Below are positions 1 to 58,788 of a stretch of 58,788 nt of DNA, one piece after another; positions within the stretch are counted from its first letter, which is position 1; each line of letters begins with the position of its first letter. Location: positions 1-58,788 of the IMG/VR virus record IMGVR_UViG_3300020420_000017. One strand, written 5' to 3'. The DNA comes from a virus. The notes beneath the pieces were generated by a model. It saw nothing but the letters and a program-made list of their open reading frames with translations. It was not told where the DNA came from and ran no database searches. The position numbers and the translations under genes were made by a program.

Positions 1-270
1 TACAAAGTATACAGCTGCCATGTCTCCTAGTATCTTTGCAGCATTATCGAGACCGAATAATGTTGCAGCAATAACAAAAGCAGGGTAAAGTAACATACCA
101 CCAAGAGCAAACCAAGCCATATTCCTTTGTGCATCTTGTTTTTTATCTTCATTTTCAAGTTGTATCAACTTTTGTTCCATTTCAAATTCTTCATCAGTAA
201 CAACTCCATCATCATCTTTATCAAAACCAGCATACTTACTTCCTGGCTCTAATTGTTTTTGTGCAGCCAT
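1..270 (-). CDS. EF-hand membrane protein (3' end outside window)
   Basis: The ATG is at 270 and the frame stays open through base 1, so the C-terminus is missing. Around residues 17-29 there is a textbook EF-hand loop, DKDDDGVVTDEEF, which should bind Ca2+. A charged helix follows, then a hydrophobic stretch (about residues 50-70, AWFALGGMLLYPAFVIAATL) that looks membrane-spanning. Small EF-hand plus transmembrane proteins of this type are common in marine T4-like phages. I cannot tell whether it acts as a holin, an envelope protein or something else. It overlaps the end of the preceding ORF by 35 bases. Confidence 0.75.
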   Translation of the reverse strand, partial: MAAQKQLEPGSKYAGFDKDDDGVVTDEEFEMEQKLIQLENEDKKQDAQRNMAWFALGGMLLYPAFVIAATLFGLDNAAKILGDMAAVYFV

Positions 271-457
271 CGCTAAACTCCTTAATTTTCTTCGCTATTT
301 CTTTAGCTTCTTTAAATCCATTACGAAGAGAATTTGACCTATGGCCATTTTCTAAAAACCACTCTATAGTATCTATATCAGATCCTTCAGGCATATTAAA
401 GTCTTTTGTTATAAGTTCAAAATCATTTCTTAATTGTATAGCTTCTGTTAATTGCAA
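236..457 (-). CDS. Small hypothetical protein
   Basis: This 73-residue mixed-charge protein has helical stretches and a Lys/Arg-rich C-terminus (KTIRARK). It begins inside the end of the PD-(D/E)XK nuclease gene and its tail overlaps the start of the EF-hand gene by 35 bases, which is longer than most overlaps here. No family is recognised. It fits the one-strand, tightly packed pattern, so it is probably real. Confidence 0.5.
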   Translation of the reverse strand: MQLTEAIQLRNDFELITKDFNMPEGSDIDTIEWFLENGHRSNSLRNGFKEAKEIAKKIKEFSDGCTKTIRARK

Positions 458-1131
458 TGTCCAAACATCCTTCTTTTTCTGTATTCATCAATTGTATCAT
501 GTAGTAGTTTAGTATAATTGTCTCTATGTTCTACATAAACTACCGGTTTTTCATGGTCTACATCCATGATTATCACTACGTTTGGTGCGATTAAACCTAC
601 ACGTTCTTCTAGCATGATAGAATACGCAGCACCTTGCGCAAAATAATTACTTATTTTTTCTTTCTTTTTTATATATCTTGATGTTTTAAAATCAATTATA
701 GAAGGCACCCCGTTAAACTGCGCTATACAATCGCAACGACCTGCCACTTTTAAGTGATGACTAAATAAAGGCACCTCGAGACCGAATATCGTTCCAATAC
801 TTTCATCAAGTACTGGTTTAAGATTATCGAGACTTTGTCTGATGTGTGGTAAAAATTCTGTAGTGTCCTCATTGTTTAAATACTTCTCTATGATACTGTG
901 TACTTTGGTACCACGTCTTACGGCTTTACCACTTACTATTTCAGCTTGTTCTTCGCCTACGCGTTGTTTCCAAGCTCGTATAATGTCTTCGGTAAGTACG
1001 CTTAAAACAGTTGTAATACTAGGATAACGATCACCATTAGGAGTAGTATAAGTTCTCCCATTACTGGTTGTTTCTGCATCCAAGTCATTATATTCAAGAT
1101 TAATTTTATCATGACTAAATTTCTTCATCAT
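448..1131 (-). CDS. PD-(D/E)XK (RecB/Cas4-type) nuclease
   Basis: The protein has 227 residues. The nuclease core is readable in order: a conserved Glu in GLEVPLFSHHLKVAGRCD (glutamate plus GRxD), then IIDFKTSR carrying the D...xK catalytic pair, then FAQGAAY, the Q-x3-Y motif of RecB-family nucleases. It should cleave DNA with Mg2+. Similar exonucleases occur in T4-like marine phages, where roles in host DNA degradation or recombination have been proposed. Two adjacent ATG codons (1131 and 1128) are both possible starts. It overlaps the upstream 2OG oxygenase gene by 17 bases. Confidence 0.75.
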   Translation of the reverse strand: MMKKFSHDKINLEYNDLDAETTSNGRTYTTPNGDRYPSITTVLSVLTEDIIRAWKQRVGEEQAEIVSGKAVRRGTKVHSIIEKYLNNEDTTEFLPHIRQSLDNLKPVLDESIGTIFGLEVPLFSHHLKVAGRCDCIAQFNGVPSIIDFKTSRYIKKKEKISNYFAQGAAYSIMLEERVGLIAPNVVIIMDVDHEKPVVYVEHRDNYTKLLHDTIDEYRKRRMFGHCN

Positions 1132-1681
1132 ACTTTAAATCTTCTTTCGTAATATAATTTAAATTAAGTACACATCTTATTTTATCATTTGTACACGTTG
1201 TTCCAGCATGTAGATAGTGAGAAGGAAACTCTACTAACCTATTTTGCACACTTTCTACTTTCGTACCATCTTTAAAAACAGTAAAACCGTCATTAGTATT
1301 TAAAAAAAATATTGCAGTTGTGCACTTGAAATGTGAATCATTGTGTAAATCAAATTCTAATATTTTTGGATTATAAGGTGTTACATTTGCTTTTATTCTG
1401 ATTATTACTGCCGGATCAATTTTTTTCATTAACGGCGTAAGCTGAGAATAAAAGTTAGAAACAGTTCCCTTTGGTGCTCTATAAAAAGTATGCACAAATT
1501 GAAAATTATGCATGTCTTGATTAGTATCATAAACCTTGTGTTCACCAAAATTCCATGTTAATTGATTACCAAAGAAAAAAGCTTGCATGGAATGGAATGC
1601 ACTTTTCTGTAAAAAATTATCTGTTATTTTTAGATCATTTTTTAAGTTATGTACTTTCTTTTTTTGTATTTTCTTGTTCAT
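1115..1681 (-). CDS. 2-oxoglutarate/Fe(II)-dependent oxygenase
   Basis: This 188-residue protein has the double-stranded beta-helix signature: the iron-binding HxD (H113, D115 in DLHNDSHF), a distal His in HYLHAG (H158) and the 2OG-binding Arg in KIRCVLN (R169). It should couple oxidative decarboxylation of 2-oxoglutarate to hydroxylation of an unknown substrate. Prolyl-hydroxylase-like proteins of this size are frequent in marine T4-like phages. The ATG at 1681 is preferred over an in-frame TTG at 1693. A link to DNA-base chemistry is possible, but nothing local shows it. Confidence 0.7.
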   Translation of the reverse strand: MNKKIQKKKVHNLKNDLKITDNFLQKSAFHSMQAFFFGNQLTWNFGEHKVYDTNQDMHNFQFVHTFYRAPKGTVSNFYSQLTPLMKKIDPAVIIRIKANVTPYNPKILEFDLHNDSHFKCTTAIFFLNTNDGFTVFKDGTKVESVQNRLVEFPSHYLHAGTTCTNDKIRCVLNLNYITKEDLKYDEEI

Positions 1682-1916
1682 AATTATACTCAAATATTTC
1701 TTTTACTGCATCTTTTGTTAAGCAATAAATTGCTTCAGGTGTGTACCGATAGTTATATGACTGAACAGCCTGTTGATATATTTTCATGTTCATTACACTA
1801 ACGTATTCTCTACATTCTTTCATTGACTCAAATGATGGATTTTTAAAAATATACATAGGCCTGTCTAATGCAGCAGTGTTAGCCATCAAAAAAGTTACTA
1901 CTAAAAAAAATTTCAT
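1647..1916 (-). CDS. Small secreted/periplasmic protein with signal peptide
   Basis: The 89-residue product starts with a short Lys, a hydrophobic core and a small-residue cleavage region (MKFFLVVTFLMANTAALDR), which reads as a Sec signal peptide cut near residue 16. Two cysteines remain in the mature part, one in KECREY and one in IYCLTK, and they could form a disulfide in the periplasm. The C-terminus is charged. Function is unknown. Envelope targeting fits superinfection exclusion or lysis roles, but this is inference only. Confidence 0.6.
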   Translation of the reverse strand: MKFFLVVTFLMANTAALDRPMYIFKNPSFESMKECREYVSVMNMKIYQQAVQSYNYRYTPEAIYCLTKDAVKEIFEYNYEQENTKKEST

Positions 1917-1924
1917 GTTTTCCT

Positions 1925-2155
1925 CTATATTTTTATTGTGTTGTCTTTACCAGAGTTTTCTTTTATTCTTTTTAGATTGTCTTTCCAACCATTATCAGTT
2001 TTAGATAGTAAACTCCCTTGATGAGCAACTATGCCTGGAAATTTTAAGACCTTGACTAATCCATTTTTTTTCAAATATTCATGTAACTCATTTGACTTAC
2101 AATCAATATCAAACTCTTGTCCGCCGTCAAGCGGTTTCACTGTGTATTTCGGCAC
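1925..2155 (-). CDS. FmdB-like small protein that has lost its zinc ribbon
   Basis: The likely start is the GTG at 2155, preceded by GGAAAGGA on the minus strand. This gives 76 residues beginning VPKYTVKPLDGGQEFD. The layout (short beta start, GG in place of Cys pairs, then a helix and a G/S-rich C-terminus) recalls FmdB-type putative regulators in which the zinc cysteines are replaced. Proteins like this are seen in marine T4-like phages, with no known function. An in-frame upstream extension to 2257 would overlap the neighbour heavily and is less likely. Confidence 0.55.
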   Translation of the reverse strand: MPKYTVKPLDGGQEFDIDCKSNELHEYLKKNGLVKVLKFPGIVAHQGSLLSKTDNGWKDNLKRIKENSGKDNTIKI

Positions 2156-2708
2156 CGCTATATCCTTTCCACCAATCAGGAGCTTCTCGCTTCCATTGCC
2201 ATTTGGCAAATGGTTTTGCTTTATGATAATAGTTTCTATAGGCTTGAACTGCATCACCAGGAACCATACATTCTGGGTAATGAGTCATTGCTTGAACAAA
2301 CTCGGTAAGACCAATATCCTTAATATTTATAGGAGGAGCAGCTAGTATCGGTCCAAGTTTTTTAAAAGTTATGTGTTGTTTACCTCTACGATATTCGAAT
2401 TCTTTTGCAAGAGACACAAAGTGATAATAGTGCCAATTGTAGTTTTGTAAACTTTCTGCAGTCCATGTTGTACAAGGGTGATACTTGTGTACAGCAGCAT
2501 AATACAAATCATCACGTATGTCACCAAACGTGTAGTATGTTTGCATAGTCTTACCAGATTTAGATCTTCTCTTTTCTGGCGTGCCATCAAGCATTCGATG
2601 AACTGTACTTAGCATTTGTGCTGATTCAATAATCATCTTTGGTACATGCTTATCGCACATCATCATTGCTGCTTTAGCAGGATCTTTATCTAATATAAAA
2701 ATATTCAT
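2127..2708 (-). CDS. Conserved phage protein (MNIFILDKDPAKAA type)
   Basis: The protein has 193 residues. The N-terminus (MNIFILDKDPAKAA, then CDKHVPKMIIESAQMLST) is a pattern I know from conserved hypothetical proteins of many tailed phages. It distantly recalls the pyrimidine-dimer glycosylase family (Pyr_excise), though no catalytic residue can be asserted. The middle is rich in Trp, Tyr and His. A clear early-type promoter lies 22-50 bases upstream, so it is probably expressed early. Confidence 0.6.
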   Translation of the reverse strand: MNIFILDKDPAKAAMMMCDKHVPKMIIESAQMLSTVHRMLDGTPEKRRSKSGKTMQTYYTFGDIRDDLYYAAVHKYHPCTTWTAESLQNYNWHYYHFVSLAKEFEYRRGKQHITFKKLGPILAAPPINIKDIGLTEFVQAMTHYPECMVPGDAVQAYRNYYHKAKPFAKWQWKREAPDWWKGYSGAEIHSETA

Positions 2709-2729
2709 TTTTCACCTTTAAATAATAAT

Positions 2730-2759
2730 ATAATACCATAATTTTAGTCATTTGTAAAC
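2730..2759 (-). promoter_or_regulatory. Early sigma70-type promoter P1
   Basis: The minus strand reads GTTTACA (2759-2753), a 17-base spacer ending in TATGG, then TATTAT (2735-2730). This matches the T4 early promoter layout and the other promoters in this window. The ATG of the downstream gene is at 2708. Confidence 0.75.
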
Positions 2760-2769
2760 AGTTATTTTT

Positions 2770-2931
2770 TTAATTGATTTGAAATTTATCCTCCAGTACT
2801 TGCTTCAACTTGATTTTACGTCTTATGAAATTTAATTTCTTAACAATTCGTTCCATTCGATTTATTCTACCTTTCTTGCGTAACTTTGATGCGTGAATTT
2901 GTAAATCTTTTTCAAGTTGTTGTAGTAACAT
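2770..2931 (-). CDS. Small, very basic hypothetical protein
   Basis: The ORF has 53 codons from the ATG at 2931 to the TAA at 2770, with AAGG upstream at suitable spacing. The product is strongly basic and helical (for example KLRKKGRINRMERIVKKL). This suggests nucleic-acid binding or a small antagonist of a host protein, both typical of early T4-like small genes. It fills what would otherwise be a 250-base gap. Confidence 0.55.
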   Translation of the reverse strand: MLLQQLEKDLQIHASKLRKKGRINRMERIVKKLNFIRRKIKLKQVLEDKFQIN

Positions 2932-2958
2932 TTCTCTACCTTTCTTAAGATAGTAGAG

Positions 2959-3375
2959 TCAGTCCTGTAGTAATTTTGGAAATGCCTCCTCTACTATCGG
3001 CCTGCTTAGCCCGTTTGGTTTTTTCTTATTGATCATTGAAATAACAATTTTTGCGTCTTCAGGATGCACACCTTCTAGTATACCTATGAATATTTGTTCT
3101 CTCTTAACAGCAGGCAACTTATCGCCCGGACCACCTTTTACAAAGTATTTAAATTTTTGATTTTCTTTTGTTAAATTTGCAGGGTGGAAATGTGATGGTG
3201 ATGGCGTATATGGTGGTTGGCCGTCAGGCAAGTTCCATAATACTTTTGAATCCATCGTTCCTCTTAATACATCTTTAAGAGCCCATGTTTCATTCTCTTT
3301 TAATATTCTAATCTTATCATCACGATTACGTTGTTTTGCCACTTCTTCAAGCACTTCATAAACATACTGTTTCAT
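2959..3375 (-). CDS. Conserved T4-like protein of unknown function (DUF6433-like)
   Basis: This 138-residue protein has a Pro-rich middle (LPDGQPPYTPSPS) followed by FVKGGPGDKLPAVKREQIFIG. The late section includes LEGVHPEDAKIVISM. I recognise this pattern from conserved hypothetical proteins next to RNase H in marine T4-like phages. The assignment to DUF6433 is from memory. Its start overlaps the RNase H stop, so the two are probably co-translated. Confidence 0.6.
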   Translation of the reverse strand: MKQYVYEVLEEVAKQRNRDDKIRILKENETWALKDVLRGTMDSKVLWNLPDGQPPYTPSPSHFHPANLTKENQKFKYFVKGGPGDKLPAVKREQIFIGILEGVHPEDAKIVISMINKKKPNGLSRPIVEEAFPKLLQD

Positions 3376-4244
3376 TAAATAAACTCCTGTGCACTTTCAA
3401 TCAATTGATTACACTTGTTCGATACAAGATATGGAAATACTTTACCTCGTCTCGCCCATCGTAAATCTGGCTTATCAGCCATAAAGTTATTTATAATTTC
3501 TCTTCTGAGCTCTTGTGGTGTTTCACTTAGATCGATTAATTTTTTATTTCTACAATAATTTCGATACCAAGAAGCTGCATAAAGCAATTCACCTTCTTCA
3601 AGATCTTCCATTATATTATCTATCTTCTTTTGAGTTATTGGAGTTTGCCTGAAACCTTCAACAAATACATTATCGTCAGATAAAATATTTGGTACTCCAT
3701 CACCTTTATCACCTTTTATAATATGTGTTTGTAAGTATACTCTTGGATTATCAACAGTTAATTCTTTTTTAAGAAGTGGCGAGTATTGTCTTACAAATTT
3801 ATATTTTTGTAACTGTAAGAAATCTCTATCAGAAGATACTATCATTATCTTTTCAGGATCGTAATCTCTGTTTGGATCCGGATTTCGAGTAACTAATGTA
3901 CCTATGACATCATCAGCCTCACACTTGTCAACTCTTATAACAGTATAAGGAAAGTTTTCGGCGATTTCTTCTCGTATTTTGTTTAAAATTCTAAAGGCTT
4001 CACCCCAATCAAATGTAGATTCTTTCTGAGTTTTCTTTCTACTTGCTTTATATTGTGGAAAAGCTGTCCTGCGCCAGTTATTTGACGCATCGACAGCAAG
4101 AACTAATTCACCATACTCTTCTTTGTATCTTGTTCGATACATTCTAAGGGAGTTGAGAATCATATGGCGAATTAGTTGTTCGTCAAACGTTTTATTAATT
4201 ATTATGCTTGCTAAAGCAATACCACTGTAGTCAACAATAATCAT
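3375..4244 (-). CDS. rnh: T4 RNase H-type 5'-3' nuclease
   Basis: The protein has 289 residues, close to T4 RNase H (305). Acidic metal-binding motifs of the FEN/5'-3' nuclease family are present in order: the N-terminal IIVDYSG, AVDASNNWR, CEADDVIGTL, SSDRDFLQLQ and the H3TH-like GDKGDGVPNIL. It should remove RNA primers and adjacent DNA from lagging-strand fragments, working with gp32 and gp45 in the T4 model. It overlaps the genes on both sides by a few bases. Confidence 0.9.
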   Translation of the reverse strand: MIIVDYSGIALASIIINKTFDEQLIRHMILNSLRMYRTRYKEEYGELVLAVDASNNWRRTAFPQYKASRKKTQKESTFDWGEAFRILNKIREEIAENFPYTVIRVDKCEADDVIGTLVTRNPDPNRDYDPEKIMIVSSDRDFLQLQKYKFVRQYSPLLKKELTVDNPRVYLQTHIIKGDKGDGVPNILSDDNVFVEGFRQTPITQKKIDNIMEDLEEGELLYAASWYRNYCRNKKLIDLSETPQELRREIINNFMADKPDLRWARRGKVFPYLVSNKCNQLIESAQEFI

Positions 4245-4567
4245 GAGTATTCACTCCATGACTGATCTGGATATCTTGATTCGCCCCAAGACAATCCATC
4301 AGGTCGTCTTAAATCATTTCTTGTCCAGATATAAACATCCCATAATGTGGCATTTTTCATACCACCTTTTGGATTGCCGCCGTAAACAAAACCGTACTTT
4401 GGTTTGCGACCTTTCTTTTCGACTCTAAACTTTTTGCTAGAGTTTGCATTAACGACTTTTACAACAGCTTTGACTGTTTCATATTCTTTCATATCTTCAG
4501 GGTTAGAAGGATCAAACCTTCCAACCCATGATGTTGATCTTTTGTGCTTACCAATAAAAATACCCAT
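4241..4567 (-). CDS. Hypothetical protein
   Basis: This 108-residue basic protein has a short beta-like start (MGIFIGKHKRSTSWVG), a Lys-rich centre (KKFRVEKKGRKPKYGF) and an aromatic C-terminus. No family is recognised. It sits between small early genes and RNase H with ATGA-type coupling on its downstream side, so it belongs to the early transcript from P2. Confidence 0.55.
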   Translation of the reverse strand: MGIFIGKHKRSTSWVGRFDPSNPEDMKEYETVKAVVKVVNANSSKKFRVEKKGRKPKYGFVYGGNPKGGMKNATLWDVYIWTRNDLRRPDGLSWGESRYPDQSWSEYS

Positions 4568-4722
4568 TATATTTTTCTCCCTTCAAAATCTAATGATGAC
4601 TCATGAGCTTCTTGTGTGTCATTATTTGGGTAACGTACTGCATAGTAACCGTTACCTAAGTATGTTAAAATCTGAACGTAATCATCAGTAAAGTGACATC
4701 TAGCAAATACTTTTTTTTCCAT
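4567..4722 (-). CDS. Small hypothetical protein
   Basis: The start is chosen as the ATG at 4722, which overlaps the upstream stop (TAATG) and gives 51 residues starting MEKKVFARCH. A longer in-frame extension would invade the neighbour. The sequence alternates beta-like stretches (VQILTYLGNGYYAVRY), suggesting a small beta-barrel fold. Function is unknown. Confidence 0.55.
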   Translation of the reverse strand: MEKKVFARCHFTDDYVQILTYLGNGYYAVRYPNNDTQEAHESSLDFEGRKI

Positions 4723-5033
4723 TACACAGCCTCCTGAAAACCAATTGGCATACACTTAAACTTTTTATATTCTTTATTATTGAACCAGATAGTGAAGGTA
4801 TCACCAACCATTGAGCTTCTTAAGCCAGAACCGTCGTTTCTGTAATGAAGAACTTCGACGTTATCGTTGGCATCGCTGCCGATTTTTTTAGACCATGAAC
4901 CGTCTGTATTTTGAGTGTATCTAAAAGCATAATTTAATGCTTCATTGATGTTACTTGTTTGAGTTTTGATCGATGCCGCATTATAAGGCGTACCACCAAA
5001 ATCATTATTATATGTAACTACTACTTCTATCAT
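4722..5033 (-). CDS. Hypothetical protein, first gene after promoter P2
   Basis: The 103-residue protein is rich in Asn, Gly and Tyr, with beta-type segments (MIEVVVTYNNDFGG; DTFTIWFNNKEYKKF). It is led by a GGGAGT ribosome site and an early-type promoter, so it should be expressed strongly and early. No family is recognised. Confidence 0.6.
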   Translation of the reverse strand: MIEVVVTYNNDFGGTPYNAASIKTQTSNINEALNYAFRYTQNTDGSWSKKIGSDANDNVEVLHYRNDGSGLRSSMVGDTFTIWFNNKEYKKFKCMPIGFQEAV

Positions 5034-5076
5034 AACTAAACTCCCTTTAATAGTTAATTTTTTATTTTATAATTAT

Positions 5077-5106
5077 ATTATACACTGTTTTTTTGTAAAT
5101 GTACAC
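5077..5106 (-). promoter_or_regulatory. Early sigma70-type promoter P2
   Basis: The minus strand reads GTGTACA (5106-5100), 17 bases, then TATAAT (5082-5077). It lies in a 112-base intergenic cassette that also holds the palindrome at 5139-5148 and a downstream AAAGGGAGT ribosome site. Confidence 0.85.
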
Positions 5107-5138
5107 TAAAAAATGCACTTTTTTTAAAAAAATAAACA

Positions 5139-5148
5139 TAACATGTTA
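5139..5148 (-). repeat. TAACATGTTA palindrome overlapping a stop codon (cassette copy 1)
   Basis: The perfect palindrome TAACATGTTA includes the TAA of the upstream gene and lies 33 bases upstream of the -35 of P2. The same element recurs at 16228, 16694 (one base changed) and 20721, each time on the stop codon ahead of an early promoter. It may be an operator or a mark of a mobile promoter cassette. Confidence 0.6.
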
Positions 5149-5376
5149 ACTATTTCTTTTCTTTCTTTCTTGTCTAAACTTCCATAACATCCAATCATAA
5201 TATCTTTCAGGCTCTGGATCATCAGATTTAACTAATTTGCGTTCGCTCTTGCCAAAATCTCTTTCGTAAACTGTCTTACCACCATCAGGTGATTCATAAA
5301 TTTTTTTAGGTTTTTCTTCAGGCAATTCTACATGATCACCAGTTCCTGTCATATCTTGTGTATACTTATTCATCAT
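5146..5376 (-). CDS. Small charged hypothetical protein
   Basis: The 76-residue product is very rich in Lys, Glu and Asp with a Pro-rich linker (VELPEEKPKKIYESPDGG) and a basic end (RQERKKRNS). It is probably partly disordered. Two adjacent ATGs (5376, 5373) overlap the end of thyX. No family is recognised. Confidence 0.5.
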   Translation of the reverse strand: MMNKYTQDMTGTGDHVELPEEKPKKIYESPDGGKTVYERDFGKSERKLVKSDDPEPERYYDWMLWKFRQERKKRNS

Positions 5377-6070
5377 AAAACTCCTCTACCATTGGAAATA
5401 TTTTTGATATAGCTTTACCGCAAGCTTTTGCAACTTGCATACATTCTTTTTGAGTACCATTTGCTGAGCGTAATTCTATAAAGTGAATCCAACTTCTTAT
5501 CGTACCATTCATATATAATCTAGACCTAGTTAATCCTTCAGGTAACACTACTCTAGCTTGTTCTTTAGCTACGTCATTTTCTATTGCCCACTTATACGCC
5601 TCTTTACAAACTTTAATTACTTCTTCTTGTTTACGTTTCCAACCCATATCTAAAGCTAATTCTGTATTTTTAATACTGTTTTGCCTGTTTTTCTTATCTT
5701 GAAGTCTTGCTTCTCTTACAACAAATTCTAACTCTTCTACTGGATTAGCGTACCTTTGACTAAATTCTTGAAAACTAAAACTTCTATGTCTTAGCAATTG
5801 TCTTGCAATGTCTCTTGTAGTTTCTATTTCAATACAAGCACTAACCATTTCGAATGGTGACCAATGTTTATATTTAATTAAATATCTTAATAACTTTTCA
5901 GTTGTTGCAGAATTATTCTGATTAGAAGGATTAGAAACTCTAGCGCAAAATGCAATTAAATCTTGAGAGCCTAAAACTAAATTTTTAGGATTTTCATCAT
6001 CTTTTTCATTATCACTAGACCATAGTCTAAATTCAGAAGGTTTACTATAACTAATTAATTCTGCTTTCAT
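5366..6070 (-). CDS. thyX: Flavin-dependent thymidylate synthase ThyX
   Basis: The protein has 234 residues, the usual ThyX length. The signature RHRxxSxxExSxRY is intact at residues 94-107 (RHRSFSFQEFSQRY). The enzyme makes dTMP from dUMP using 5,10-methylene-tetrahydrofolate, FAD and NADPH. It differs from T4, which uses the unrelated ThyA-type gp td. The dCMP deaminase at 13784 would feed dUMP to it, and the GlyA encoded at 24206 would regenerate its folate donor. It overlaps its downstream neighbour by 11 bases. Confidence 0.93.
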   Translation of the reverse strand: MKAELISYSKPSEFRLWSSDNEKDDENPKNLVLGSQDLIAFCARVSNPSNQNNSATTEKLLRYLIKYKHWSPFEMVSACIEIETTRDIARQLLRHRSFSFQEFSQRYANPVEELEFVVREARLQDKKNRQNSIKNTELALDMGWKRKQEEVIKVCKEAYKWAIENDVAKEQARVVLPEGLTRSRLYMNGTIRSWIHFIELRSANGTQKECMQVAKACGKAISKIFPMVEEFYDE

Positions 6071-6285
6071 TTAATACTACCTATCATTATTAATATACAA
6101 ATATAGAAGAATGCAAATATAAAAACTGGTGTTGCATTTGAAATCTTTTTTGTAGTTTTTGGTTCTTCTTTTAAATAATAAAAACCCATATAGTCTCTAT
6201 CCCAAGCGTCTCTTCTTGTATCTTTTTTACGCTGATCTACGTGTATAGTTCTTGGATCAACTTTATAAACTTCAGGTTTTTTCAT
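6067..6285 (-). CDS. Small single-pass membrane protein
   Basis: The protein has 72 residues. The first 50 are charged and Lys/Arg/Asp-rich. The last 22 form one hydrophobic segment (TPVFIFAFFYICILIMIG), giving a C-terminally anchored protein. The start overlaps the end of the upstream small gene and the stop overlaps the thyX start. No family is recognised. Confidence 0.55.
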   Translation of the reverse strand: MKKPEVYKVDPRTIHVDQRKKDTRRDAWDRDYMGFYYLKEEPKTTKKISNATPVFIFAFFYICILIMIGSIK

Positions 6286-6472
6286 TGTCTGCCTTTAATT
6301 GTTCTAATAAACTTCTATATTCTCTAATTACACACAAGCAGTTTGGTATGTCGTGTCTGTAATTTATCCAATGAGGTTTATGACTTTGATTCCAAGTGTG
6401 TCCATCAGCCTGCATTAAATTTTCAGATAATTTTTTTTCAAGTTTATTTAACTTTTCTATGTTATAAAACAT
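6272..6472 (-). CDS. Small helical hypothetical protein
   Basis: The 66-residue protein has coiled-coil-like ends (EKLNKLEKKLSENL; REYRSLLEQLKADNEK) around a His/Trp-rich centre. Its start overlaps the stop of the gp41 helicase gene, so translation is probably coupled to the helicase. Function is unknown. Confidence 0.55.
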   Translation of the reverse strand: MFYNIEKLNKLEKKLSENLMQADGHTWNQSHKPHWINYRHDIPNCLCVIREYRSLLEQLKADNEKT

Positions 6473-7839
6473 TATAATTTAAAGTCCTTAAATCTTTTTC
6501 CTGTTTCTGTCTTATCAAATACTGGAGTATCGTCTGATAGAGTTTGCTGATTTTCTTCTACATCATACAAACGCATCTTACTTCGATCGACACCAACTAC
6601 AAATCTTTTATGTAGTGTTGGATCGTTGTAACGGTTCTTTAATTGTTTTACCATGAACTGCCCTTGCTGTTCAAGTTCTTCAGTTGTTATGAGAGCAAAC
6701 ATTAAGTCCGCGGTAGCGGGTAATCCAAAAGATTCACTTGTATCTTCAAGCCCAACATCCGAGTTAGAATAACCGCTACGAGTCGTTTGCGTTGCAGAGA
6801 AGATCGGTAAGTCAAATTCGACCGCAAGACCACGTAATTCTTCAGCAATTGCTTTAATGTAAGAGTATGAATTGATTGCACCGCCCATTCCTTTCATTCT
6901 AGAACTTGCACATATATTTAAATAATCAATAAAAATTAAGTCTGGTTCAAATTGTCTTTTTAGTTTAAGTTCATTCAATAAAGCTCTAAAATGACCAGCG
7001 TGCGCAGAGCCGGTTGGATATTCTTTTATTATTAATTTACCTTGTGTCTTACGCGCAATGTCTTGTACTTTTAAACTAAAAGTGTTCTTTGGTAATTTAT
7101 CTAATTGATCAATAGGAACATCAAGTAAATTTGCATCTATTCTTTCAGCTATTCTTTCTTCTGCCATTTCCATTGTAATATATAAAACGTTTTGACCTTG
7201 AACTAAAGCCGAGGCAGCAACATGACACATAAATAAAGACTTACCGACACCGGTACCAGCGAGAGCAATATTAAGAGTTTTACGTGGGACACCACCTTTG
7301 GTGATTGTGTTAAAGTATTCCAAATCAAATGGAAGCCTGTCTTCTTCTGTATGGTAGAATTCATATCGTTCCTCCGCGTTTTCTACGTAGTCATGGCCAA
7401 CTTGTAGATCAAAGCCGACACCTAGAGCTTTAGTCAACAAGTCTGGTAAGGCACCTTTAGTTAATTGTTCGTGTTTACCATCAATAATTGATATTGATTC
7501 CATAATTGCAAGATATATTGCACGATCTTGACACCACTTTTCAGTAGTATCAACTAGCCATTTATCGTCTACAGTATCACCAGTGAATAGCTGCGGTACT
7601 ATATCCATAGCCATATTATATTGCTCATCACTTAGTTTATCACTTTGATCAAGTTCAATTTTAAATGATTCAGCATTTGGCAACTTGTTATACTTAGCAA
7701 CAAATTTACCAGCTTCTCGAAACAATATTCTATAGATACCTTCAAAATAATCTGGTTTGATAAAAGGTAGTACTTTACGCATATACTTTTCATCAGTTAA
7801 CAGATTACGTAATATAGTTTGTTCTAAATTAGTAGGCAT
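6472..7839 (-). CDS. 41: gp41 replicative DNA helicase (DnaB family)
   Basis: The protein has 455 residues against 475 in T4. An N-terminal helical domain (residues 1-150) precedes a RecA-like motor with the P-loop GTGVGKS (about residue 200), the Walker B-like LIFIDYLNI and a C-terminal arginine-finger region. It should form a hexamer that moves 5'-3' on the lagging strand with a primase. The usual T4 partner primase gp61 is not in this window; an unrelated AEP-type primase gene lies at 16702. It lies directly downstream of uvsX and two small genes, as in T4. Confidence 0.93.
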   Translation of the reverse strand: MPTNLEQTILRNLLTDEKYMRKVLPFIKPDYFEGIYRILFREAGKFVAKYNKLPNAESFKIELDQSDKLSDEQYNMAMDIVPQLFTGDTVDDKWLVDTTEKWCQDRAIYLAIMESISIIDGKHEQLTKGALPDLLTKALGVGFDLQVGHDYVENAEERYEFYHTEEDRLPFDLEYFNTITKGGVPRKTLNIALAGTGVGKSLFMCHVAASALVQGQNVLYITMEMAEERIAERIDANLLDVPIDQLDKLPKNTFSLKVQDIARKTQGKLIIKEYPTGSAHAGHFRALLNELKLKRQFEPDLIFIDYLNICASSRMKGMGGAINSYSYIKAIAEELRGLAVEFDLPIFSATQTTRSGYSNSDVGLEDTSESFGLPATADLMFALITTEELEQQGQFMVKQLKNRYNDPTLHKRFVVGVDRSKMRLYDVEENQQTLSDDTPVFDKTETGKRFKDFKL

Positions 7840-8011
7840 ATGCAGCTTTTCTCAATTCCTCATCAATTTGTTTTTGTACTTCTTCAACTCGGCTTTCAAG
7901 ATAGCTTATTGAGGTGTGTATATGTCCAGTATCATGGGGTTCTAATTTACCTTTGGCGATAGATATTTCATCCATTAATAAAATTAATCTTTGACTAGTT
8001 GTTATCTGCAT
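7829..8011 (-). CDS. Small coiled-coil protein between uvsX and gp41
   Basis: The 60 residues are mostly helical (SISYLESRVEEVQKQIDEEL). Small proteins occupy the same place between uvsX and 41 in other marine T4-like phages (T4 itself has gene 40 here), but I cannot claim homology. It overlaps the neighbours by 11 and 17 bases. Confidence 0.6.
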   Translation of the reverse strand: MQITTSQRLILLMDEISIAKGKLEPHDTGHIHTSISYLESRVEEVQKQIDEELRKAAYAY

Positions 8012-8303
8012 CTATTATCTCTCTCGTTATTATTGATTTATCTTTTATACCATTTGATATTATTTTTTCTAATAAAGCACCAGCAAAATCTTGTAAATTG
8101 AAGTCATCTCTTGTTAGTTCAGTATCTGGTGTATAAACAATATTAAAATTAAAAGACATGTTTTTTGGAATTTCATTAAATTTAATAACACCGTATTTTA
8201 AAACAGTTTCAGTAAACGGACCTTTTAAGATTCTTACATTCCAAGCGTTTTCATCATTATGATCTGGTATTATTTCAAAATGTTTGTTTTCTTCTAGAAC
8301 CAT
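7995..8303 (-). CDS. Conserved hypothetical protein downstream of uvsX
   Basis: This 102-residue protein has beta-rich segments (FEIIPDHNDENAWNVRIL; MSFNFNIVYTPD) and a C-terminal helix. The start is coupled to the uvsX stop (TAATG). The position is conserved in marine T4-like phages, and a role with UvsX or gp41 is only suggested by context. Confidence 0.6.
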   Translation of the reverse strand: MVLEENKHFEIIPDHNDENAWNVRILKGPFTETVLKYGVIKFNEIPKNMSFNFNIVYTPDTELTRDDFNLQDFAGALLEKIISNGIKDKSIITREIIDADNN

Positions 8304-9346
8304 TAATGTGCATCCATTTTATTTAAATTAATATTAGCGTTAACTATTGAGTATTTGCTAGTAATATAATCTTTAAAATCAGTATCTTCAATTATTGGTT
8401 TCCAAAACTTTTCATTTAACGTATCTTTTTCTCTAACTTTTGGATCCACCAATTCTCCAGTTGATTTATCGACTCGGCAATACCAACCAACGCTTGGCTT
8501 ACTGACATAGTTACCTGATAAAGCAACCTCAAGCAAACCAGACCAATGTTGAACACCACCGTCCCAACTAACAGAAATAGGAATCTTAGACTTTTCTTTA
8601 ACATATCTTGATTTCTCCACATTAATTACAAAGTGATAGCCTTTTATTTCTGTACCTTGTTTGTCCTGTTGTCTACCTACAATCCAAATATTATCTGCAC
8701 TGTAATAAATACCGGTACCACCTGACACGACATCTTTTGGAAATAAGCCGATTTCTTTGTATGTGTGGTTAACAGCAATTAAAGGTATATCTTTCATATT
8801 TAAATATGGTGTAGTCATTCTAAATAAACCTTTAAGTGCTTTTGCTCTTGACATATCTGCCACTGACTTTTCATTAATGGCATCATCTAATTCTTTCTTT
8901 GATGCAAGGTTACCGACTGAATCAATAATTATAATCACTTTATCTTTTCTATCTAATCCTTCTAATTGAGCAATGATATCAAATTTAAGTTCTTCCACAT
9001 TTGTAATTGGTGTATGCAGAACTCTTGTTGTATCAATATCAAAGTTTTCAAAATAAGCTTGAGGCGAACCAAACTCTGAATCATAAAATAATAATACAGC
9101 ATCATCATATTTTTTTAAATAAGCACTTGCCATAATTAAAGCAAACGATGTTTTAAAATGTTTTGATGGACCTGCAAGTACTGTCAGCCCTGGTGCCAAG
9201 CCTCCGTCCATCGAACCTGATAATGCCACATTAATCATTGGCACTTCAGTTGCAACCATATCCTTTTCATTAAAGAATTTAGAATCAGCAAGTATAGAAG
9301 TAAAATCACTCTTACTGTTCTTTTTTAATTTATCCATTATTGACAT
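8303..9346 (-). CDS. uvsX: UvsX RecA-like recombinase
   Basis: The protein has 347 residues (T4 391). The Walker A region GPSKHFKT (residues 59-66) is the typical UvsX variant, in which Phe replaces the usual Gly of RecA. The Walker B-like VIIIIDSVGNL follows, and a DNA-binding loop region lies near GGTGIYYSAD. It should coat single-stranded DNA with the help of UvsY (34114-34560) for recombination-dependent replication. A ribosome site TAGGAG and the strong early promoter P3 precede it. Confidence 0.95.
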   Translation of the reverse strand: MSIMDKLKKNSKSDFTSILADSKFFNEKDMVATEVPMINVALSGSMDGGLAPGLTVLAGPSKHFKTSFALIMASAYLKKYDDAVLLFYDSEFGSPQAYFENFDIDTTRVLHTPITNVEELKFDIIAQLEGLDRKDKVIIIIDSVGNLASKKELDDAINEKSVADMSRAKALKGLFRMTTPYLNMKDIPLIAVNHTYKEIGLFPKDVVSGGTGIYYSADNIWIVGRQQDKQGTEIKGYHFVINVEKSRYVKEKSKIPISVSWDGGVQHWSGLLEVALSGNYVSKPSVGWYCRVDKSTGELVDPKVREKDTLNEKFWKPIIEDTDFKDYITSKYSIVNANINLNKMDAH

Positions 9347-9369
9347 TTATTTCTCCTACAAATAATAAT

Positions 9370-9399
9370 ATTATACCATAAACGCATCGAGTTGTACAC
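9370..9399 (-). promoter_or_regulatory. Early sigma70-type promoter P3 (uvsX)
   Basis: The minus strand reads GTGTACA (9399-9393), 17 bases ending TATGG, then TATAAT (9375-9370). It overlaps the last codons of the methyltransferase gene, so uvsX can be transcribed independently of the modification block. Confidence 0.85.
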
Positions 9400-10570
9400 T
9401 GTTTTTTTCAAAATTTAATTTATGATTTGTATTGTCTTGGATTAAAAAATCTGTATCAAGCATTTGATTACTTAGTCTTCCATCAACAAATTTTTCTACG
9501 TGTACTGCCATATCCTCAGCAGTAGTTACAGGAACGTTTTGACATATATGATTCAAATTTTTTACGCCACCTTGTAAATTAAAATCTTTTGGCAATTTCA
9601 TTATTGAAAGGCATTCTCTTAAAGTTAAATATCTATCTTCGTCTGGATGTGTTAAATGTTTAGGCATGTGACCAACAAAAGCACCTATTGTCCCTTTTGG
9701 AAAATGACATATTTTTCTCATAATGTTTCCACCTTGAGAAAGTTTTTCATGCATATTTAAACATCTTTCAGCTAACTTCGAATAACCTTGAGAATACATC
9801 CATTTAGAAACATTTTTATAATTTTCACCGTTCCATTCAATATAATCCATAGCATTTTGTGAGCGTGTTATTTTAGTATCTTGAAACTCTTTATGAGTAA
9901 TGTTACCACACATTTCTTCTAATACGTATCTGTAATATGGATTCTTAGAAGGAATATCTTCATTGGTAAGAACATTCATTGGATCTTTAAATTCACGTTT
10001 AACAGAACGAATAGTATCTTCAATTTTTTCATTGTCTCTTTTTATAAATTCAAACTGTGGTATTTTGTCGCCTTTCCAGAAAAAATAAAAAGTTCTATTT
10101 CTTACCTGTCCAAGCCCATGTAAGATAGACTTCGTTTTATAAATTGAGAAAGTATATCCAAACTTTTGTGCAATTTTTCTGAGTTTTCTGACAATTGGTC
10201 TGCCGATGTTTGAAGCAAGTCCTGGTGCATTTTCGCCCCAGAATACTTGAGGTTTGAGTGTACCCAAAACAAAACTAGCAGTGGTAAGCATCCAATCGTT
10301 AGCAGCAGCATCGCTACTAGCTGTAGGACTAAGACTACTAAGACCGGCACATGGGCAAACAGTATTAATAATCTCAACACTAGGTAAGTCAGGTACCCCA
10401 TTGTCTCCATAAAGATAGTAGGGAACTCTTCCTTTATAGTATTCCACCAAATGATTATCGTTTGCTTTGAAATCATCATAACTTATTATATATTCCGGTT
10501 TTCGTTGCAACACATTTTGCATTGCAATCGTAGCTCCTCCAATCAATGGTACTATGCTTGCATACTTCAT
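9371..10570 (-). CDS. C5-cytosine DNA methyltransferase-like protein
   Basis: The protein has 399 residues. C5-MTase motifs are readable in order: a motif I variant (VPLIGGATIAM in place of FxGxGG), motif IV CPCAGLSS with the probable catalytic Cys74 after Pro73, motif VI GENA (113-115, usually ENV), motif VIII GQVRNRTFYF and motifs IX/X (LTLRECLSIMKLP; NVPVTTAEDMA). It should act on C5 of cytosine, with SAM as the expected cofactor. It is the last gene of the hypermodification block and is coupled to the epimerase gene. If the genome carries hydroxymethylcytosine, its substrate would be residual or host cytosine, or it may carry out a variant reaction. Confidence 0.8.
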   Translation of the reverse strand: MKYASIVPLIGGATIAMQNVLQRKPEYIISYDDFKANDNHLVEYYKGRVPYYLYGDNGVPDLPSVEIINTVCPCAGLSSLSPTASSDAAANDWMLTTASFVLGTLKPQVFWGENAPGLASNIGRPIVRKLRKIAQKFGYTFSIYKTKSILHGLGQVRNRTFYFFWKGDKIPQFEFIKRDNEKIEDTIRSVKREFKDPMNVLTNEDIPSKNPYYRYVLEEMCGNITHKEFQDTKITRSQNAMDYIEWNGENYKNVSKWMYSQGYSKLAERCLNMHEKLSQGGNIMRKICHFPKGTIGAFVGHMPKHLTHPDEDRYLTLRECLSIMKLPKDFNLQGGVKNLNHICQNVPVTTAEDMAVHVEKFVDGRLSNQMLDTDFLIQDNTNHKLNFEKNSVQLDAFMV

Positions 10571-11328
10571 TAGTGAGGTATCGTATGTTGTACAATGTAT
10601 TCATCAACTTTAACCTTTGGTTCCCAGCCTAAAGCTTTTAGTTCAGTTATGTCTGCAGTATTATCCTGCGCTTCACAAGGATCGCCGTCTGTAACTTCTA
10701 GTCCTTCCCATCCTGCAAGCTTACCAAGTTCTTCTACTACGTTACCATTACCTGTACCTATATCATATGCAGGTTTTAGTGTTCTAATATCTTTACTGAT
10801 TAATAATACTATTGCTTCTACCACATCACTTACATGTATGAAGTCCCTTACGTGTCTTGTGAGATACGCGATTGAGCCATCTAGTAATTTTCCAATTAAC
10901 ATTGATTCTCTTGCACCGTCACCATATACTGTAGTAAATCTCAATCCAACCTGATGATCGTATGCAGTTTCTTCATTTACTTTTTTACTCGTACCATAAG
11001 GTGATAGCCACCAATTATGAATACAGGATGAAGACGCATACAACAATGGTATATTATTATAGTGACAAATTTTTTGTATACGTGTAGTATTTTCTACATT
11101 ATTTTTCCAATATTTTTCTGGCTCTTTTAAACTTTGTCTTACATCAGCAAATGCAGCAAGATGAATAACGTAATTTGTTTCATAAATTTGTCGTATATCA
11201 AAGTCTTTTATGCACTTCGGTGGAGTTTGTTTTAAATCCCATTCGATTATTTCATGTCCATCTTCTTCTAATCTTTTTTTAAGATGACTGCCAATAAATC
11301 CTCTTGAACCGGTTAGTGCTATTTTCAT
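10570..11328 (-). CDS. NAD-dependent nucleotide-sugar epimerase/dehydratase (extended SDR)
   Basis: The protein has 252 residues, short for the family (about 310-340). The Rossmann motif GSRGFIGSH (G7xxG10xxG13) and the catalytic pair Y111-x3-K115 (SPYGTSKK) are intact, with an HLAA motif at 57-60. It could interconvert UDP-glucose and UDP-galactose or a related sugar. Its gene lies directly after UDP-galactopyranose mutase with a 4-base overlap, which points to supplying UDP-galactose to that enzyme. The substrate itself is not decided by the sequence. Confidence 0.8.
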   Translation of the reverse strand: MKIALTGSRGFIGSHLKKRLEEDGHEIIEWDLKQTPPKCIKDFDIRQIYETNYVIHLAAFADVRQSLKEPEKYWKNNVENTTRIQKICHYNNIPLLYASSSCIHNWWLSPYGTSKKVNEETAYDHQVGLRFTTVYGDGARESMLIGKLLDGSIAYLTRHVRDFIHVSDVVEAIVLLISKDIRTLKPAYDIGTGNGNVVEELGKLAGWEGLEVTDGDPCEAQDNTADITELKALGWEPKVKVDEYIVQHTIPH

Positions 11329-12335
11329 TTGTTATTCTCCAAAAATTTTTCTGCTGTTGATAATGCTGAGTTGATTGCTTGATGCATGTCAATATAAACA
11401 TACATACCACAACGACCAATAAAAGTCATATTTGATTTGGTAAGTTTTTTATATTGCTCATACTTTTTTCTGTTTTCGCCGTTGACATCTTTTACTGGAT
11501 AGTATCTTTCAAAATTATTTACCATGTAATCACATGGCTCTTCATAAGTTAAAGTCGTAAACTTACTATTCATACCATGACATGGAAGGTTTTTCCATTC
11601 TGTTACTCTTGTATATGGACCATCATGTGTAAAGTTTACTGTGCCAGTTGGTAATACTCTTGTCATAGGTAAATCTACATGATGAAACTTTATTGAACGA
11701 TACGGTAAATTACCATAGACATATCCAAAGTAATCATCAATCGGCATTGAATTAAAAATATGATCAAATTCTTTTTCCATTCTTTTTTGAAAACGTTGAG
11801 AAAGATTTACACTAATATTTTTTTTATCTAAGATCAATTCGAATATTCTTGTATAACCATTTTTTGGTAATACTTGATATAAATCATTTGGAAAGTAAAA
11901 TTCGTTATCATCGTCACGACTTGGTATTCTTTTAATTATTGATGGATCAAGTTCTTCTATAGTCTTTCCCCACATTTTGTATGTATATGGTGCAAAGAAA
12001 GTATTTATGATATTTTCTTCACCTACTATTCTTTTCGTTTCTTTATTTACTGGTAACGTAACATACGTACCATCATAAAGTTGTGCTTTTACTTTATGTC
12101 TATATGGTACCCATTCATCAAACTGCGTTATCCAATCATATACTTTCTTATTATTAGTATGAAACAAATGAGGACCATACTTGTGAATTCTTATTCCTTT
12201 ATCATTTGTATAGTCATAAGCGTTACCACCTATGTGATCTCTCTCATCTATTACTGTAATATCATGACCAGCTTTTGCCAGCTGATGCGCAATTACTGCG
12301 CCAGAAAAACCTGCACCTACTACTAATATTTTCAT
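11325..12335 (-). CDS. glf: UDP-galactopyranose mutase
   Basis: The protein has 336 residues (typical bacterial Glf about 370). The FAD-binding GAGFSGAVIA begins at residue 7, followed by HIGGNAYD, the hallmark GPHLFHT, MWGKTIEELDPSIIKRIP, and the C-terminal FIGRCGMYVYIDMHQAI. It should convert UDP-galactopyranose to UDP-galactofuranose with reduced flavin. In bacteria Glf serves O-antigen or cell-wall synthesis. Here it is coupled to a BGT-like glycosyltransferase and lies 1.9 kb from dCMP hydroxymethylase, so sugar supply for DNA glycosylation is a strong alternative. Confidence 0.92.
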   Translation of the reverse strand: MKILVVGAGFSGAVIAHQLAKAGHDITVIDERDHIGGNAYDYTNDKGIRIHKYGPHLFHTNNKKVYDWITQFDEWVPYRHKVKAQLYDGTYVTLPVNKETKRIVGEENIINTFFAPYTYKMWGKTIEELDPSIIKRIPSRDDDNEFYFPNDLYQVLPKNGYTRIFELILDKKNISVNLSQRFQKRMEKEFDHIFNSMPIDDYFGYVYGNLPYRSIKFHHVDLPMTRVLPTGTVNFTHDGPYTRVTEWKNLPCHGMNSKFTTLTYEEPCDYMVNNFERYYPVKDVNGENRKKYEQYKKLTKSNMTFIGRCGMYVYIDMHQAINSALSTAEKFLENNK

Positions 12336-13441
12336 ATATTCAAAGCCTTCTTCAATTCATTTTTTTGTATATTTTTATTTAACGGATGTTTAATATATAT
12401 CGACTTTTTTTGGAGTGCAGCTAGATCTTGTAGTTGTTGTACACTCATATCTTTAAGGTGCGATGCTTTTACTGATGCCGCTTCTTCATTACCGTATAAT
12501 ACCATTAGTTCTTCATAATCACCAATCAAGATTGAACCGGCATCAGCAACTTGTAATGGTCTTGCTCTCCACCAACCTGAACCTGAATGTTCATATCCTG
12601 GCATTAAACAACCCCATTGTTCTGCATAAACTTTACACATATCGCTTTCACCAAGTCTTCTTTGATTATCTTTACGAGAACCAAAGTATTCTATATCCCA
12701 TGGTACATCTTGCTTTTTTAGCCAGCTTAATGTTTTACCATGTGCTAGTGATGCAAAGTTAAATTTCTTTTCTTTATTCTCTGGACTTATAAAGTCTTCT
12801 TCATAAGTCGGTTGTAGTTGTGCTTCCATAAAATTTAAATCATGTAACTCCACATCACCTCTATCACCAGGTATTCTGTTTCTATGATAAGGATTTGGAT
12901 TATAATTAAATAATTTATCTTCTGGATATTCTAATAACTTATTCATATCACCTGTTGCAAATACAGATAATAATACAGGCGCTTCTTTCTTATCTAAAAA
13001 ATCTACAGCTTCTAATAACTGATCAACGTATGGTTCTAAAAACTCTTTACTTATTTGAGGATCTGTTACGTTTTGACCGATTAAAAAATCTTTCAATAAA
13101 CCTTCTTTATTATTTGTTTTTTGAATATCTTTAAATATCCATGGACATTTCCAATCATCAAATGCTAATATAAGTTTACTCTTATCGATATTAAATATTG
13201 ACCATAAGCCATTATAAAAAGTTAATTGCAACCTTTGTGTAGGTGATGCAAGAAAACAAATCACTCTATCATATTCTGATAAGTCTTCACCAACTTTTAC
13301 TATTCTTTGTTCAACTTCATGACCCATATCTCTTAAACATCTTAGTAAAGAATAATGTGATGGCACAACTTTTAACTGTTGTTTTAAGTAAAAGTTTTCA
13401 GTAACTTGGTTCTTATTCATTCCTGTGACGAGTATTTTCAT
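12332..13441 (-). CDS. GT-B glycosyltransferase resembling T4 DNA beta-glucosyltransferase
   Basis: The protein has 369 residues (T4 BGT 351). The N-terminal domain starts MKILVTGMNKNQ and contains KVVPSHYSLLRCLRDMGHE, which lines up by eye with the KTVPSSETIYLFKVISEMG region of T4 BGT. EYDRVICFLASP parallels DYDRLIVVNSS. In the C-terminal domain DIEYFGSRKDNQRR parallels NIEFFGNAREKQF, and ARPLQVADAGSILIGDYEE looks like a GT-B sugar-nucleotide site. Insertions around residues 120-200 are extra. I infer transfer of a sugar to hydroxymethylcytosine in DNA; lipopolysaccharide or protein acceptors are not excluded. Confidence 0.62.
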   Translation of the reverse strand: MKILVTGMNKNQVTENFYLKQQLKVVPSHYSLLRCLRDMGHEVEQRIVKVGEDLSEYDRVICFLASPTQRLQLTFYNGLWSIFNIDKSKLILAFDDWKCPWIFKDIQKTNNKEGLLKDFLIGQNVTDPQISKEFLEPYVDQLLEAVDFLDKKEAPVLLSVFATGDMNKLLEYPEDKLFNYNPNPYHRNRIPGDRGDVELHDLNFMEAQLQPTYEEDFISPENKEKKFNFASLAHGKTLSWLKKQDVPWDIEYFGSRKDNQRRLGESDMCKVYAEQWGCLMPGYEHSGSGWWRARPLQVADAGSILIGDYEELMVLYGNEEAASVKASHLKDMSVQQLQDLAALQKKSIYIKHPLNKNIQKNELKKALNI

Positions 13442-13445
13442 AATA

Positions 13446-13805
13446 TTATCCTTGTAAGTAGTTATAGCATTTACGTATCATAGTTTTTTCAAATTGTTTA
13501 TCATTTAGTTGTCTATTTCTTGGAGATGGATGTGGCATTTTAAAATGTTCTACATTGACTTTACGTAATGAATCAGATGCAACGTTGCCAAGTGCAATAA
13601 CTTTATTTGCCTCTTCGCACTTAACTAATTTATCAAAATCAACTTTATACTTTTCACCAACATCATCGCTACAATTCATAAATTCAAAATTTGTTAAACC
13701 CCATGCTGTACACCAATTTAATAATCTATCTATCGTATCATTCTTCTTTGGCTTTTCTGCACCAGAAGGATTCTGACCAATTATTACAACTTTATCCATT
13801 CCCAT
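13446..13805 (-). CDS. Uracil-DNA-glycosylase-fold protein
   Basis: The protein has 119 residues, short for a UDG. Two superfamily motifs are visible: GQNPSG at 10-15, where family-1 UDG has GQDPYH, and HPSPRNR at 92-98, matching HPSPLS. The region between them (VIALGNVASDSLRK) is also UDG-like. Asn replaces the catalytic Asp, so it could act on another base, be weakly active, or only bind bases (compare DUF1643-type proteins). Its place between the glycosyltransferase and dCMP deaminase suggests a role in base quality control or modification. Confidence 0.6.
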   Translation of the reverse strand: MGMDKVVIIGQNPSGAEKPKKNDTIDRLLNWCTAWGLTNFEFMNCSDDVGEKYKVDFDKLVKCEEANKVIALGNVASDSLRKVNVEHFKMPHPSPRNRQLNDKQFEKTMIRKCYNYLQG

Positions 13806-14251
13806 TTTACACCTGCTTCATCAAAATAATTTTGTGCATCTGCACACGATACTGCCCATTTATCATCAAGATGTCTACGTTCTGGCATAACTACTCTTTT
13901 TACACCAACCTGAATGAGTCCTTTTGCGCATTCGCCGCAAGCTGGTAAACCTACAACATAAACAGTAGAATCTTTTAAACATACACCATTGTCTGCAGCA
14001 TTATAAATTAAATTCATTTCTGCATGTACAATCATTTTATACTTTAACTGTTTATGTTCGTACCTATATGAGTCATCACTAATACCTCTAGGAAAACCAT
14101 TATAACCTTGAGCTATTACAGTACGATTTCTAACTGCAATGGCACCAACTTGTGTTGAAGGATCTTTCGACCACGACGCTACAAGTTTAGCCATTTCTAA
14201 AAATCTTATATCCCATTTATTTGACAAGATCAAAGTGCCTTTCATAAACAT
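13784..14251 (-). CDS. cd: dCMP deaminase
   Basis: The protein has 155 residues. Zinc-site residues are in place: H77 and catalytic E79 in VHAEMN, C105 and C108 in PACGECAKGL. The WDIRFLEMAKLVASWSKDPSTQ start is typical of the dCMP deaminase branch. It converts dCMP to dUMP, feeding ThyX, and so competes with hydroxymethylase for dCMP. The first ATG (14251) overlaps gp42 by 35 bases. The in-frame TTG codons just before the conserved NKWD are alternative starts. Confidence 0.9.
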   Translation of the reverse strand: MFMKGTLILSNKWDIRFLEMAKLVASWSKDPSTQVGAIAVRNRTVIAQGYNGFPRGISDDSYRYEHKQLKYKMIVHAEMNLIYNAADNGVCLKDSTVYVVGLPACGECAKGLIQVGVKRVVMPERRHLDDKWAVSCADAQNYFDEAGVKWEWIKL

Positions 14252-14927
14252 GCAAGTTTTGTACTTGCCATATTATGTCACCAACTTCCATTTCTTTTCT
14301 ATAATCTGCATCTGCAGCATTTGATAAGTAACAGTCATTATAATCTTTCGTTAGTTCTGTTAGAACATGAAGCTGCCAAGCATAGTCATTTTTATATCCG
14401 AACACGACATCGTTTGAACGCATTTGGACCACGCAGTGTATTTTACCATCGCGTATGTAATAAGTAACGGCGTTAGTACATATGAAATCATTCTTACCAT
14501 CTTCATTATATTCCTCCCATATGCTCGGTCTTGTGTAAATCATTGTAGATCTACGGCCATCGATGTTTGCTAGTAATTCATCAAGCACTCTACCGTATTG
14601 GTGATGGTACTTATCAGAATAAATTATCTGACCATAGTTTGAATTAATTTCACCATAAGTATTTGCGGCACCCAACCATGCTTTTGGAACGTTTCTATTA
14701 TAAGTATCTGACATCCAGTTTACGTTTGTTGATTGACTTTCGTACCAAGCTTTTTCTATTTCAATATATTCATCACTTGGTGTACCAAATATAGCTGGTT
14801 TGTCTGCCATAAAAGATGCACCAATCATTTCAATAGTTTTTTGTCCGGTTCTATCGGTTACAAATTCTTCATTGGCTAACGCATCAATGAAATAATGTTT
14901 TATATCAGTTGTATTTGGATGTATCAT
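14217..14927 (-). CDS. 42: dCMP hydroxymethylase (T4 gp42)
   Basis: The protein has 236 residues (T4 gp42 246). Long stretches match T4 gp42: TIEMIGASFMADKP, GEINSNYG, TMIYTRPS and MRSNDVVFGYKNDYAW. The catalytic Cys is C150 (T4 C148). D181 sits where T4 has Asp179, and thymidylate synthases have Asn there; this Asp is known to switch specificity from dUMP to dCMP. The enzyme makes 5-hydroxymethyl-dCMP from dCMP and methylene-tetrahydrofolate. The C-terminus ends shortly after VYERHF, about 20 residues earlier than in T4. ATGA coupling links it to the Nmad1-like gene. Confidence 0.9.
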   Translation of the reverse strand: MIHPNTTDIKHYFIDALANEEFVTDRTGQKTIEMIGASFMADKPAIFGTPSDEYIEIEKAWYESQSTNVNWMSDTYNRNVPKAWLGAANTYGEINSNYGQIIYSDKYHHQYGRVLDELLANIDGRRSTMIYTRPSIWEEYNEDGKNDFICTNAVTYYIRDGKIHCVVQMRSNDVVFGYKNDYAWQLHVLTELTKDYNDCYLSNAADADYRKEMEVGDIIWQVQNLHVYERHFDLVK

Positions 14928-15307
14928 ATTTTTATCTTTCTTAAAGGATGTTCTATTTTTTTATTAAACATATCTCTATCGGAGGATTGACCTTCCATCT
15001 TGCCACGCATGTAAGATACTGCAAACGAACAATAGTTAATTATATCTTTGTATGTATCTTCAAGTGATTCGAAGTTTGGATTACCACTACTTTCTAACAG
15101 TGATTGCGCACGATAACATTTACCTTGAATTATATCGTGTATACTATCGACACCTCTACGATAGTGCATTGCTTGTTTTACGTTTGAATCTTTACTTTGA
15201 TAATCTTCTGACTTTTTAAGTTGTAAAGTAATGCATTCATTTAAAACTTCTACTGATTCTTTTTTAACCAATGATTTCAATTTCATCTCCATACTGCCAA
15301 TGTCCAT
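14924..15307 (-). CDS. DUF1599/Nmad1-like nucleotide-modification-associated protein
   Basis: The protein has up to 127 residues. A KKSEDYQ motif is followed by a helical region with KCYRAQSLLES and then NFESLEDTYKDIINYCSFAV. This reads as the KxxDY ... K..R ... ES.eDt..D..NY pattern of the DUF1599 family. That family was predicted from gene neighbourhoods in phages to take part in nucleotide modification. Here it is coupled by ATGA to dCMP hydroxymethylase. The start is uncertain (ATG at 15307, 15292 or 15286), and promoter P4 would start transcription only a few bases before 15307. Confidence 0.62.
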   Translation of the reverse strand: MDIGSMEMKLKSLVKKESVEVLNECITLQLKKSEDYQSKDSNVKQAMHYRRGVDSIHDIIQGKCYRAQSLLESSGNPNFESLEDTYKDIINYCSFAVSYMRGKMEGQSSDRDMFNKKIEHPLRKIKI

Positions 15308-15524
15308 TATTTAGATCTATTATACACTGATCTATCATACTTGTAAACATTTTTTTTACATTTATTCCACACTTAGAGAAATGTCTTTTTTCTGGCATTA
15401 GCTCAATTTTTTTAATTCTAGCTGGACCATATTTAGTATCAACTAAGTCACCAATATAAAACATATTATCATGCTTAACTTCACCATCTGTGTCAAAAGC
15501 TGTATTTAATTCTAAATTATCCAT
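15264..15524 (-). CDS. Small beta-rich hypothetical protein
   Basis: The 86-residue protein contains IGDLVDTKYGPARIKKIEL followed by CIIDLNNGHWQYGDEIEIIG, which looks like a small SH3/KOW-type barrel. The C-terminal coding region contains promoter P4, so the gene doubles as a promoter platform for the modification block. No specific family is recognised. Confidence 0.6.
   Translation of the reverse strand: MDNLELNTAFDTDGEVKHDNMFYIGDLVDTKYGPARIKKIELMPEKRHFSKCGINVKKMFTSMIDQCIIDLNNGHWQYGDEIEIIG
15319..15348 (-). promoter_or_regulatory. Early sigma70-type promoter P4 (modification block)
   Basis: The minus strand reads GTTTACA (15348-15342), 17 bases ending CAGTG, then TATAAT (15324-15319). It lies inside the coding sequence of the preceding gene and just before the DUF1599-like gene and gp42, so it can drive the whole block down to the methyltransferase. 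Confidence 0.8.
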
Positions 15525-15588
15525 AAATGTAACCTCCCATAAAACTTAAACCCCAACAAATAAAAATTATATCCCAATAATATTTCAT
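15517..15588 (-). CDS. 23-residue hydrophobic mini-protein
   Basis: This short ORF starts in an ATGA overlap with the upstream gene and ends inside the start of the next (its stop is 8 bases past that ATG). The peptide is almost entirely hydrophobic (YWDIIFICWGLSFMGGYIYG) and would span a membrane once. A GAGGAGAG ribosome site precedes it. The exact coupling on both sides argues that it is translated. Confidence 0.4.
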   Translation of the reverse strand: MKYYWDIIFICWGLSFMGGYIYG

Positions 15589-15755
15589 ACTCTCTCCTCT
15601 ACTGAAAATTTCATAACTTCTTTACCATAGCCTTCGCCAACACTGCCGTCATTTAAGATACACTGAATAACTTCGCTCATTTGTTTTTTTGTATCTTTAT
15701 TAGTAACCCATTTATCACCATTCTTCATAGTGAATGTAATAGTGAACTTTCTCAT
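15585..15755 (-). CDS. Small hypothetical protein
   Basis: The ORF has 56 codons from an ATG overlapping the upstream stop (TAATG) to the TGA at 15585. The product starts MRKFTITFTMKNGDKW, a beta-hairpin-like pattern, and ends in charged helix. No family is recognised. Coupling and codon use match its neighbours. Confidence 0.55.
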   Translation of the reverse strand: MRKFTITFTMKNGDKWVTNKDTKKQMSEVIQCILNDGSVGEGYGKEVMKFSVEERV

Positions 15756-16132
15756 TACTTAATTCCTTGTTCTTTAGCCGCAGCTAACATTATTGGTGTA
15801 AAGATCTTTTCAATATTATCTTCCCACATATCCCAGCTATCTCTAGTAAAATATCTGAAAGAATTCATTGTAGGAATATTCCACTTATCAATATAGTAAT
15901 TTTCGTTTTGAGCAAAGATACTTACAAACAATCCTCTTTTATTACAAAGACCATTGTTAAAGAAATCATAAGCAGCATTTTGAGCTCTTCTGAACTTTTC
16001 TAAATGCTTGTTCTTTGACATTGGATTTTCACATTTACCAGCTGCTGGTATAAGCTCATTTAACTTATCTCTTAAGCTTTCAAAACCTGAGTTAACACCC
16101 CAGTTATTTGTAAATAATTCTAATTGTTTCAT
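15755..16132 (-). CDS. Hypothetical protein after promoter P5
   Basis: The 125-residue protein has many aromatic residues in the second half (DSWDMWEDNIEKIF). The upstream region holds promoter P5 and a GGGAG ribosome site, so expression should be early. No family is recognised. Confidence 0.55.
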   Translation of the reverse strand: MKQLELFTNNWGVNSGFESLRDKLNELIPAAGKCENPMSKNKHLEKFRRAQNAAYDFFNNGLCNKRGLFVSIFAQNENYYIDKWNIPTMNSFRYFTRDSWDMWEDNIEKIFTPIMLAAAKEQGIK

Positions 16133-16167
16133 AAAAAAACTCCCTTAATTTTTTATTTTATAGTTAT

Positions 16168-16197
16168 ATTATACCATATAAAAAAGGCTTTGTACAC
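16168..16197 (-). promoter_or_regulatory. Early sigma70-type promoter P5
   Basis: The minus strand reads GTGTACA (16197-16191), 17 bases ending TATGG, then TATAAT (16173-16168). It is part of the repeated intergenic cassette. Confidence 0.85.
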
Positions 16198-16227
16198 CTT
16201 TTTTTTCACTTATTTCAATTTTTGTTA

Positions 16228-16239
16228 TTAACATGTTAA
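16228..16239 (-). repeat. TTAACATGTTAA palindrome (cassette copy 2)
   Basis: This perfect 12-base palindrome contains the TAA of the SWIM-protein gene and lies 30 bases upstream of the -35 of P5. Confidence 0.6.
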
Positions 16240-16427
16240 CTATCTCCAACAATTCTTTTTTCAACTTCTTTAATGTGTTTACATTTTCTAAATGCAATAC
16301 ATGTACAACTGAAACCACTATCGTACATAGTAACTTTATATTCATCGCCTTTTGATCCTATAACTGGCCATGTTACGCCAGTAAATGGATGCTTGTTTGT
16401 ATTAATAATTTCAGATGGATGAGCCAT
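16236..16427 (-). CDS. Small SWIM-type zinc-finger protein
   Basis: The 63-residue protein carries C41-x-C43-x5-C49-x-H51 (FSCTCIAFRKCKHIKEV), the SWIM CxCxnCxH zinc signature. The N-terminal part is beta-like (WPVIGSKGDEYKVTMYDS), as in SWIM domains. SWIM fingers bind DNA or proteins in larger enzymes such as SWI2/SNF2 and MuDR. Here the finger stands alone, so a DNA-binding or protein-interaction role is inferred. Confidence 0.7.
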   Translation of the reverse strand: MAHPSEIINTNKHPFTGVTWPVIGSKGDEYKVTMYDSGFSCTCIAFRKCKHIKEVEKRIVGDS

Positions 16428-16623
16428 AGTGACCTCTTCCTTCTAAAGATTCAATCATCTCAGGACTATTAGTATAAAACTTATCTTGATGAGCAATATT
16501 GATCTTAGTTGAAAGTGTAACTGCTAATGGAGAATTTTTCTCAATAAGTTTTTGTGCAAACTCATCTTGATGAGCAAGTGACATTGCTTCTAATTGTTTA
16601 ATTATTGTATCGTAATTGTACAT
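16411..16623 (-). CDS. Hypothetical protein with AHQDxF repeat
   Basis: The 70-residue protein contains two related segments, LAHQDEFAQKL and IAHQDKFYTN, about 28 residues apart, which suggests an internal duplication. Promoter P6 and a GGGAG site precede it. No family is recognised. Confidence 0.55.
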   Translation of the reverse strand: MYNYDTIIKQLEAMSLAHQDEFAQKLIEKNSPLAVTLSTKINIAHQDKFYTNSPEMIESLEGRGHYGSSI

Positions 16624-16653
16624 TTACAACTCCCTTTTTAATTTTATAGTATT

Positions 16654-16683
16654 ATTATACACTAAAAATAAGTAAATGTACAC
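16654..16683 (-). promoter_or_regulatory. Early sigma70-type promoter P6
   Basis: The minus strand reads GTGTACA (16683-16677), 17 bases ending TAGTG, then TATAAT (16659-16654). Confidence 0.85.
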
Positions 16684-16693
16684 AAAAAAGTGA

Positions 16694-16705
16694 TTAACGT
16701 GTTAA
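16694..16705 (-). repeat. TTAACACGTTAA near-palindrome (cassette copy 3)
   Basis: The minus strand reads TTAACACGTTAA, one base from the palindrome of the other copies, on the stop codon of the primase gene and 10 bases upstream of the P6 -35. Confidence 0.5.
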
Positions 16706-17628
16706 ATACTTTTGTAAACGTATTCTAGAGCTCTATCAGCTTCTTTTTCCATTGGTCTAGATTTATACCAATTACCAGTCTCTGCATCAAGCTCTCTACA
16801 TAGAAAAGTAATTTCTTGAGCTGTAATAGGATATTTATTTTTTATTGCGTTTCCTGCAGTGGCAACCATGATTTGATACATCTTATGATACCAACCAGAA
16901 TTACTTATCATTCTATATTCTTTTTCTAATTGTCTAGGAAAGAACGGACAATTTTTATATGATGACCAATTTATATTACTGTTATCAAGCTTTGATTTTC
17001 TGTGCTCGATGATTTCCTTCTTCATATCTTCTGGCAATCTATCGAAAAAACTATTACTATTTTTTTCTCGATAAGGGTACTTATTCATAACCATATCTGG
17101 ATTGATAGAACTGCCATTGTTACTAAAGATAAAGTTAAAAGCATTATCATATTTTGCTGGTATATAATACATGCGAGATAAATCTTTGGTTTGTTTATCA
17201 CCGAGGTCGCCGAGTTCCGTTTGGAGAGCAAACCAAAAGTGTCGAATCTTTTTAGCCGGAACTGTTTTTGTAAGAGGGAAGACAAGGCGAAACTTTGGAA
17301 GAGATTGTGTAGAGCTAGCAGTAGAGTAACAAACGAACTTATAATTATTAAACCGTGTACGTAAATTTCCATATAGATCTCCTTCATATTTAAAATCATC
17401 TACATCAACCGCACACCAACTTGACCACATCGTAACATTGTCATTCTTACGAGTAGTCTCTGGCTTGTAACAAGCAGGTGACATTAATGGTGCGTCTTTC
17501 TTTGATTTTATTCTACGTTCAGCTAAACCATATAACGCTTTTTCAAAACTATTAAAGTCTTTAAATGTAAGCTTTTGGCCAGTTTTGTTATCAAAAATAC
17601 TATTGAAAAGAGTCAGTGATATTTCCAT
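16702..17628 (-). CDS. Archaeo-eukaryotic-type primase (AEP/PrimPol-like)
   Basis: The protein has 308 residues from the ATG at 17628 (MEISLTLF). AEP-type motifs are visible in order: acidic motif I CAVDVDD (D75, D77), a motif II-like STASS with R114 in KFRLVFPL (the usual His is replaced by Ser), and motif III DLSRMYYIPA (149-158). The C-terminal 100 residues are helical and PriCT-like. It should make primers or extend DNA. It lies three genes before polymerase in gene order and may stand in for T4 gp61, which I do not find here. Confidence 0.7.
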   Translation of the reverse strand: MEISLTLFNSIFDNKTGQKLTFKDFNSFEKALYGLAERRIKSKKDAPLMSPACYKPETTRKNDNVTMWSSWCAVDVDDFKYEGDLYGNLRTRFNNYKFVCYSTASSTQSLPKFRLVFPLTKTVPAKKIRHFWFALQTELGDLGDKQTKDLSRMYYIPAKYDNAFNFIFSNNGSSINPDMVMNKYPYREKNSNSFFDRLPEDMKKEIIEHRKSKLDNSNINWSSYKNCPFFPRQLEKEYRMISNSGWYHKMYQIMVATAGNAIKNKYPITAQEITFLCRELDAETGNWYKSRPMEKEADRALEYVYKSI

Positions 17629-18025
17629 GATTACCTTCGTGATTTGGACCTTTCCAACCATTTGGTTTTACCAAGTCTGGTAAACCAAGTGGATTAGGGC
17701 GGCCTTCTTTAATTCCAACTTCTTTTGACATATTTGCTCTGTAAACTTCATCCCATGCTTTATTGGCATCAACACCGAATACTTCTAAAGTACCAATCGC
17801 AAATACACATAAGTCGATAATACCATCAACAATTTCTTCTTCATTTTTATCTTCATACGCTTTTTTAGTTTCATCAAGTTCTTCTTGCATCATTTTAATT
17901 CTAAATTCCATGAACTTGTTAATCTTTCTCCAGTCAACGTCAGATTGCTGTTCAGCTTGCATCCATTTGTTAACTCCATATTTTTTATGCATATCTTGCA
18001 TATCTTTAAACCAATTTGTACTCAT
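17600..18025 (-). CDS. mazG: MazG-like NTP pyrophosphohydrolase
   Basis: The protein has 141 residues. The all-alpha NTP-PPase signature is present as MQEELDE followed by NEEEIVDGIIDLCVF, giving the EExxE and ExxD metal ligands. It should hydrolyse an NTP or dNTP to the monophosphate. T4 dCTPase gp56 belongs to the same superfamily. In a phage with dCMP hydroxymethylase a dCTPase is expected, and this gene, coupled to DNA polymerase by a 4-base overlap, is the best candidate in the window. Confidence 0.8.
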   Translation of the reverse strand: MSTNWFKDMQDMHKKYGVNKWMQAEQQSDVDWRKINKFMEFRIKMMQEELDETKKAYEDKNEEEIVDGIIDLCVFAIGTLEVFGVDANKAWDEVYRANMSKEVGIKEGRPNPLGLPDLVKPNGWKGPNHEGNHGNITDSFQ

Positions 18026-20496
18026 CCGAAAAAATCCTCCAATGTTGCTCGTTCTTCGGCATACCAGCCGATAGGGTTTAGTATTAAGTTAAGCGGTTCT
18101 ATAAATGTTTTCTCAAATTGTAAATCATAATCTATGTATCTATGTAAATTTAATTCTTTTGGTAAAACATCCTTAAACGCAATAACATTTTGTTTTATAG
18201 AGTTTGGTAACTTTAAATATACAAATTTAATTCTATCACCATTTGTAATTAATTCATATTTGTTTTGCAGCTTATATTGTTTTATATAGTGATTAAACAG
18301 TAACGAACCTCTTACATGTATAGGACAACTTTTCTTAAATATAGTTCTTCTGTCATGCCAATCAGTTATACTTGTAACTCTGCGAGGAAAAGATACATCT
18401 TCAGGATATAAACTTTTGAATTGTGTTTTAAAATCTTTAATAAATTTTTGTGTTTCGCTTTCAGTACTCGAAACAATTAGTTTAAAACTTTCTTTAAACT
18501 TATTACGTACAATCTCCGGAGTCGATGACTTGATAGCTTCAATACCCATAATTTTTAGCTGTGGTTCTTTGTATTGAACGCCTTCATTGTTATGTACGTT
18601 AAGTATATATCTTTTCTTTGCAGTCCAAATACCTACATCTGATATTGCTTCTCTTGCCATCATCATTCTATTTTCATATGAATTAAGAATTTTAAAAAAC
18701 TTATCATAATCTTTTTTAATTGCAGGTTCAAAATGCTCTTTACAAATTTTATCTAAGAATAAAACTGCATTTGTTGGTTTAAATTTTTCAATGAGTGGAC
18801 CAAAGTTAACGTATAATGAATCTGTATCGATAGCAATCACGTAATCATCTTCTGTTTTTAAAAGCTTTCGTAATTCACGATTCATTGTTGCTTCAGCCCA
18901 TTTAATAGCACGCTGACCCGTAAGAGTTACACCTTCTGCTAAACCATGACTAAAATATAAAAAGTGTTTATTAGCAAGTGCACCATATAAACTGTTTAGT
19001 AGAATCTTAATAGCCATTTGTCTATTATCTAGATTGCTTATTTCTTTATCAAGTTCAAAAGTATAACCTTTTTGCATTTCACTTTTTGCTGCCAACATTT
19101 GTTTCTTTATAGAAACACGCTCATCATAGTATTCTTTAATTATTTTTGGTAGTACGCCTTGTTCATCTTTTCTATAATATGTTTCATAGCCTTCTTTACC
19201 AGCTTTAGCAAAGTTACTATCGGGTGTTTGTTCTTTATAAGTTTCTGGTGACATATTGTTTTGTACAATAATATTTGGATATAGAGAGTTTAAATCAAAA
19301 GATACAACCCATTCGTATTTACCTGCTTTTGGATCTTTAACATAACCGCCTGCAATTAGATCACCTCCACCTATTGGTGAATAACTATCAATTCTTTGTG
19401 TTAATGGTGTAACAATGTTATTTTCATTTAACCTACGATAAATAATTGATTCCCATATTGCAGTTACACCAAACGTGTCTTGATAGTTTACACCACCTTT
19501 ATATGCCATAGTCATAGCTAATGTAATCAAGCCAAGTTTTTCTTCTAACCGGTCAACAAGCTGTACATCTTTCATATTATAATCAATATACTTTTGATAA
19601 TCATCCTTGTATAGATTTTTAAGTGAACCTGATTCTTCATATGAAAGTTTCTTTTCGTTCAACACTACATATGCAATATGATTTAATGCATAAGATTCTT
19701 GTGCGCCATAAGTATATCCAAACTTTTGGAATAATTCCATGTAATCAAGAGTTTGTATACCAGGTATTTCATACACATCATTTTCACTACCACGTCTTTT
19801 AATTTGTCTATATTCTGACTTTAAGCCCCATGGTGAAAACTTTGTAAGCTCACCTATACCTAATATTTTTGCTGTACGATTCATTACATATGGTATATCA
19901 AAGAATCTAGTATTCCAACCGGTAATAATATCTGGTGTGTTGTTTGGATGAGACCAAAATTCTATGAACTTCTGTAAAAGTTCTGCTTCATCTTTACACC
20001 TATAGTATGTTACAGGTTGTATGAGTGCTTTATCAATATCATAATCACCATAACCCCAAACGTGATATAATTTTGATTTACTTGATTTATATGATATAGA
20101 TAATATTCTCTGTGATGCTTCGTTAGGATGTGGAAAGCCACTATCATAATCTGTTTCAATATCGAACGTACCAACGTTTATAAACTCACGATTAAATTTT
20201 ATTTCTCTTGGAAATTTTTCTGTGATATATTGCTGTACGAATTTTTTATTGCCATATATACTGCGACCTGAAACATCGATGTTGCTTTTATACCATTGGC
20301 CTGCTTCATACATACTGTCAAAATCAATAGAGCCAACGCTTTGACCATCTAAACTTTTCTTTGTACTATTTTTATCTGATGACACGTAAAATTTTGGTTG
20401 ATAATAATCCTTACGCATAACTCTATCGCCGTTATCTGAGTAACCGCGATAGAAGATATTGTTTTTGTACCGAAGTACGTTTGTATAAAATGCCAT
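18022..20496 (-). CDS. 43: gp43 DNA polymerase (family B)
   Basis: The protein has 824 residues (T4 898). The 3'-5' exonuclease motif FDIETD has Asp112 and Glu114, the same numbers as in T4. Polymerase motif A is SFDLNSLYPN, motif B KILLNSLYGA and motif C IDTDSLY. The C-terminus ends in ATLEDFFG, probably the clamp-binding tail that touches gp45. The enzyme replicates the genome with gp44/62 and gp45. The start overlaps the stop of a 51-residue gene (TAATG). Confidence 0.97.
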   Translation of the reverse strand: MAFYTNVLRYKNNIFYRGYSDNGDRVMRKDYYQPKFYVSSDKNSTKKSLDGQSVGSIDFDSMYEAGQWYKSNIDVSGRSIYGNKKFVQQYITEKFPREIKFNREFINVGTFDIETDYDSGFPHPNEASQRILSISYKSSKSKLYHVWGYGDYDIDKALIQPVTYYRCKDEAELLQKFIEFWSHPNNTPDIITGWNTRFFDIPYVMNRTAKILGIGELTKFSPWGLKSEYRQIKRRGSENDVYEIPGIQTLDYMELFQKFGYTYGAQESYALNHIAYVVLNEKKLSYEESGSLKNLYKDDYQKYIDYNMKDVQLVDRLEEKLGLITLAMTMAYKGGVNYQDTFGVTAIWESIIYRRLNENNIVTPLTQRIDSYSPIGGGDLIAGGYVKDPKAGKYEWVVSFDLNSLYPNIIVQNNMSPETYKEQTPDSNFAKAGKEGYETYYRKDEQGVLPKIIKEYYDERVSIKKQMLAAKSEMQKGYTFELDKEISNLDNRQMAIKILLNSLYGALANKHFLYFSHGLAEGVTLTGQRAIKWAEATMNRELRKLLKTEDDYVIAIDTDSLYVNFGPLIEKFKPTNAVLFLDKICKEHFEPAIKKDYDKFFKILNSYENRMMMAREAISDVGIWTAKKRYILNVHNNEGVQYKEPQLKIMGIEAIKSSTPEIVRNKFKESFKLIVSSTESETQKFIKDFKTQFKSLYPEDVSFPRRVTSITDWHDRRTIFKKSCPIHVRGSLLFNHYIKQYKLQNKYELITNGDRIKFVYLKLPNSIKQNVIAFKDVLPKELNLHRYIDYDLQFEKTFIEPLNLILNPIGWYAEERATLEDFFG

Positions 20497-20651
20497 TATG
20501 ATTCTTTTTGTTTAGACCAGTGTGAAATTAAGTTTGGTACGTTTATGTTGTAAGTTGATAGTTCTTTTTGGTTTTTTTGTAAATATAAAATTTTATGTTG
20601 TATTGTTGGTTGTGATTGAAAATTAATGTAGTGTTGTTGTAATTTAGACAT
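20496..20651 (-). CDS. Small hypothetical protein upstream of polymerase
   Basis: The ORF has 51 codons with an ATG at 20651 after a GGGAGT site, and its TAA overlaps the gp43 ATG. The product is rich in Gln, Asn, Lys and Tyr (LYLQKNQKELSTYNINVPN). It is the first gene after promoter P7 and may set translation of gp43 by coupling. No family is recognised. Confidence 0.6.
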   Translation of the reverse strand: MSKLQQHYINFQSQPTIQHKILYLQKNQKELSTYNINVPNLISHWSKQKES

Positions 20652-20680
20652 ATGTACTCCCTTTTTGTAAATATAATAAT

Positions 20681-20710
20681 ATTATACACTACTTTTCAGT
20701 AAAAGTACAC
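20681..20710 (-). promoter_or_regulatory. Early sigma70-type promoter P7 (polymerase operon)
   Basis: The minus strand reads GTGTACT (20710-20704), 17 bases ending TAGTG, then TATAAT (20686-20681). It should drive the small gene, gp43, mazG and primase. Confidence 0.85.
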
Positions 20711-20720
20711 TCTTTTGTTT

Positions 20721-20732
20721 TTAACATGTTAA
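20721..20732 (-). repeat. TTAACATGTTAA palindrome (cassette copy 4)
   Basis: This perfect 12-base palindrome lies directly after the IscA stop codon and 10 bases upstream of the P7 -35. Confidence 0.6.
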
Positions 20733-21038
20733 TTAAACGGCGAAAGATTCTCCACAGCCGCATGAAGCAACCGCATTTGGATTTATAACTTTCAAGTAAG
20801 AACCGCCGAGTTCTTTTACATAATCTATTGTGCATCCTAAAACAAACATTTCTGCCATTGGATCAAGTACTAAAACGTTTTCTATAGGTTTACCCCATTT
20901 AACGTTAGGCCAATTTTTCTTATAGTCCCATACATAAGTAAAACCTGAACATCCACCACCTTTAACGCCTAATGTAACCATGTCACCATCGGCAATACTA
21001 CTTAAATATTCTTTAGCGGATTCTGTTAACTGAACCAT
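20733..21038 (-). CDS. IscA/HesB-type iron-sulfur assembly protein
   Basis: The protein has 101 residues from the ATG at 21038; an upstream in-frame TTG gives eight more residues with no clear signal. The three A-type carrier cysteines are present: C30 in KGGGCSGFTY, and C93 and C95 in SCGCGESF. It should bind an iron-sulfur cluster and deliver it to apo-enzymes. HesB-like genes are known in marine T4-like phages and may maintain host or phage Fe-S enzymes during infection. Confidence 0.9.
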   Translation of the reverse strand: MVQLTESAKEYLSSIADGDMVTLGVKGGGCSGFTYVWDYKKNWPNVKWGKPIENVLVLDPMAEMFVLGCTIDYVKELGGSYLKVINPNAVASCGCGESFAV

Positions 21039-21618
21039 TTGGTTTCGCCAAAAATGCTTCAAAGCTTACATCCGGATAATCTTTTTGTAATGATAAGAAA
21101 GCTTTTAAATTACTTCTTGCATCATCAAATAGTCTAATTCTTTTATATATTTTTTGATCCAAGTATTTTCTAAATATAATTTTTTTATTATCTGCAGCTG
21201 GTCCTCCACCAAGATTACCAGCTCTTTCAACATATATTTTATCGATATCTATACCTTGCTTTCGAAACGTGTCTAAAAACAATTTCTTATTATCAAAGTT
21301 AGGTCTTGCAGTTACTATAATTACTTTTGAACCTTTTCTTACTGCGTTCTTAAGAATAACTTTAACTTTATTAATCATTCTTGCGATGGGTGTTGAAGTC
21401 CTGTTAAATACTTCGGCGTTTTTGAATTCCCCAAAGTCATACTCTTCTCCAGCTTTTTTCTTATACGTGTTAAACTGTTGGTTATCAAGTTTTTTAATGA
21501 CTTTACCATCTTTTACTACCTTTACTTTAGCTTTTGTTATAAACATAGTCTCATCAACGTCAAACATTGTAAGACCTTTACCTTGTGCTTCTAATAAAAA
21601 TGTTTTAAAATTTTTCAT
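21013..21618 (-). CDS. HAD-family phosphatase
   Basis: The protein has 201 residues. HAD motif I is FDVDETMF (nucleophile Asp and acid/base Asp), motif II lies in IIVTARPN, and motif IV is LFDDARSN. It should remove phosphate from a small metabolite or nucleic-acid end. Related proteins starting with a similar F..F..EA stretch are common in T4-like marine phages. It follows promoter P8 and overlaps iscA by 26 bases. Confidence 0.75.
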   Translation of the reverse strand: MKNFKTFLLEAQGKGLTMFDVDETMFITKAKVKVVKDGKVIKKLDNQQFNTYKKKAGEEYDFGEFKNAEVFNRTSTPIARMINKVKVILKNAVRKGSKVIIVTARPNFDNKKLFLDTFRKQGIDIDKIYVERAGNLGGGPAADNKKIIFRKYLDQKIYKRIRLFDDARSNLKAFLSLQKDYPDVSFEAFLAKPNGSVNRIR

Positions 21619-21626
21619 TATAATTA

Positions 21627-21656
21627 ATTATACCATACTTTTAAAGAAAAGTAAAG
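21627..21656 (-). promoter_or_regulatory. Early sigma70-type promoter P8
   Basis: The minus strand reads CTTTACT (21656-21650), 17 bases ending TATGG, then TATAAT (21632-21627). The -35 is weaker than in the other copies. The HAD gene ATG is at 21618, so the leader is very short. Confidence 0.65.
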
Positions 21657-21658
21657 GA

Positions 21659-21901
21659 TTAATCTAAATAAATTTTTTGTATGTAATCCTCAAATTCTTC
21701 TACTTTTTTTAACCGATTAGGCCAAAGTATGTACTCCTTTTCTGGATTCTTTTTTAAATTAGTTAACAACGGTGTAATAGCATTGTAAAGCTTTTCAAGT
21801 TTTTCTTGAGCTCCTTCTGCTGATACTTTAGTTTTTTGAACAGCTTCAAGCTCATCTTCAGTAACTGCAGTAAAACCAAAATCAAAATCTAAATCTGTCA
21901 T
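21659..21901 (-). CDS. Conserved small helical protein
   Basis: The 80-residue acidic protein has a central helix (EGAQEKLEKLYNAITPLLTNLKK) and then NPEKEYILWPNR, a segment I recall from a conserved T4-like protein of unknown function. Its start overlaps the lysozyme stop (ATGA), so it is also in the late transcript from L1. Confidence 0.65.
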   Translation of the reverse strand: MTDLDFDFGFTAVTEDELEAVQKTKVSAEGAQEKLEKLYNAITPLLTNLKKNPEKEYILWPNRLKKVEEFEDYIQKIYLD

Positions 21902-22344
21902 TTTGCTAGTGCTCTCATTCTTTTCACTAACCTACCTGCTCTGTTAGGCACTTGTTTATACCAATTTGAGTCTATCATCTCGTCTGCAGCCTTGTTCCAA
22001 TCTTGTGCATCGACACCAGCTTTCATACCTTTAAATTTTGAGAGCCTAGGTCTACCCATATTAAACATCATGTTAGCAATAATTAATTGACATTCTTCTG
22101 GCAAGACATTAAAATCGTTATATAATCGCTCACAATCTGCGAGCACGATTTGGACGTCTTCATCAAAGGCTTCGATAACTCTATCTTCTGATACAGGTGT
22201 TCCAATTTCTTGTCCATGTTCAGGATCTGAATCCCTAACCAGATGACCGATACCGAAAGTAGCATAGCCAAGATGATCGTTATATATTTCATGCTTAACT
22301 CCTTCATCCACTTCAAGTTCTTTTCGTAACTGTTCTATATTCAT
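21898..22344 (-). CDS. e: T4-type lysozyme (endolysin, GH24)
   Basis: The protein has 148 residues (T4 lysozyme 164). The catalytic triad is E14, D23 and T29, with the same 9- and 6-residue spacing as T4 E11, D20 and T26, inside GYATFGIGHL. It cleaves peptidoglycan at the end of infection. There is no signal peptide, so a holin is needed. A TATAAATA late promoter and an AGGAGG ribosome site precede it, and a terminator shields it from upstream transcription. Confidence 0.95.
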   Translation of the reverse strand: MNIEQLRKELEVDEGVKHEIYNDHLGYATFGIGHLVRDSDPEHGQEIGTPVSEDRVIEAFDEDVQIVLADCERLYNDFNVLPEECQLIIANMMFNMGRPRLSKFKGMKAGVDAQDWNKAADEMIDSNWYKQVPNRAGRLVKRMRALAK

Positions 22345-22365
22345 AGCATACCTCCTATAAATTAC

Positions 22366-22373
22366 TATTTATA
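22366..22373 (-). promoter_or_regulatory. Late promoter L1 (TATAAATA) for lysozyme
   Basis: The minus strand reads TATAAATA, the exact T4 late promoter recognised by gp55-RNA polymerase. The predicted start near 22360 leaves a 16-base leader with AGGAGG before the lysozyme ATG. Confidence 0.85.
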
Positions 22374-22378
22374 ATAAA

Positions 22379-22403
22379 AAAGGCGAGCACTAAACTCGCC
22401 TTT
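22379..22403 (-). terminator. Intrinsic terminator upstream of lysozyme
   Basis: The minus strand folds CTCGCCTTT with AAAGGCGAG around a 7-base loop (9-bp stem), followed by a T-run. It ends the Hsp20 transcript just before the late lysozyme promoter. Confidence 0.88.
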
Positions 22404-22406
22404 GTT

Positions 22407-22451
22407 TTATTTGGATAAGTAGTCGTTTTCTTCTTCAGTGTACGGCCACAT
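22407..22451 (-). CDS. 14-residue ORF before the terminator
   Basis: An ATG overlapping the upstream stop (TAATG) opens 14 codons (MWPYTEEENDYLSK) that end 4 bases before the terminator stem. Coupling and position suggest translation. It could also simply be a chance ORF. Confidence 0.3.
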   Translation of the reverse strand: MWPYTEEENDYLSK

Positions 22452-22675
22452 TAGTATTTACCATGATATTCGTTTATAGTATTATCATTCATTCTTTGCA
22501 GAATTTGACTATACTCTTTTTGATTATGATGGCCTAAGTGTATTAGTTGCTCAGCAACTATTCTGTTTGCAGACATCTGTCTAGCAAATTGCCAGTTTTT
22601 AAGTACACTTTTGAATTTTGACGCTACGGCGTCGCAGAAACTGCATACTGATGCAGTGAGTTGCATTGTTGTCAT
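22451..22675 (-). CDS. Hypothetical protein after Hsp20
   Basis: The 74-residue helical protein has Cys residues near the N-terminus (SVCSFCDA) and a His-rich segment (QLIHLGHHNQKEYS). A GAGG ribosome site precedes the ATG, 15 bases after the Hsp20 stop. No family is recognised. Confidence 0.55.
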   Translation of the reverse strand: MTTMQLTASVCSFCDAVASKFKSVLKNWQFARQMSANRIVAEQLIHLGHHNQKEYSQILQRMNDNTINEYHGKY

Positions 22676-22689
22676 TTAATCCTCGTTAA

Positions 22690-23100
22690 TTATTTAATAT
22701 TAATTGTACGAGGCTGCTTCTCTTCCGGTAAAACTACTTCAAGTTTGACAGTTAATATTCCATCCGTAAGATCGGCACCAGTTATCTCGGTGTATTCCGA
22801 CAGTCTGAATGACTTTTCAAACTTACGTCCACTAATTCCTTTATGAACGTATGCATCTGCTTCTCTACGTTTGTCCCTATTTCCTTTGATGGTTAGAATA
22901 TGTTCTTTCACCTTTATTTCAATGTCTTTCTTATTGAAACCAGCAACAGCCATCTCGATGATGTACTTCTGTTCAGCGTCTCTTACAACATTGTGTGGTG
23001 GGTATCCATCGTTTGCATGCACATGTATATCTTGTAATGCGTCGAAAATATGGTCAAAACCTAAAAAAGCGTTTCTTGGGAAAACAAAATTTCCAGTCAT
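22690..23100 (-). CDS. Hsp20-family small heat-shock protein
   Basis: The protein has 136 residues from the ATG at 23100, chosen for the AGGAGG site six bases upstream. The alpha-crystallin domain is clear: AVAGFNKKDIEIKVKEH, then LTIKGNR, then KSFRLSEYTEITGADLTDGILTVKL. It should hold unfolding proteins, possibly during virion assembly. Hsp20 is a common gene of marine T4-like phages. Its leader RNA may act as a thermometer (23100-23123). Confidence 0.93.
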   Translation of the reverse strand: MTGNFVFPRNAFLGFDHIFDALQDIHVHANDGYPPHNVVRDAEQKYIIEMAVAGFNKKDIEIKVKEHILTIKGNRDKRREADAYVHKGISGRKFEKSFRLSEYTEITGADLTDGILTVKLEVVLPEEKQPRTINIK

Positions 23101-23104
23101 AGTT

Positions 23105-23127
23105 ATCCTCCTATTAAGCAAGGTTAT
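23105..23127 (-). promoter_or_regulatory. Possible ROSE-like RNA thermometer in the hsp20 leader
   Basis: On the minus strand CCUUGCU (23123-23117) can pair with the ribosome site AGGAGG (23112-23107) across a UAAU loop, with one bulged G. The UUGCU/AGGA arrangement with an unpaired G is what ROSE-type heat-shock thermometers use to hide the ribosome site. Two further A-U pairs flank it. Confidence 0.4.
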
Positions 23128-23137
23128 TTTAACGAAC

Positions 23138-23150
23138 CCGAATTATTCGG
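23138..23150 (-). other. Small hairpin in the hsp20 leader
   Basis: The minus strand CCGAA-TAA-TTCGG forms a 5-bp stem just downstream of the promoter. It could be the upper hairpin of a multi-stem thermometer leader. Confidence 0.4.
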
Positions 23151-23158
23151 CATCCTAT

Positions 23159-23190
23159 ATTATATATAGTACTTTTTTTTCAAAAGTACA
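23159..23190 (-). promoter_or_regulatory. Early-type promoter P9 (hsp20)
   Basis: The minus strand has TGTACT (23190-23185) and a TATATATAAT run. The spacing is 18 bases to TATATA (23166-23161) or 20 to TATAAT (23164-23159). It is weaker than the other copies. The leader is about 55 bases. Confidence 0.55.
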
Positions 23191-23199
23191 TAGGTAAAG

Positions 23200-23580
23200 T
23201 TAATTTTTTATTCCATTACCTATATTATATTTCGGACAAAGTTCCCATTGTCCTTTATCCTTATAAGATATTATTTTAATCTGTCTTAGTGGTGCAATTG
23301 GTTTTAAATTATTGTTGTTATCAACTGTTAATAAACCCCAATCACTCATTAGTGTTGCTATTGTATTTCTTCTTGCAACATCATTTTCTTCTAAGTTAGA
23401 TTTCTTACCATCTAATAAGAATAATTCTTTAAAATGTACTATGAAGTATCGTCCTTGTTTGTGTAGAATGTGACATGATTGATAGAGTTTATTGTCTTTA
23501 CGTGAAGCAACACCTATTCGTGTTAATGTTTCTCTAATCTTTAAAAAATCATCCGGCTCATTTAACGTAACCTCTAACAT
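23200..23580 (-). CDS. regA: RegA translational repressor
   Basis: The protein has 126 residues (T4 RegA 122) when started at the ATG at 23580, whose MLEVTLNEPDDFLKIRETL aligns with T4 MIEITLKKPEDFLKVKETL. Further matches are LYQSCHIL, YFIVHFKEL, the DWGLL region and the end PKYNIGN. It should bind start regions of early mRNAs and repress translation, including replication genes. A GTG at 23619 would add 13 residues and overlap gp62. Gene order gp62-regA is as in T4. Confidence 0.95.
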   Translation of the reverse strand: MLEVTLNEPDDFLKIRETLTRIGVASRKDNKLYQSCHILHKQGRYFIVHFKELFLLDGKKSNLEENDVARRNTIATLMSDWGLLTVDNNNNLKPIAPLRQIKIISYKDKGQWELCPKYNIGNGIKN

Positions 23581-23605
23581 ACTGTTAGGGTTCCATTCTA
23601 CTATA

Positions 23606-23983
23606 TTATTTTCTTCCACCTTTGGCCACCTTAGTTTTCAATTCATTTATTTGTTCAGTGGATAGGAGTGTTAAAACTTGGCGGGCTTTTTCATTGCTGT
23701 AACCATAGTATTCTTTAACTGTCTCCAAATCACTAATTTGTTCTGGTTTAAACCATTTAGAAAACCTTTTTCGTTTTCTAACTATATTTATAAAAAAATC
23801 AAATTGAAGGCGGTTATCGATATGATGATTAATATTCATCTCATTTGCTGCAAGAACTGTATCATGAAAGTATGATAATGATCTATTAACTAAAAAAGGA
23901 TTATATGCTTTTTCAGTAATATCATCAATCATAATATTTTTCTTAGAATAATTTATTGCTGTTGTAAATTCAAATGGATTCAT
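23606..23983 (-). CDS. 62: gp62 clamp-loader small subunit
   Basis: The protein has 125 residues, shorter than T4 gp62 (187) but like the marine version. It contains NPFLVNRSLSYFHDTVL, NEMNINHHIDNRLQ and RKRKRFSKW, which I recognise from marine T4-like gp62. It works with gp44 to load the gp45 clamp. In T4, gp62 directly follows gp44. Here about 2.8 kb of metabolic genes separate them. Confidence 0.85.
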   Translation of the reverse strand: MNPFEFTTAINYSKKNIMIDDITEKAYNPFLVNRSLSYFHDTVLAANEMNINHHIDNRLQFDFFINIVRKRKRFSKWFKPEQISDLETVKEYYGYSNEKARQVLTLLSTEQINELKTKVAKGGRK

Positions 23984-24213
23984 TGTATTCTATTTTCTAC
24001 CATGGCTTGTAACTCTGCAATGGTTGGCACAACAACTGCATCCCACCATTTTATCCAAGCGTTGTAATCATTATCAAAATATGATTCTTTTATAAAGGTT
24101 TGTATTTGATCACATTCAAACGCCATTGAGGGTTGTATTAAGCTGTGTGCTGATAATAACTCGCACATTGCGAGCTGATTAACAAACTGATTTATCATTT
24201 CCATTTCAACCAT
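23980..24213 (-). CDS. Hypothetical protein between glyA and gp62
   Basis: The 77-residue mostly helical acidic protein includes a Trp-rich stretch (YNAWIKWWDAVVVPTIAEL). It is coupled to gp62 by ATGA and overlaps the glyA stop. No family is recognised. It may be part of the inserted metabolic segment or an old gp62 neighbour. Confidence 0.55.
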   Translation of the reverse strand: MVEMEMINQFVNQLAMCELLSAHSLIQPSMAFECDQIQTFIKESYFDNDYNAWIKWWDAVVVPTIAELQAMVENRIQ

Positions 24214-25351
24214 TTAATATTATTATAATCCTTTTTGCTAGATTTGTAAACCATTTTTTATCATGGCCTTTAGTTGTTTCTGCTGCAGTACCTATTCTTA
24301 TGCCACTTGTTTCTACAAAGTTACGTGGATCGTTAGGCACACCATTTTTATTAACTGTTATTCCGTTTTCTTCCAATCTATCTGCAGCTTCTCTACCACT
24401 AATTTTATTCTTACTTAGATCAATTAATATGATATGACTATCAGTTCCACCGGTTAACACAGGTAATCCATTTTCTTCAAATGTTTTTGCCATGGCTTTT
24501 GCGTTAGCAATAACATTCTTTATATAATCTTTAAAACTTTTTTCTTGCGCTTCAATGTAACATTGTGCTTTTGCTGCAATAATATTCATCAAAGGCCCGC
24601 CTTGAGTTCCTGGAAATATTGCACTGTTAATTTTTTTAGTTAAATCACCATCATTCCAAAGTATCATACCACCACGTGGACCGCGCAATGTCTTATGTGT
24701 TGTGCTTGTTACTACATCTGCGTAAGGTAAAGGGCTTGGATATTCTTCAGCAGCAACCAAACCACTATAATGCGCCATGTCACATACTAACTTAGCACCA
24801 ACCATGTTAGATATGTATTTAAAACTTTGCCAATTAATTTTTCTTGAATACGCACTTGCGCCTGCTACAATGACTTTAGGTTTATGTATTGCTGCAATCT
24901 TTTCAACCTGTTCATAATCTATTAATCCATCTTCTTTTACACCATAAGTTATAGACTTGTAAACTTTACCACTTAACGTAGGTGGTGCTCCATGACTTAG
25001 ATGACCGCCACTTGCTAAATCCATTCCTAATATTGTATCACCCGGATTCATAAGTGCTTGATAAACTGCAGTATTTGCGTTTACACCACTGTGAGGCTGT
25101 ACATTTGCATGTAAGCATTTATATAAGTTTGTTACTTCATTAATTGCTAAGTCTTCTATCTCGTCCATATACTTGCAACCATTATAGTATCTTTTATTTG
25201 GATAACCTTCAGCATACTTGTTTGTAAATACGCTACCACATAAATCCATAACGGCCTGACTCGCAAAGTTTTCACTTGCAATTAATTCGATCGTATTGTC
25301 TTGTCTTTTAATTTCTTTATCTAGAATCTTTTTAACTTTTGAATATACCAT
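24206..25351 (-). CDS. glyA: Serine hydroxymethyltransferase GlyA
   Basis: The protein has 381 residues (bacterial about 417; missing only the usual C-terminal extension). It starts with the substrate-site region IELIASENFAS. The PLP lysine is K220 in TSTTHKTLRGPRGG, with D191 and H194 in CDMAHYSG. It converts serine and tetrahydrofolate to glycine and 5,10-methylene-tetrahydrofolate. Both ThyX and dCMP hydroxymethylase consume that folate, so a phage copy would support DNA synthesis and modification. SHMT is rare in phages; it sits with DadA-like and glutaredoxin genes inside the clamp-loader operon. Confidence 0.95.
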   Translation of the reverse strand: MVYSKVKKILDKEIKRQDNTIELIASENFASQAVMDLCGSVFTNKYAEGYPNKRYYNGCKYMDEIEDLAINEVTNLYKCLHANVQPHSGVNANTAVYQALMNPGDTILGMDLASGGHLSHGAPPTLSGKVYKSITYGVKEDGLIDYEQVEKIAAIHKPKVIVAGASAYSRKINWQSFKYISNMVGAKLVCDMAHYSGLVAAEEYPSPLPYADVVTSTTHKTLRGPRGGMILWNDGDLTKKINSAIFPGTQGGPLMNIIAAKAQCYIEAQEKSFKDYIKNVIANAKAMAKTFEENGLPVLTGGTDSHIILIDLSKNKISGREAADRLEENGITVNKNGVPNDPRNFVETSGIRIGTAAETTKGHDKKWFTNLAKRIIIILNG

Positions 25352-26522
25352 TTGCTACCTTTTCTGCTAGAGCCATTCCCATTGTCCAGCCAAGATGACC
25401 AGCACCACTATTAACCCATACGTCTTTATACTTTGAAGCTATGGGTAACATATTTGGTGTCATTGGCCTTAAACACGCCCACGTTTCTGGCCTTGTATCT
25501 TGAACAAAAGTATTATTTCTTACCCATCTTCTTAATGGTTTTATTCTATCCAATCTTATATCGTGATCGTAACCTGCAAGCTCTGCAGTTCCAGCAACTC
25601 TAAAAACATTATTACTAAAAGGCGATGCAACAATTTTTGCATCATCATCTAATATAGATGTAGTAGGCATTGCATTATCATAACGATATGATACTGAATA
25701 TCCTTTTATTGGATATATATTTAAACTTGGTAGTAAAGCCGATGTGTATGCACCTGCACAGATGACAACTTCATCATACTCTTTTTTAAGTTCTCTTAGT
25801 GTTTTAGCGTGTGCTCTTTTTGGTGACCAATGTTTTTCTTCATCTGTTAGAACTATTGTGTTTACATTCACCCTATAATCCCAGTTATGATATAAGTAAT
25901 TTGAAACTTGATTGCAAAACTTATGTATGTCACCAACTGAATCACCTTTAGTAAAAGTTGCACCTACAATTGATTTTGTTTTTATATTGTATTTTAACAA
26001 GTTACCTTTCTTTACGACTCGTCCCCAACCTGTATCTTTAAATCTTTCTAAAGTTTTTTGCGCTTTATACCAAGATTTTTTATTTTTATATATGTGAAGT
26101 ATTCCACAATCTTTTTGATTAAAATCAAGATTCAATTCTCTTATTAATTTTTTATAAAGTTTTCTTGAACGTAAACTCCATTCAATTGTTTTTCTTGTGT
26201 TATAATCATATGAATTAGTTAGAGTTGCACCTACGAAACCAGCAATCCATCTAATCTTTTTCCATGACCAATGATCCATTCTAAAAGCAAGTGGAGCATC
26301 TGTTTTATTAATCCACTTTATGCCTTTGACTATGTTACTATAAGTGTTCCAAACTTCTGCGTTGCAAACAGAAAGTTGACCACCGTTAGCATAGCTGCAT
26401 TGATATGCAATTCCGTTAGGATCAAATAGACGTACTTTATAATTTTTTCTGGCTAAGAAGTAAGCAGTTGTTACGCCGGCTATTCCACCACCAACAATTG
26501 CTACGCTCTTCGTACTGCCCAA
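25332..26522 (-). CDS. DadA-like FAD-dependent amino-acid dehydrogenase
   Basis: The protein has 396 residues (DadA about 430). The FAD motif GGGIAG lies at 11-16, the DadA hallmark YANGGQLS near 44, and the C-terminal WACLRPMTPNMLPI and NSGAGHLGWTMGMALAEKVA close the FAD site. It should oxidise a D-amino acid, glycine or an N-methyl amino acid such as sarcosine, passing electrons to the respiratory chain. It starts at TTG (26522), supported by GGAG seven bases upstream. The next gene is glyA, which suggests linked glycine or one-carbon metabolism. Confidence 0.85.
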   Translation of the reverse strand: MGSTKSVAIVGGGIAGVTTAYFLARKNYKVRLFDPNGIAYQCSYANGGQLSVCNAEVWNTYSNIVKGIKWINKTDAPLAFRMDHWSWKKIRWIAGFVGATLTNSYDYNTRKTIEWSLRSRKLYKKLIRELNLDFNQKDCGILHIYKNKKSWYKAQKTLERFKDTGWGRVVKKGNLLKYNIKTKSIVGATFTKGDSVGDIHKFCNQVSNYLYHNWDYRVNVNTIVLTDEEKHWSPKRAHAKTLRELKKEYDEVVICAGAYTSALLPSLNIYPIKGYSVSYRYDNAMPTTSILDDDAKIVASPFSNNVFRVAGTAELAGYDHDIRLDRIKPLRRWVRNNTFVQDTRPETWACLRPMTPNMLPIASKYKDVWVNSGAGHLGWTMGMALAEKVANGIFKS

Positions 26523-26800
26523 TTTTCTACTCCACCTAAATAATTTTCATAATCAAGTTCATCTTCTATGTGTTGCTTAGTAAGTTCTGCAGTTGGAACT
26601 TTGTTTAAATGTGTTTTATTCCAATATAATTGAGGAACTGTGCGATGTTTATTTTCCTTTAAAAAATCTTTTGCAAACAAATCATAACTTACATTTATTT
26701 CTCTAAAGCTATAATCCCATTGCGTTAGTTTACGTTTTAGTTCATGGCAATAATAACAATCATCTTGTGTGTATAAAGTTAATTTAATTGAATTGAACAT
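26501..26800 (-). CDS. Glutaredoxin
   Basis: The protein has 99 residues. The redox site CYYC lies in DDCYYCHELK, and the cis-Pro TVP is in HRTVPQLYWN. It should reduce disulfides, for example of ribonucleotide reductase, as T4 NrdC does. It overlaps gp44 by 17 bases and DadA by 22, so it is embedded in the operon. Confidence 0.88.
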   Translation of the reverse strand: MFNSIKLTLYTQDDCYYCHELKRKLTQWDYSFREINVSYDLFAKDFLKENKHRTVPQLYWNKTHLNKVPTAELTKQHIEDELDYENYLGGVENWAVRRA

Positions 26801-27722
26801 CTGACATAACCTCCGTTAAACAAGCCACCACGTTAAGTTCGTGATCAGCTACAAATGCGTTTTTATATTGATAATCTGCAAGCAATAGAACAAGTTGTGG
26901 TATTGACTGAGGTGAAACTTTATCTTGCATTCTGTCATAAACTGCCCTGAATATTGCGCTTACATCTGTATCTATATTGTTTACTACCCAGTTTCGCATC
27001 TTTTTAAAATCTTTATTTTTTAAATAAGAGAAAAGATCATCATAATTTTTATCATTAAGCGATTGTATAATTCCCATATCGATAATGTCATTAACTGAAT
27101 ATCTTTGCAATTCATTTAATACTCTACGCCAATCAGGAGCAAACTTCATAATAAGTTCAGCAACTGCAGCTTCACCATACTTAATGTTTTCTTTCGAAAG
27201 TATAGTCATACATCTTTCCATAAACACTGTGCAAAGCTCAGCCATATTTTTCTTGCTAGTGTTGAATTCGTATACACCGCATCTTGAATGCAGTGGTTCA
27301 ATAATTCTGTTTTTAAAGTTACAAGTTAGTATGAATCTGCAGTTGTTTGCAAATTCTTCAATAAATCCACGAAGCGCCGGCTGCGTAGACTGCGGATTAA
27401 GATAATCCGCTTCATCTAGTATTACAACTTTATAGTTAGCTTGTAACGAAACTGAAGAAGCAAATTGCTTTATTTTATTTCTCAACGTATCGATGTTACC
27501 TTCTTCTGAACCATTGATTAAAATAAAGTCGCAGCCGAGCTCTGTACATAGAGCTCGGGCTACTGTCGTTTTACCTAGACCTGCCGTGCCGGTTAATAAC
27601 ATATTAGGGAGTTCACCCGACTTGACAATTTTAAGGAAGGTGTCTTTTAAGTTCTTAGGTAAAACAATATCGTTAATTGTTTTTGGCCTATATTTTTCGA
27701 CCCATAGAAACTGATCAGACAT
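26784..27722 (-). CDS. 44: gp44 clamp-loader large subunit
   Basis: The protein has 312 residues (T4 319). The AAA+ P-loop is GTAGLGKT (45-52), the Walker B is LDEADYLN and the sensor/arginine-finger motif is HSRC. Four copies with one gp62 load the gp45 clamp using ATP. The gene follows gp45 and a 75-residue gene, as expected for T4-like order. Confidence 0.95.
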   Translation of the reverse strand: MSDQFLWVEKYRPKTINDIVLPKNLKDTFLKIVKSGELPNMLLTGTAGLGKTTVARALCTELGCDFILINGSEEGNIDTLRNKIKQFASSVSLQANYKVVILDEADYLNPQSTQPALRGFIEEFANNCRFILTCNFKNRIIEPLHSRCGVYEFNTSKKNMAELCTVFMERCMTILSKENIKYGEAAVAELIMKFAPDWRRVLNELQRYSVNDIIDMGIIQSLNDKNYDDLFSYLKNKDFKKMRNWVVNNIDTDVSAIFRAVYDRMQDKVSPQSIPQLVLLLADYQYKNAFVADHELNVVACLTEVMSDVQFN

Positions 27723-27949
27723 TATTTCTTTTCTTCTGGTTTCTTTGCACTCTCATCTTTCATAGCATCTTCTTGCTGAATTGCTTCACTTATTTGAATA
27801 ATTTGAATACATTGGTCTCTTAGTCCACCGATGGTTGAAAGCTCTTCACCTTTAAAACCACCTCTTTGAGTTACAGCATCAATCACTGCTACTGTACTTC
27901 TGCTTGCTTTGTTTGCAAGATCTTTTAATTGAGTTATATTATCTGACAT
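27722..27949 (-). CDS. Small protein between gp45 and gp44
   Basis: The ATG at 27949, two bases from the gp45 stop, gives 75 residues starting MSDNITQLKDLANKAS. A Gly-containing turn (AVTQRGGFKGEELSTIGGLR) links two helices, and the C-terminus is charged. Small genes occupy this spot in marine T4-like phages, and function is unknown. Confidence 0.65.
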   Translation of the reverse strand: MSDNITQLKDLANKASRSTVAVIDAVTQRGGFKGEELSTIGGLRDQCIQIIQISEAIQQEDAMKDESAKKPEEKK

Positions 27950-27950
27950 G

Positions 27951-28622
27951 TCATGCTCCGTATGTTGAAGATTTCTCAAGTGCAATCCAATATTTTATAT
28001 TGTCCATACTAAATTGCGTTACTAGTTTAGAAGATATTTCTACATCATAATCACCCGGAAGTAATTTTAAATTTGAAATATCTATTATAAAGTTAAAAAC
28101 AGCGTCCTGTTTAAACTCACCATCTATATCAATAGAAAAAGCATTTGACGTTGTGTTTTGATTTTCGACTACTGAAAGACTTAACACACCATCTTTCGCT
28201 GTTATTGATAATTCTTTATGACCAAGTGTCGATGCAGCTTTTTTTAACTTGTTAAGAGTATCATTATCAAGTTTAAACTTAACATCTGCCTCTGGCATTA
28301 TAATATCTTTTGTTGGTGACGTTAATGTTTCTGGCGCTGAATAAAAATATTTCACGCTAGACCTTCCACTTTCATCTGTGACAATAACATAGTCATCTTG
28401 AAAGTTAAGTGTTGGTCCTTGTACCAAACCCATAACACCAATAAATTCGTTTAAATCGTATATTCCAATATCTCTTGGAAAACTCTCTGCAATGTTTGCA
28501 GTAGCAACAACAGCACGCGCTTCACTTATTGTTTTAAGTGTGTTGCCTTGCTTAATCAACATGTTTTGATTTATTGCTGAAAAGTTTCGAAGAATATCGA
28601 GAGTAGTTTCACTTAATTGCAT
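27951..28622 (-). CDS. 45: gp45 sliding clamp
   Basis: The protein has 223 residues (T4 228). N-terminal MQLSETTLDILRNFSAINQNMLIKQGN and the even beta-strand pattern with SAPETLTSP are typical of T4-like clamps, which form a trimeric ring. It tethers gp43 and activates late transcription together with gp55 and gp33. Promoter P10 and a GAAGGAAGG site lie upstream. Confidence 0.93.
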   Translation of the reverse strand: MQLSETTLDILRNFSAINQNMLIKQGNTLKTISEARAVVATANIAESFPRDIGIYDLNEFIGVMGLVQGPTLNFQDDYVIVTDESGRSSVKYFYSAPETLTSPTKDIIMPEADVKFKLDNDTLNKLKKAASTLGHKELSITAKDGVLSLSVVENQNTTSNAFSIDIDGEFKQDAVFNFIIDISNLKLLPGDYDVEISSKLVTQFSMDNIKYWIALEKSSTYGA

Positions 28623-28657
28623 AATAAACCTTCCTTCTTAATTATTATTATTATTAT

Positions 28658-28687
28658 ATAATACACTATTTTTAACCAAATGTACAC
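28658..28687 (-). promoter_or_regulatory. Early-type promoter P10 (gp45 operon)
   Basis: The minus strand reads GTGTACA (28687-28681), 17 bases ending TAGTG, then TATTAT (28663-28658). An ATT triplet run follows. It should drive gp45, gp44, glutaredoxin, DadA, glyA, gp62 and regA. Confidence 0.82.
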
Positions 28688-28689
28688 AG

Positions 28690-30390
28690 TTATATTTTCA
28701 TTTTAGAGAAATTTCTTTCTTTTATGAATTCTATTTTTGATTGAAACTTACCATCTAATATATCGCCTTTATGAGATATTATAAAAGTGTTTGTATCATT
28801 ATCTAAAGTATTTAGTATTTTTAATAAATTTTCGATACCATCATGGTCAAGAGATGAATCAAATGTTTCATCTAATATTAACAAATTAGTTGCAACAGAA
28901 TTTTTCATCTTTGCGATTTGTCTCCAAGTAAATAGTAGAGACAAATCAATTCTTTGTTTTTCACCTTCACTAAACGAATCATAAGTAAAATCGTCTCTAT
29001 GCCTAGAACGTATAGTTTCACTAAAATTTTCATCTAGATTGAAAGAAACAAAGAAATCTAGTACTTGTAAGTATTGGTTAACAAGTTTATTGATTACCGG
29101 TAAATATTGTTTTATTATTTTTGTTTTAATGCCAGTATCTCTTAGCATTTCTGCTATAACGTTATTGTAACTGTGCTGTTCGTTTACTTTTAATTTTTCT
29201 TCAAACAACGATTCTTTGTTTGAATTCATAAGTTCTAAATCTTTTTTAGCACCAGTTAAGTCTGCCGCGACTTCACTTTCTAAATATTTTTGTAATTCTT
29301 CATTGCTTTGATTTACTGATACTATTTCTCTATTGTTTGCGTTCATTGTATCAGTTTTTTCTCTTATGCTTTTTAGAATAACTTCTAATGAATTTATTTC
29401 TCTATCAACATTGCTGCCATGAGTTTCAACCATATCTAATGTAGTCTTTATCTGATATGCTTCATTCTTAGTTTCAAATATAAGTTTATCTTTGTTTTCA
29501 ATATTTTGATCACAAGTAGGACAGACATCATTCTTTTCTAAAAACAGTCCACGTTTTGCTATAGTTTTCATTTCTTGTTTTACTTCTGCAATGTTTGCAA
29601 TAATTTTATTTTTGTCTTCTTGTAGACTTTTTAGTTTTTCTATAGCATCACTTTTTTCGAGCTCTTTACTAATATCGTTATTTTCGTCTTGTAATTTTTT
29701 TGTTCTTTCTTTACCTTTTTTAATTTGTTGTTGATACTTACTTTTATTTTCTTCAGTAACTGCAGCAATATCTCTTATGTACTTTGTTTGTTGTTCTATT
29801 TTATTTTTAATGATATTTGTTTCATTATTAATTTTATTGATCTTTTCTTTAAGAATCGCATTTCTTTCTCTCAGTAGTATATTCATTTTAGAGAATATAT
29901 TAATGTCCAGAAGATCCTCAATAACATTCCTACGATGTCCAGCATTAAGTTGCATAAAAGGTATAAAAGATGAACTTCCTAACACAACTACCTGATGGAA
30001 ACTCTTATGGTTGAGTTTCAAAATGTTTTGTTCTAGAATCTTCTGGTATTCTAGTGCATGCGATGATTGATTAATCATCACACTATCTTTCCAAATCTCA
30101 AACGTATTTGGTTTGATTCCTCTTATAATTTTAAATTGAGCTTTACCTATTTTAAATTCTACTTCAACTACAGCTTGTTTTTGATTAATAGAATTAATAA
30201 GTTGATTTTTACTAATCTTACGATGCGGCTTACCAAATAATGCAAATGATATGGCATCTAACATGGTAGATTTACCAGCACCGTTATGGCCGACAACAAG
30301 AGTTGATTTATCTTTATTAAGTTGTATTTCTGTAAAATAATTACCAGAAGATAAAAAGTTTTTATATTTAATCGATTTAAAAATTATCAT
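28690..30390 (-). CDS. 46: gp46 recombination nuclease ATPase subunit (Rad50-like)
   Basis: The protein has 566 residues (T4 560). The N-terminal P-loop is GHNGAGKS (34-41). Long coiled-coils flank a zinc hook CPTC near residue 280, and the C-terminal half has the signature FSEGEKQRID and Walker B LLILDETF. With gp47 it resects DNA ends and degrades host DNA. Confidence 0.95.
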   Translation of the reverse strand: MIIFKSIKYKNFLSSGNYFTEIQLNKDKSTLVVGHNGAGKSTMLDAISFALFGKPHRKISKNQLINSINQKQAVVEVEFKIGKAQFKIIRGIKPNTFEIWKDSVMINQSSHALEYQKILEQNILKLNHKSFHQVVVLGSSSFIPFMQLNAGHRRNVIEDLLDINIFSKMNILLRERNAILKEKINKINNETNIIKNKIEQQTKYIRDIAAVTEENKSKYQQQIKKGKERTKKLQDENNDISKELEKSDAIEKLKSLQEDKNKIIANIAEVKQEMKTIAKRGLFLEKNDVCPTCDQNIENKDKLIFETKNEAYQIKTTLDMVETHGSNVDREINSLEVILKSIREKTDTMNANNREIVSVNQSNEELQKYLESEVAADLTGAKKDLELMNSNKESLFEEKLKVNEQHSYNNVIAEMLRDTGIKTKIIKQYLPVINKLVNQYLQVLDFFVSFNLDENFSETIRSRHRDDFTYDSFSEGEKQRIDLSLLFTWRQIAKMKNSVATNLLILDETFDSSLDHDGIENLLKILNTLDNDTNTFIISHKGDILDGKFQSKIEFIKERNFSKMKI

Positions 30391-31445
30391 GCTATTTCAA
30401 GTGCCTGTGCTTCTGTCATTAATTCGCGCATTTGTATCTTAATTTTATCTTTATCTAAATCAGTATCAACTGCTTCAATGTAAGAATCTACTATTTCTGT
30501 TGTATCTTCAAAACTCATATCTTCATCATCAACATTTGCACCCATAAACTCATTAAAATTTTCTGCAATCTTTAATTCATATATGTCTTGGTTTTGTATA
30601 CGATCGATGAATCTATCAAAAGTAAAAGGATCAGTTTTTTCTGCAACGACAACCTTTACAAATTTTTTAGATAAATTTTTACTATAATTATTATAATCCA
30701 TTTCTTTATCATTGTACACAATTTTTTCAAATAATGTGTAATTGTTTCTTATTTTTTCTACTTCTCTAGTTTCAGTGTCAAGTATGTGAAAGTACTTTGG
30801 ATCATGAGCGTCAGACCAAAAAAATTCTAAAGGGTTACCAAGGTACCAAATATTTCCTTGTTGTGATGCAGTATGAAAATGACCTGATAGTACTTGTTCG
30901 AACTTAGAAAAAAGCTTTGCGTCCATTCCATGCGTACTTTTTATACCAAGCGCAAATTCAAATCCATTTAATTCTAAGTGTGATCCTAGCCAATCTGCTT
31001 TACAGTCTCTTATAAAGTTCATTGATTGTTCATAATTATCTGCACATATCCATGGCAATAATCCCATACTTAAAGAACCGTACTGCATTACTGTAGGTTC
31101 CATTACAATGTGGATTTCATTCATATAATGACCTAAACATTCTTTCAATGAATTAAGCTCATTAGTATTTTTAAAATAAGTATCATGATTCCCTGGTATT
31201 ATATCCATTAACATGTTTCTTTTTCTTATTTGATCTAAAAATACTCTTCTATTATGATTTAGTGCTTTAAAATTTACAAACTTACGATGATCATAATAAT
31301 CACCTAAGTGAACTATTTGTTTAACGTTTCTTTTATCACACTCTGGAAAAAATACATTAGTATAAAAGTCTTCTGCATTATCTAAAAATATTTCAGAAGA
31401 GTTTCTGATACCACAGTGAGTATCATTCAATATTGCTATCTTCAT
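30387..31445 (-). CDS. 47: gp47 recombination nuclease (Mre11-like)
   Basis: The protein has 352 residues (T4 339). Metallophosphoesterase motifs occur in order: ILNDTHCG, HLGDYYDHR, IPGNHDTYF and LSGHFHT. It is the nuclease partner of gp46 and overlaps it by four bases. It is also coupled to gp55 upstream. Confidence 0.95.
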   Translation of the reverse strand: MKIAILNDTHCGIRNSSEIFLDNAEDFYTNVFFPECDKRNVKQIVHLGDYYDHRKFVNFKALNHNRRVFLDQIRKRNMLMDIIPGNHDTYFKNTNELNSLKECLGHYMNEIHIVMEPTVMQYGSLSMGLLPWICADNYEQSMNFIRDCKADWLGSHLELNGFEFALGIKSTHGMDAKLFSKFEQVLSGHFHTASQQGNIWYLGNPLEFFWSDAHDPKYFHILDTETREVEKIRNNYTLFEKIVYNDKEMDYNNYSKNLSKKFVKVVVAEKTDPFTFDRFIDRIQNQDIYELKIAENFNEFMGANVDDEDMSFEDTTEIVDSYIEAVDTDLDKDKIKIQMRELMTEAQALEIA

Positions 31446-32026
31446 TGCATAAACTCTGTTAAGTCTGAATCTGCTAATTTTACTTTTCTTTTCTTTCTTT
31501 CTTTTTTAACTATTTCTTTCATTTCATTATCAGAGCTTCTTACTCTTTCAATTCTGTTTCTTAAAGTATCAACAAAAAAAGAAGCTTGATTTTCAGCAAC
31601 TTTTTCTGTTCCGACATCAACAAAGTTTTCCACGCCTGATTTAGTTAAATACTTAAGTTTTATTTCTTGTTGTTTCTTTTCTTTAGTTATTCTACGTAAG
31701 AACGCATACCAAGTGATTTGTGTAAAGTATGCAAACGCGTTTGGTTTACCAGTTCTTGTTGCGGCTTCTAAGTTATAATTTCCTATAGCCTTTAAGCAAT
31801 TTTCTACTGCATCCATTACCATTTCTTCTCTATAGGTATACCTTATAAAGTTAGCTTTATGTGACAATCCTTCTGCTATTCTTAGAAAGCACTGTGCAAT
31901 ATAGTCTGGAACTTTTGGTATTTCTATTTGTTTCTTTCTTGATTCTTCTACTTTTTCTACATAACTGACGACAGCAGTAGAGAAATCAGAATTATTCACA
32001 TAATGAATACTTTTTTTACGTGCCAT
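31442..32026 (-). CDS. 55: gp55 late-transcription sigma factor
   Basis: The protein has 194 residues (T4 185). It includes YREEMVMDAVENCLKAIGNY and NAFAYFTQITWYAFLRRI, a sigma region 2-like segment typical of T4-like gp55. It directs host RNA polymerase to TATAAATA promoters, seven of which are seen in this window. Its own promoter P11 is of the early type, which fits expression before late genes. Confidence 0.93.
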   Translation of the reverse strand: MARKKSIHYVNNSDFSTAVVSYVEKVEESRKKQIEIPKVPDYIAQCFLRIAEGLSHKANFIRYTYREEMVMDAVENCLKAIGNYNLEAATRTGKPNAFAYFTQITWYAFLRRITKEKKQQEIKLKYLTKSGVENFVDVGTEKVAENQASFFVDTLRNRIERVRSSDNEMKEIVKKERKKRKVKLADSDLTEFMQ

Positions 32027-32045
32027 TTTTCCACCTTTTAATAAT

Positions 32046-32074
32046 ATTATACACTATTCTGTGTAAAAGTACAT
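32046..32074 (-). promoter_or_regulatory. Early-type promoter P11 (gp55)
   Basis: The minus strand reads ATGTACT (32074-32068), 16 bases ending TAGTG, then TATAAT (32051-32046), followed by AGGTGG before the gp55 ATG. Confidence 0.75.
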
Positions 32075-32107
32075 AGTTATTTTTTTCTCTTAGTGACGAA
32101 AAAAATT

Positions 32108-32137
32108 GTTTACAAAACTTAAAAAGTATGGTAAAAT
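32108..32137 (+). promoter_or_regulatory. Early-type promoter on the opposite (plus) strand
   Basis: The plus strand reads GTTTACA (32108-32114), 17 bases ending TATGG, then TAAAAT (32132-32137). An AGGGAG site (32151-32156) follows, 7 bases before the ATG at 32164. It faces the whole gene direction and would produce RNA antisense to the LSm-like gene and perhaps uvsW. Confidence 0.65.
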
Positions 32138-32168
32138 AATATAGTATATTAGGGAGAGGGAGTATGTA

Positions 32169-32672
32169 TCAATGTACAGTTTTAGGGCGAGGTTTAAATT
32201 TTATTATGTTATCACTATCTGAATCATTGTTAATCACCGGCTCTTCATTATATTGTTTTCCATATTTTTCTGCTAGAAAGTCTTCCATTTCATCATCTGT
32301 TAATTCACTTACAGCTTTCTGTATTTCATCTAAATTTTCATACGCTTTTCTTCTGTTACCATGTTTTTTTATTTCAGCATTTATTGCTCTTATTGTTGCT
32401 TTATAATATTTTAACATGTCTGGTGAAGGATTAGCAGTTACAATTACATGTGTAGCATTTAAGGATTGTAAAGTTGCTGGATCGTCTTGAAAAGATAACC
32501 ATGGTCTAAATGCAAAAAATCTAAATCCTCTAAAATAATCTTCGACAGTAATTATTTTTAAAGCTTTTTTAATTATAATCTCGTCGCTTTCTTCATCGTT
32601 TGGATAGCTGACTACCTCACAAACTATCTCGTCATTATTAGTAAGTTTTAAATGTTTAATATTTTCTGTCAT
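32169..32672 (-). CDS. Conserved protein with LSm-like N-terminus
   Basis: The protein has 167 residues. The first 45 (HLKLTNNDEIVCEVVSYP) alternate like an Sm/Hfq beta-barrel, followed by VEDYFRGFRFFAFRPWLSF. The C-terminal third is charged and ends in a Lys/Arg/Pro tail, probably disordered. It lies between uvsW and gp55 and is coupled to uvsW. A role in RNA or late transcription is possible from context only, and I cannot match it to gp33. Confidence 0.6.
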   Translation of the reverse strand: MTENIKHLKLTNNDEIVCEVVSYPNDEESDEIIIKKALKIITVEDYFRGFRFFAFRPWLSFQDDPATLQSLNATHVIVTANPSPDMLKYYKATIRAINAEIKKHGNRRKAYENLDEIQKAVSELTDDEMEDFLAEKYGKQYNEEPVINNDSDSDNIIKFKPRPKTVH

Positions 32673-34141
32673 AGTTTTACTTTAAAAGTTTTATGGTTAA
32701 ATTTTTCTCTTCCGTATATTCTAAGTCTTTCATCACCATGTAGTATACCATAATTTTTTCTAGACTTCCAACTTATATCATCAACAATGTCATATAACGT
32801 CGTATCTTTTCCGTCATCAGTTTTTCTTAAACCTCTACCTATACTTTGTAACACACGTATTTGAGATTTTGATGGTGAAGCAAACACTATATTATGTAAG
32901 TTCCTAATATTTATACCGGTGCTAAAAGTACCAAGTGATGCTACAACTATTGAATCTTTTTGCTTTTCAACTATTGCCCTTATACCTTCTCTATCAGATG
33001 TTGCAGTTTCTCCGGACACGAAAAAAATCTTGCGACTTTCATTCGCTTTTTCTTTTATAAGATTATATAACGGCTTACCGTGTTTATCTACATAATTATA
33101 CAAAACTAACGTGTTACCTTTTAAATCTAGAGTTAGGTTACGAATAAATTTATTTCTTCTTTGATAGTTTACTATATGCTGTATCTCGTCTTGGTAAGAC
33201 TGCTTACCAAATCCTTTTCTTATGTTATCATCATACTCTAATATTATTCTTTGTATCATTAACTTTGCAAGAGTATCGTCATCTTGAAGTTGTCTTGTAC
33301 TTGTAACTCGATATATTTTACCAAACAAACCTTGTAGCACTAACTCGTGTGTTAGTGCACCATCTAGAGTTCCTGTTGTTCCAAATCTGTATTCAGCTTC
33401 TTTACATTTATTCATAATAGTTGTAAGTGACTTAGATTTAAAACCATGGCATTCATCACCAAACACTGCACCAAATTGTTCGAACCATTGATGTTGTAAT
33501 CTATAAATTGATTGCCAAGTACTAATTAAAACTCTTTTATCGGTATTCTTATCTTTTCCGGAATATATTCTGTGACAATTATTTTCTACATCAAAACCGT
33601 AATCTTTAAAATCAGTATATAATTGTTCTACTAATGATGTCGTAGGAACTACTATTAAGACATTATCTTTATAATTTTCTAAATACCATCTGACTAAAAC
33701 ATATATTATTAATGACTTACCTGAACCGGTAGGAGATAGTAATATAGCATTTTTTCTTTGTATGCCGGTAGCAACAGCATCAAATTGGTATGGTCTTATT
33801 GTGTATGGCATATTTAAATCTTCTATGAAAGCCATAAGCATATCAACATCAATTGGATTTCCAATGTTTGGACTACCGTAATCACTTTCTAGTATTTCAA
33901 CTTCATACTCTCTTGATTCTGCAAATTTTAATATTTGTGGAAATAATCCTGCAGGTAACTCGCTAGTAATTTGATTGTATAATCTTATCTTACCGTCCCA
34001 TACACGATTCTTATATGCTGGCATAAACTTATACCCAGGCACATAAAAAGAAAAAAAGTCTCTTAGCTCTGCCTTTGTGCCGCTACCACAGTCAATTTGT
34101 ATTATTGAGTGATTTAGTTTCCTGACTCGAATTGTTTCCAT
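32669..34141 (-). CDS. uvsW: UvsW DNA/RNA helicase
   Basis: The protein has 490 residues from the ATG at 34141, whose IIQIDCGSGTKAELRDFFSF matches the T4 UvsW N-terminus. Superfamily 2 motifs follow: I SPTGSGKS, II DECH (GDECHGF), III-like GTTGTL, V SLGTFSTGINI and VI QSIGRGLRK. It unwinds branched DNA and R-loops and shuts down origin-type replication. It overlaps uvsY by 28 bases. Confidence 0.94.
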   Translation of the reverse strand: METIRVRKLNHSIIQIDCGSGTKAELRDFFSFYVPGYKFMPAYKNRVWDGKIRLYNQITSELPAGLFPQILKFAESREYEVEILESDYGSPNIGNPIDVDMLMAFIEDLNMPYTIRPYQFDAVATGIQRKNAILLSPTGSGKSLIIYVLVRWYLENYKDNVLIVVPTTSLVEQLYTDFKDYGFDVENNCHRIYSGKDKNTDKRVLISTWQSIYRLQHQWFEQFGAVFGDECHGFKSKSLTTIMNKCKEAEYRFGTTGTLDGALTHELVLQGLFGKIYRVTSTRQLQDDDTLAKLMIQRIILEYDDNIRKGFGKQSYQDEIQHIVNYQRRNKFIRNLTLDLKGNTLVLYNYVDKHGKPLYNLIKEKANESRKIFFVSGETATSDREGIRAIVEKQKDSIVVASLGTFSTGINIRNLHNIVFASPSKSQIRVLQSIGRGLRKTDDGKDTTLYDIVDDISWKSRKNYGILHGDERLRIYGREKFNHKTFKVKL

Positions 34142-34560
34142 TTTATTATATTTGATATCGTTTGATGACGCCATTTTAAGTTGTCTATTATTTCTGATAA
34201 TGTTTCTAAAACTGTTTTCCAATATTGTATTTTCTCTTCTGATTTTTGTATCTCAGGATCACTATCATAATAGTAATCCATTTCACCTTTTAATATTTTT
34301 AAACCATCAAAAGGATCAAGTTCCCATCCTTTACTCTCAATTGTTGTTCTATCCATCTTACCGTTATAGTATAACCATTTTTGTTTTAATAACATTTTTT
34401 GTTCTAATTCTACACGTTTTAATTCTAATTTAGCAGTTGACCAGTGCTGTAAATATTTAGAATGTAATATGGGAGTTTGTCTTGATGTGTGTACTAAGTC
34501 TGTTTGATTAATAACACAATCTCTTTGCCACGATTCGTGGACTTGTTTCAAATCTATCAT
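34114..34560 (-). CDS. uvsY: UvsY recombination mediator
   Basis: The protein has 148 residues (T4 137). The order of features matches UvsY: an N-terminal helix (LKQVHESWQRDCVINQT), LHSKYLQHWSTAKLELKRVE, a middle YYNGKMD, then KIQYWKTVLETL and the end IIKWKQFESG. It loads UvsX on gp32-coated single-stranded DNA. Its genomic link to uvsW is as in T4. Confidence 0.88.
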   Translation of the reverse strand: MIDLKQVHESWQRDCVINQTDLVHTSRQTPILHSKYLQHWSTAKLELKRVELEQKMLLKQKWLYYNGKMDRTTIESKGWELDPFDGLKILKGEMDYYYDSDPEIQKSEEKIQYWKTVLETLSEIIDNLKWRHQTISNIIKWKQFESGN

Positions 34561-34580
34561 AATCTCTCCAATAATATATA

Positions 34581-35153
34581 TTATCTGTTTCCGATAACAT
34601 TACCTGTTACTGTGAACGACTCTGTAAAAGATCCAGTCGTTGAATTCTTTCTAAGAATATCAAAGTATGTGAATCTAAAAGATGCTCCAAAAGTTAAAAA
34701 AGAATCGCCACCGCTTGTTGTTTGAAATTGTATGTCTGTTAAAGCTACTGGTATAGCATCTCTATATTTTATTCTAATTATAGGTTGATTAGAACTATTC
34801 AATATAGACAAAGTTATATCAGCTGCTGCTGGCGGTAACGCTGCATTTTGAAATCTTTGACTGGGATTTACGTTGTCTTGATCTAAAATTCTTCTCATCC
34901 AATCATGCATCTCGGTGTATGATTTCATATCCTCATCTAATATTATATTAGCTAACATTTCGTTATAAGTTAACTTGTCACCAGGCATTGGTACTGCAGC
35001 AATTTTACGAAATGAAAGATCTGCTGAATTCATTATTACACCAGCGTGTGTAAAGTCTTGAACAAAATAATCCAAGTTAGGATAGTTTGTCCTATCTATT
35101 ATAAGTTTAAAGCCGGTTGGCTGAAGATAATTGAAGTTTGTTGTTAATGCCAT
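34581..35153 (-). CDS. Tail-tube-like structural protein downstream of gp23
   Basis: The protein has 190 residues. It starts MALTTNFNYLQPTGFKLIID and has DEDMKSYTEMHDWMRRIL in the middle, then beta strands. The overall pattern resembles gp19-type tube proteins, so it may be a tube or baseplate-initiator (gp54-like) protein. It is a known neighbour of gp23 in marine T4-like phages. A TATAAATA late promoter ends five bases before the ATG, so the late mRNA would be leaderless. Confidence 0.65.
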   Translation of the reverse strand: MALTTNFNYLQPTGFKLIIDRTNYPNLDYFVQDFTHAGVIMNSADLSFRKIAAVPMPGDKLTYNEMLANIILDEDMKSYTEMHDWMRRILDQDNVNPSQRFQNAALPPAAADITLSILNSSNQPIIRIKYRDAIPVALTDIQFQTTSGGDSFLTFGASFRFTYFDILRKNSTTGSFTESFTVTGNVIGNR

Positions 35154-35158
35154 ACTAT

Positions 35159-35166
35159 TATTTATA
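35159..35166 (-). promoter_or_regulatory. Late promoter L2 (TATAAATA), leaderless layout
   Basis: The exact TATAAATA ends five bases upstream of the ATG at 35153. With the T4 rule (box at -13 to -6) transcription would begin on the A of that ATG. No ribosome site is present in the gap. Confidence 0.7.
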
Positions 35167-35175
35167 TCAAAAAAA

Positions 35176-35196
35176 AGAGGAGCTGTGCGCTCCTCT
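35176..35196 (-). terminator. Intrinsic terminator after gp23
   Basis: The minus strand AGAGGAGC / GCTCCTCT forms a perfect 8-bp stem with a 5-base loop and a following run of T. It lies 18 bases after the gp23 stop and separates head-gene transcription from L2. Confidence 0.92.
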
Positions 35197-35214
35197 CTTA
35201 AAAAGTGCTAAGAT

Positions 35215-36540
35215 TTAGGCACCTAGAATATTATCAACTCTGAATATTCTGTAGTACTGGTTAGTCTTAACTGTAGCTAAGCCATCATGCGGACCAGAAG
35301 TTACGAATGGGTTTGACACCATGCCGTACCTAGTCTTGAATCCAATTTTTGGCTGGAAAGTATCTTCACCTACTGCTCTTACCATTGTTAGTGGTACATA
35401 AGGACAATAGAAAAGACCTGCATCGTATGGGTTAGTTCCCTTATAGCCTACGTTGATGTAGTCAGTATTTGCATACGGATCAATGTAAACTTTTACTCTG
35501 CCGTTAAGCGTACCAGCAAAAGTGTTACCTGTATCATCAACGTTTAATGTTGTTGACATTGCAGGTGTATAATCCATCATGCCAGCTGCAGCTAATGCAG
35601 ATGCTACATCAGATGAACAGATAATAAAGTTACCTTTACCTCTACGTGTCTGCTTAGCAATAATATTAGCTTCTCTTTCAATCTGAAGGATTAACCCTTT
35701 AAACTTCTCAACTGACCATCTACCATCAGCATCTGTTTGAATATTAAAGATACCATTGATAGCGGTGTTTGTTTGAAGTGCACCAGTTTTTGCCTGTGAA
35801 TTAAGAGTTCTGATTACTTCTCTATTAATTTCAGCTAAGATTTCTGTTGACAAGATGTTTGCCAATTCTGTCTCAGCGTCAAGACCGTGAATAGCTTTAA
35901 GGTCTTGAGCTAATTCTAAGCTGTATTCAGCTTTTAACGCTCTTGACTTAGCAGTTACGGTTGCTTTTTCGATAGTGAAACCCATTTCTCTGAAAGATGT
36001 CTCGCCTGAGCTACCGTGTGCCTCAGCGTTTGCTGTTGACATACCGCCGGCTGCTAGAGCTGTTAATCTTTGGTCATCTAGGTTTGAATCTTGAGCTGCT
36101 GAGTCAATGTTATTTAAACCTGATGTATTATCAGAATCGTGTGTTCCGCCACTATCGCCTGAGAATGTTGTCTCAGCTTCATTAAATAGTGCTTCTCTAT
36201 TTGATGTTGAACCTCCGCCATATCTTGACTTCATGGCAAAGATTAAGCCTGTAGGACCTGACATTGGCTGCACACCACAGACATCGTATGCCATTAAGTT
36301 TGGCATAGCACGTCTAACTAGTGCAATCAATACAGGGTTCCAATTTGCTACACTTGTTGTAGCGTTAGCTGGTGCTGCCTCTGTAATCATTCCTTCTTCT
36401 CTTAAAGCGATTTCCTGATTTTCGAGTATTGCAGCTGTAACAGCTTTTCTGTGGTGATCGGTGATTTTACCAGCAGTTTCTTCATTAAGTACTGGTGCCC
36501 ACTTTTCAACCAACCTGTCGTAAGATACTGTATTTTGCAT
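35215..36540 (-). CDS. 23: gp23 major capsid protein
   Basis: The protein has 441 residues (T4 521 before cleavage). It contains typical T4-like gp23 segments (GPTGLIFAMKSRYG; FREMGFTIEKATVTAKSRALKAEYS; MVRAVGEDTFQPKIGFKTRYGM). The N-terminal 60-70 residues are the region removed by gp21 in T4. It forms the hexamers of the head. The ribosome site is GGGGG just upstream. Confidence 0.96.
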   Translation of the reverse strand: MQNTVSYDRLVEKWAPVLNEETAGKITDHHRKAVTAAILENQEIALREEGMITEAAPANATTSVANWNPVLIALVRRAMPNLMAYDVCGVQPMSGPTGLIFAMKSRYGGGSTSNREALFNEAETTFSGDSGGTHDSDNTSGLNNIDSAAQDSNLDDQRLTALAAGGMSTANAEAHGSSGETSFREMGFTIEKATVTAKSRALKAEYSLELAQDLKAIHGLDAETELANILSTEILAEINREVIRTLNSQAKTGALQTNTAINGIFNIQTDADGRWSVEKFKGLILQIEREANIIAKQTRRGKGNFIICSSDVASALAAAGMMDYTPAMSTTLNVDDTGNTFAGTLNGRVKVYIDPYANTDYINVGYKGTNPYDAGLFYCPYVPLTMVRAVGEDTFQPKIGFKTRYGMVSNPFVTSGPHDGLATVKTNQYYRIFRVDNILGA

Positions 36541-36549
36541 CTGTACCCC

Positions 36550-37626
36550 CTATTTTATTGCGGTTTTTTTGATTGCTTTAAGATACTGATCCATTGAACC
36601 TGATACTTCTACTGGAGAATCATCATCTTCAATTTCTTCTGTACCTGATACTTTATTAGTTTTAAAATATGATTCTTTAACTGTTGCTACTTTTGTTGCA
36701 AAAGTTTCTTGGTCTTCGTAATCAATATTATCAACTAACTGTGTAAGCTTTTCGACTTGAGTGTCTGCTAGATCTTTAGAAGCTTCTCTTATTACTTCGT
36801 CTCTTCTATAGTTTTCTAACTCTTCTGCCATGTTTATGGCATCGTCTGTGGCCTTATTAAGTTTTACTTCAAGGTCATCAACGGTGTCTGCTAGCTCTTC
36901 GACCATGTCAGTTTTTCCTTCTGGCACTTCGATGTAGGACTCTGTGAATAAGCCTTTTAACTTGTTCATAAAGTCTTCAGCGATCTCAGTTCTTAAACCA
37001 TTTTGGATAGCTAACTTGTTCTCTTCCATCCAGCCTTCAACTACGTAGTTTAGGTAGCTGTCAACTTTCTCTACGAGGTCTGCTTTTGTTTGCTCAACTT
37101 CAGCAGTGAACTCCTCATTATACTTCTCTTCGAGTCTATCAATCTCAGCATTTACTTTTGCATTGATTGCAGTCTCAAAAATGATTTCTGCTTTCTGCTT
37201 GAATTCATCGGACAGCGTAGCTTCTTCATTGACAAGTGCTTTAAGATCATCTTTAAAATCAACTTCGACTTGAACTTGATCTTTGACTTCTTCTTCAGCG
37301 ATTGGTTCGCCGGCAAAGTCTTCTTCACTGGTACTCATATTCATTTTATACATGGCATCTAACTTTTGTTTTTTCATACCTTGCATATTGGTTACCATAG
37401 CGGCAATCAAACCAGCCTTAGTCTTTGGCATTGGATCTTTTTTAGTGTTATCAGCAGCAGTTCCACCGGCCATTTTTCTTTTTGGCGCTGTTCCTGTTGC
37501 ATCACCTGCTTTGTCAACTGAAGCGACTGACTGGCCTTCAGCATTTTTAGGATCGTGTTTCATTTCAGAGATTTCCTCATCATTCTCTTGGAGCTCCACG
37601 TCCTGATTTTCTATTTTATCAGTCAT
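36550..37626 (-). CDS. 22: gp22 prohead scaffolding core protein
   Basis: The protein has 358 residues. It is highly charged, Glu/Lys-rich and helical for most of its length (for example NAEIDRLEEKYNEEFTAEVE), with a low-complexity N-terminus. The position between the protease gp21 and gp23 is that of gp22. It should build the prohead core and be cleaved to peptides on maturation. Confidence 0.88.
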   Translation of the reverse strand: MTDKIENQDVELQENDEEISEMKHDPKNAEGQSVASVDKAGDATGTAPKRKMAGGTAADNTKKDPMPKTKAGLIAAMVTNMQGMKKQKLDAMYKMNMSTSEEDFAGEPIAEEEVKDQVQVEVDFKDDLKALVNEEATLSDEFKQKAEIIFETAINAKVNAEIDRLEEKYNEEFTAEVEQTKADLVEKVDSYLNYVVEGWMEENKLAIQNGLRTEIAEDFMNKLKGLFTESYIEVPEGKTDMVEELADTVDDLEVKLNKATDDAINMAEELENYRRDEVIREASKDLADTQVEKLTQLVDNIDYEDQETFATKVATVKESYFKTNKVSGTEEIEDDDSPVEVSGSMDQYLKAIKKTAIK

Positions 37627-37636
37627 TTTTGACTCC

Positions 37637-38296
37637 TTATTTTGATTTTAATATTGAGAGGAAATTCTTAAATGCACGGACCTCAGTCTCATAGAGATTT
37701 GTTCTTCCAGCTTTTTTAATTTCAGTCTCCATTTTTTCAATTGTTTTAGCTTCTACAACTCCGTTATTCCAAACCCATTCGACACCTTCCATTATCCCAT
37801 TAACAAAAGCTCCAGGTGCGGATGGATCTTGCACGATATCTACCGCGTTAAGAATATAGTCGCTATTTACGACCATTGCGTTGTTGCGTTGGCTTAAACT
37901 TCCCATACCACGAGTCGACACACCGAAAGTTACACCGCCATCAAGCAAGCCTTTTACAACTTCTCCCATTGGGGTTTTAAGTATCGATGCTTCACCCACA
38001 ATATCATTACCTTGAAACTCAAGTTTATTGATCTTGTGAGAAACTTTATCGAGATTTACGGTCGGTCCTTCAGGGTGATTTAACTCACCAACTGCTCTAT
38101 TTTTTTGTACTTGCTCAGTATCATACTTACCTACAGCTTTTTCCATAATAGGCATTGGATATATACGACCGTTTCGATTCTTTTTTTCTGCTTGTGCAAA
38201 GATTCCTTGAATCTTATAATCTTTTTCACCAGTTTTTTTATCTTCAGTAATTAAAAATTCAATATCGTTTTCTGTAAATTCTGATATTAATTTCAT
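37637..38296 (-). CDS. 21: gp21 prohead maturation protease
   Basis: The protein has 219 residues (T4 212). It has the pattern GRIYPMPIMEKA, the catalytic His in GELNHPEG and Ser in FGVSTRGMGS of the herpes/T4 assembly-protease group. It cleaves the scaffold and head proteins. It is followed by gp22 and gp23 as in T4. Confidence 0.92.
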   Translation of the reverse strand: MKLISEFTENDIEFLITEDKKTGEKDYKIQGIFAQAEKKNRNGRIYPMPIMEKAVGKYDTEQVQKNRAVGELNHPEGPTVNLDKVSHKINKLEFQGNDIVGEASILKTPMGEVVKGLLDGGVTFGVSTRGMGSLSQRNNAMVVNSDYILNAVDIVQDPSAPGAFVNGIMEGVEWVWNNGVVEAKTIEKMETEIKKAGRTNLYETEVRAFKNFLSILKSK

Positions 38297-38297
38297 A

Positions 38298-38543
38298 TTA
38301 TCCTCTTGGATACGCTATTTTTGTAAAATGCGTTGTTACAGTACCGGCATGAAGTTCATCTTCTTTGTTTTTCTGGATTACAATTGATTGGTTCTCATGC
38401 ATTTGAAATGTACCACCAGTTGTTACGTTAGTAATTAAATCGTCGGCAGTTGCACAAATATAAACGTTTTGTGCTTTACCTACAGTTGTTTTATTACTAC
38501 TTCCATTTGCAGTAACTTTAGCTGCTAAAGGTCTAATTTCCAT
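38298..38543 (-). CDS. Small structural-region hypothetical protein
   Basis: The 81-residue protein is beta-rich with Thr, Asn and Gly (VTTGGTFQMHENQSIVIQK). The start overlaps the stop of the upstream gene (TAATG). The fold suggests a small virion or head-decoration protein, but no family is recognised. Confidence 0.6.
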   Translation of the reverse strand: MEIRPLAAKVTANGSSNKTTVGKAQNVYICATADDLITNVTTGGTFQMHENQSIVIQKNKEDELHAGTVTTHFTKIAYPRG

Positions 38544-38761
38544 TATTTCATACCCTTGTATTGTTTAACAAATTCTTTTGCTGCTTTCTCAGCTTCTCTT
38601 TGAGAACGATAAACATCAAGTCTATCGCCATCAACATAAGCAACAAAGCCATTACGTTCTTTATGCACCATTACTGGTATTCTACCGATCTTTTTGTTGA
38701 ATACCATTTTACCTTCTGGCTTACGTCCTGTTAACTCTCTTATATCTAAAAAAGTTTTCAT
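38543..38761 (-). CDS. Small basic hypothetical protein
   Basis: The 72-residue basic protein (IPVMVHKERNGFVAYVDGD; EAEKAAKEFVKQYKG) has a beta-beta-alpha pattern. Late promoter L3 lies 11 bases upstream, so its late mRNA has only about a 5-base leader. Function is unknown. Confidence 0.6.
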   Translation of the reverse strand: MKTFLDIRELTGRKPEGKMVFNKKIGRIPVMVHKERNGFVAYVDGDRLDVYRSQREAEKAAKEFVKQYKGMK

Positions 38762-38771
38762 TTCTTACCTT

Positions 38772-38779
38772 TATTTATA
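38772..38779 (-). promoter_or_regulatory. Late promoter L3 (TATAAATA)
   Basis: The minus strand has an exact TATAAATA followed by AAGGTAAGAA and the ATG at 38761. It should drive the two small genes, gp21, gp22 and gp23. The expected RNA start leaves only about five leader bases. Confidence 0.82.
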
Positions 38780-38790
38780 CTTTTTGTGTT

Positions 38791-39183
38791 TTAGACAGCT
38801 GCGCCTTCAATTTCATTATCTCCTTCGTCTTCAACGTCTGATTCGATGTCATCTTCTTCTGGATCGGCTTCCTCATCTCCGTTAATTTCGTCAGTCTCTC
38901 CTTCGTCATCGATAATCTCATTTTCAACATCTGCATCACTTGCTGTTGTTCCTTCGTTATCTCCATCTTCTGCCTCTGATTCTAGTTCTTCGTCATCAGG
39001 TTCACCGTTATATATTTGACCTGCTAATTTTATTTTAGTTTGATCTAATACGTCTGCCAATTTAACTGTCATTACGTCGTTAAAAATTTCATTTGCTTTA
39101 TTATAATCTTTATCAAGAGAACTTTTAACTAAATCAGCTAAAGGATTCTCTTCTTGCGCTGTTGCATCTTGTACTTCACTCAT
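38791..39183 (-). CDS. 67: Acidic prohead core protein (gp67-like)
   Basis: The protein has 130 residues. The first 65 are helical (NPLADLVKSSLDKDYNKANE; MTVKLADVLDQTKIKLAGQI) and recall the T4 gp67 N-terminus. The remaining half is almost all Asp, Glu, Gly and Asn. The place directly after portal gp20 is that of gene 67 in T4, a scaffold-core component. Confidence 0.78.
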   Translation of the reverse strand: MSEVQDATAQEENPLADLVKSSLDKDYNKANEIFNDVMTVKLADVLDQTKIKLAGQIYNGEPDDEELESEAEDGDNEGTTASDADVENEIIDDEGETDEINGDEEADPEEDDIESDVEDEGDNEIEGAAV

Positions 39184-40679
39184 TATACCGCTCCTTGATC
39201 ATCTTCTGGTTCTTGCTGCTGAATTGCAGCAATTTCTTTATTCATGTTGTCTATTGTTTCATCGTCAAACAATAAAACATTTTTTTGTACCCATTCTTTC
39301 GAAAAGTATTCACCTACATACTGAGAAATTTGATCTAAAGATTGAATTTTTTCTCTTAGTAGTTCTGCTTCTTTTAATTCCGCAAAATGATTATCTCTTA
39401 AGAAGTCAACTGTTACTTTATTTTTCCAACTATTCCAGTCATCTTCAGTTATAACATTTTTTAAAATTAATTGTTTTTTAAGAATATCATAAAATAAATT
39501 TGCAAACCTATTTCTTAATCTATCGATAAACTTTTGAAACTTTAATTCGTCTCTACTTATTTCAGTTGCTCTACCTAACGAAAACTGTTGTTCTTGTTCT
39601 AATCGATTCATAGGTACGTTTAGTGACCTATACAATCTTTTTTGAAAATATATAATGTCTTCTATTTGACCTAGGTTTTCACCACCTGGTAAAGTACTGA
39701 TCTCTGTACCTCTGCCGCCTTCTCTACGTGGTAACCAAAAATCTTCCAACATAGACATATGTTTTCTATCATCTCTTATCTCACCAGTCTTTGCATCATA
39801 AACTAACTTATTTCTGTACTTAGCCATTATATCTTTCATATACTGTTCGGCTTTACCACGTGGTAAGTTACCAACATCAATATAAAACATTCTACGTTCT
39901 GGTGCTCTTGCTAACCTGTAAATAACAAGAGAGTCTTCCATCATTCTAAGCTGAGTTATTGGTTTTAACGCTTTATGAAGATATGATATAATTTTTTTTC
40001 TATGTTCATCTAATAAACCTGACGTGCAGTAACTTACTGAATCTAAAGTTAACTTTACACCAGATGCCTGTGAGCCTGGTTTTTCTTGGTAAATGTAGAA
40101 TTCATTTACTTTATCCACAAGAGTTGCTCCAGTTAATGGATCTTTTTTCTTCTTTACTTGTTTTACTTTTCTTATTTTTACAGTATCAATATATCTTATT
40201 TCTTGTATCCCGGCTGTTGGGTTATTGTCATCAATAATCAAATGATGATATAGTCTTCCATCAATGTACCATCTTCGAAAAATATCATGACCCAATTCTT
40301 TAAAATTAAGCATGTTAAAAATATTTTCAAATTCTTCAACCATTGTTTTCTTAACGCTTGCACTTACTGGTACGTTATCAAGATTAAGAGATACTGATGG
40401 TTTATTTTCTGATGCAGATATTGTTTCATTAACTATATCTTCAATTGCTGCGTCAGCTTCAGGTTGATGCGCCGATCCTCTATATTTTAATATAAGTTGT
40501 GCTTGATCTTTTGAATCGTCACCGTCCATGTTGATGTAATGACCGTAGTGTGCACCCGCAGAGGTTGCTGTAACGTAGCCTGCACCATCATCATCGCGTG
40601 GCGGAACAATAGACTTTATAGCCTTATTGTCTTTAGCACGAGATATTTCAAAACCAAATAATTTAAAACCTTCTGCCAT
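39183..40679 (-). CDS. 20: gp20 portal protein
   Basis: The protein has 498 residues (T4 524). It contains RRWYIDGRLYHHLIIDD, IRYIDTVKIRKV, LVIYRLARAPERRMFYIDVGNLP and NVPMNRLEQEQQFSLGRATEISRDE, the standard T4-like gp20 blocks. It forms the dodecameric ring through which DNA is packaged. The C-terminus is acidic and Gln-rich. Confidence 0.96.
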   Translation of the reverse strand: MAEGFKLFGFEISRAKDNKAIKSIVPPRDDDGAGYVTATSAGAHYGHYINMDGDDSKDQAQLILKYRGSAHQPEADAAIEDIVNETISASENKPSVSLNLDNVPVSASVKKTMVEEFENIFNMLNFKELGHDIFRRWYIDGRLYHHLIIDDNNPTAGIQEIRYIDTVKIRKVKQVKKKKDPLTGATLVDKVNEFYIYQEKPGSQASGVKLTLDSVSYCTSGLLDEHRKKIISYLHKALKPITQLRMMEDSLVIYRLARAPERRMFYIDVGNLPRGKAEQYMKDIMAKYRNKLVYDAKTGEIRDDRKHMSMLEDFWLPRREGGRGTEISTLPGGENLGQIEDIIYFQKRLYRSLNVPMNRLEQEQQFSLGRATEISRDELKFQKFIDRLRNRFANLFYDILKKQLILKNVITEDDWNSWKNKVTVDFLRDNHFAELKEAELLREKIQSLDQISQYVGEYFSKEWVQKNVLLFDDETIDNMNKEIAAIQQQEPEDDQGAV

Positions 40680-40692
40680 ATTAATTCCTTTA

Positions 40693-40718
40693 ATTAGGAG
40701 GACCTAAGCCCTCCTAAT
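40693..40718 (-). other. Perfect 9-bp inverted repeat between gp19 and gp20
   Basis: The minus strand ATTAGGAGG / CCTCCTAAT forms a 9-bp stem with an 8-base loop, overlapping the end of late promoter L4. No T-run follows, so it is a weak terminator candidate. A processing or stability hairpin on gp18-gp19 readthrough RNA is more likely. Confidence 0.6.
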
Positions 40719-40725
40719 ATTTATA
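40718..40725 (-). promoter_or_regulatory. Late promoter L4 (TATAAATA) for gp20
   Basis: The exact box lies just after the gp19 stop. RNA started from it would begin near 40712, inside the first arm of the hairpin, so only readthrough RNA carries the full stem. Confidence 0.75.
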
Positions 40726-40726
40726 G

Positions 40727-41254
40727 TTACGATGTAGTATCAGTTTCGTAATACTGATATGCAAATGTTACAGTAAATCTTTCGATTTCATCATTAGTAG
40801 CATAGCTTAAATCGATAGGAGACATATCTTGAGGATACGATCCTCTAAACGTATATGTCTTAATTATCTCGCCTGAACGATCTAATTGATCAACTAATAA
40901 ATCTGCTTCGTACGCAACAGGAGTTGTAAGTCCGGTATTAGCACTGTGTGCATTCATACCATTCATCCATCTTTCCATTGAGTTTCTGATAGCAAAATCT
41001 GTATCATTTATTATTGTTACTGTCCAGACATCAAATGTTCTGTCACCGGCCATTTTTAATTGTCTTCCTCTGAAAGGTACAACTATCTGACCTAGTGTTG
41101 AGCCTGGTAACTGAGCAGTTTCGCAAAGGAAAGATGTCAGTTCAGGATCACCATTTGCATATCCTGGAAAATTGATTGTAGCCTTGAAGAGGTTAGGTCT
41201 TGCCCCGCCACCTCTCAGCTTTGATTTAAAATCATCAACGCCTAGTACTGCCAT
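40727..41254 (-). CDS. 19: gp19 tail tube protein
   Basis: The protein has 175 residues (T4 163). The pattern GGARPNLFKATINFPGY, LCETAQLPGSTLG, VPFRGRQLKMAGDRTFD and NSMERWMNGMNAH is typical of T4-like tube protein. It stacks as hexamers inside the gp18 sheath. Confidence 0.95.
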   Translation of the reverse strand: MAVLGVDDFKSKLRGGGARPNLFKATINFPGYANGDPELTSFLCETAQLPGSTLGQIVVPFRGRQLKMAGDRTFDVWTVTIINDTDFAIRNSMERWMNGMNAHSANTGLTTPVAYEADLLVDQLDRSGEIIKTYTFRGSYPQDMSPIDLSYATNDEIERFTVTFAYQYYETDTTS

Positions 41255-41264
41255 TTCTTACCTC

Positions 41265-43043
41265 CTAAACTGTACCAACGACTTCTTCGAAGTCTACGCC
41301 AGTTCTCACTGCCACAAAATTAAGTGTTACAAAGTTAATAGACCTAGCAGGTTTGATAAAGATACTTGCCACAAACTCATTTCTATCTATCACTGCAGGT
41401 GTATTATTAGTCTCATCTGCAACGACTCTAAAGTCTGTTATACCTCTTCTTCCCTTGACCTCTCTTAAGACAGGTTCAACAATGTTTACAAATTCTGCTC
41501 TTGTAAACTCGTCGTTAAACTCAAACAGTACTTGCTCTGCTGCTCTCGATATCGCTCGTTCTAGAACTAAAAACAATCTTCTTACGTTAATTCTATCAAA
41601 AGCGGAAGGTCTTGCTAGTTTTGTCTTATCACCAAAAAGTATCACACCAGCACCAGGAATATTTGCTATTGGATTGACTCCATTTTTATATAACTGATCT
41701 CTTTGTGATTTAGTTGGTGAATATGGTATTGACGTAATACCAAAATATTGTCCACGTCTTGAACCTGCTGGTGAAAACCATGGAGCTCTATTAATATCAG
41801 TTGCTGCCATTATACCCGCAGTAGATGAAGCTGCACTTATAAAAATAAATTGATCATTAAATTTATCAAATACTTTTAAATAGTTTCCATCTGCTACCAG
41901 ATAAGAAGATTTTGTAAACGTTGCTGCGGTTGCAAGTATGTTAGTTGTTATAGTACTTGCATTTGTTTGGTTTACAATGTCGCTTCTTGCTGGTGATGCA
42001 ACTGCAATACAGTCTTTTCTAAGACTTGCTGCTGTTCCTACTATGTCATTGACAACAGTTGTTGTATCTGATCTGTTACCCATACTTGGTGCGATTAAGA
42101 AATCAACTTCAACAGTATCTTTGTCTTCAAATAAGTCAAAGCCGTTTGCTATCGCTGCAGTTCCAATACTTCCTGGATTAGATCCTGAGTCAAAATTATA
42201 TTCTGAAATTGTGCCTGCAGAGTCGTTTTGACCTATCATTCTTTGAAGATCTGTACCGTCTGCCATTGTGTTACCGGCACCAACAGCCATGAATGATGAA
42301 TCGAGTCCTACTGCCCAAATATATGAAGAAGTGTCATTTATTCTTTCTTCCATCGAAATGTTTGCGCCTGAGCTATCGATAGCATTTTTTCCAAGTGATA
42401 AGAAAGAATATCTTTCAAGTACAGTTCCTTTAGCGCCGGTAAAAAGACCGTTCTTATCTACGACGACTACATGAACTTCGTCATTTTTTGCTCCAACTTT
42501 TGTTGCAGCTCCGGAAGTTCCAGGTGCTTGATCAAATTCACCTTTGTATGTCCAGCCATTAAATGCTGAATCGTCTGAGTCTTTTCCGCAGACTTGCACT
42601 TGTAAGCTATTTCCTAAAGCGCCTGGATACTTTGCTATAAAAGTATGCTTATCTGTTTCCAATGCTGTTAATTGGCTATTGAATGCATTTGTATTATTAA
42701 TTTTAGTGCCACTAAAAAAGTTTGCTGTTGCTGCAGTTGTTTGTGCAGTTGTTGCATGTGCGTTTTTATGTGACGCGTCGGTAGCTCTCACTACCTGTAG
42801 TTTACTGGAGTACTTTAGAAACATGTTAGCTTCATGAAACGATACAGCAGTTGAAGAATCTGGTGAACCAAACTTTGCAACTAAATCTTCTTCATTTGCC
42901 ACTAACTGCGGATCCAGCACAGTACCCCATCTTGAATTTATCACAAAAGCGCCTGTAGATGACTGAACATTGGGCACGCCTCCAGTTAAGTCTATCTCTC
43001 TTACTACAACCGCTGGTGATTCTGATGGATTTGCGAGTGCCAT
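41265..43043 (-). CDS. 18: gp18 contractile tail sheath protein
   Basis: The protein has 592 residues (T4 659). It starts ALANPSESPAVVVREIDLTGG and ends with conserved domains (DRINVRRLFLVLERAI; FVNIVEPVLREVKGRRGITDF). The middle third is the variable surface part. It contracts during infection. The late promoter L5 drives it. Confidence 0.96.
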   Translation of the reverse strand: MALANPSESPAVVVREIDLTGGVPNVQSSTGAFVINSRWGTVLDPQLVANEEDLVAKFGSPDSSTAVSFHEANMFLKYSSKLQVVRATDASHKNAHATTAQTTAATANFFSGTKINNTNAFNSQLTALETDKHTFIAKYPGALGNSLQVQVCGKDSDDSAFNGWTYKGEFDQAPGTSGAATKVGAKNDEVHVVVVDKNGLFTGAKGTVLERYSFLSLGKNAIDSSGANISMEERINDTSSYIWAVGLDSSFMAVGAGNTMADGTDLQRMIGQNDSAGTISEYNFDSGSNPGSIGTAAIANGFDLFEDKDTVEVDFLIAPSMGNRSDTTTVVNDIVGTAASLRKDCIAVASPARSDIVNQTNASTITTNILATAATFTKSSYLVADGNYLKVFDKFNDQFIFISAASSTAGIMAATDINRAPWFSPAGSRRGQYFGITSIPYSPTKSQRDQLYKNGVNPIANIPGAGVILFGDKTKLARPSAFDRINVRRLFLVLERAISRAAEQVLFEFNDEFTRAEFVNIVEPVLREVKGRRGITDFRVVADETNNTPAVIDRNEFVASIFIKPARSINFVTLNFVAVRTGVDFEEVVGTV

Positions 43044-43097
43044 TTTTCTATTCCTTTATTATACGGTTATCATTATACGAATATTCAATCTTACCAC

Positions 43098-43105
43098 TAT
43101 TTATA
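43098..43105 (-). promoter_or_regulatory. Late promoter L5 (TATAAATA) for gp18
   Basis: The exact TATAAATA lies just before the gp17 stop in gene order, with about a 49-base leader and AAAGGAA before the gp18 ATG. Confidence 0.85.
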
Positions 43106-43108
43106 CTT

Positions 43109-44713
43109 TTACAGGTCTCTATCATATTCAATGGCCCAAGGGTGTTCTTCGGTAACTTCAAGCTTTTTTATCTGTTCAGTGCCGTCATCAATAAATCCAA
43201 AAGGTACAATGTCTTCTTCTATTTCTTTAAGTTTTTGATTAAAAATCATATCTTTAATATTAATATCAGTTAAGTTATTAAAGTAAGCGGTTGAAACAAA
43301 AAAACCAAACATTACTAAATTCATCACCAAATCATCATGGTTTCCGGTGGATGCTTGATATGTCTGTCCTTTTGCTTCAAAAGTTGATATTTCTAATATT
43401 GTTTGTTCATCTACTATTTTTAACTTATTATTTTCAAGTAAATCTTTTAAAGCAGAACATCCTAATCTTTTTGATTTTCTATTTATATCTACTCCAACTG
43501 CATTAGCTTTTATTGCAGATTCAACATGAACGTTTTCATATTCTAAATCATAATATAATCCATTACAAACAACAGACCCTTGATCGTTTGACTCAACAAT
43601 ACAATACGCCTGATTGTAGACATTTGCGTACTTATATATAATATTAGGGAAGAGTAATGGAGAGATAGTATTATTGCGATACACAACTACCTGCTCAAAA
43701 GGACGTACGTTAATATCGATTAAAGAAAATGTAGAATAGTCCTGTCCTCTTCCCTTACTAACATCTGCAACTAATATATAATCATGCTTTTTTACAGGCT
43801 GTTTATAAATTAATAAATCACCACCTTCTCTAATTTCTAACGGTGGTTTTGCTCTTAAATCTAAAAGGGTTTGAGCATTCACTAATGTATTACCTGTACC
43901 AAAGAACGTATTACCAAACTCTTGATCAAACTGAATTTGCGAAGTATTGTTTATTGTTTCTTCTTTCCATTTTTCATCTCTTCCTGGCACATCACTCCAA
44001 TCAACTCTAAAATGACTATACTCATTTACACCTTGTATTGCTCCTTCCCATATCTTATGAAATGTGTTACCTATACCATTTGCAGTTGAAGTAACTATAA
44101 TTTTTGTATCACTACCTGATGATATAACAGGATATGTTGAAGTATAAAATTCAGCTGCTCTTTCCACAAAAGCAAACTCATCTAAATATAATAAGTTAAC
44201 TGATAGACCTCTTATTGATTGACCAGTTGTAGCTGCAGCTATAATCCTACTATTGTTACTAAAATCAATATTAGATTTATTTAATGCTTTAACACCTGGC
44301 TGTAGAAAAAATGGAATATTTTCTAACATGATAGTAATTCTTGCAAGCATCTCTCTGGCGGTTGCACCTTTGTTTGCTAACACTGCAACTGTTTTTTCTG
44401 GTGAAAATATCGCAGACCAAAGTAAGAAACCACATGCTGAAACTGACTTACCAGATTGTCGACATGCTAGTACAACGTTAAACCTATTCTCTTGAAACTT
44501 TTTAAACATGTGTTTCTGATAAGGATATAATTTAAATTGTACTAAACCAGCATCCAAAGAAATAATCTTTGCATATGTTTCGATAAAATATACAGGATCT
44601 TTCATACATAAAGCATACTCTTTCACTTGATCTTCAGTGAAATTGGTAACAATACCATCTTTTTTTATATTAGGATTGCCGAGATAATTCTCATTTTGAT
44701 TTAGGCGTGACAT
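43109..44713 (-). CDS. 17: gp17 large terminase
   Basis: The protein has 534 residues (T4 610) from the ATG at 44713; the codon before it is TTG. The packaging ATPase has Walker A CRQSGKS and Walker B LLYLDEFAF. The C-terminal nuclease domain shows LVADVSKGRGQDYS. It cuts concatemers and pumps DNA into proheads with the portal. Confidence 0.96.
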   Translation of the reverse strand: MSRLNQNENYLGNPNIKKDGIVTNFTEDQVKEYALCMKDPVYFIETYAKIISLDAGLVQFKLYPYQKHMFKKFQENRFNVVLACRQSGKSVSACGFLLWSAIFSPEKTVAVLANKGATAREMLARITIMLENIPFFLQPGVKALNKSNIDFSNNSRIIAAATTGQSIRGLSVNLLYLDEFAFVERAAEFYTSTYPVISSGSDTKIIVTSTANGIGNTFHKIWEGAIQGVNEYSHFRVDWSDVPGRDEKWKEETINNTSQIQFDQEFGNTFFGTGNTLVNAQTLLDLRAKPPLEIREGGDLLIYKQPVKKHDYILVADVSKGRGQDYSTFSLIDINVRPFEQVVVYRNNTISPLLFPNIIYKYANVYNQAYCIVESNDQGSVVCNGLYYDLEYENVHVESAIKANAVGVDINRKSKRLGCSALKDLLENNKLKIVDEQTILEISTFEAKGQTYQASTGNHDDLVMNLVMFGFFVSTAYFNNLTDINIKDMIFNQKLKEIEEDIVPFGFIDDGTEQIKKLEVTEEHPWAIEYDRDL

Positions 44714-45059
44714 CAATAATATCTTTTTTCAAAAGTTTTTGAAGCTCAGTTGTTGAACCTACAAAAAGATTATTAGTAGTATTTGCTATTTTTTGAATTT
44801 CATCTTTCTTATCTAAATCTTTTTTCTTTTTATTAAGGTCCATCAATCTATCATTAACATCAGAAATATTCTTAATCATTCCTGATAGTACTTCAAAAGC
44901 TCGAGGGTGCTCACTTTCTCTGGCTACTTCAATCATAAGCTCAAGACTTTCTTTACCCTTTTCAACTAACTCATAGTAAGTGTCACGAGAATATTTGTAG
45001 TCGTTATCTACATTTTTCTCTTCAGGAGGAAGAAATTTGTCAATATCACTTTTACTCAT
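44691..45059 (-). CDS. 16: gp16 small terminase
   Basis: The protein has 122 residues (T4 164). It contains NVDNDYKYSRDTYYELVEKG, then helices with KNISDVNDRLMDLNKKKKDL and NNLFVGSTTELQKLLK, a set I recognise from marine T4-like gp16. It regulates gp17 and recognises DNA. It overlaps gp17 by 23 bases. Confidence 0.85.
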   Translation of the reverse strand: MSKSDIDKFLPPEEKNVDNDYKYSRDTYYELVEKGKESLELMIEVARESEHPRAFEVLSGMIKNISDVNDRLMDLNKKKKDLDKKDEIQKIANTTNNLFVGSTTELQKLLKKDIIDVTPKSK

Positions 45060-45451
45060 AATTGAACTAATTCACGATTCTTTATATGTTCTTCTTCTAT
45101 TTCTTTTTTTGATTGTCCGTGGTATCTTACAGCATGATGTTTTTCAATCATTTTTTCATTGATATTAGTTTCAAATGTCCATAATTCTCCAAGTATTCTG
45201 CCAAACTTACCTTTTGCATCTTTATGAGTTTTTATCGTTAACTCACCAGCTCCAGTCCATTTTAATAAAAAATCTTTTGCAGCATTACCATATTTTTTTT
45301 CTATCAAGTTTCTTGTTCTTGATTCAGGAGTATCAATACCATACAATCTTATTCTTTGTTTTCTTAGCCATACGCCAAACCCTAGGTCTATATCGACATC
45401 TACAGTATCGCCGTCTATTACTCTTAAAAGTTTACATTTATATTCAAACAT
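45056..45451 (-). CDS. Staphylococcal-nuclease-like (thermonuclease) protein
   Basis: The protein has 131 residues. It starts YKCKLLRVIDGDTVDVDIDL, then RIRLYGIDTPESR with Arg35, Asp40 and Glu43, and KFGRILGELW with Arg85, all matching the Ca2+-dependent nuclease catalytic set (Arg35, Asp40, Glu43, Arg87). It should cleave DNA or RNA. Sitting between gp15 and gp16 in the packaging block, it may degrade host nucleic acid late or act in packaging. Confidence 0.9.
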   Translation of the reverse strand: MFEYKCKLLRVIDGDTVDVDIDLGFGVWLRKQRIRLYGIDTPESRTRNLIEKKYGNAAKDFLLKWTGAGELTIKTHKDAKGKFGRILGELWTFETNINEKMIEKHHAVRYHGQSKKEIEEEHIKNRELVQL

Positions 45452-46242
45452 TATCCTGCGCTATCTAAAATTGTTGTTGTAAATCCAAAGTCACTATCTT
45501 CTAATCCAATTACCGAAGTAGGATTAGGCTTAACTACTATTGTTTCAAGACCGATATCTGAATCATTTAAACCAGCCTTTATGTCAAAGAACTTAGTTCT
45601 TGCATCACGTATTATCGCACTGTCTGCAATTGGACCATGATAACTTAATTTCATCTCAAAGTCCAAACTGTAAATTATTGTTCTACGTTGTTCCATTGCG
45701 CCTTCAAAATCATCTGAAAAACTTACACCATTTATTATAACTTGTATGTCTTCTTTAAAATTTGGAAACTCTGTTTGAAATGGTTTAATAGTTAAAGCAT
45801 ACTGTGGATTAAACGTTGGTAAAATTTGTTCAACAATTTGTAAGGCATCATCTTGTGATTTAGCATACGCGTTTAATTGAAAGTTGATATTGTAAGGAAC
45901 TGGATTAAAAAACTTTTGTCTTTTTGTTATGCTACCGTCTGACGCTGTAGTAGTAAAATTTCCTATTTTTGCTAACTGTCTTGTGGCATCATAAGTTATG
46001 GCTGTAATTTCAAAAGACATCCTTGGTAGCTTAATAGCTACTTTTGTATCATCTTGTAGATCCGGATTTTCTCTTATTCTTTCTAAAAATTTATTTTTAG
46101 GTGCATATGATAAAGGCACTTTTAATTGACTTATCACTGCTCCACTTGAATTTTTACGAATAACATAGATATTATTAAACAGCCTACCGAACAGTGCAAC
46201 TGCTTTTTTTGTTTTTTCGTGATAAAAGTGTCCGCCAAACAT
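45451..46242 (-). CDS. 15: gp15 tail terminator / sheath stabiliser
   Basis: The protein has 263 residues (T4 272). It starts MFGGHFYHEKTKKAVALFGRLF and has VPLSYAPKNKFLERI, KLPRMSFEITAITYDATR and QIVEQILPTFNPQYALTI, matching T4 gp15. It caps the tail and joins it to the neck. Confidence 0.93.
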   Translation of the reverse strand: MFGGHFYHEKTKKAVALFGRLFNNIYVIRKNSSGAVISQLKVPLSYAPKNKFLERIRENPDLQDDTKVAIKLPRMSFEITAITYDATRQLAKIGNFTTTASDGSITKRQKFFNPVPYNINFQLNAYAKSQDDALQIVEQILPTFNPQYALTIKPFQTEFPNFKEDIQVIINGVSFSDDFEGAMEQRRTIIYSLDFEMKLSYHGPIADSAIIRDARTKFFDIKAGLNDSDIGLETIVVKPNPTSVIGLEDSDFGFTTTILDSAG

Positions 46243-47360
46243 TAGTTGTTACTCACATCTCCAAATGGATTTGTTTCAGAAAAGTCTATAAAATCTGCGC
46301 CAGTAGAAAAGTCTGCATTTTGTTCATTTTCAGAAAGCTGATTATCTTCAACCACTAGAGTAATAATACCACCAGCATTTGATTTAAGTCCAATTACTTT
46401 CTTACCTACTGCAAAAGTATGATATTTTCCATCATCAGCTCCTGCGTGTATAAGATGAATCTTATCATCTGAATCTGAATACTTAGCAACTTCAGCTCGC
46501 ATTGTGGTGCTACCACTAGGACTAGTAATTGTTTCACCAACTTCAAACACAGTCGGATTTGGATCAGTAAACTTAATAACTGGTGATCCTGAGTAACCTG
46601 TACCAGCATTTGTTATTGTTAATCCATTTACTTTACCGTTGTTACTATCTACTGTTGCCGTGATTGCTGCACCATTACCGGTACCATCTGTAACAGTTAC
46701 TGTTGGTGCAAAAAAGTAATTATTACCACTGTCTGTTAAGTTAACAGCAGTTATTTGTCCACCTGCTATTGTAGCAGATGCTTGTGCACTATCTCTTGTA
46801 TTATCAAGAGTTAACACATATTTATAAGCATATCTCGATTCAATGTCATCAATTGTGTCTACACCTGTATCTAGGTCTTCACCGGCATATTCAAACAACT
46901 GGCATCTAAGTTTAAATACTGGTAAGTTTTGTAATTGATAGAATGGTTGTTCATGTTCAACGTGCATAATTTGAAACATAGACTTTGACATTGGAAGATA
47001 TATCAAGTCTCCTTCTTTCGGTCTTGCAACTGTTATTTCATTGTCATATCTTTCGACAGTGGCACTCCATCGTCTTCTGGCCACTATAAATGTTGCTTCG
47101 TCTCTTATCTCAACACCAAATCTAGTAAATAAATCTCCTTCTCCATCAAAACCTTCAATGTTTTCAATATACATTTCTAATATGTAAGATGAATTAAAAC
47201 TAGATACAGGATCGTCGCCTAGTATGGTATCTTCGTTTACTATGTCTCTTGGCAAATAGTATACGTCTTGGCCATAAGTCTTTAATGACTCAATAACTAT
47301 GTCTTCGTAAAGTAACTGTTCAGAACGTACTTTCTGATTAAAATATAAATTTGTTGCCAT
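46242..47360 (-). CDS. 14: gp14 neck protein with an inserted beta domain
   Basis: The protein has 372 residues (T4 256). The conserved parts are YLPRDIVNEDTILGDDP, the FTRFGVEIRDEATFIVARRRW region, EGDLIYLPMSKSMFQI and the end DFIDFSETNPFGD. Between about residues 190 and 275 there is an insertion rich in Gly, Thr and Asn (AVNLTDSGNNYFFAPTVTV; GLTITNAGTGYSGSPVI), two repeats of a GxGY-type beta unit. It probably protrudes from the neck, possibly as a whisker or surface-binding part. Confidence 0.9.
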   Translation of the reverse strand: MATNLYFNQKVRSEQLLYEDIVIESLKTYGQDVYYLPRDIVNEDTILGDDPVSSFNSSYILEMYIENIEGFDGEGDLFTRFGVEIRDEATFIVARRRWSATVERYDNEITVARPKEGDLIYLPMSKSMFQIMHVEHEQPFYQLQNLPVFKLRCQLFEYAGEDLDTGVDTIDDIESRYAYKYVLTLDNTRDSAQASATIAGGQITAVNLTDSGNNYFFAPTVTVTDGTGNGAAITATVDSNNGKVNGLTITNAGTGYSGSPVIKFTDPNPTVFEVGETITSPSGSTTMRAEVAKYSDSDDKIHLIHAGADDGKYHTFAVGKKVIGLKSNAGGIITLVVEDNQLSENEQNADFSTGADFIDFSETNPFGDVSNN

Positions 47361-47361
47361 A

Positions 47362-48117
47362 TCATCCTACAAAAAAGTCTGGTGGAAGCTCTTGCTCTAA
47401 TCTTAAGTTTTCTCTTAACCTTTCAATTTCTCCTGTCGCATCATCATATATTTGTCTTCCATTTAAAACGACTCCTCCTGGTAACTGCATGCCTTCAAAT
47501 TTAATTAAGTTGGTGCCCCATTGTTGCTTTATTAATGCAGTTGTATATTCTTTAACAAATATATCATTAAAAACAGAAGTGTGTGTATTAGGATCAACAA
47601 TAGAATAAACTTCTGCTACTATGTAATCACCTGCTTTTATATCGCCGTCTGCAAAATCACCAAAGATATATAATCTATTTTGTCTTCTTGAAAATTGAAC
47701 TTGTGGGTGACCATTTAATTTCATGTCTAAAAGAGAAAGATATTGCTGCATCTGTTCATAATATGCTAAGTCTCCAGCAAAGTTCATTAGATCTGCAATA
47801 TCATTTAACATCATTTGATATTTTATATCAAAAAAGTTTCTAGAATTATTAAATGAACTTGTAAGAGGAAACATCTTTGAGACAAATAAAATATTATTTG
47901 AAAGAGAAATATATTCATTTGAAACATCAGTTGCAGTTATCTGATGTTTTAAATAAGTTCTAATTGTGGCATCAGAATGAAACTCTTGATAATACTGTAG
48001 CGCTTCGTCTACTCTATCTTCGACTTGATCTTCGTCTACATTTAATTCTATTACTGGTTCGCCTAGCCTTCGCTTACAGTAATCTATAAGAGTTATTCTG
48101 GAATTAGGGACAGCCAT
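47362..48117 (-). CDS. 13: gp13 neck protein
   Basis: The protein has 251 residues (T4 309). It starts SRITLIDYCKRRLGEPVIEL and has VEDRVDEALQYYQEFHSDA and KEYTTALIKQQWGTNLIKF, standard T4-like gp13 patterns. It seals the head after packaging together with gp14. Late promoter L6 precedes it. Confidence 0.94.
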   Translation of the reverse strand: MAVPNSRITLIDYCKRRLGEPVIELNVDEDQVEDRVDEALQYYQEFHSDATIRTYLKHQITATDVSNEYISLSNNILFVSKMFPLTSSFNNSRNFFDIKYQMMLNDIADLMNFAGDLAYYEQMQQYLSLLDMKLNGHPQVQFSRRQNRLYIFGDFADGDIKAGDYIVAEVYSIVDPNTHTSVFNDIFVKEYTTALIKQQWGTNLIKFEGMQLPGGVVLNGRQIYDDATGEIERLRENLRLEQELPPDFFVG

Positions 48118-48134
48118 TTTAAATCCTTTTTATT

Positions 48135-48506
48135 CTATTTATAAGGACTTGTTCCTAAAACATCCTCATCCCATGCTGCTTTTAATGCTGTAATATTGAC
48201 AGCATTTGTTATCGCTGCTGCAGCTGGTGCGTCTCTAAGTTTCTTCTTCTTTGCTACGCTTGCCGCTTTTGCAGTCGCATCATCAGCTTCTAAAGCTTTC
48301 ATGTACACAACATCTTCTGCTTCAAGTAAAGGTCCTCTTACTTCTCTTATCTTATCTTTAAATATTACTTTTGCTGCAGTTAAGTCTTCAGTGATAGCTG
48401 TTTGTTCGCTATCAAATACCCATGCATTTCTGAAGTGTCTATCAGAAGGCTTAGTGGATGGAACGGCAGCAATCACTCCATCTTTATCTTGAATCATCGT
48501 AGTCAT
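48135..48506 (-). CDS. Tail-fibre assembly-chaperone-like protein (Ala/Lys-rich)
   Basis: The protein has 123 residues. It has SDRHFRNAWVFDSEQTAI then IFKDKIREVRGPLLEAED and an Ala-rich end, the layout of the DUF4376/tail-assembly-like proteins. The FRNAW motif also ends the next gene upstream (48517-48984), suggesting an old split of one coding region or recombination at this motif. The end contains late promoter L6. Confidence 0.6.
   Translation of the reverse strand: MTTMIQDKDGVIAAVPSTKPSDRHFRNAWVFDSEQTAITEDLTAAKVIFKDKIREVRGPLLEAEDVVYMKALEADDATAKAASVAKKKKLRDAPAAAAITNAVNITALKAAWDEDVLGTSPYK
48136..48143 (-). promoter_or_regulatory. Late promoter L6 (TATAAATA) for gp13
   Basis: The exact TATAAATA lies in the last codons of the chaperone-like gene. 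It leaves a leader of about 13 bases with AAGGA before the gp13 ATG. Confidence 0.8.
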
Positions 48507-48516
48507 CTTTCTCTCC

Positions 48517-48984
48517 TTATGCTACTTCTTGATTAATCTTCCAAGCATTTCGCCACGTTCTATGACTTGGTAGATTTTGTTTCTTACAAATTACTAATCT
48601 CTTACGATTAGATCTCTCATAGTTTCTCCATACTCTTTGTGGTATGTCTTTCATAATCAAATACTCAATCGCTTGTTCTTCAGTCATCTTGTCGACTGGT
48701 TTTGTATTATGTAGTAGATAACCTCTAGTATGTTTCTTAAAATCTGGTTTTGCTTCATCTTTAGCCAAAGCCCAATAAACTTCTACCGGTGGAAGTATAC
48801 CACCTTGTAAAGCACATGCTAACCAGTTTGGATCTGGTATCGTAACTTTTGCAGGTGCATCCGGTTCTTCTGGATCTTCCCATATTACTCTGTAATCACT
48901 TTGTACACCATCTAAATTATCTTTAGCCCAGTGTAATCTATTCCATAAATGTGTTCCCTGAAATTCAGGTGTTTCAATTGTCAT
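48517..48984 (-). CDS. Conserved tail-region protein of unknown function
   Basis: The protein has 155 residues with a Pro/Asp/Glu-rich section (EDPEEPDAPAKVTIPDPNW) and PPVEVYWALAKDEAKPDF, then EEQAIEYLIMKDIPQRVW and SHRTWRNAW at the end. I recall similar proteins next to tail fibres in marine phages. It is coupled to the upstream fibre protein and may assist assembly. Confidence 0.6.
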   Translation of the reverse strand: MTIETPEFQGTHLWNRLHWAKDNLDGVQSDYRVIWEDPEEPDAPAKVTIPDPNWLACALQGGILPPVEVYWALAKDEAKPDFKKHTRGYLLHNTKPVDKMTEEQAIEYLIMKDIPQRVWRNYERSNRKRLVICKKQNLPSHRTWRNAWKINQEVA

Positions 48985-49391
48985 GCTAAATCTCCTAATA
49001 CCATTGATGATGCATTTTGATTGTTATCTGTTAAAGCATAGCTATATTTTTTAAATGATGTTCCATAGCCAGTTGTAGCTTGATCTACTGAATCATCTAT
49101 ATTATGTACAAATATACTCCCACCGTCTTGTTTATCATCACCACTTGAAACAACTGCATAATCTCCATTGGCCATATTATTATTAATTTGCGGAGCGTAT
49201 TTTCCAACAGCTGAATCAGTTACAGAACTCATGTTAAAAGAATCAACCACATTAACTGCTGCAGCGTATGTTCTTACCCATGCTTTACACAATCCACTTT
49301 GCATATTAGTTGTAGCAGTACCTTCACCACGAACGTTAACGGAACCAGCGGTTGTCTTACCTTGTATAGTATCTATAACTAATGTACTCAT
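48981..49391 (-). CDS. Tail-fibre tip-like protein, LQQGL family (copy 1)
   Basis: The protein has 136 residues from the ATG at 49391 (MSTLVIDTIQGK), overlapping the upstream stop. It has GEGTATTNMQSGLCKAW, then a beta-rich globular part, and ends VLGDLA. The same GEGTATTNLQQGLAK block occurs in the next two upstream genes and at 54629-55078. I infer a receptor-binding or virion-surface role. Confidence 0.6.
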   Translation of the reverse strand: MSTLVIDTIQGKTTAGSVNVRGEGTATTNMQSGLCKAWVRTYAAAVNVVDSFNMSSVTDSAVGKYAPQINNNMANGDYAVVSSGDDKQDGGSIFVHNIDDSVDQATTGYGTSFKKYSYALTDNNQNASSMVLGDLA

Positions 49392-49828
49392 GCCAATACT
49401 CCGTGCATAGTGCTTGATTGCTCTACCCATTGATATAATGTTCCTGCATAACAAGTTATATATCTTAGATTACCACTATCTGAAGTGGTCTGTCTTTTTC
49501 TACATGATGCGTCACTGTTTCCTCCATCATATCCACCTGTCCAACCCCAAGTATGATTCATACTTGAAAAATTGTTTGTGTAACTAATAGTTATATCAGC
49601 AGAACCATTATCAGTAGTGCCACTAACATTCATGCTTTGGCCATTATCTATTGCACCATCACCATTATTACAACAATAAACTTTTGCTAATCCTTGTTGT
49701 AAGTTTGTTGTAGCGGTGCCTTCGCCTTGTATCGTAACTTGACCAGTATTTGATATAATCATAGAGGTCGTATCAGAATCATACTTTAGATTTGTAACTT
49801 CAATATTTGTTCCTACTATTGTACTCAT
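49388..49828 (-). CDS. Tail-fibre tip-like protein, LQQGL family (copy 2)
   Basis: The protein has 146 residues and starts MSTIVGTNIEVTNLKYDSD, a type of N-terminus shared by many proteins in this array. It has GEGTATTNLQQGLAKVY followed by a variable C-terminal domain with several Cys residues (VYCCNNG; SCRKRQ). It is ATGA-coupled on both sides. Confidence 0.6.
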   Translation of the reverse strand: MSTIVGTNIEVTNLKYDSDTTSMIISNTGQVTIQGEGTATTNLQQGLAKVYCCNNGDGAIDNGQSMNVSGTTDNGSADITISYTNNFSSMNHTWGWTGGYDGGNSDASCRKRQTTSDSGNLRYITCYAGTLYQWVEQSSTMHGVLA

Positions 49829-50295
49829 GCTAGATCTCCGTGCACTGTTCCTTCAACAAAATCACAATCAACTGCTGCGCCTCCTCCAGTATTATTACTA
49901 TGATATAAAGTTTTAAATTGAACATAAGTTGTCGCCTTGTAGCTTGAAGCATTATCATAAAACATATGAGCTATTTGATTAGATGCTTTACAACAAAGAG
50001 TATTAGCCATAAAATTAATGCTTCCCATATTATTTGTATAATTAAGTGTATAGTTACCTGTTGCATTATCAGTTATAGAACCAACATTATGACCATCTCC
50101 TAAAGAAACAGTTCCCGCTGTTCCATCAAAAGAAAATGTCGCTTTTGCTAACCCTTGTTGTAGGTTAGTTGTTGCAGTACCTTCACCCTGTACGACTATA
50201 GATCCTGCAGTCGTCTGTCCTTCTAAGACATTAGTCTTGATCTTATATTGACCTGCAACGTTTTTAATTTCATCTACTTTTATTTGACTTGGCAT
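49825..50295 (-). CDS. Tail-fibre tip-like protein, LQQGL family (copy 3)
   Basis: The protein has 156 residues and starts MPSQIKVDEIKNVAGQYKI. It has GEGTATTNLQQGLAKATF, then a Gly/Asn/Thr-rich beta domain and the end VHGDLA. The block before residue 60 is very similar to copy 2; the rest differs, as expected for a variable receptor-contact domain. Confidence 0.6.
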   Translation of the reverse strand: MPSQIKVDEIKNVAGQYKIKTNVLEGQTTAGSIVVQGEGTATTNLQQGLAKATFSFDGTAGTVSLGDGHNVGSITDNATGNYTLNYTNNMGSINFMANTLCCKASNQIAHMFYDNASSYKATTYVQFKTLYHSNNTGGGAAVDCDFVEGTVHGDLA

Positions 50296-50305
50296 ATCTT
50301 TATCC

Positions 50306-50812
50306 TCATGCTGGTCCTATTCTATAACCTTCCAAGCCATTTGAAGTTCTACCTGCTTGTTTATTTTTGGTTGAACCTTGTCCATGATAGCCATAAGGTA
50401 AAATTCTATCCCCTGACACTAATTTAACAATACCATGTGCTTGGACACTTGGATATGCTCCAGTTGTTTGGCTATAGTTTGCTACTTCATGTTGAATTGT
50501 ATTTGTTGATGAGCCATCTGCTTTTCCTATATATATCCAAGATATAAGTCTAAAAGGCACAGCATTATCCAAAGAAAACTTGCTACTAATCCACCAATAC
50601 CCTGCAGTAGCTGAAGTAATTACAACACGATTATTAGACAGATCAGTAATGCTATGAGTATCCCACTCAACAGTATCATAAGTAAGAGCAGTAGTTGTTG
50701 CATTAGATAATGATTGTGTTGCACTATTAAACATACGAAAAGTACAAGGTGTTACATCTATTACACCACCACTCGTCTTTGGCTCTATTATATCTACTGC
50801 TATAGTGCTCAT
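50306..50812 (-). CDS. Tail-fibre tip-like protein, C1q/jelly-roll type
   Basis: The protein has 168 residues and starts MSTIAVDIIEPKTSGGV. It has TALTYDTVEWDTHSITD, RVVITSATAGYWWISSKFS and ISWIYIGKADG, the strand order of C1q/TNF-like jelly rolls that form trimers. It is coupled to the 56-residue gene upstream. A tail-fibre tip is the likely place. Confidence 0.6.
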   Translation of the reverse strand: MSTIAVDIIEPKTSGGVIDVTPCTFRMFNSATQSLSNATTTALTYDTVEWDTHSITDLSNNRVVITSATAGYWWISSKFSLDNAVPFRLISWIYIGKADGSSTNTIQHEVANYSQTTGAYPSVQAHGIVKLVSGDRILPYGYHGQGSTKNKQAGRTSNGLEGYRIGPA

Positions 50813-50979
50813 ACGACTACTAGCCTTCCTCCGCTGTTAACTGTCAGTGTTACTCCACTCGCAACTGTAATCGGTCCTGCTATCATCGCATTTTCTGTAG
50901 CTTCGATAGTTACGTTTGCAGTTACTTCTTTAAGTGTAATCTTAAATCCTATTCCTTTTCCTATTCTACTTAATGCCAT
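50809..50979 (-). CDS. 56-residue free C-terminal fibre module
   Basis: The ORF runs from the ATG at 50979 to a TGA overlapping the next start. The product MALSRIGKGIGFKITL... continues with NAMIAGPITVASGVTLTVN. This closely matches the C-terminal 30-40 residues of three other fibre proteins in the array (53182, 56150, 58151). It is a stand-alone copy of that module. Confidence 0.6.
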   Translation of the reverse strand: MALSRIGKGIGFKITLKEVTANVTIEATENAMIAGPITVASGVTLTVNSGGRLVVV

Positions 50980-50999
50980 TTTAATTTATCCTATATAAT

Positions 51000-51647
51000 T
51001 TATGATGAGGCTCCAAAAGCTGTTATCCAAATTTGTGGTTGATGAAACTGATTACTGCCGCCACCGTCAAAATATTGCGATCCGTGCATTCTTTCTATGC
51101 CGTTTCCTCCGTATGCTCTACTCGCCCACTTCATGGTTTTAGCAGATGACCAACTTGGTACAGCTCCAGTATTTGAATCTTGACCGCTTAAAGAAGAATC
51201 TATTCTAAAATACCATTGACACATTGGCTTTGATTCATTATAGTAACCAGCATGAGTACGGCGACCATAAACAACCTCTGTTCCTTCTAAGTATAATCTA
51301 TAATGCTGAATAGAATGAGCAGTATCGTTCCACGCGGCGTTGTGCAAAAACTCGTACATTACACCTATGCAATTTGAAGGAGCCGTGTAAGTTACAGTAG
51401 ATCCATCTACGTCTACATAACTTGTTCCATTGATAAGTTGATACGCAGTAACTGTAGGTAAAGTAAAAGTAGTTCCACTTTTTGTAGTTCGAGTAGAACC
51501 ATCACACATACCGCCAATTTTTTCTAAGATATTTCCACTTGAAAAATTAGTAATAGTCATACTACCACCTGTAGTAGTAGGAAAAACTATCATGTCACTA
51601 TCACTATTTGGTTTTTGAATCTTATCTACTTTTAGTATACTTACCAC
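51000..51647 (-). CDS. Tail-fibre tip-like protein
   Basis: The protein has 215 residues with a GTG start (51647) after CCGGAG. It begins VVSILKVDKIQKPNSDSD, the array N-terminal type. The C-terminal part is beta-rich with many Trp, Tyr and Gly residues. No exact family is recognised. I infer a role in binding the host surface. Confidence 0.6.
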   Translation of the reverse strand: MVSILKVDKIQKPNSDSDMIVFPTTTGGSMTITNFSSGNILEKIGGMCDGSTRTTKSGTTFTLPTVTAYQLINGTSYVDVDGSTVTYTAPSNCIGVMYEFLHNAAWNDTAHSIQHYRLYLEGTEVVYGRRTHAGYYNESKPMCQWYFRIDSSLSGQDSNTGAVPSWSSAKTMKWASRAYGGNGIERMHGSQYFDGGGSNQFHQPQIWITAFGASS

Positions 51648-51650
51648 TTT

Positions 51651-51941
51651 TTACTCCGGTTTTGTTGGCCATGTGATATTGCTTAACGCGTCATCGGCTG
51701 GAGTTGTCTTTGTAATATCTCTTAGAGCTTGTCTGTAAGTCTTCCAATCTGCAGACATTGTGACGTCTGAGTTTCCCATCCAATCAGTTTCAGCTAAGAG
51801 TCGATTACGTTGCTCTCTTAAATCAGCCATTCTACGTGCAGGTGCACCGTCAGCCCACGCTTGTTCTTCAAGATCTCTTGCGGTTTCTTCTTCTGCCGTA
51901 AACTGGATCCTTTCTCCGTTTACCATCTTAAATCTTGGCAT
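51651..51941 (-). CDS. Phage tail assembly chaperone-like protein (copy A)
   Basis: The protein has 96 residues. RNRLLAETDWMGNSDV, then WKTYRQALRDITK and WPTKP is the signature of tail-fibre assembly chaperone-like proteins. Two more copies (53388, 53800) lie in the array. They probably help fold or attach the neighbouring fibre proteins. Confidence 0.7.
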   Translation of the reverse strand: MPRFKMVNGERIQFTAEEETARDLEEQAWADGAPARRMADLREQRNRLLAETDWMGNSDVTMSADWKTYRQALRDITKTTPADDALSNITWPTKPE

Positions 51942-51950
51942 TTTTTTCTC

Positions 51951-52544
51951 CTATTGAAAATAACATTTAAATGCTCCTGAATCTAAATTTCCATTACCGG
52001 GATAACAACGTACTGTAGTAAGATCAGTTACTGAACCAAGATCAACAACTCCTGCTCCTACAATACATCCATCAGGATAAGCACTACTGTTAACGTGATT
52101 ATTAAATATCCAGTATCTACCATCTATTGTTAAAAAGCGTGCAATACCATTAAAAGTATTTGCAGCGCTATTGTAACCAGATGCCATTTGAAAAGCTGAT
52201 GTTGCATTTGTTCCAGCTGCAGCTGTAGCATGAACATATGCACTTCCTCCAAGATAACCAGAGGTTAATACTCCACTTGAATTACCAACTCTCCAATAAA
52301 GCTCTGCAGTTCCAGTACCACTTACGTTACGATATGTTACAGTTACAAGTTTAGTTCCGCTTGGTACCGTAAAGTCCACTTGCCCTACTTGAGATGATAT
52401 TGTACTTACTGCCAAAGTAGAAAATTTATAATTCGTTGTTTTTATATCTGACATGACACCATCAGATGCTATAGTAAAAGCCGTGGTGTCAGAATCAAAC
52501 TTAATATTCTGAGTTTCGATATTTGTTACAACTAATTTACTCAT
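51951..52544 (-). CDS. Tail-fibre tip-like protein
   Basis: The protein has 197 residues and starts MSKLVVTNIETQNIKFDSD, close to copy 2 of the LQQGL family in its first 20 residues. It has TVPSGTKLVTVTYRNVSGTG and a jelly-roll-like C-terminal domain. The stop and start overlaps fit translational coupling. Confidence 0.6.
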   Translation of the reverse strand: MSKLVVTNIETQNIKFDSDTTAFTIASDGVMSDIKTTNYKFSTLAVSTISSQVGQVDFTVPSGTKLVTVTYRNVSGTGTAELYWRVGNSSGVLTSGYLGGSAYVHATAAAGTNATSAFQMASGYNSAANTFNGIARFLTIDGRYWIFNNHVNSSAYPDGCIVGAGVVDLGSVTDLTTVRCYPGNGNLDSGAFKCYFQ

Positions 52545-53182
52545 TACTTAATTCCGTATAGTTTAACTGTTCCACTAGATATATCTCCGCTATTAAAATA
52601 AAACCTATATCCATTTATAACTGAAGAGGCCTGTGTGTTTATTAACGAACCAAATGCATTGTAACCACCATGAGAACCACTAGTACTGTAACTGTTAACT
52701 CCTCCTTCATAATTAAAATTAAAAGATGTATTATTTACATGTTTTAAATGAATTCTACCAGAAACAGCTTCACCTGTTGAATTTCCAGTATTGTCGTGAG
52801 TGTATATAAAGTAATCATTACCGTTTGAATTTGTAGAACCATGGACGGGGCTACTAGTTTCATAAGCGTATATAGCACCAGTTTGCAATACACCTCCTAT
52901 AAATACTCTTGAATACAATTTTACACCATCACTTGCTGGTTTAAAGGTGAAAGACATAATGTAATCATCATATGTGGCATTTATGTGAGTGGATGAAATA
53001 TCATATGCTGAAACTGCACTCGATATTGTAGCATCCAATAATTTTACTGTAGCGGTGCCAGTAACAGTTCCACTAAAAGTAACATTCTTTGGAAACGTAA
53101 TATTACCAGTCCCATCAAGACTTATGGTATCACTATCTAATCCTGTTCCTCTTATCTTATCTACTTTTAAAATACTTGCCAT
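52544..53182 (-). CDS. Tail-fibre tip-like protein
   Basis: The protein has 212 residues. It starts MASILKVDKIRGTGLDSD, then GNITFPKNVTFSGTVTGTA and a beta-rich domain (DYIMSFTFKPASDG; INGYRFYFNSGDI). The N-terminal block is similar to the gene at 51000. It probably is a receptor-contact protein. Confidence 0.6.
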   Translation of the reverse strand: MASILKVDKIRGTGLDSDTISLDGTGNITFPKNVTFSGTVTGTATVKLLDATISSAVSAYDISSTHINATYDDYIMSFTFKPASDGVKLYSRVFIGGVLQTGAIYAYETSSPVHGSTNSNGNDYFIYTHDNTGNSTGEAVSGRIHLKHVNNTSFNFNYEGGVNSYSTSGSHGGYNAFGSLINTQASSVINGYRFYFNSGDISSGTVKLYGIK

Positions 53183-53388
53183 TATACTATACTTAGGTTA
53201 CCTTGTAATGTTAACGTTTGGCCGCTATCAATCGAAAGAGGACCAGCAACCATAGCATTCTTATCAGAATCAATTGTAACACTCGTATCAAGGTTTTGAT
53301 CATTTAGTCTAAAGACTACATTAGATCCTGTAGGAAAAGCTTTTTCCGTAAGAAAACCTGACTTTGCTGTCTCTCTTGCTCTCGTCAT
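53182..53388 (-). CDS. Short fibre protein with the IDSG C-terminal module
   Basis: The 68-residue protein ends with SVTIDSDKNAMVAGPLSIDS and then GQTLTLQGN. The first 30 residues (ARETAKSGFLTEKAF) are unlike other copies. It is coupled to both neighbours. It shows that this module travels with different N-termini. Confidence 0.6.
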   Translation of the reverse strand: MTRARETAKSGFLTEKAFPTGSNVVFRLNDQNLDTSVTIDSDKNAMVAGPLSIDSGQTLTLQGNLSIV

Positions 53389-53762
53389 TAACTAGCTCTT
53401 GTTGGCCATGTTACAGATGAATCAACTAATTCACCTGCTGCGTCTGTGGTTGGTTTCGCAGAAGCTGGTAGGTCTCTTAGAGCTTGCATATAAGTCTTAA
53501 GCTTTTCATCAACTGCAACTCCTGATGAGTACGCCTTTATAACTTCCCAATCTAAAGCCGTAAGTTTTGCATCTCTTTCAACGCGAAGTAATCTCATTCC
53601 TTCTGCTGCATCCATTTCTGCAATTTTGTCGGTTACTTCTTTTTCTGTTGGAACAGTTTGACTCTTGTCTAGCCATTCTAATCCAGACCATGCGTCACCT
53701 CTTAGAACCCATGAAGCTCCCGGCTTAAGAGCTTGAAGTGCGGCTGCTATATCATATTTCAT
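53388..53762 (-). CDS. Phage tail assembly chaperone-like protein (copy B)
   Basis: The protein has 124 residues. It has KLTALDWEVIKAYSSGVAVD then LKTYMQALRDLPA and VTWPTRAS, the chaperone signature, with an extra N-terminal section (KYDIAAALQALKPGASW). Late promoter L7 drives it. Confidence 0.7.
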   Translation of the reverse strand: MKYDIAAALQALKPGASWVLRGDAWSGLEWLDKSQTVPTEKEVTDKIAEMDAAEGMRLLRVERDAKLTALDWEVIKAYSSGVAVDEKLKTYMQALRDLPASAKPTTDAAGELVDSSVTWPTRAS

Positions 53763-53784
53763 TTAAGTCTCCTTTTAATATGAT

Positions 53785-53792
53785 TATTTATA
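53785..53792 (-). promoter_or_regulatory. Late promoter L7 (TATAAATA) in the fibre array
   Basis: The exact TATAAATA precedes the chaperone gene at 53388-53762 with a leader of about 17 bases containing AAAAGGAGAC. It splits the fibre array into at least two late units. Confidence 0.82.
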
Positions 53793-53799
53793 CTACTAT

Positions 53800-54036
53800 C
53801 TATGGTTTATCTGGAAACTTAAAACCAGTAGCATTTCCTTTTTCATCTTTTTCATTCATACTTGAAAATTTTTTCGTTATGTCTCGTAACTCTTGTCTAT
53901 ATGTTTTCCATTCGTCTGGAACTGCAATCCCAGCTTCTAAAGCATTCACCACTACCCAGTCGCTTTGAGTTAACAAATCATTTCTGACATTTCTTAACAT
54001 CAATAGTTCTGTTTCTGATTTAGATAAATCTGCCAT
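53800..54036 (-). CDS. Phage tail assembly chaperone-like protein (copy C)
   Basis: The protein has 78 residues. NVRNDLLTQSDWVVVNAL, then EWKTYRQELRDITKKF and the end FKFPDKP show the same signature as copies A and B. Its start overlaps the stop of the gene upstream. Confidence 0.7.
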   Translation of the reverse strand: MADLSKSETELLMLRNVRNDLLTQSDWVVVNALEAGIAVPDEWKTYRQELRDITKKFSSMNEKDEKGNATGFKFPDKP

Positions 54037-54629
54037 TAGCCTTTAATCTCTTGTAAAGTTAAATTACATGTTGCCATGTGTGCTTCTTCATTGTTGTAGT
54101 TATATCCGGAACCATTTTTAACTAAAGTCTTAGTACCACCTACATGAGAAACAACACCTTGTATGTTATAAGTAATTGCAGAAGTCGTACTTGGTGAGTC
54201 TGCAAAATGAAAAGGTACAACATGTTGTCTTGATGCCGAGTACCCAGCGTCTTTTACAACCGAATGCATAGGCCTTGAACCAGTCGCATCAGCGCCATGT
54301 ACCGTTGTTAGCGTAGACAAAGAGGTCGGCTCTCCTATTACCGTACTTCCTCTTTTTAATCTCACTCCTATATAATCAAGTCTACTACTAAAATTACTAT
54401 ATAAGCCTCCTACATGTAAAAATCCAAAAATAAGAATTTTACTACTTGTTGCTGAAGGAGTTATTGAAGCACTCATTAATGTAACTGGATTGGCTCCACT
54501 TATACCGGTATGAGATGATGCAGTTCCATCATGACTAGTTATTGTTTGTAATATTGCGCCAGTTGGCATAGAAGTCAACGGTGTTTGATCTAAATCAACT
54601 AATCTTGGTTTTGCTCTTTGTATCGGCAT
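54036..54629 (-). CDS. Tail-fibre tip-like protein, STTSAITY type
   Basis: The protein has 197 residues. It has PTGAILQTITSHDG, SASITPSATSSKILIFGFLH and HFADSPSTTSAITYNIQ. The TPSxTSSKIL and DSPSTTSAITY blocks recur in two further proteins of the array (55075, 57633). The fold is probably a jelly-roll trimer and the role receptor binding. Confidence 0.62.
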   Translation of the reverse strand: MPIQRAKPRLVDLDQTPLTSMPTGAILQTITSHDGTASSHTGISGANPVTLMSASITPSATSSKILIFGFLHVGGLYSNFSSRLDYIGVRLKRGSTVIGEPTSLSTLTTVHGADATGSRPMHSVVKDAGYSASRQHVVPFHFADSPSTTSAITYNIQGVVSHVGGTKTLVKNGSGYNYNNEEAHMATCNLTLQEIKG

Positions 54630-55078
54630 TATGCTAACTTTCCTATCACTTGTCCTGCGTGGTATGGTCCATCTTGTCCACCAAAACCAGCATTGCCTAA
54701 GTTAAATTCATATGTAGTAGTTGAAAATTGATTATCATCTACCCAAGAAGAGTATCCTGCTGTAGCATCTCCTCCACAATCAGATAATGAAAACAAAGAC
54801 GTACTCATGGCACTCGTCATTGCAAATTTAGTTGCACCGGTAGTAATGTCAGTAAGTGATGAATGATTAAAACTTTCAGAACCGTGTATTGCAGTAGTAG
54901 AACTCGTTGTGTAACAAACATATGCTTTTATTAATCCTTGTTGCAGATTAGTCGTTGTACTACCACCATCACTCGTAACATTAATAGAACCTGCAGTATC
55001 AATACCACTTAACTGATTGACCTTAACATCATTACCACCTTGATTGTTTTTGATCTTATTTGCAAATATCGTACTCAT
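54629..55078 (-). CDS. Tail-fibre tip-like protein, LQQGL family (copy 4)
   Basis: The protein has 149 residues. It starts MSTIFANKIKNNQGGNDVKV, with GSTTTNLQQGLIKAYVCYTT and the end QVIGKLA. It is related to the three copies at 48981-50295, with a different C-terminal part. It is ATGA-coupled upstream. Confidence 0.6.
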   Translation of the reverse strand: MSTIFANKIKNNQGGNDVKVNQLSGIDTAGSINVTSDGGSTTTNLQQGLIKAYVCYTTSSTTAIHGSESFNHSSLTDITTGATKFAMTSAMSTSLFSLSDCGGDATAGYSSWVDDNQFSTTTYEFNLGNAGFGGQDGPYHAGQVIGKLA

Positions 55079-55563
55079 TGTGCGATCTCCTGAGCAATAA
55101 TATGTGATGGCTCATTAGCTATATTGTAGTAATGAGTTCCTCCGCCCGAAGCTAACATGTATACTGCATAAGTTGTCGCGCTTGTAGTTGATGGTGAATC
55201 TAAAATAATCATAGTTGCATTTGTGTCTCTACTATTGTTATCATAAAATCTACCCATGCCATAAGTGCTATTTCCTAAATTAGTTGAACCTCTATATAAT
55301 GTATAGGTGATAAGTCCCGAAGTTGCGCACTGAACTGGAACTACAGCGGATACTAAAATTTTACTAGATGTTGAAGTAGGAGTTATCGATACAGAGGTTG
55401 AAGTTGCAAAAAAACTTGAAGCCGTAAATGAAGTTTCAGTGGCAGCAGTTCCGGAAACAACTTGAATTACATGACCAGGCGCCCGTAATACATCTCCACT
55501 TGCGATTGTGATAGCATTTCCAGTTCTTGCCGCAATTTTATTTACATTTATTTGACCGGTCAT
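55075..55563 (-). CDS. Tail-fibre tip-like protein, STTSATTY type
   Basis: The protein has 162 residues. It has GHVIQVVSGTAATETSF, SVSITPTSTSSKILVSAVV, LDSPSTTSATTYAVYM and the end IAQEIAQ. It is closest to the genes at 54036 and 57633. It probably forms a trimeric surface protein. Confidence 0.62.
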   Translation of the reverse strand: MTGQINVNKIAARTGNAITIASGDVLRAPGHVIQVVSGTAATETSFTASSFFATSTSVSITPTSTSSKILVSAVVPVQCATSGLITYTLYRGSTNLGNSTYGMGRFYDNNSRDTNATMIILDSPSTTSATTYAVYMLASGGGTHYYNIANEPSHIIAQEIAQ

Positions 55564-56150
55564 GTTGTTGTGTACTCCAAATATATTTTACCGCCTTGAA
55601 AAGTAGCACTACCAGCAACTGTCGTCCATTGAACTCTGTCAAGTGTTCCACCTAAATCGATATAACCGATACCACTGTTATGATAGTAACTATTATTAGA
55701 CATTAATTTACTTGTGATTAAATATCGGTTTGTTGTACTAATCATTTTTCTAACTTCATAATAACCCCACACACTATAAGATGAACCAGATGCACCGTCC
55801 ATATAAGTGTCACACCCTGCAGTTTGCCCTTCGGTATATACACTTCCACCGGCAGAATTTGCTAGTACTCTCCAATCGTATCCACTAGTTGCTATACTTC
55901 CTGCACCAATTCTAAATCTTGATTGAGTACTACCATTTTTATATGTTCCATCAATGTATAGTCTTACACAATGCGCATTTGACGGAATACTACTGATAGT
56001 ATTTTCAGTGCCTGACATTGACTCAGCATTTCCTGTTACTATTTTTTCTCTTTTATCTACTGAAAAAGACACAGAACCATCAGTACCTACTTCAAATGCG
56101 TCAGTTGCATTAGTATGTTGTATCTTTGTTAATCCTACTATTCCTGCCAT
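55560..56150 (-). CDS. Tail-fibre tip-like protein
   Basis: The protein has 196 residues. It starts MAGIVGLTKIQHTNATDAFE, then a jelly-roll-like domain (VRLYIDGTYKNGSTQSRFR; YKNG region) and ends QGGKIYLEYTTT. It may contact the receptor. The stop overlaps the next start. Confidence 0.6.
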   Translation of the reverse strand: MAGIVGLTKIQHTNATDAFEVGTDGSVSFSVDKREKIVTGNAESMSGTENTISSIPSNAHCVRLYIDGTYKNGSTQSRFRIGAGSIATSGYDWRVLANSAGGSVYTEGQTAGCDTYMDGASGSSYSVWGYYEVRKMISTTNRYLITSKLMSNNSYYHNSGIGYIDLGGTLDRVQWTTVAGSATFQGGKIYLEYTTT

Positions 56151-56914
56151 TATACCACCGTAAAGTTTCCGTTAACCGTTATACTAACACCAGAATCGAC
56201 TGTGATTGGTCCGATTACTGATGCATTTTTACCAGAGTCAATTGTTATGCTACTAATAATATTTTGTGAGTTAACTCTTATTGGTACATTATTTATAACT
56301 AATGATGAATCTAAGTTAGAGACCTGCACTGCAGCATCGGCAAGTGTACCATTTGTTACCGAACCTGTGACTGGTGTAAATACACCTGCTTTAACACCAA
56401 GATCAACAACTCTTAAAACTGAGTTAGAGTCAAGAGCAGAATCAAATGATATTGTACTTCCACTTAGAGTAAAATTATTTTGAGCCTGTACTACACCATC
56501 AATACTTACTAATAAAGCACCTTTTGCAGATGGTGTAAAATTTAAACCACAACTATCAGACTCACCAAGAAAAGTTCTTGTAAATTCTGAAAACGTTTTT
56601 AAGTTAGCAGCTAACATGTCTGCTGTAACACCACCTGTTACAATTGGTGGTCCACCTACATCTCCCATAATCATAACGAAACAAGAGTCTCCAGAATCAG
56701 GTGCTGTACTAAATGCTAAATTATTACCACCTGCTTCTAAGTTATAATCAGTACTTGGATTTTGTATCACACCGTTAAGCGATACGATTAACTGATTTAC
56801 GTTACCGACTTGCTTACCAAGAGGGAATGCAGCGGTCGAAGCGTTAAAAGTCCATGACGATACGTCGACTTTTCTAAACTCTCCAAACGTTGGTTGTCTT
56901 CCTATATACGCCAT
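56150..56914 (-). CDS. Longer fibre protein with duplicated beta units and IDSG module
   Basis: The protein has 254 residues. It starts MAYIGRQPTFGEFRKVDVSS, then two repeats of a fibre-type unit (LIVSLNGVIQNPSTDYNLE near residue 45; LLVSIDGVVQAQNNFTLSG near 130). It ends with SSITIDSGKNASVIGPITVD plus SGVSITVNGNFTVV. The N-terminus resembles those that attach small fibres to a larger tail structure. It may be an adaptor. Confidence 0.62.
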   Translation of the reverse strand: MAYIGRQPTFGEFRKVDVSSWTFNASTAAFPLGKQVGNVNQLIVSLNGVIQNPSTDYNLEAGGNNLAFSTAPDSGDSCFVMIMGDVGGPPIVTGGVTADMLAANLKTFSEFTRTFLGESDSCGLNFTPSAKGALLVSIDGVVQAQNNFTLSGSTISFDSALDSNSVLRVVDLGVKAGVFTPVTGSVTNGTLADAAVQVSNLDSSLVINNVPIRVNSQNIISSITIDSGKNASVIGPITVDSGVSITVNGNFTVV

Positions 56915-57636
56915 TATTTTACCTTGTAGAGCGCATAACCGTAGCTGGTAAAAGCAGTTATACTGTTAGTTAAAAAATAAAATCTATCCATTTTTGCAGT
57001 CTTAGCGACAACAAAACTTCCGGAAGTTTCGTAATGATAAGCGTCGTTATGTCTTTTTTCTACAGTGTTCATATATTTGCATCTTGTATATCTTGTGGTT
57101 TCATTAGTATTATAGAATTCAAACTTAAAAGTTGTCATTTCAAAATCATCGCTTCCATCACCGACAAATCCACCTGTAAATAACGCAAAATTGTTTCCAT
57201 CTACATCGCCTTGAGGTGATACACCAGATCCTGAATTATTTGAGTACGCATAAGCGCCCAAATACCTGTAATCTGTAGATCCCGCGACTGCACCAGATTC
57301 TCCAAGTTCTCTAACTCTTCCAGCCCAATATGTGTTCGACGCCGTGGTACTCTTTACGCCATTAAGATGTAAAATTAAATGATTAAAATCTTCAGTAGTA
57401 GGTAAAGTAATTTCTATTTGAGTAACGCCTGTCACGGTTGCAGAAGAACTTGAAAATTTTTCCATAGCGCCTGCTCCACTTATCGTGCCTGTAAATGTAT
57501 AATCACCTGTAAGATCTAATTCAGATGAACCTATTGCGTTTGCAGGTATCTTAGCAGAAGTCACAGCGTCAGCAGCGATCTTTGCTGTAGTTATCGCGTT
57601 ATCTTGAAAACTTGCCGCTCTTAACTTAGTTGTCAT
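56914..57636 (-). CDS. Tail-fibre tip-like protein with SAKI repeat N-terminus
   Basis: The protein has 240 residues. The N-terminal 50 residues have an ITTAKIAADAVTSAKIPANA repeat typical of phage fibre shafts. A beta-rich globular domain follows (FNHLILHLNGVKSTTASNTY; FKFEFYNTNETTRYTRCK). It is a good candidate for carbohydrate or receptor contact. Confidence 0.65.
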   Translation of the reverse strand: MTTKLRAASFQDNAITTAKIAADAVTSAKIPANAIGSSELDLTGDYTFTGTISGAGAMEKFSSSSATVTGVTQIEITLPTTEDFNHLILHLNGVKSTTASNTYWAGRVRELGESGAVAGSTDYRYLGAYAYSNNSGSGVSPQGDVDGNNFALFTGGFVGDGSDDFEMTTFKFEFYNTNETTRYTRCKYMNTVEKRHNDAYHYETSGSFVVAKTAKMDRFYFLTNSITAFTSYGYALYKVK

Positions 57637-58154
57637 CCTGCCACCTCAAATGCTGTTATTGTTGAAAACGAACCAGTTCCACCATTGTTTATCCTTCCAG
57701 TATTATTACCTACTTTAAAATAAGGTTGATATGTTATTGCCGAAGTAGTATTTGGTGAATCTAAAATTTGTAATGTTGCATGGCCATAGTTATAACTACT
57801 TCCGCTAAATAAATTTCCAAAGCCTCTTGTAGGTTCCCCTAAATTTGTTGAGTCTCTAAATAAAGTTAGAAATATAGAATGTGTACCAGTTGGACTTCCA
57901 TATGACATACTACATGTAACAAATATTTTATTTGATGCAGACGATGGAGTTATAGAAACTGACAAAGTATTTGATGCAGCAACAAATGACGTAGATGTAG
58001 TTGTTCTTTCTGTACTATCTGTAGCAGTGACAACTTGTAATATCTGACCCGGTGCAACAATAGATCCTGCAGCACCACTTATCTTATTTCCACTTGCTAT
58101 ACTAACAGTACTTCCGGTTGCCGCTTGTATTGTATTTGTCTTTAACGTGCTCAT
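57633..58154 (-). CDS. Tail-fibre tip-like protein, NTTSAITY type
   Basis: The protein has 173 residues from the ATG at 58154, four codons after an in-frame ATG at 58166 and just after GGAG. It has GQILQVVTATDSTERTT, SVSITPSSASNKIFVTCSM and LDSPNTTSAITYQPYF. It belongs to the family of 54036 and 55075. Confidence 0.62.
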   Translation of the reverse strand: MSTLKTNTIQAATGSTVSIASGNKISGAAGSIVAPGQILQVVTATDSTERTTTSTSFVAASNTLSVSITPSSASNKIFVTCSMSYGSPTGTHSIFLTLFRDSTNLGEPTRGFGNLFSGSSYNYGHATLQILDSPNTTSAITYQPYFKVGNNTGRINNGGTGSFSTITAFEVAG

Positions 58155-58705
58155 ACTATACTCCATTCACCATTGACTGTTACTGTAAAACCTGAATCAA
58201 TCTGTATCGGTCCTGCGCTCATACCATTACTCGCAGAGTCAATCGTAATGTTTTCTGCAATATTATTTGCGTTCGTTCTTATTATTGAATTAGTTCCTAG
58301 CCAAGGTGTATTAGTGTACTTAACTGCTTGATTTCCAGTAGGTTGATCAGAACTACTTAGTGTTACTGTTGGTGCTGCGACTCCACCTGTAAATGTATCA
58401 CCGCTTCTTTTTGCAGATCCACCTACATCAGTTACCGTGACTTGTGTAACTTCAACCACTTCCAATATATCATTTAAAAACGCTGCAGTTGATAATACTA
58501 CGTTTGAACCTGTAGTCGTGAAGTCACCTTCTGGAGAAAGTTTAGCGCCGTTTAAGAATACGTGGCTTGAACTATCAACACCTGATAATGAAACACCGTT
58601 CGCATCATTACCACTAAAAGTTGTTTGACCTTCAGTAGCGGTAAATCTAAATCTTGTAGTTCTTAACTCTACAGTTTGATTTGCATTTGAACCTATATAA
58701 CTCAT
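58151..58705 (-). CDS. Fibre protein with IDSG C-terminal module
   Basis: The protein has 184 residues. It starts MSYIGSNANQTVELRTTRFR and ends ITIDSASNGMSAGPIQID then SGFTVTVNGEWSIV. The first half has the adaptor-type beta units of 56150. It overlaps its neighbours by four bases each. Confidence 0.62.
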   Translation of the reverse strand: MSYIGSNANQTVELRTTRFRFTATEGQTTFSGNDANGVSLSGVDSSSHVFLNGAKLSPEGDFTTTGSNVVLSTAAFLNDILEVVEVTQVTVTDVGGSAKRSGDTFTGGVAAPTVTLSSSDQPTGNQAVKYTNTPWLGTNSIIRTNANNIAENITIDSASNGMSAGPIQIDSGFTVTVNGEWSIV

Positions 58706-58788
58706 GCTAAATCTCCAAAAACTCCTACACTCATTGTATTAAAATCTGAGAGAGTAGAAGCATTATATGCTACTCCTGTAAAATTATA
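58702..58788 (-). CDS. Partial fibre protein (5' end outside window)
   Basis: Only the last 28 codons are in the window, ending VGVFGDLA and a TGA that overlaps the next start. The GDLA end matches other LQQGL-family proteins at 48981 and 49825, so the array continues to the right. Confidence 0.5.
   Translation of the reverse strand, partial: YNFTGVAYNASTLSDFNTMSVGVFGDLA

Follow-up and report, generated by a model that had tools for sequence, protein, structure and literature searches.

Known host recognition systems and the locus in this virus

In most known phages, host choice resides in one to a few large fibres. Pelagimyophages and cyanomyophages carry a hypervariable host recognition cluster between VrlC and the neck gene, composed of tail fibres and putative receptor-binding proteins; the accessible part of that account speaks of no slots, fixed anchors, swapped tips or gene ends bearing a Shine-Dalgarno sequence (PMC7029224). 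The collar-fibre protein of T4, fibritin (wac), joins a conserved N-terminal neck-binding domain of ~50 aa to a swapped C-terminal domain; it has one gene per phage and a coiled-coil shaft, and its swaps are described as ancient and ceased (PMC3797505). The single simplified tail fibre of Pam3 (gp24/gp25) is short and trimeric; it docks by an alpha-helical N-terminal domain, binds its receptor through a TNF-like domain and has a phage chaperone of its own (PMC9608196). Ackermannviridae (four to five large tailspikes) and Alcyoneusvirus RaK2 (nine fibre proteins) display several receptor-binding proteins per virion through conserved N-terminal docking domains, and gene acquisition alters their host recognition (PMC11414711, PMC10253068).

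The window analyzed here is the whole 58,788-nucleotide stretch of IMG/VR record IMGVR_UViG_3300020420_000017, which comes from an uncultured marine virus related to phage T4. In its region 48135-58788, the minus strand carries 22 small genes and one more truncated by the record end (Table 1), running from 58705 to 48135, with the last gene directly before gp13, whose tblastn matches are the neck proteins of C48C1, Melnitz, HTVC008M and cyanophages. At fifteen junctions the genes overlap by ATGA or TAATG, and at another the overlap is 16 nt, which bears out the earlier note's count of about 20 short proteins with ATGA overlaps; its gene listing caught the small-gene array but missed the 56-aa gene at 50809-50979. 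The array belongs to a T4-like structural block, has the neck gene as its immediate 3' neighbor and occupies the known T4-like host recognition cluster, the locus shared with pelagimyophages and cyanomyophages (PMC7029224). Its internal anatomy appears to be undescribed. In HTVC008M and Melnitz this locus holds long fibres and few small genes, and megablast of the array region against named phages returned no match.

Like fibritin, the array proteins combine a conserved N-terminal attachment domain with a replaced C-terminal domain. However, at least 13 genes are involved, no shaft was seen in the two families modelled, and tips are up to 94% identical between viruses. Whereas Pam3 has a single fibre with a helical docking domain, the array has many proteins, whose anchors are short and non-helical and which share chaperones. 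In contrast to the branched complexes with several receptor-binding proteins, its genes encode ~130-240 aa and form a 20-40-gene operon. The array is cut by the record edge in our window; in the relative G001, it spans ~22 kb with ~40 genes.

Table 1. Genes of the array and its border, in order of position, all on the minus strand. N/C, N-terminal/C-terminal identity among relatives.
Slot	Positions	Description	Evidence and remarks
	47362..48117	gp13 neck protein	Conserved right-hand array border; N/C.85/.87
S21	48135..48506	Fixed gene	phrog_20196, E 1e-28; N/C.81/.81
S20	48517..48984	Fixed gene, widespread	At least 594 relatives in IMG/VR; N/C.86/.87
S19	48981..49391	Variable tip gene, LQQGL/GDLA	Anchor MSTLVIDTIQGKT; phrog_11355 tail fiber; N/C.83/.35 (14 relatives); start likely ATG at 49391 rather than TTG at 49454
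S18	49388..49828	Variable tip gene, LQQGL	Anchor MSTIVGTNIEVTN; N/C.95/.33
S17	49825..50295	Variable tip gene, LQQGL/GDLA	Anchor MPSQIKVDEIKN; N/C.87/.34
S16	50306..50812	Variable tip gene	N/C.72/.49 (3 members only); phrog_13989 C-terminal end
S15	50809..50979	Fixed 56-aa gene	Shared C-terminal beta motif; N/C.90/.97 (8 relatives)
S14	51000..51647	Variable tip gene, GTG start	N/C.89/.33 among relatives, window copy excluded
S13	51651..51941	Fixed tail-fibre assembly chaperone	PF16778, E 2e-14, 53.6 bits; phrog_4912; N/C.88/.80
S12	51951..52544	Variable tip gene	Anchor MSKLVVTNIETQN; N/C.88/.27 (15 relatives)
S11	52544..53182	Variable tip gene, YGIK-type ending	Anchor MASILKVDKI; N/C.83/.32
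S10	53182..53388	Fixed 68-aa beta protein	N/C.91/.90 (15 relatives)
S9	53388..53762	Fixed tail-fibre assembly chaperone	PF16778, E 3e-12, 46.5 bits; N/C.88/.83
	53800..54036	Chaperone accompanying S8 tip	PF16778, E 1e-9, 38.5 bits; missing at this place in most relatives
S8	54036..54629	Variable tip gene, DSPSTTSA	phrog_6942 C-terminal end, E 2e-11; N/C.71/.29
S7	54629..55078	Variable tip gene, LQQGL	N/C.72/.35
S6	55075..55563	Variable tip gene, DSPSTTSA/QEIAQ	Predicted TNF-like fold, pLDDT 92.5; PDB fold matches
S5	55560..56150	Variable tip gene	Anchor MAGIVGLTxIQHTN; N/C.72/.32; GDLA tip instead in most relatives
S4	56150..56914	Fixed beta protein	phrog_18673 tail fiber, E 8e-31; N/C.83/.83
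S3	56914..57636	Variable tip gene	Tip ~56917-57476 replaced relative to L165; N/C.85/.26
S2	57633..58166	Variable tip gene, DSPSTTSA	phrog_6942; N/C.74/.35
S1	58151..58705	Fixed beta protein	N/C.79/.87; phrog_5342 C-terminal end
	58702..58788	3' end of further tip gene, GDLA ending	Cut by record end; relatives have an MSRVV slot with GDLA ending here

Fixed anchors and replaced tips

Comparison with about 10-20 relatives divided the genes into two classes. Fixed genes, namely the chaperones, the small beta proteins, 48135 and 48517, are 80-97% identical throughout. In the 13 variable genes, the slot-specific N-terminal anchor (residues 1-24) is 71-95% identical among relatives, identity drops at residues ~25-45, and the C-terminal tips are near-unrelated (26-35% identity in 12 slots and 49% in one three-member slot). 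The variability of the C-termini thus goes beyond divergence between paralogues, since the same slot in different relatives holds its N-terminus and changes its C-terminus. By these comparisons, tip replacement is all-or-none: 667 of 694 within-slot tip pairs fall below 0.5 identity, 2 lie at 0.5-0.7 and 25 at 0.7 or more, with the fixed genes at 0.6-1.0 in the same distribution. Breakpoints in the aligned DNA are likewise sharp. Against L165, identity is ~100% across the stretch that spans the S2 tip and the S3 anchor, the S3 tip is unrelated, and 92-100% identity resumes from the start of S4; L090 repeats this pattern at S17 and S19, with the break inside the S17 gene.

Tips also occur under different anchors in different viruses, at 93.5%, 90%, 88% and 83% identity over 108-143 aa; the S6 tip, for example, is 90% identical to the slot S2 tip of L172. 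The S14 tip (51000) shares 80% identity over 192 aa with L189:9300, which has another anchor; this match crosses lineages, the gp13 of L189 being 69% identical. A search for the same tip elsewhere in viral contigs gave nothing further. Such cross-slot matches are unlikely to be assembly chimaeras, since they come from independent contigs, four of them for one swap. Some tips travel together with a chaperone gene, as with chaperone 53800, whose partners in L010/L106 and L096 are likewise S8-like tips, and the tip family switches within one slot, for example at S5, S6, S11 and S14. The proposal of many small swappable tips forming a reservoir is strongly supported at the sequence level by conserved anchors, replaced tips and moves between slots and lineages. 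Among relatives the slots correspond one-to-one and the tips do not, contrary to the strict conservation that the note set against its proposal. Very close relatives (98-100% identical DNA) showed almost no tip changes, and no swap in progress was caught among them; since near-identical contigs differ so little in the array, the present comparison does not demonstrate frequent swapping.

Tip endings that serve the next gene

The conserved tip endings GDLA and QEIAQ double as the Shine-Dalgarno sequence of the next gene. The Gly codon of GDLA is GGA in 80/81 cases (background, 38%) and the Glu codon of EIA is GAG in 55/64 (background, 20%), and the gene overlaps its successor in 78/80 cases for GDLA endings and 35/43 for EIA endings. 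Because the last codons of the tip are the ribosome-binding site of the next gene, a swapped-in tip would sustain translation of that gene. Counts of the T4 late-promoter-like motif TATAAATA in the window were no higher than chance.

Families, folds and chaperones

The three or more paralogous families seen earlier (LQQGL, DSPSTTSA and chaperone) are real, and a fourth comprises small beta proteins with a common C-terminal motif (53182, 56150, 58151 and 50809). The receptor-binding-like character once ascribed to the whole array does not extend to 48135 and 48517, which are fixed and for which no fibre similarity was found. All three chaperones score above the Pfam gathering cut-off of PF16778 (26.6 bits), and several of the PHROG tail-fibre matches fall at the C-terminal ends of long profiles. 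With tblastn against named phages, an LQQGL protein gave one weak match, in a Microcystis phage, and the matches to 55075 were limited to Melnitz phages and two pelagipodophages, none reaching 60% identity. A curli gene, sought as a host hint, was absent.

Fold evidence comes from monomer models of the LQQGL and DSPSTTSA families and leaves out S5, S11, S12, S14 and S16. The DSPSTTSA family is predicted to adopt a TNF/lectin-like fold resembling the Pgp3 C-terminal domain, the BC2L-C and PLTL lectins and the lambda gpJ tip, and the model thus suggests a TNF-like distal domain as in Pam3. A DSPSTTSA-type tip also matches in sequence the C-terminal end, residues 478-658, of a protein in the PDB with 658 residues and 18 chains; no paper could be traced to PDB entry 9efk. 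The LQQGL family matches viral tail-fibre models, with a beta domain predicted from residue 51 on in S17; Foldseek of its model against PDB gave nothing significant, and no solved structure matches the family with confidence. Neither a helix in residues 1-50 or 1-31 nor a coiled-coil shaft was seen in the models of the two families.

A model of exchangeable adhesins and its alternatives

We consider it probable that the array encodes small adhesins of the virion, which dock by a fixed end and contact the receptor by an end exchanged through recombination. Fibre-family and fold matches, the chaperones and the position before gp13 lend indirect support to virion membership and host contact. The short slot-specific anchor (~25-50 residues) would dock each protein at one set site of the tail, baseplate or neck, the C-terminal beta domain, probably a trimer, would touch the host surface, and the conserved chaperones and small beta proteins of the same operon would serve whichever tips are present. 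Exchange between viruses would proceed by homologous recombination at conserved anchor DNA, in neighboring genes and at the junction of gene end and next start, the embedded Shine-Dalgarno sequence preserving expression downstream. More tentatively, each virion may show a dozen to ~25 different small tips at anchor-set positions, with replacements drawn slot by slot from a pool common to marine T4-like viruses. The tip genes would then be self-contained exchange cassettes with anchor DNA at one end, the Shine-Dalgarno sequence and start of the next gene at the other, and sometimes the cognate chaperone included.

The position directly before gp13 would also suit neck or collar whiskers of the fibritin kind, or head decoration, with a role in general surface binding or fibre control and no host specificity; T4 wac lies beside gene 13. 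Fibritin itself is a precedent for a fixed neck-binding N-terminus with a swapped C-terminus (PMC3797505). We nevertheless regard this explanation as unlikely, because each virus has ~13 to 25 tips from several families, the array includes chaperones of the tail-fibre type, tips match tail-fibre ends and lectin-like folds, and neither modelled family showed a coiled-coil shaft. It is less probable still that the tips act outside the virion, as secreted or cell-surface proteins that keep competing phages from superinfecting or that block the host surface in soluble form: the conserved anchors have no obvious hydrophobic signal by eye, the array sits in the structural gene block, and slot-specific conserved anchors together with chaperones suit particle assembly, although pelagimyophage host recognition clusters also hold surface-modifying genes proposed to prevent coinfection (PMC7029224).

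Ordinary fast divergence under diversifying selection would explain why within-slot tips, usually 26-35% identical, often still belong to the same family. As judged from the alignments, this account without domain replacement is already contradicted by all-or-none identities, sharp DNA breakpoints, near-identical tips under different anchors and family switches in slots, and we hold it to be very improbable. The least credence goes to a dedicated engine (a diversity-generating retroelement or an invertase/shufflon) that rewrites tips; variation targeted to one protein end recalls such systems, but here whole domains are replaced rather than codons changed. Moreover, a search of the window and three relatives (one a 123-kb contig), all incomplete records, turned up neither a reverse transcriptase nor a resolvase/invertase nor a tyrosine recombinase, and inverted repeats of at least 22 nt are absent from the array.

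If the array does encode exchangeable adhesins, a virus with many small tips, each replaceable on its own, could shift its host range in small steps with adsorption not wholly lost, and may alter its host contact one small part at a time. This would bear on how marine T4-like viruses track the changing surfaces of abundant bacteria, and the fixed anchors can serve as sequence tags, both to detect tips in metagenomes and to measure their turnover across time series. Upstream of its array, G001 encodes a 1533-aa repeat protein (the counterpart region lies outside our window), so long fibres may coexist with the small tips.

Fixed and variable genes in the array upstream of gp13

The array is encoded on the minus strand, is transcribed from 58788 to 48135, and ends 17 bases before gp13, the neck gene, which was assigned by tblastn matches to C48C1, Melnitz, HTVC008M, and cyanophage neck proteins. 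C48C1 is the closest named phage by terminase (67%). The array comprises 22 small genes and one partial gene at the end of the 58,788-base IMG/VR record; neighboring genes overlap by ATGA or TAATG at 15 junctions and by 16 nt at one more. The T4 late-promoter-like TATAAATA stands before the gene at 53388 and before gp13 on the coding strand. The minus strand carries 14 of the 15 copies present in the window, while the total count is not above chance.

Related viral contigs (L and G numbers) were retrieved with gp13 and the genes at 48517, 53388, 56150, and 53182 as queries; they are metagenome assemblies, and their ORFs were called by a simple script. For each slot (S1 to S21, in transcription order), we compared identity over the first 24 residues (N) with that from residue 45 onward (C) across non-redundant contigs. 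In fixed genes, with which gp13 is grouped, the two values are alike, whereas variable genes keep a conserved start (the anchor) and have unrelated ends (the tip), with the drop at residues ~25 to 45. The anchors are under protein-level purifying selection, somewhat weaker than in fixed genes (codon differences, 18% synonymous and 19% nonsynonymous in anchors, 26% and 17% in fixed genes).

Array slots and neighboring features (window positions unless a contig is named; a single number is the lower coordinate)
Feature	Position	Class	N/C identity
S1 (beta motif)	58151-58705	fixed	.79/.87
S2	57633	variable	.74/.35
S3	56914	variable	.85/.26
S4		fixed	.83/.83
S5	55560	variable	.72/.32
S6	55075	variable	.81/.32
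S7	54629	variable	.72/.35
S8	54036	variable	.71/.29
S9		fixed	.88/.83
S10		fixed	.91/.90
S11		variable	.83/.32
S12		variable	.88/.27
S13		fixed	.88/.80
S14	51000	variable	.89/.33
S15		fixed	.90/.97
S16 (three members only)		variable	.72/.49
S17	49825	variable	.87/.34
S18		variable	.95/.33
S19	48981	variable	.83/.35
S20		fixed	.86/.87
S21	48135-48506	fixed	.81/.81
gp13	47362-48117	grouped with fixed	.85/.87
Beta-motif genes	53182-53388, 56150-56914, 50809-50979	fixed	
155-aa protein	48517-48984		
TATAAATA	53785-53792, 48136-48143		
Nuclease-like protein	45056-45451		
S3 slot with accessory pair	L172:9225-9991, L158:2462-3228, L164:1145-1911		
Repeat protein	L177:6967-11568		

The conserved 155-aa protein has at least 594 IMG/VR relatives and no Pfam or PHROG match. 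A gene for a small protein whose start resembles staphylococcal nuclease (VIDGDTVDVDIDLGFGVW) lies between the sheath stabilizer and terminase genes and is kept in relatives.

Protein families and predicted structures

The earlier note had claimed at least three paralogous families (LQQGL, DSPSTTSA, and chaperone), and all-against-all protein comparison recovered them: LQQGL at 48981, 49388, 49825, and 54629; DSPSTTSA at 54036, 55075, and 57633; and PF16778 chaperones at 51651, 53388, and 53800. PHROGs label the first two families tail-fiber related, and several matches fall at the C-terminal ends of long fiber or virion-protein profiles (phrog_6942, 566-707/708; phrog_5342, 3187-3319/3319; phrog_29482, 336-473/477; phrog_13989, 461-578/597). 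A further family of small beta proteins (53182, 56150, 58151, plus 50809), all fixed genes, has a common C-terminal motif, ~IDSxxNxxxxGPIxIDSGxxVTVNGxxxIV; these might be sockets or connectors for the anchors.

The DSPSTTSA model (55075; pLDDT 92.5) matches the folds of the Pgp3 C-terminal domain, the TNF-like lectins BC2L-C and PLTL, and the LamB-bound lambda gpJ tip. In sequence, DSPSTTSA matches residues 478-658 of PDB 9efk 'orf22' (658 aa), whose 18 chains are consistent with six trimers. The LQQGL model (pLDDT 77.5; >90 at residues 51-100 and at the end) matches viral tail-fiber models and no solved structure. The anchors of both models, predicted as monomers, are without regular structure. 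The tip proteins may be trimeric virion components that contact receptors, and recombination is the probable route of tip exchange.

Replacement and movement of tips

The variable tips have been replaced rather than having drifted. Identities between tips of one slot follow an all-or-none pattern (<0.5 in 667 pairs, 0.5-0.7 in 2, and ≥0.7 in 25), compared with 0.6-1.0 for fixed genes, and tips of near-identical contigs are almost unchanged. DNA identity profiles have sharp edges: against L165, window DNA is ~100% identical across the S2 tip and S3 anchor, unrelated in the S3 tip (~56917-57476), and back to 92-100% from the S4 start; the L090 profile shows like replacement at S17 and S19.

Tips have also been transferred between slots. 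The matching pairs are L165 S7 and L085 S17 (93.5% over 108 aa), window S6 and L172 S2 (90% over 122 aa), L157 S2 and L156 S6 (88% over 143 aa), and L158 S7 and the L157 MSRVV slot (83% over 115 aa). The window S6 tip is found at 90% in four contigs, in S2 wherever the slot is complete; each other swap is seen in a single contig pair. Transfer between lineages occurs as well: L189 has the S14 tip at 80% identity on a different anchor, although its gp13 identity is 69%. The window S8 tip and its 78-aa chaperone recur as a pair in L010/L106 and L096 with a different anchor. In L172, L158, and L164, an accessory pair, made up of a 68-aa chaperone-like gene and a 185-aa gene (MNxxKEQLWATPYFYS), comes after the S3 slot and travels with that S3 tip.

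The tip ends double as ribosome sites. LQQGL tips end in GDLA, with Gly encoded by GGA in 80 of 81, compared with 38% in the rest of these genes, which places GGAGA upstream of the overlapping ATG; DSPSTTSA tips end in (Q/M)EIAQ, with Glu encoded by GAG in 55 of 64 (20% elsewhere), giving GGAG. The next start is overlapped by 78 of 80 GDLA and 35 of 43 EIAQ ends, and therefore, we infer, tips could be exchanged with translation of the next gene retained.

Relation to known systems and to loci of relatives

This locus corresponds to the pelagimyophage host recognition cluster (PMC7029224). A conserved anchor with a swapped tip is already known from fibritin (PMC3797505) and branched RBP complexes (PMC11414711, PMC10253068), as is a TNF-like fiber with chaperone from Pam3 (PMC9608196). 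The apparently new element is the many-slot rack of small tips, for which we found no description in the literature searched, most subscription journals lying outside it.

Among relatives with gp13 identity of 88-91%, L004 and L018 have a few long fibers (up to 1,249-1,854 aa) replacing the array; other close relatives have the same array in unchanged gene order. L189, L191, and L192 (gp13, 68-69%) share the design with largely different anchors. The G001 array, bounded by a 1,533-aa repeat protein and gp13, spans ~22 kb (~40 genes). The repeat protein, located in L177 directly upstream of the G001 array, has many 'DAGGDGSFxYDSATGxFTYTGPSASEVRAHF' repeats, and proteins with similar ends precede the arrays of G003 and G004. 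Upstream of gp13 in L055, L067, and L081, an opposite-strand block of what look like sugar-nucleotide and surface-modification genes stands instead of fibers.
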